Below, piece by piece: positions 1-8,534 of a stretch of DNA of 8,534 nt; within the stretch, counting starts at the first letter, position 1, and each line of letters begins with the position of its first letter. Below the pieces are notes generated by a model that saw nothing but the letters and a program-made list of their open reading frames with translations, did no database searches and was not told where the DNA came from. The translations under genes and the position numbers were made by a program. This DNA is from Chloroflexota bacterium (GTDB taxonomy: Bacteria > Chloroflexota > UBA4733), in contig JANWJO010000034.1 of the NCBI GenBank assembly GCA_025449435.1, positions 1 through 8,534 on the forward strand. Direction: 5' to 3'.

Positions 1-584
1 AGGATGTAGTTCTGCATGTTGCGCGTGCCGATCTGCAGCACATCGGCGTACTCGCTCACCAGTTCCACATCGGCTGGTGTGAGTACCTCGGTGATCACCG
101 GCAAGCCAGTGCGCTCGCGTGCTTTGGCCAGCAGCTTGTGTCCATCGGGCCCCAGGCCGCGGAAGCCATAGGGCGAGGTGGAGGGTTTGTAGGCGCCGCC
201 GCGCAACATCACCGCGCCTTGCTGGGCCACAAACTCGGCGGTTTGCATCAGTTGCTTTTCGGTTTCGACCGTACACGGGCCGGCCATCATCACCGTCTGG
301 CCGTCCCCGATCTTGACGCGACCACCACCAACTTCAATCACCGAGTTCAGCGGGTGAAAGTCGCGGCTCGCCAGCTTATACGGCTTGCTCACCCGCAGCG
401 TCTGCTCCACGCCTGGCAAGGCTTCGATGCGTTCGCCCAGGGCCGGATCGATCGCCCCGATCACGCCGATGATGGTTTGGTTGTCACCGCGCGAGACGTT
501 GGTGCGGTACCCCTCACGCTCCAGGTGGCTGATCACGTTGTCAATCTGGGCGTTCGCAGCACCCCGCTGCATAATCACTATCAT
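1..584 (-). CDS. aroF: 3-deoxy-7-phosphoheptulonate (DAHP) synthase, N-terminal part (runs off left edge)
   Basis: This enzyme condenses phosphoenolpyruvate and erythrose-4-phosphate to DAHP, the first step of the shikimate pathway to aromatic amino acids, in the cytosol. The visible 194 codons read [13 protein letters not shown] at the start. Residues 1 to about 90 form the ferredoxin-like regulatory domain typical of the Thermotoga/Bacillus (type I-beta) enzymes. The barrel follows, with AGPCTVE (101-107), [14 protein letters not shown] (128-141) and LPVITEV (161-167). The family motif is normally KPRTSPY; here the Arg is Ser. The ATG at 582-584 follows an AGGA-type Shine-Dalgarno. The C-terminal part of the barrel lies outside the window. 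The gene has its own promoter and a foldable leader, so it is probably not simply read from the upstream genes. The family call is certain; allosteric control by the N-terminal domain is known for relatives and only inferred here. Confidence 0.96.
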
Positions 585-626
585 CAGCTATTCCTGCTCC
601 GTCTGGCCGTAAAGTGGGGAGAATAC

Positions 627-669
627 GCCAACCGGCAGCGTCAAACAGGCCGCTACAACGATGGTTGGC
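627..669 (-). promoter_or_regulatory. foldable 5' leader of aroF (two-tier stem)
   Basis: In the aroF leader a 7-bp perfect outer stem, GCCAACC (663-669, minus sense) with GGTTGGC (627-633), encloses a second 4-bp stem (AGCG/CGCT, 637-640 with 651-654) with a 10-nt loop. I do not recognise a known riboswitch or T-box, no U-run follows, and no leader peptide rich in Phe, Tyr or Trp codons is visible. It could be a chance fold or an unassigned regulatory leader. Confidence 0.35.
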
Positions 670-688
670 TCACCGGTCCACGCGCGGG

Positions 689-718
689 ATAGTAGCGCTT
701 CTGCCCCCACTATGTCAA
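689..718 (-). promoter_or_regulatory. sigma70-type promoter for aroF
   Basis: On the minus strand TTGACA (713-718, perfect -35) and TACTAT (689-694, 5 of 6 match to the -10) are separated by 18 nt. Transcription would start near 682 and leave a leader of about 98 nt before the aroF ATG. It lies between the upstream kinase-like gene and aroF, pointing at aroF. Confidence 0.75.
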
Positions 719-797
719 AACGGGACGGTTAGCCACATGATTGCAGGCAGGTTGCCTAGCGAGAAGCGTAGTTAGCCCCATCCCCTTCCGCGCCGTG

Positions 798-2024
798 CTA
801 CCCGCTCTTAGGTTTGGCGGTTGGTGCGCTGCGTTGGCGTGCGCTTGTTGCCGGCACCTTTTTTGTTGTGGTTTGGTGCACCGTAGCCTTGGCTGGTGCG
901 TGTGTGGCGACGGCGGGCGCCGTGGCACGTTGGGTGCTACTCGCTGGCGAGTGAGCCGAGACCGCGGCTGGCTGCGCGTCGATACCGGCAAATTGCACCG
1001 TGTCGTGTGCTGGAGGGATGCTTGACAGTGCAGTTGACGCGGGAAGTTGCTGGAAAGACGCAAGCTGCACGTCCGACGTGGTTACGGGAGGCGCAGCCTG
1101 GTTGGCCGGCACATGCAAGGCAGTGTTCGCTGGCATTTCGAGCGTGACACGTTGCAGCGTAGCGCGCGGCGCATGGATGAGTTGGTAGCCGCCGATCACT
1201 ATGCAGGCCAGTAACGCCGCGGTGGCTCCATAGACCTTGATCAGGTGACCGAGCCGCTGCATCCGGCGTCCCACCGGGCGCCAACCGCGTCTTTGGGCGC
1301 CATCACTCGATACTTGGTGGGGCAGCGAGTGATCCCGGGCAAGCGCAGTACTCAACCGGCGCAACGCGGTGTTCGTCGACGCTAGCGACGGCGCGGCGGC
1401 AGCCATCTGCTGGCCCAGCAAACGTTGCACGCGCGCAAGTCTTTGGTACTGGCGCGGCTGCAGTTGGTCGTCGGCGCCTGCCAGCAGGGATGTAGCTATT
1501 GAACACAGGGCGGACACGTCACGGCTGCGTGCTGTTCCCGTCGCTGGACCTACCGTCCGGTCGAACCCGATCAGTTTGACCTCGGCTTTGGCAGATACGA
1601 TGACGTCCTCGGCGACAAAATCGCCGTTCACAAAACCGCTGTCGTGGGCCATCTGCAGCGCTGCTGCGATGTCGGCGGCCAGCCTCACTCGCTTTGGAAG
1701 GGTTGCCAACGCCGGGCCGTTCCAGAGTCGAGGCAGAGGTGTCCCGGCGTGAAATGGCCGCACCGTATAGGCGGTGCTGTGGTGGACGCCAAAAGCAAAG
1801 GGCAGCAGCGCAGCAGGGCCGCTGGATGGTCGCCGGTGTAGCTTGGGGAGCGTACGCCAGTTGCCTGCCTGCGCCTGGAGCGGCCATAACCGCAAGCACA
1901 CCAAGGCTCCGGAGCGCACGTCCGACGCGACACACACCTGGGAAGTGTTGCTACCGCCCAATCGCTTGAGCACCTGATAGCGATCCCCATAGAACTCGAG
2001 ATCAGAGGAAATGCTCGTAATCAT
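798..2024 (-). CDS. membrane-anchored protein kinase-like protein, probable pseudokinase
   Basis: The protein has 408 aa. Residues 14 to about 230 follow the bacterial Ser/Thr kinase (Hanks) fold: YQVLKRLGGSNTSQV (16-30) replaces the Gly-rich loop, LVCLRLW (41-47) the VAIK strand, and GFVNGDFVAEDVIV (130-143) the HRDLKPEN loop. KLIGFD (150-155) stands where KLIDFG is expected. The ATP-binding Lys is Arg45, the HRD Asp survives as Asp135, catalytic-loop Lys and Asn become Val137 and Asp140, and DFG becomes GFD. Only about 14 residues separate this from the alpha-F-like segment DVSALCSIATSLLAG, so the activation loop and APE motif are missing. One membrane helix (about 264-283) follows, then an extracytoplasmic tail of about 125 residues rich in Ala, Thr, Pro and Ser. 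Phosphotransfer is therefore unlikely; a binding or scaffold role is inferred. The start has only a weak GGG-type ribosome site. It lies 108 nt downstream of the polyprenyl synthase gene. Confidence 0.85.
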   Translation of the reverse strand: MITSISSDLEFYGDRYQVLKRLGGSNTSQVCVASDVRSGALVCLRLWPLQAQAGNWRTLPKLHRRPSSGPAALLPFAFGVHHSTAYTVRPFHAGTPLPRLWNGPALATLPKRVRLAADIAAALQMAHDSGFVNGDFVAEDVIVSAKAEVKLIGFDRTVGPATGTARSRDVSALCSIATSLLAGADDQLQPRQYQRLARVQRLLGQQMAAAAPSLASTNTALRRLSTALARDHSLPHQVSSDGAQRRGWRPVGRRMQRLGHLIKVYGATAALLACIVIGGYQLIHAPRATLQRVTLEMPANTALHVPANQAAPPVTTSDVQLASFQQLPASTALSSIPPAHDTVQFAGIDAQPAAVSAHSPASSTQRATAPAVATHAPAKATVHQTTTKKVPATSARQRSAPTAKPKSG

Positions 2025-2064
2025 CGTCCCGCTCTGCCTGGCTGGCCCTGTCTGCTGCCTTGAG

Positions 2065-2115
2065 GCTAGGAGGGTGGGAGGGGCCAGCGCCAGATTGCAG
2101 GATGAAGGTCCTAGC
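2065..2115. repeat. 7-bp inverted repeat GCTAGGA/TCCTAGC upstream of the pseudokinase gene
   Basis: GCTAGGA (2065-2071) and its exact reverse complement TCCTAGC (2109-2115) are 37 nt apart. The outer arm directly abuts the candidate -35 box at 2116-2121. It could be a pair of operator half-sites or chance; it is not a terminator (long loop, no T-run). Confidence 0.3.
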
Positions 2116-2121
2116 TGTAAA
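2094..2121 (-). promoter_or_regulatory. possible promoter for the pseudokinase gene
   Basis: On the minus strand TTTACA (2116-2121, 5 of 6) and TGCAAT (2094-2099, 4 of 6) are 16 nt apart in the 108-nt gap upstream of the kinase-like gene. The -10 is poor and the spacing short, so this is tentative; read-through from the prenyl synthase gene is an alternative. Confidence 0.3.
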
Positions 2122-2132
2122 CGACGCGGCTC

Positions 2133-3125
2133 TTAGCTGCGGCGGTCAATCGCGTAGCGCATCACCTGCACCAGCGTCTTGCCTGCATCGCCAGAGTCTA
2201 GCCCAGCCACCCGTTGCTCAACTTGCTGTAGGTACGACCGCGCCCGGTCGTAGGCGTAGTCCACACTGCCGTTGCTGCGCACGGCCAGCAGGAGGTCTTG
2301 CACCGTCTGCTCGTCGGCTGGCTTGCCTTGACATAAACGAGCCTTGAACGGCTGCCCTGCTGGAGAACGCAAGAAGTGAATCACCGGCAATGTGAGCATG
2401 CCTTCGCGCAGATCCAGGCCGGCGGGCTTGCCCAGTTCGTCGGCTCCGGCCGTGATATCGAGCACATCGTCCACGATCTGAAACGCCATGCCGAGCGCCC
2501 GACCAATATCGGACAGTCCATCGACCACGCGTTCTGACGCGCCGGCCACCATCGCTCCGGCGCGGCAGCACAGCCAGGTGAGGCTGGCCGTCTTTTGCTC
2601 TAGGTACCCAAGGTATTCGTCTTCGCTGAGTTGCCAGTCGAATGCGCGGGCCGATTGCGCGATCTCGCCGGCACACAGCGACATAATGGTTTGGGCGGTC
2701 GCGGCCATAAGCGCCACGTCGTTCATCGATGCCACGGCACCGGCAGCGGCGGCAAACAAGTAGTCGCCACTGAGGACGGCTACCTTGTTGCCATACACGC
2801 TGTTGGTGGTGGGCGTGCCCCGGCGCGTGGATGCGCGGTCGATAATGTCGTCATGAATCAAGCTCGCGGCGTGGATCATTTCCATCGCCGCTCCGGCCAC
2901 AATGGCGCGAGCGCGGTTATACGTCCCCCAGTGGGCGCTCAGGAGGACCAGCGCGGGCCGCAACCGCTTGCCGCCACTGCGGAACAGTGCCCGCAGGGCC
3001 TCACGCAAGTCGTCGTCAGCCGCGCGCTCGGCGAGCCTATCGAGTTCGTCGTCCACCAGGCGCGTGTCTGCCGCGATGGAGAGTGCGAGCGGGTTAAACC
3101 CCAGAACCGACAACAGCGATGGCAT
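2133..3125 (-). CDS. long-chain polyprenyl diphosphate synthase (trans-isoprenyl diphosphate synthase family)
   Basis: It extends an allylic diphosphate with isopentenyl diphosphate units to make an all-trans chain, most likely the side chain of menaquinone or another quinone. The 330-aa length fits the family. Visible motifs are GGKRLRP (51-57), the first Asp-rich motif DDIID (92-96) after ASLIH, GNKVAVLSGDYLFA (112-125), EQK (176-178), and the second Asp-rich motif VDDVLD (218-223). GKPAGLDLREGMLTLP (232-247) comes next. The last motif is usually EGKxTLP; here the Lys is Met243. Small residues just before the first Asp-rich motif (Ala86, Ala87) favour a long product; that is family knowledge, and the exact chain length cannot be read. 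The ATG lies 9 nt after the stop of the TatD gene, with GGGGAG inside the end of that gene, so the two are translationally linked. Confidence 0.95.
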   Translation of the reverse strand: MPSLLSVLGFNPLALSIAADTRLVDDELDRLAERAADDDLREALRALFRSGGKRLRPALVLLSAHWGTYNRARAIVAGAAMEMIHAASLIHDDIIDRASTRRGTPTTNSVYGNKVAVLSGDYLFAAAAGAVASMNDVALMAATAQTIMSLCAGEIAQSARAFDWQLSEDEYLGYLEQKTASLTWLCCRAGAMVAGASERVVDGLSDIGRALGMAFQIVDDVLDITAGADELGKPAGLDLREGMLTLPVIHFLRSPAGQPFKARLCQGKPADEQTVQDLLLAVRSNGSVDYAYDRARSYLQQVEQRVAGLDSGDAGKTLVQVMRYAIDRRS

Positions 3126-3134
3126 AACTGCCCA

Positions 3135-3920
3135 CTACTCCCCTTGCGACTCTGGATACGGTAGTCCGCGAAACACAGTCCGTGCGTTGTGCGCCGCTTG
3201 CACGGCCAGCGTAGCGGCAGAGACCTTGCGCGCTTGAGCGCAACGGGCCACTGTCAGCGGAAGGTAAGCCGGCTCGTTGCGCTGACCTCGATGCGGCACT
3301 GGCGGCATGTATGGCGCATCCGTCTCGAACAGCAAGCGATCCCCCGGAACCTCTGCAACCACTTGGCGCAGTTCTTCATTGCGCGGATAGGTAACGGCGC
3401 CACCGAATGCCAGCCACCAGCCATTATTGAGGCAACGGCGTGCGAATTCCTGCCCACTGGTAAAGCAATGCATCACCACCGGTGAATGGCGTGCGCTTTC
3501 TAGAACTGCCGCCACGTCGTCGTTAGCGTCGCGGCAATGAATGATGAGCGGGAGGTCTAGCGTCTGTGCCACGCGCACATGCGTCTCGAACACCCGGCGC
3601 TGTGCGTCACGCGGAGACAGGTCTCGATAATAGTCAAGCCCTGTCTCGCCGACCGCCACGACGCGGGGGTGGCGACCCAACGCCAGCAACTGGACTTCGA
3701 GGTCATCCGGAGCGCTGGCGGCATAGTGCGGGTGCAGCCCCACCGTGGCGAACACCTCCTGATGCTGCTCGCTCAGTTCGATGACGCGCTGGCTTGATGC
3801 TACCGAGGTGCCGATTGAGATCATCGAGGTAACGCCAGCGCGGCGAGCGCGCTCCAGAACCTGCGGCATGCCGGCTGACAGCGTGGGTGCATCGAGGTGA
3901 AGGTGGGTATCGACTATCAA
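3135..3920 (-). CDS. tatD: TatD-family metal-dependent hydrolase (YcfH/TatD DNase)
   Basis: The family folds as a TIM barrel with two metal ions; members are 3'-5' exonucleases or DNA-repair/quality-control nucleases in the cytosol. Key residues, numbered from the proposed start, are DTHLHLD (His6 and His8), VGLHPH (60-65), VGETGLDYYRD with Glu92, LIIHCRDA with His128, VMHCF with His151, ETDAPYMPP with Asp201, and RGQRNEPAYL. All expected metal ligands are present and the length (261 aa) is typical. I choose the TTG at 3918-3920 because it gives MIVDTHLHLD, as in relatives, with GGTAGGG upstream. A TTG seven codons earlier (3939-3941) is also open, immediately preceded by an in-frame TGA, and overlaps that ribosome site. 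It is the first gene of the leftward block and is coupled to the prenyl synthase gene. The natural substrate is not evident. Confidence 0.95.
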   Translation of the reverse strand: MIVDTHLHLDAPTLSAGMPQVLERARRAGVTSMISIGTSVASSQRVIELSEQHQEVFATVGLHPHYAASAPDDLEVQLLALGRHPRVVAVGETGLDYYRDLSPRDAQRRVFETHVRVAQTLDLPLIIHCRDANDDVAAVLESARHSPVVMHCFTSGQEFARRCLNNGWWLAFGGAVTYPRNEELRQVVAEVPGDRLLFETDAPYMPPVPHRGQRNEPAYLPLTVARCAQARKVSAATLAVQAAHNARTVFRGLPYPESQGE

Positions 3921-4023
3921 CGGGAGCCCGTACCCTACCAATCAGCCACAGTTGGGACTCTCTGTACAATTCCGCATGCTACCACAGCAGCCTTTTCTCA
4001 CCGGACCGGTTCCCCTTGTGCGT

Positions 4024-4046
4024 CTGGAGGCGGTTGCCACCTCCAG
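4024..4046. repeat. perfect 7-bp inverted repeat over the tRNA promoter
   Basis: CTGGAGG (4024-4030) and CCTCCAG (4040-4046) enclose 9 nt. The -35 box TTGCCA (4034-4039) lies entirely in the loop, and the spacing places the repeat between the divergent tatD and tRNA transcription units. It could be an operator or a cruciform; no T-run supports a terminator. Confidence 0.4.
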
Positions 4047-4063
4047 CGAACATCGGATATACT
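4034..4063 (+). promoter_or_regulatory. sigma70-type promoter for tRNA-Val
   Basis: TTGCCA (4034-4039, 5 of 6) and TATACT (4058-4063, 5 of 6) are 18 nt apart. Transcription would start about 4070, some 12 nt before the mature tRNA 5' end. I see no clear terminator between the tRNA and the next gene, so this promoter may also serve the phosphodiesterase and HEAT-repeat genes. Confidence 0.75.
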
Positions 4064-4081
4064 CTGTTCTCCTGGCCGGAG

Positions 4082-4155
4082 GGACGATTAGCTCAGTTGG
4101 TTAGAGCGCGCGGTTCACATCCGCGAGGTCACTGGTTCAAGTCCAGTATCGTCCA
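4082..4155 (+). tRNA. tRNA-Val (anticodon CAC)
   Basis: A complete cloverleaf can be drawn by eye. The acceptor stem is GGACGAT (4082-4088) with ATCGTCC (4148-4154), and the D arm is GCTC/GAGC with the loop AGTTGGTTA. The anticodon stem is CGCGG/CCGCG with loop TTCACAT, giving anticodon CAC at 4116-4118, which reads GUG (valine). The variable loop is AGGTC, and the T arm is ACTGG/CCAGT with loop TTCAAGT. The discriminator base is A4155, as usual for valine. The 3' CCA is not encoded. All stems pair perfectly, so this looks functional. Confidence 0.97.
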
Positions 4156-4199
4156 CACTCTATTCTTGAACAGTTCTCCAACATAGGCAGGGCACGACC

Positions 4200-4925
4200 A
4201 TGACTAATCGCCGTGGACCTGCCTGGCTGGCTAATGCTCCCCGTCCGTTTTGCTCCGGCCACCGCGGCGCCGGCGGGCTCGTGACGCCAAACACGCTGAA
4301 ATCGTTTCAACATGCGCTGGATATCGGCTGTTTTCTGGTGGAGACCGATGTCCGCACCACCAAGGATGGCGCACTCGTGCTATTCCATGATGATGCGCTG
4401 CGCTGGAATGGCAAACTGCACCCCATCAGCACCCTTACGCTCGAGGGGCTGCGCGCGTTCCCGCTGCCCGATGGGCTGCATATTCCTACTTTGGAGGAGG
4501 CATTGCCGCTGTTCCGTCAGCGCGGTGTCGCGCTGCTCGACATCAAGGGCGTGGGCTTTGAACAGGCGATGGCGCACGCTGTGGCCGCGTCGGGCATCCC
4601 TCAAGCCATTGTATGTGGTGAACCGCTGTCCTCCATCATGGCGACGCACGCAGCCAACCCGGCGATTGCCACGTCGCTCACACTGAACCGTCCGGAGCTA
4701 GCGAACCTCACGCCAGCACAGATCGATGCCGTGCCTACCGATATGGTGACGGTGCAAGGGTCGGGAATGACGCGCGACCTCGTCACCGCGTTTCAAGCGC
4801 GCGGTATCTCAGTGACCGTCTGGACTATCGACGAGGAACAGCACATGCGCACCCTCCTCGAGTGGGGGGTCGATGGCATCACCACCAACCGCCCGGATGT
4901 GCTCCTGCGCGTCCTCGGACGCTGA
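4200..4925 (+). CDS. glycerophosphodiester phosphodiesterase (GDPD) family protein with altered metal-site motifs
   Basis: The family hydrolyses glycerophosphodiesters to glycerol-3-phosphate and an alcohol. This 241-aa protein has no signal peptide, so a cytosolic (UgpQ-like) role is expected. Conserved elements are GHRGAGG (His21, Arg22), LVETDVRTTKDG (Glu48, Asp50), LFHDD (His63), PTLEEAL (96-102), VTVWTID (205-211) and GVDGITTNRPD (223-233). Two motifs differ from the usual pattern. APENTLxAF reads VTPNTLKSF with the Glu gone, and the LEIK-type metal Glu is Asp114 in LLDIKG. Both catalytic His residues remain, so activity may be kept or shifted. The ATG follows GGCAGGG about 8 nt upstream. 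It begins 44 nt after tRNA-Val without an obvious own promoter, and ends 7 nt before the next start. Confidence 0.92.
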   Translation: MTNRRGPAWLANAPRPFCSGHRGAGGLVTPNTLKSFQHALDIGCFLVETDVRTTKDGALVLFHDDALRWNGKLHPISTLTLEGLRAFPLPDGLHIPTLEEALPLFRQRGVALLDIKGVGFEQAMAHAVAASGIPQAIVCGEPLSSIMATHAANPAIATSLTLNRPELANLTPAQIDAVPTDMVTVQGSGMTRDLVTAFQARGISVTVWTIDEEQHMRTLLEWGVDGITTNRPDVLLRVLGR

Positions 4926-4932
4926 GCTCAAC

Positions 4933-5970
4933 GTGGCGACGCTCCCCTGGAGTGTGCTGGAACAGCGCACCTACACACCATCTCACCACTTGATCCAACT
5001 GGCCGATGCGGCTTCCCCCAGCCCCATTACTGAATGGGAGTTCCCTGCATCCGGCGTGTTGTTTGGGACAGCTGGCGTTGCGGTGACGGTCGCATCGGAC
5101 ACAGCGGTCTGCGTCACCGTCGGCACCGGCGGAGGCCAGCGGCGTGGCGAACGGCTGGCTGAGGGCTTGCTCATGCTGAGCGCGGCCGGGCTTGACCTGG
5201 GCGATCCACCATCCGGCAGCGATGTGCTCATCGCCTGGCCAGCAGGCAGGACGCAGGTGGTGGTGTACGGCCCAGCTGGTGACCCTTATGCACGTACCTG
5301 GATCAGGCTGATGCTCACCCCGCTGGATGCGACCGCGGTGTCGGACGAAACACTGGATGCCCAGATCAAACGACTGGCTGCGCGCCTGGGCAACAATGTT
5401 TCGCAACACGCCGCTGCTGCAACGTTGAAGCGCATCGGCGACCCGGCCAAGCCACTCCTCAAATCGATGCTGGCCGATAAACAGCGCAGCGCCGAAGAAC
5501 GCTTCGGTGCGGCACACGCGCTCAGTCTCATAGGTGGTCCCGACGTGGTTGAGTCATTGCTCACCGCCTTAACCGACCCTCACCCCTGGGTGCGCCGCGG
5601 TGCTGCCAACGCCATGTACGAGCTTCCACGGCCTCTCAAAGACGACCGCATCGTCCCGGCGCTGCTTGCTGCCATGTACGACGATGGCGAGCGTGTTGCT
5701 TGGGTAGCCACCCTCGCCCTGGGCAGGCACGGCGATCAGCGAGCGCTTCCAGCCCTTACTGCCGTTCTGGATGGGCCGCCAAGCGAACTCGACGATGCGG
5801 CGCTGTACGCGCTGGTCGATATCGGCGATTCGTCCATTCTCCCGGTGGTGCAGCGCGTGCTGGAACGCTGTGAGCGCGGCGAGTGGGGCCCGTTCACGCC
5901 CAACGTGCGTATTGCTGCAGAGCGTGCCCGCGATGGCATTCAGAAGCGAAGCCGCAGGCGTCGCCCGTAA
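4933..5970 (+). CDS. HEAT-repeat protein of unknown function
   Basis: The N-terminal half (1 to about 150 of 345 aa) is a mixed beta-rich region that I do not recognise (VLFGTAGVAVTV, then DVLIAWPAGRTQVVVYGPAG). The C-terminal half holds about five HEAT repeats (PBS-lyase-like): about 158-183, 187-213, 217-247, 253-280 and 285-310. Typical signatures are AAATLKRIGDPAKPLL, GAAHALSLIGGPDVVESLL and VATLALGRHGDQRALPAL. The chain ends in a basic tail, KRSRRRRP. HEAT repeats serve as protein-binding surfaces; no catalytic motif is visible. I choose the GTG at 4933, 7 nt after the GDPD stop. Longer readings from ATG at 4873 or 4897 would overlap the GDPD gene and give an implausible Ser/Cys-rich lead-in. 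The close spacing suggests co-expression with the GDPD gene. There is no signal peptide. Confidence 0.85.
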   Translation: MATLPWSVLEQRTYTPSHHLIQLADAASPSPITEWEFPASGVLFGTAGVAVTVASDTAVCVTVGTGGGQRRGERLAEGLLMLSAAGLDLGDPPSGSDVLIAWPAGRTQVVVYGPAGDPYARTWIRLMLTPLDATAVSDETLDAQIKRLAARLGNNVSQHAAAATLKRIGDPAKPLLKSMLADKQRSAEERFGAAHALSLIGGPDVVESLLTALTDPHPWVRRGAANAMYELPRPLKDDRIVPALLAAMYDDGERVAWVATLALGRHGDQRALPALTAVLDGPPSELDDAALYALVDIGDSSILPVVQRVLERCERGEWGPFTPNVRIAAERARDGIQKRSRRRRP

Positions 5971-5977
5971 TGGCGAC
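5960..5977 (+). repeat. hairpin across the HEAT-gene stop codon
   Basis: GTCGCC (5960-5965) and GGCGAC (5972-5977) pair perfectly around a 6-nt loop that contains the TAA stop. No T-run follows, so it is at best a weak or factor-dependent end signal or a 3' mRNA stabiliser. Confidence 0.3.
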
Positions 5978-6031
5978 CGTTGCCCGCACGAGTTCATGGA
6001 ACCAGGGTCGCCGCTGGCGGTTTGACAAAGC

Positions 6032-6041
6032 CCCGTACGGG
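6032..6041. repeat. 10-bp perfect palindrome CCCGTACGGG
   Basis: The site lies just downstream of an isolated consensus -35-like TTGACA (6022-6027) for which no correctly spaced -10 exists. Perfect symmetry suggests a dimeric protein binding site, or chance in GC-rich DNA. Confidence 0.3.
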
Positions 6042-6127
6042 AGTCGTCGTCCTCGATAACCTTTCACCAGCCACCCCACATCCCCCAATCATCTTGCATT
6101 CATTCGACCCTCCAACAACCCAGCATA

Positions 6128-6133
6128 TATACT
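6128..6133 (+). promoter_or_regulatory. -10-like TATACT, candidate promoter of the Rhs toxin gene
   Basis: TATACT lies in an ATATATACT context, the same hexamer as in the tRNA promoter. No good -35 is found 16-19 nt upstream, so use would need an activator. The start would be near 6140, giving a leader of about 195 nt. Confidence 0.35.
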
Positions 6134-6146
6134 CCCGCGCTGACGG

Positions 6147-6158
6147 AGCAAGCTTGCT
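6147..6158. repeat. 12-bp perfect dyad AGCAAGCTTGCT near the predicted Rhs start site
   Basis: The dyad falls about +7 to +18 relative to the start predicted from the -10 at 6128-6133. That is a classical place for a repressor to bind. No regulator gene is present in the window. Confidence 0.4.
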
Positions 6159-6286
6159 TTGCATCGCACCGCTTGCCCCCGGAAGGGTTCTCCCATGCGC
6201 ACCCATCGCCTCGCCCATTGCCTACTTACCAACCTAACGGCGTTTAATCCCCTCCCCATGCCACCGCTCGCTCGCTAACGCCTAAC

Positions 6287-6318
6287 CCGGACCGCAAGCG
6301 GCTGCGCTTGCGCACCGG
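6287..6318 (+). promoter_or_regulatory. stable leader hairpin next to the Rhs ribosome binding site
   Basis: CGCAAGCG (6293-6300) and CGCTTGCG (6305-6312) form an 8-bp perfect stem with loop GCTG. A 2x2 internal loop and an outer CCGG/CCGG stem (6287-6290 with 6315-6318) extend it. The AGGA ribosome site (6324-6327) begins 5 nt after the outer stem and the ATG is at 6335. No T-run follows, so control of translation or RNA stability is more likely than termination. Confidence 0.5.
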
Positions 6319-6334
6319 CTGGCAGGAACGCACC

Positions 6335-7684
6335 ATGACCAGCATGAACACTCCTGGCTTCGCCCGCCTGTTCCGAGTGCTGTTGCTCGTCCAGCTCCTC
6401 CTGACCGGACTGGCCCTCAACCCTACACCGGTGGCCGCCAGCGCGGTGTTCACCAGCGTCCCAGCCGATCCCGTGAGCCTGCTGCCCAGCGGTCCCGTGC
6501 TCGGTGGGTCGCAGCTTAGGTGCGTTGCCGGCAACCATGTGCTTCCGCTCACGGCACCGGTGACGGGAACGGTGTCCTATGGCTACGACGCCGTGAGCCG
6601 GCTGACCAGTGCGACCTACCCCAACGGGGATGGCGAGCGGGTGAGCAAGAGGGTGGCGGGTAGCAACACGAGCTACGCCTGGGACCCCGCCGGGATCGGG
6701 CACGTGCTGGCCGACAGCAATGGCTACCAGTATGTGTGGGGAAACGGGCTGGTGAGCCAGGTGACCAACCTCAACACCCAGCGCTACCCGTTGGTGGATG
6801 GCCTCGGCAGCAGCCGGGTGCTCATCGGCAGCAACGGGCGGAGCATTGGGACCCAGACGTATGACGCTTTCGGCAGTGTGCGCAGTACCAGTGGGACCAC
6901 CCTACCCTTTGGCTTCGCCGGAGAACAGACTGATCCCGAGAGCGGGCTGACTTACCTGCGCGCTCGCTACCTCGACCCCACCACTGGCCGGTTCTTGACT
7001 AAGGACCCAGCGCCCTCTGAGTGGGTGTATGGCTACGCCAACGATAACCCGGTGCTGGGCACCGATCCGACTGGCCAGGCGATGGTCGCTTGTGACACCG
7101 ATTGTGGCTCGTCACCGGTGTGGATTGATCCTGTGCCGTGGGAGGGCGCCTCGTCCACCGACGAGGCAGCACCTTCAGCGGCACTCACCTGGTCCAAACC
7201 AGACAGTGGCTGGCAACCGAAGTACGTACCGCCAGCCGCACCAGAGGACCCCCCGATACACACCTGCGCCGATGTGAACCCCTTCGAGAAGCTCTTTTGT
7301 GGTGTGATCAACGTGGACCCCGTGCCCAACGGTTTCTGCGCGCTCAATCCAGTGCTCGTTGGTGGACAGGGTGATTTCGGCGGCAGAGGCAGCGGTGAGT
7401 TCAACTTTGGCAGCAAGGATATCCTCCTGAAACGCTTCAACGACCACGGGCACGAGTTCGATTTCATCTCGCCGACGGACTACTTGCGGGCCGCAAGGAA
7501 GCTGTTCGCGGGTGGAAGAGGCGTCGAGATCGTTCCACGGCTTCAGAGTGGTGAGTGGCTGTACTATCGCACCAGGACTGAGGAGTTCGGGATTCTCGCT
7601 GCCGACCGGCGGACGATCCTAACGTATTACAAGGCGAACGCGTTCCATTGGAAGGAGCAGGTAGCGAATGCCCCACGAGAGTAG
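6335..7684 (+). CDS. short exported Rhs-core protein with a C-terminal toxin-like domain
   Basis: The protein has 449 aa. Residues 1-37 are a signal peptide (hydrophobic run at about 12-28, likely cut after AAS-A37). Only one YD-like motif remains (YGYDAVSRLTSATYPNG, 82-98), joined directly to DGERVSKRV. The Rhs core follows: YPLVDGLGSS, YDAFGSVRS (176-184), PFGFAGEQTDPESGLTYLRA (191-210), RYLDPTTGRF and TDPTG (243-247). A Cys-, Pro- and Trp-bearing linker spans about 248-360. The C-terminal domain (about 362-449) contains FNDHGHEF, PTDYLRAARKLF, a TRTEEFGIL strand, and TILTYYKANAFHW. In known systems the DPxG core end marks release of a variable toxin. The HG...EFG...TYYK arrangement resembles small BECR-fold RNase toxins; that is inference from memory of the pattern. 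The ATG at 6335 follows AGGA and opens the signal peptide; a TTG at 6308 lies inside the leader hairpin. Typical Rhs proteins exceed 1000 aa, so this one is very reduced. Confidence 0.88.
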   Translation: MTSMNTPGFARLFRVLLLVQLLLTGLALNPTPVAASAVFTSVPADPVSLLPSGPVLGGSQLRCVAGNHVLPLTAPVTGTVSYGYDAVSRLTSATYPNGDGERVSKRVAGSNTSYAWDPAGIGHVLADSNGYQYVWGNGLVSQVTNLNTQRYPLVDGLGSSRVLIGSNGRSIGTQTYDAFGSVRSTSGTTLPFGFAGEQTDPESGLTYLRARYLDPTTGRFLTKDPAPSEWVYGYANDNPVLGTDPTGQAMVACDTDCGSSPVWIDPVPWEGASSTDEAAPSAALTWSKPDSGWQPKYVPPAAPEDPPIHTCADVNPFEKLFCGVINVDPVPNGFCALNPVLVGGQGDFGGRGSGEFNFGSKDILLKRFNDHGHEFDFISPTDYLRAARKLFAGGRGVEIVPRLQSGEWLYYRTRTEEFGILAADRRTILTYYKANAFHWKEQVANAPRE

Positions 7685-7686
7685 GC

Positions 7687-8151
7687 GTGGAGGATTCAAC
7701 CATCGCCACTGAATCGATGGACTTGTTTGAAAATCTGTCTGAACAAGAGCGTGTCCTGGTTGCAAACGTCATCACGCAGGAGTGGGGACATCCACAACCA
7801 CGAATCACACTTGCCTCGCTACTGTTCCACTGGCGTAGACGCGTCGCGACACTCGTCGAAACGTATGCGATGTCACTCGATGATTTTACCCTCGCGCTCT
7901 CTGAGCGCGATACGCTGGAGGAAGTGCGCCTTGCTGGCGGCTTCCCTCTGCGCGAGCGCCTAGGGAAGGCACTGGAGGCGGCGGACGCACAGTTCCGGTC
8001 GCGCAGCGTGGAGGTGGCCAGACCTCTTATGGGCACGGCTCCGCAACGGTGGTGGTGGTATCGCGTCCCGGTGTTGCGCGGTGCGGACATCAACCGACAA
8101 CTGGCGGTGCGCAACCTGCTGCCGCCGGTGTCTGATGACGTACGTTCGTAG
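7687..8151 (+). CDS. probable immunity protein for the Rhs toxin
   Basis: This 154-aa protein starts 2 nt after the toxin stop and has no signal peptide or membrane helix, as expected for a cytosolic immunity protein. It is acidic and helical in the first two thirds (LSEQERVLVANVITQEW, LFHWRRRVATLVETYAMSL, DDFTLALSERDTLEEVRLAG). An aromatic patch, RWWWYRVP (121-128), follows. I do not recognise a named immunity family; the role is inferred from position and size. Start choice is uncertain. GTG at 7687 is used here. A strong GGAGGA lies at 7689-7694, after that GTG and about 22 nt before the ATG at 7717; it is correctly spaced only for an ATC codon at 7702. Tight spacing to the toxin gene implies one mRNA and translational coupling. 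Confidence 0.72.
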   Translation: MEDSTIATESMDLFENLSEQERVLVANVITQEWGHPQPRITLASLLFHWRRRVATLVETYAMSLDDFTLALSERDTLEEVRLAGGFPLRERLGKALEAADAQFRSRSVEVARPLMGTAPQRWWWYRVPVLRGADINRQLAVRNLLPPVSDDVRS

Positions 8152-8160
8152 AAAGGTGTT

Positions 8161-8418
8161 ATGGCGTACACGCATCTGCCTTGGTCCAAGAAACAGCGTG
8201 CGGCTGCAGACCTGAGCTGCCTAACCTTCAACGAAACCGCTCAGGGTGTGCTAGGGACGCTGCCGGATTGGCGTAAGCCCCCACCTGCGCGTTGGCCACT
8301 TAGGTGGGCTGGGGAGGGTTCGCGAACTCAAGGGTGCGCGCAAGCTCTGCGGTGCCCATCCTGCCCTTTGGCTTTGCGGGCGAACGGAACGATACCGGTA
8401 GTGGTCCGGTGTACCTGA
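8161..8418 (+). CDS. short unrecognised ORF after the immunity gene (doubtful)
   Basis: The 85-aa frame starts at an ATG preceded by AAAGG at good spacing, 9 nt after the immunity stop. The first 40 or so residues (MAYTHLPWSKKQRAAADLSC, then LTFNETAQGVLGTLPDW) could be real. From about 8304 the frame runs out of register over a decayed Rhs-core fragment and through a hairpin, giving a Pro/Arg/Cys-rich tail. It may be a broken gene or a spurious frame; no function is suggested. Confidence 0.25.
   Translation: MAYTHLPWSKKQRAAADLSCLTFNETAQGVLGTLPDWRKPPPARWPLRWAGEGSRTQGCAQALRCPSCPLALRANGTIPVVVRCT
8276..8310. terminator. imperfect hairpin downstream of the toxin/immunity pair
   Basis: AGCCCCCACCT (8276-8286) pairs with AGGTGGGCT (8302-8310) as a 9-bp stem with one bulged C and a 15-nt loop. 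There is no T-run, so intrinsic termination is doubtful. It separates the immunity region from the decayed Rhs core and could also mark a recombination boundary. Confidence 0.3.
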
Positions 8419-8426
8419 AGACTTGA
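8304..8426 (+). pseudogene. decayed fragment of a second Rhs core
   Basis: Read in one frame, 8319-8420 gives FANSRVRASSAVPILPFGFA then GERNDTGSGPVYLK, which matches the core of the upstream gene (FGSVRSTSGTTLPFGFAGEQ then TDPESGLTYLR). The frame has a TAG at 8301-8303 and a TGA at 8424-8426, and no start or full core. Nucleotide match is partial (the CCCTTTGGCTT block is shared), so it is a diverged paralogue rather than a fresh copy. Orphan core fragments of this kind are known from Rhs loci that swap C-terminal cassettes. Confidence 0.7.
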
Positions 8427-8534
8427 CACGTAGACCAGCGGCGGACCAATTCCATTATCGGGGCATTCGACGAGCAAACGTGTGGTTGCCTTATATTCGG
8501 CCAGGCCTTCTGCGAGAAAATGATGGCACTCCCA
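8427..8534. other. right edge, no assigned gene
   Basis: After the Rhs-core fragment I can support no gene. The plus strand stays open in the fragment's frame to the edge (ending EKMMALP). The minus strand is open from the edge down to a TGA at 8328-8330 (68 codons, including HHFLAEGLAEYKATTRLL). Either could belong to a gene outside the window, such as a second toxin tail, but the evidence is length alone. Confidence 0.2.

What the first reader, a model, noticed from the sequence alone, without database searches (positions are those of the whole stretch)
6335..8151. Minimal exported Rhs toxin with adjacent immunity gene
A 449-aa protein combines a signal peptide, an Rhs core ending in DPTG, and an unassigned roughly 88-residue C-terminal domain. 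A 154-aa cytosolic-type protein starts 2 nt later. Rhs toxins normally enclose the toxin in a large YD-repeat cocoon, which is almost absent here, so how this toxin is protected and delivered is an open question. The toxin domain has a conserved-looking HG, Tyr, EFG and TYYK arrangement like small RNase toxins; the immunity protein is unfamiliar to me.
Basis: partly seen in the sequence, partly recalled or inferred. Interest (0 to 1): 0.72.

Follow-up and report, generated by a model that had tools for sequence, protein, structure and literature searches.

The report
Shell-less exported Rhs RNase toxin
An environmental bacterium carries a cut-down, apparently exported Rhs toxin whose tip belongs to a known family of RNA-cutting toxins related to colicin D, but the gene beside it is not the usual antidote of that family and may be a new kind of antidote.

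Summary

Two things are unusual. (1) The Rhs shell is gone; a hybrid YD repeat suggests in-frame contraction, yet export signal and toxin motif remain. Short Rhs-core frames are common (23 of 76), but 0 of 16 read carry such a signal. (2) A CPCC immunity gene lies beside 22 of 30 distinct toxin loci; the window has none. Its neighbour is an unrelated, predicted all-helical protein, distantly related to an actinobacterial family found without this toxin in all 11 plasmid loci inspected. That it is the antidote rests on position and charge. Export, delivery and activity are untested.

The parts
6335..7684 (+). 449-aa short Rhs toxin gene (ATG start; AGGA-type ribosome-binding site visible 8 nt upstream)
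6335..6442 (+). export-type N-terminus (residues 1-36)
   Evidence: hydropathy only
6557..6628 (+). single YD/RHS repeat (residues 75-98)
   Evidence: PF05593 E 8.3e-5
6593..6628 (+). residues 87-98, a 12-residue surplus against two full-length Rhs proteins: candidate joint of an in-frame contraction
   Evidence: 2 of 3 comparators informative
6860..7078 (+). Rhs-associated core (residues 176-248), with DPTG at 7064-7075
   Evidence: TIGR03696 E 8.1e-19
7076..7414 (+). linker (residues 248-360) with five cysteines
7415..7681 (+). colicin-D-like BECR toxin domain (residues 361-449): H371xxE374, Y383, Y411, T415, T430xxK433
7687..8151 (+). 154-aa acidic, predicted all-helical neighbour; candidate immunity protein of a non-CPCC kind
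8334..8435 (+). remnant of a second Rhs core with a stop inside it
   Evidence: tblastn of the 449-aa protein against the flanks, 17 of 34 identical, E 2e-6 in that tiny database

Best explanation
A polymorphic-toxin locus in which a secreted Rhs gene has lost nearly all of its YD shell, probably by an in-frame contraction. It still encodes an export-type protein whose C-terminal domain is a colicin-D-like BECR ribonuclease, most likely a tRNase that stops translation in a competitor's cytosol. The acidic helical neighbour most likely binds the basic toxin domain and protects the producer; it stands in for the CPCC immunity protein usual for this toxin family. Shown: the frames, the core, the missing shell, toxin homology, a predicted fold match, the absence of CPCC, distant relatives of the neighbour. 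Inferred: export, contraction, RNase activity, immunity. Unknown: release and entry into target cells.
Against: The neighbour's relatives lie without this toxin in 11 of 11 loci inspected, and 0 of 30 other toxin loci carry one, so the pairing is seen once. The colicin D [KH]K motif is not kept (R367, F368). The window tail alone finds neither 8EY4 nor colicin D in the PDB. The toxin model rests on four sequences (pLDDT 70.8). A second, broken Rhs core downstream fits a decaying site.
Confidence: 0.55

Rival explanations
1. A displaced or decaying Rhs tip: recombination left a short toxin module that is no longer deployed and only stores a toxin cassette, with an adjacent immunity gene kept.
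For: Short Rhs-core frames under 500 aa make up 23 of 76 above the cut-off in 40 Paenibacillaceae genomes; a second Rhs core remnant follows; C-terminal displacement with truncated orphan Rhs genes is described in PMC5727410 (passages).
Against: The frame is open over 449 codons, an export-type N-terminus is kept (0 of 16 short frames read had one of that strength, 4 of them open at the 5' end, other phylum), and the toxin motif residues are intact.
Confidence: 0.3
2. An assembly artefact: repeated YD sequence was collapsed or two Rhs genes were joined in the assembly, so that the short gene does not exist.
For: The protein is known from this one contig; the surplus of 12 residues lies in a YD repeat and two Rhs cores are near each other.
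Against: The frame is kept across the joint and no long exact direct repeat is seen in 6100-8534. No reads were available.
Confidence: 0.15
3. The 154-aa protein is not the immunity protein: it is an unrelated gene, or an orphan immunity gene against another toxin, that lies here by chance of recombination; the toxin has no dedicated antidote here or is inactive.
For: Relatives stand without this toxin in 11 of 11 loci inspected, some beside transposases and one beside an Imm21 gene; 0 of 30 other toxin loci have it; the usual partner is CPCC (22 of 30).
Against: Start 2 nt after the toxin stop, same strand, opposite charge; solitary immunity genes are usual in polyimmunity loci (PMC3482391, passages); in S. 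alvi, toxins were never found without their immunity gene (PMC5727410, passages).
Confidence: 0.35

Closest known systems
CDI toxin-immunity complex of E. coli O32:H37 (PDB 8EY4, chains A and I)
   Different: Carrier is a shell-less Rhs, not CdiA; 8EY4's immunity chain is a CPCC protein, the window's neighbour is not
Colicin D tRNase domain and ImmD (PDB 1V74, 1TFO, 5ZNM)
   Different: [KH]K motif absent; no Pfam colicin D hit even at E 10; carrier and neighbour unlike those of the colicin; no ImmD match for the neighbour
Truncated, displaced Rhs tips (as in Snodgrassella alvi, PMC5727410, passages)
   Same: Intact core and toxin, truncated Rhs part, adjacent gene
   Different: Here an export-type N-terminus is kept
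Actinobacterial family of unknown function (P0004-P0058, for example in Streptomyces and Embleya)
   Same: The neighbour is a distant relative (42.8 bits with an HMM that leaves it out)
   Different: No toxin of this kind near it in the 11 plasmid loci inspected

Membership tests
Rhs polymorphic toxin | Rhs-associated core ending in a DPxG motif | tested here: met
   TIGR03696 E 8.1e-19; DPTG residues 244-247
Rhs polymorphic toxin | Shell of many YD repeats that encloses the toxin | tested here: not met
   one RHS repeat found; about 40 residues between the export-type segment and that repeat
Rhs polymorphic toxin | Variable C-terminal toxin domain | tested here: met
   tail shared with CdiA-like, DNRLRE/Rhs and HINT-type carriers
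Rhs polymorphic toxin | Cognate immunity gene downstream | tested here: inconclusive
   adjacent 154-aa gene, but its relatives lie without this toxin in 11 of 11 loci inspected
8EY4-type colicin-D-like BECR toxin | Sequence relationship | tested here: met
   window-excluded HMM 51.3 bits against 11.4 for the best of 5,000 shuffles
8EY4-type colicin-D-like BECR toxin | Fold: helices followed by a four-stranded meander | tested here: met
8EY4-type colicin-D-like BECR toxin | CPCC immunity partner | tested here: not met
   no CPCC frame in the window
8EY4-type colicin-D-like BECR toxin | Ribonuclease activity | not testable with these tools
   needs an assay
Colicin D proper | Hxx[ED] and [TS]xxK motifs | tested here: met
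   H371-E374 and T430-K433
Colicin D proper | [KH]K motif before the histidine | tested here: not met
   R367, F368 at the expected places
Colicin D proper | Match to a Pfam colicin D model | tested here: not met
   only an unrelated model at E 0.15
CPCC cysteine-rich immunity (PF14206) | CPCC-type cysteine motif and profile match of the neighbour | tested here: not met
   no Pfam match for the neighbour up to E 10; its sequence has no cysteine
Actinobacterial family of unknown function (P0004-P0058) | Sequence relationship of the 154-aa protein | tested here: met
   42.8 bits with an HMM of 55 members that leaves it out, best of 2,000 shuffles 9.3; the members were gathered with a two-row profile that included it

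The most novel reading that the evidence does not exclude
The 154-aa protein founds a new all-helical immunity family for colicin-D-like RNase toxins that replaced the usual CPCC antidote; its solitary actinobacterial relatives are free-standing antidotes against such toxins; and the toxin itself works as an exported Rhs without a shell.
Probability: 0.3. Interest if true: 0.55.

Novelty: new variant of a known kind. Interest (0 to 1): 0.42.

Why it matters
It places an unassigned toxin tail in a structurally known RNase family, shows that this family rides on very different carriers (CdiA-like proteins, full Rhs, HINT-type proteins, plain export-type proteins and here a shell-less Rhs), and isolates a case in which the usual CPCC antidote is absent. 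If the neighbour is the antidote, a family of actinobacterial genes without a known function gains a testable role. It also makes testable whether an Rhs toxin can work without its cocoon.

Tried and rejected

Counting rules: L009 and L051 repeat L007 and L058 repeats L006, so each is counted once. L056 (15.9 bits) was dropped as a chance match. L003 and L057 are weak (24-28 bits) and are counted among the 30 as lacking CPCC. The CPCC profile was seeded with 4 sequences from the loci on which it was then tested. In 21 of the 22 CPCC cases the gene follows the toxin; in L054 it lies in a longer frame just upstream. L002, L007 and L008 are near-identical, so the 30 are not independent. Of 12 plasmid records with relatives of the neighbour, 11 were inspected (H25 was not fetched). 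Of the 23 short Rhs-core frames, 16 were read. The host organism was not identified.

Full report
What is there. After ordinary genes (DAHP synthase, polyprenyl synthetase, TatD nuclease, tRNA-Val, GDPD and a HEAT-repeat protein) the window carries a 449-aa frame at 6335-7684 and a 154-aa frame at 7687-8151. The 449-aa protein has a hydrophobic N-terminus of export type, one RHS repeat (residues 75-98, E 8.3e-5), an Rhs-associated core (176-248, E 8.1e-19) closing with DPTG, a linker with five cysteines, and a basic tail (pI 9.4).

What the carrier is. Against two long Rhs proteins, residues 87-98 are a surplus of 12, which reads as the start of one YD repeat joined to the end of the last one; with a third protein the alignment begins at residue 92 and says nothing. 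The simplest account is an in-frame contraction that removed the shell. A second Rhs core remnant lies at 8334-8435, so this is a rearranging Rhs site. Short Rhs-core frames as such are common: 23 of 76 above the cut-off in 40 Paenibacillaceae genomes are under 500 aa. Of 16 of those 23 that I read, none has an export-type N-terminus of the window's strength (best 1.85 against 2.42; four were open at the 5' end). This comparison is across phyla. Export-type carriers with no shell exist for this toxin: a gut contig filed as a phage (L032, judged by eye), two Bacillota loci (L052, L054) and six loci of the Bacteriovorax phylum (L058-L062, L064).

What the neighbour is. It matches no family. A profile of it with one Streptomyces plasmid protein (A4) drew 56 proteins, the named ones all from Streptomyces and other actinobacteria. 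An HMM of 55 of them gives the window protein 42.8 bits against 9.3 for the best of 2,000 shuffles. Its model is all but wholly helical (pLDDT 82.0) without a clear PDB match. In 11 plasmid loci holding relatives no toxin of this kind lies within 2.5-3.5 kb. Conversely, of 30 distinct toxin loci, 22 have a CPCC gene beside the toxin and none has a relative of this protein; outside the Bacteriovorax phylum it is 21 of 23. The immunity chain of 8EY4 is itself a CPCC protein. The window has no CPCC frame. So either the usual antidote was replaced by an unrelated one, or the neighbour is not the antidote. Position, spacing and opposite charge favour the first. The solitary relatives weigh against it, though not heavily, because orphan immunity genes are described as usual (PMC3482391 and PMC5727410, passages).

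How it would work. Sec export needs no cocoon inside the producer, since the chain leaves unfolded (established knowledge, recalled); the acidic cytosolic protein would catch any folded toxin. After release the RNase domain would have to enter a neighbour's cytosol and cut RNA, most likely tRNA: colicin D and the CdiA toxins of strains EC3006 and Kp342, which resemble it, are tRNases (PMC9086364, passages), as is the BECR toxin YxiD (PMC12700104, passages). Release, entry and cutting are not shown here. I did not see this pairing or a shell-less exported Rhs in the titles and abstract openings listed or in the passages read; two searches listed nothing, and brought mostly off-topic papers. That is a small, open-licence part of the literature.

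Noticed in passing
L058 (Bacteriovorax, same as L006), L059, L060, L061, L064: Genomes of the Bacteriovorax phylum carry short export-type proteins (about 170-460 aa) ending in the colicin-D-like domain with no CPCC gene beside them. In predators such secreted RNases might serve prey digestion rather than strain rivalry (speculation).
   Followed up: partly
window 8334-8435: Remnant of a second Rhs core with a stop inside it, 180 nt downstream of the neighbour and close to the contig end.
   Followed up: partly
L032 (MT836265.1 6208-9414): A record filed as 'Bacteriophage sp.' from human faeces holds what look like folD and argG reading frames (by eye, recalled) around an export-type colicin-D-like toxin with a CPCC immunity gene; it looks like bacterial chromosome.
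   Followed up: partly
L005 2435-2881: A Streptomyces plasmid relative of the 154-aa neighbour lies between an IS3 transposase and an Imm21 immunity gene.
   Followed up: partly
L012 1-1773, L054: Other carriers of the toxin domain: L012 is a frame that begins with hydrophobic segments, and L054 has a TTG-started export-type N-terminus with a cysteine (possible lipoprotein) and its CPCC stretch upstream of the toxin.
   Followed up: no
window 798-2024 (-): 408-aa protein with only a trace of a protein-kinase match (E 0.35) and a hydrophobic segment; possibly a degenerate kinase.
   Followed up: no
window 4873-4925: The HEAT-repeat frame as listed overlaps the end of the GDPD frame by 53 nt; its true start may lie further downstream.
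   Followed up: no
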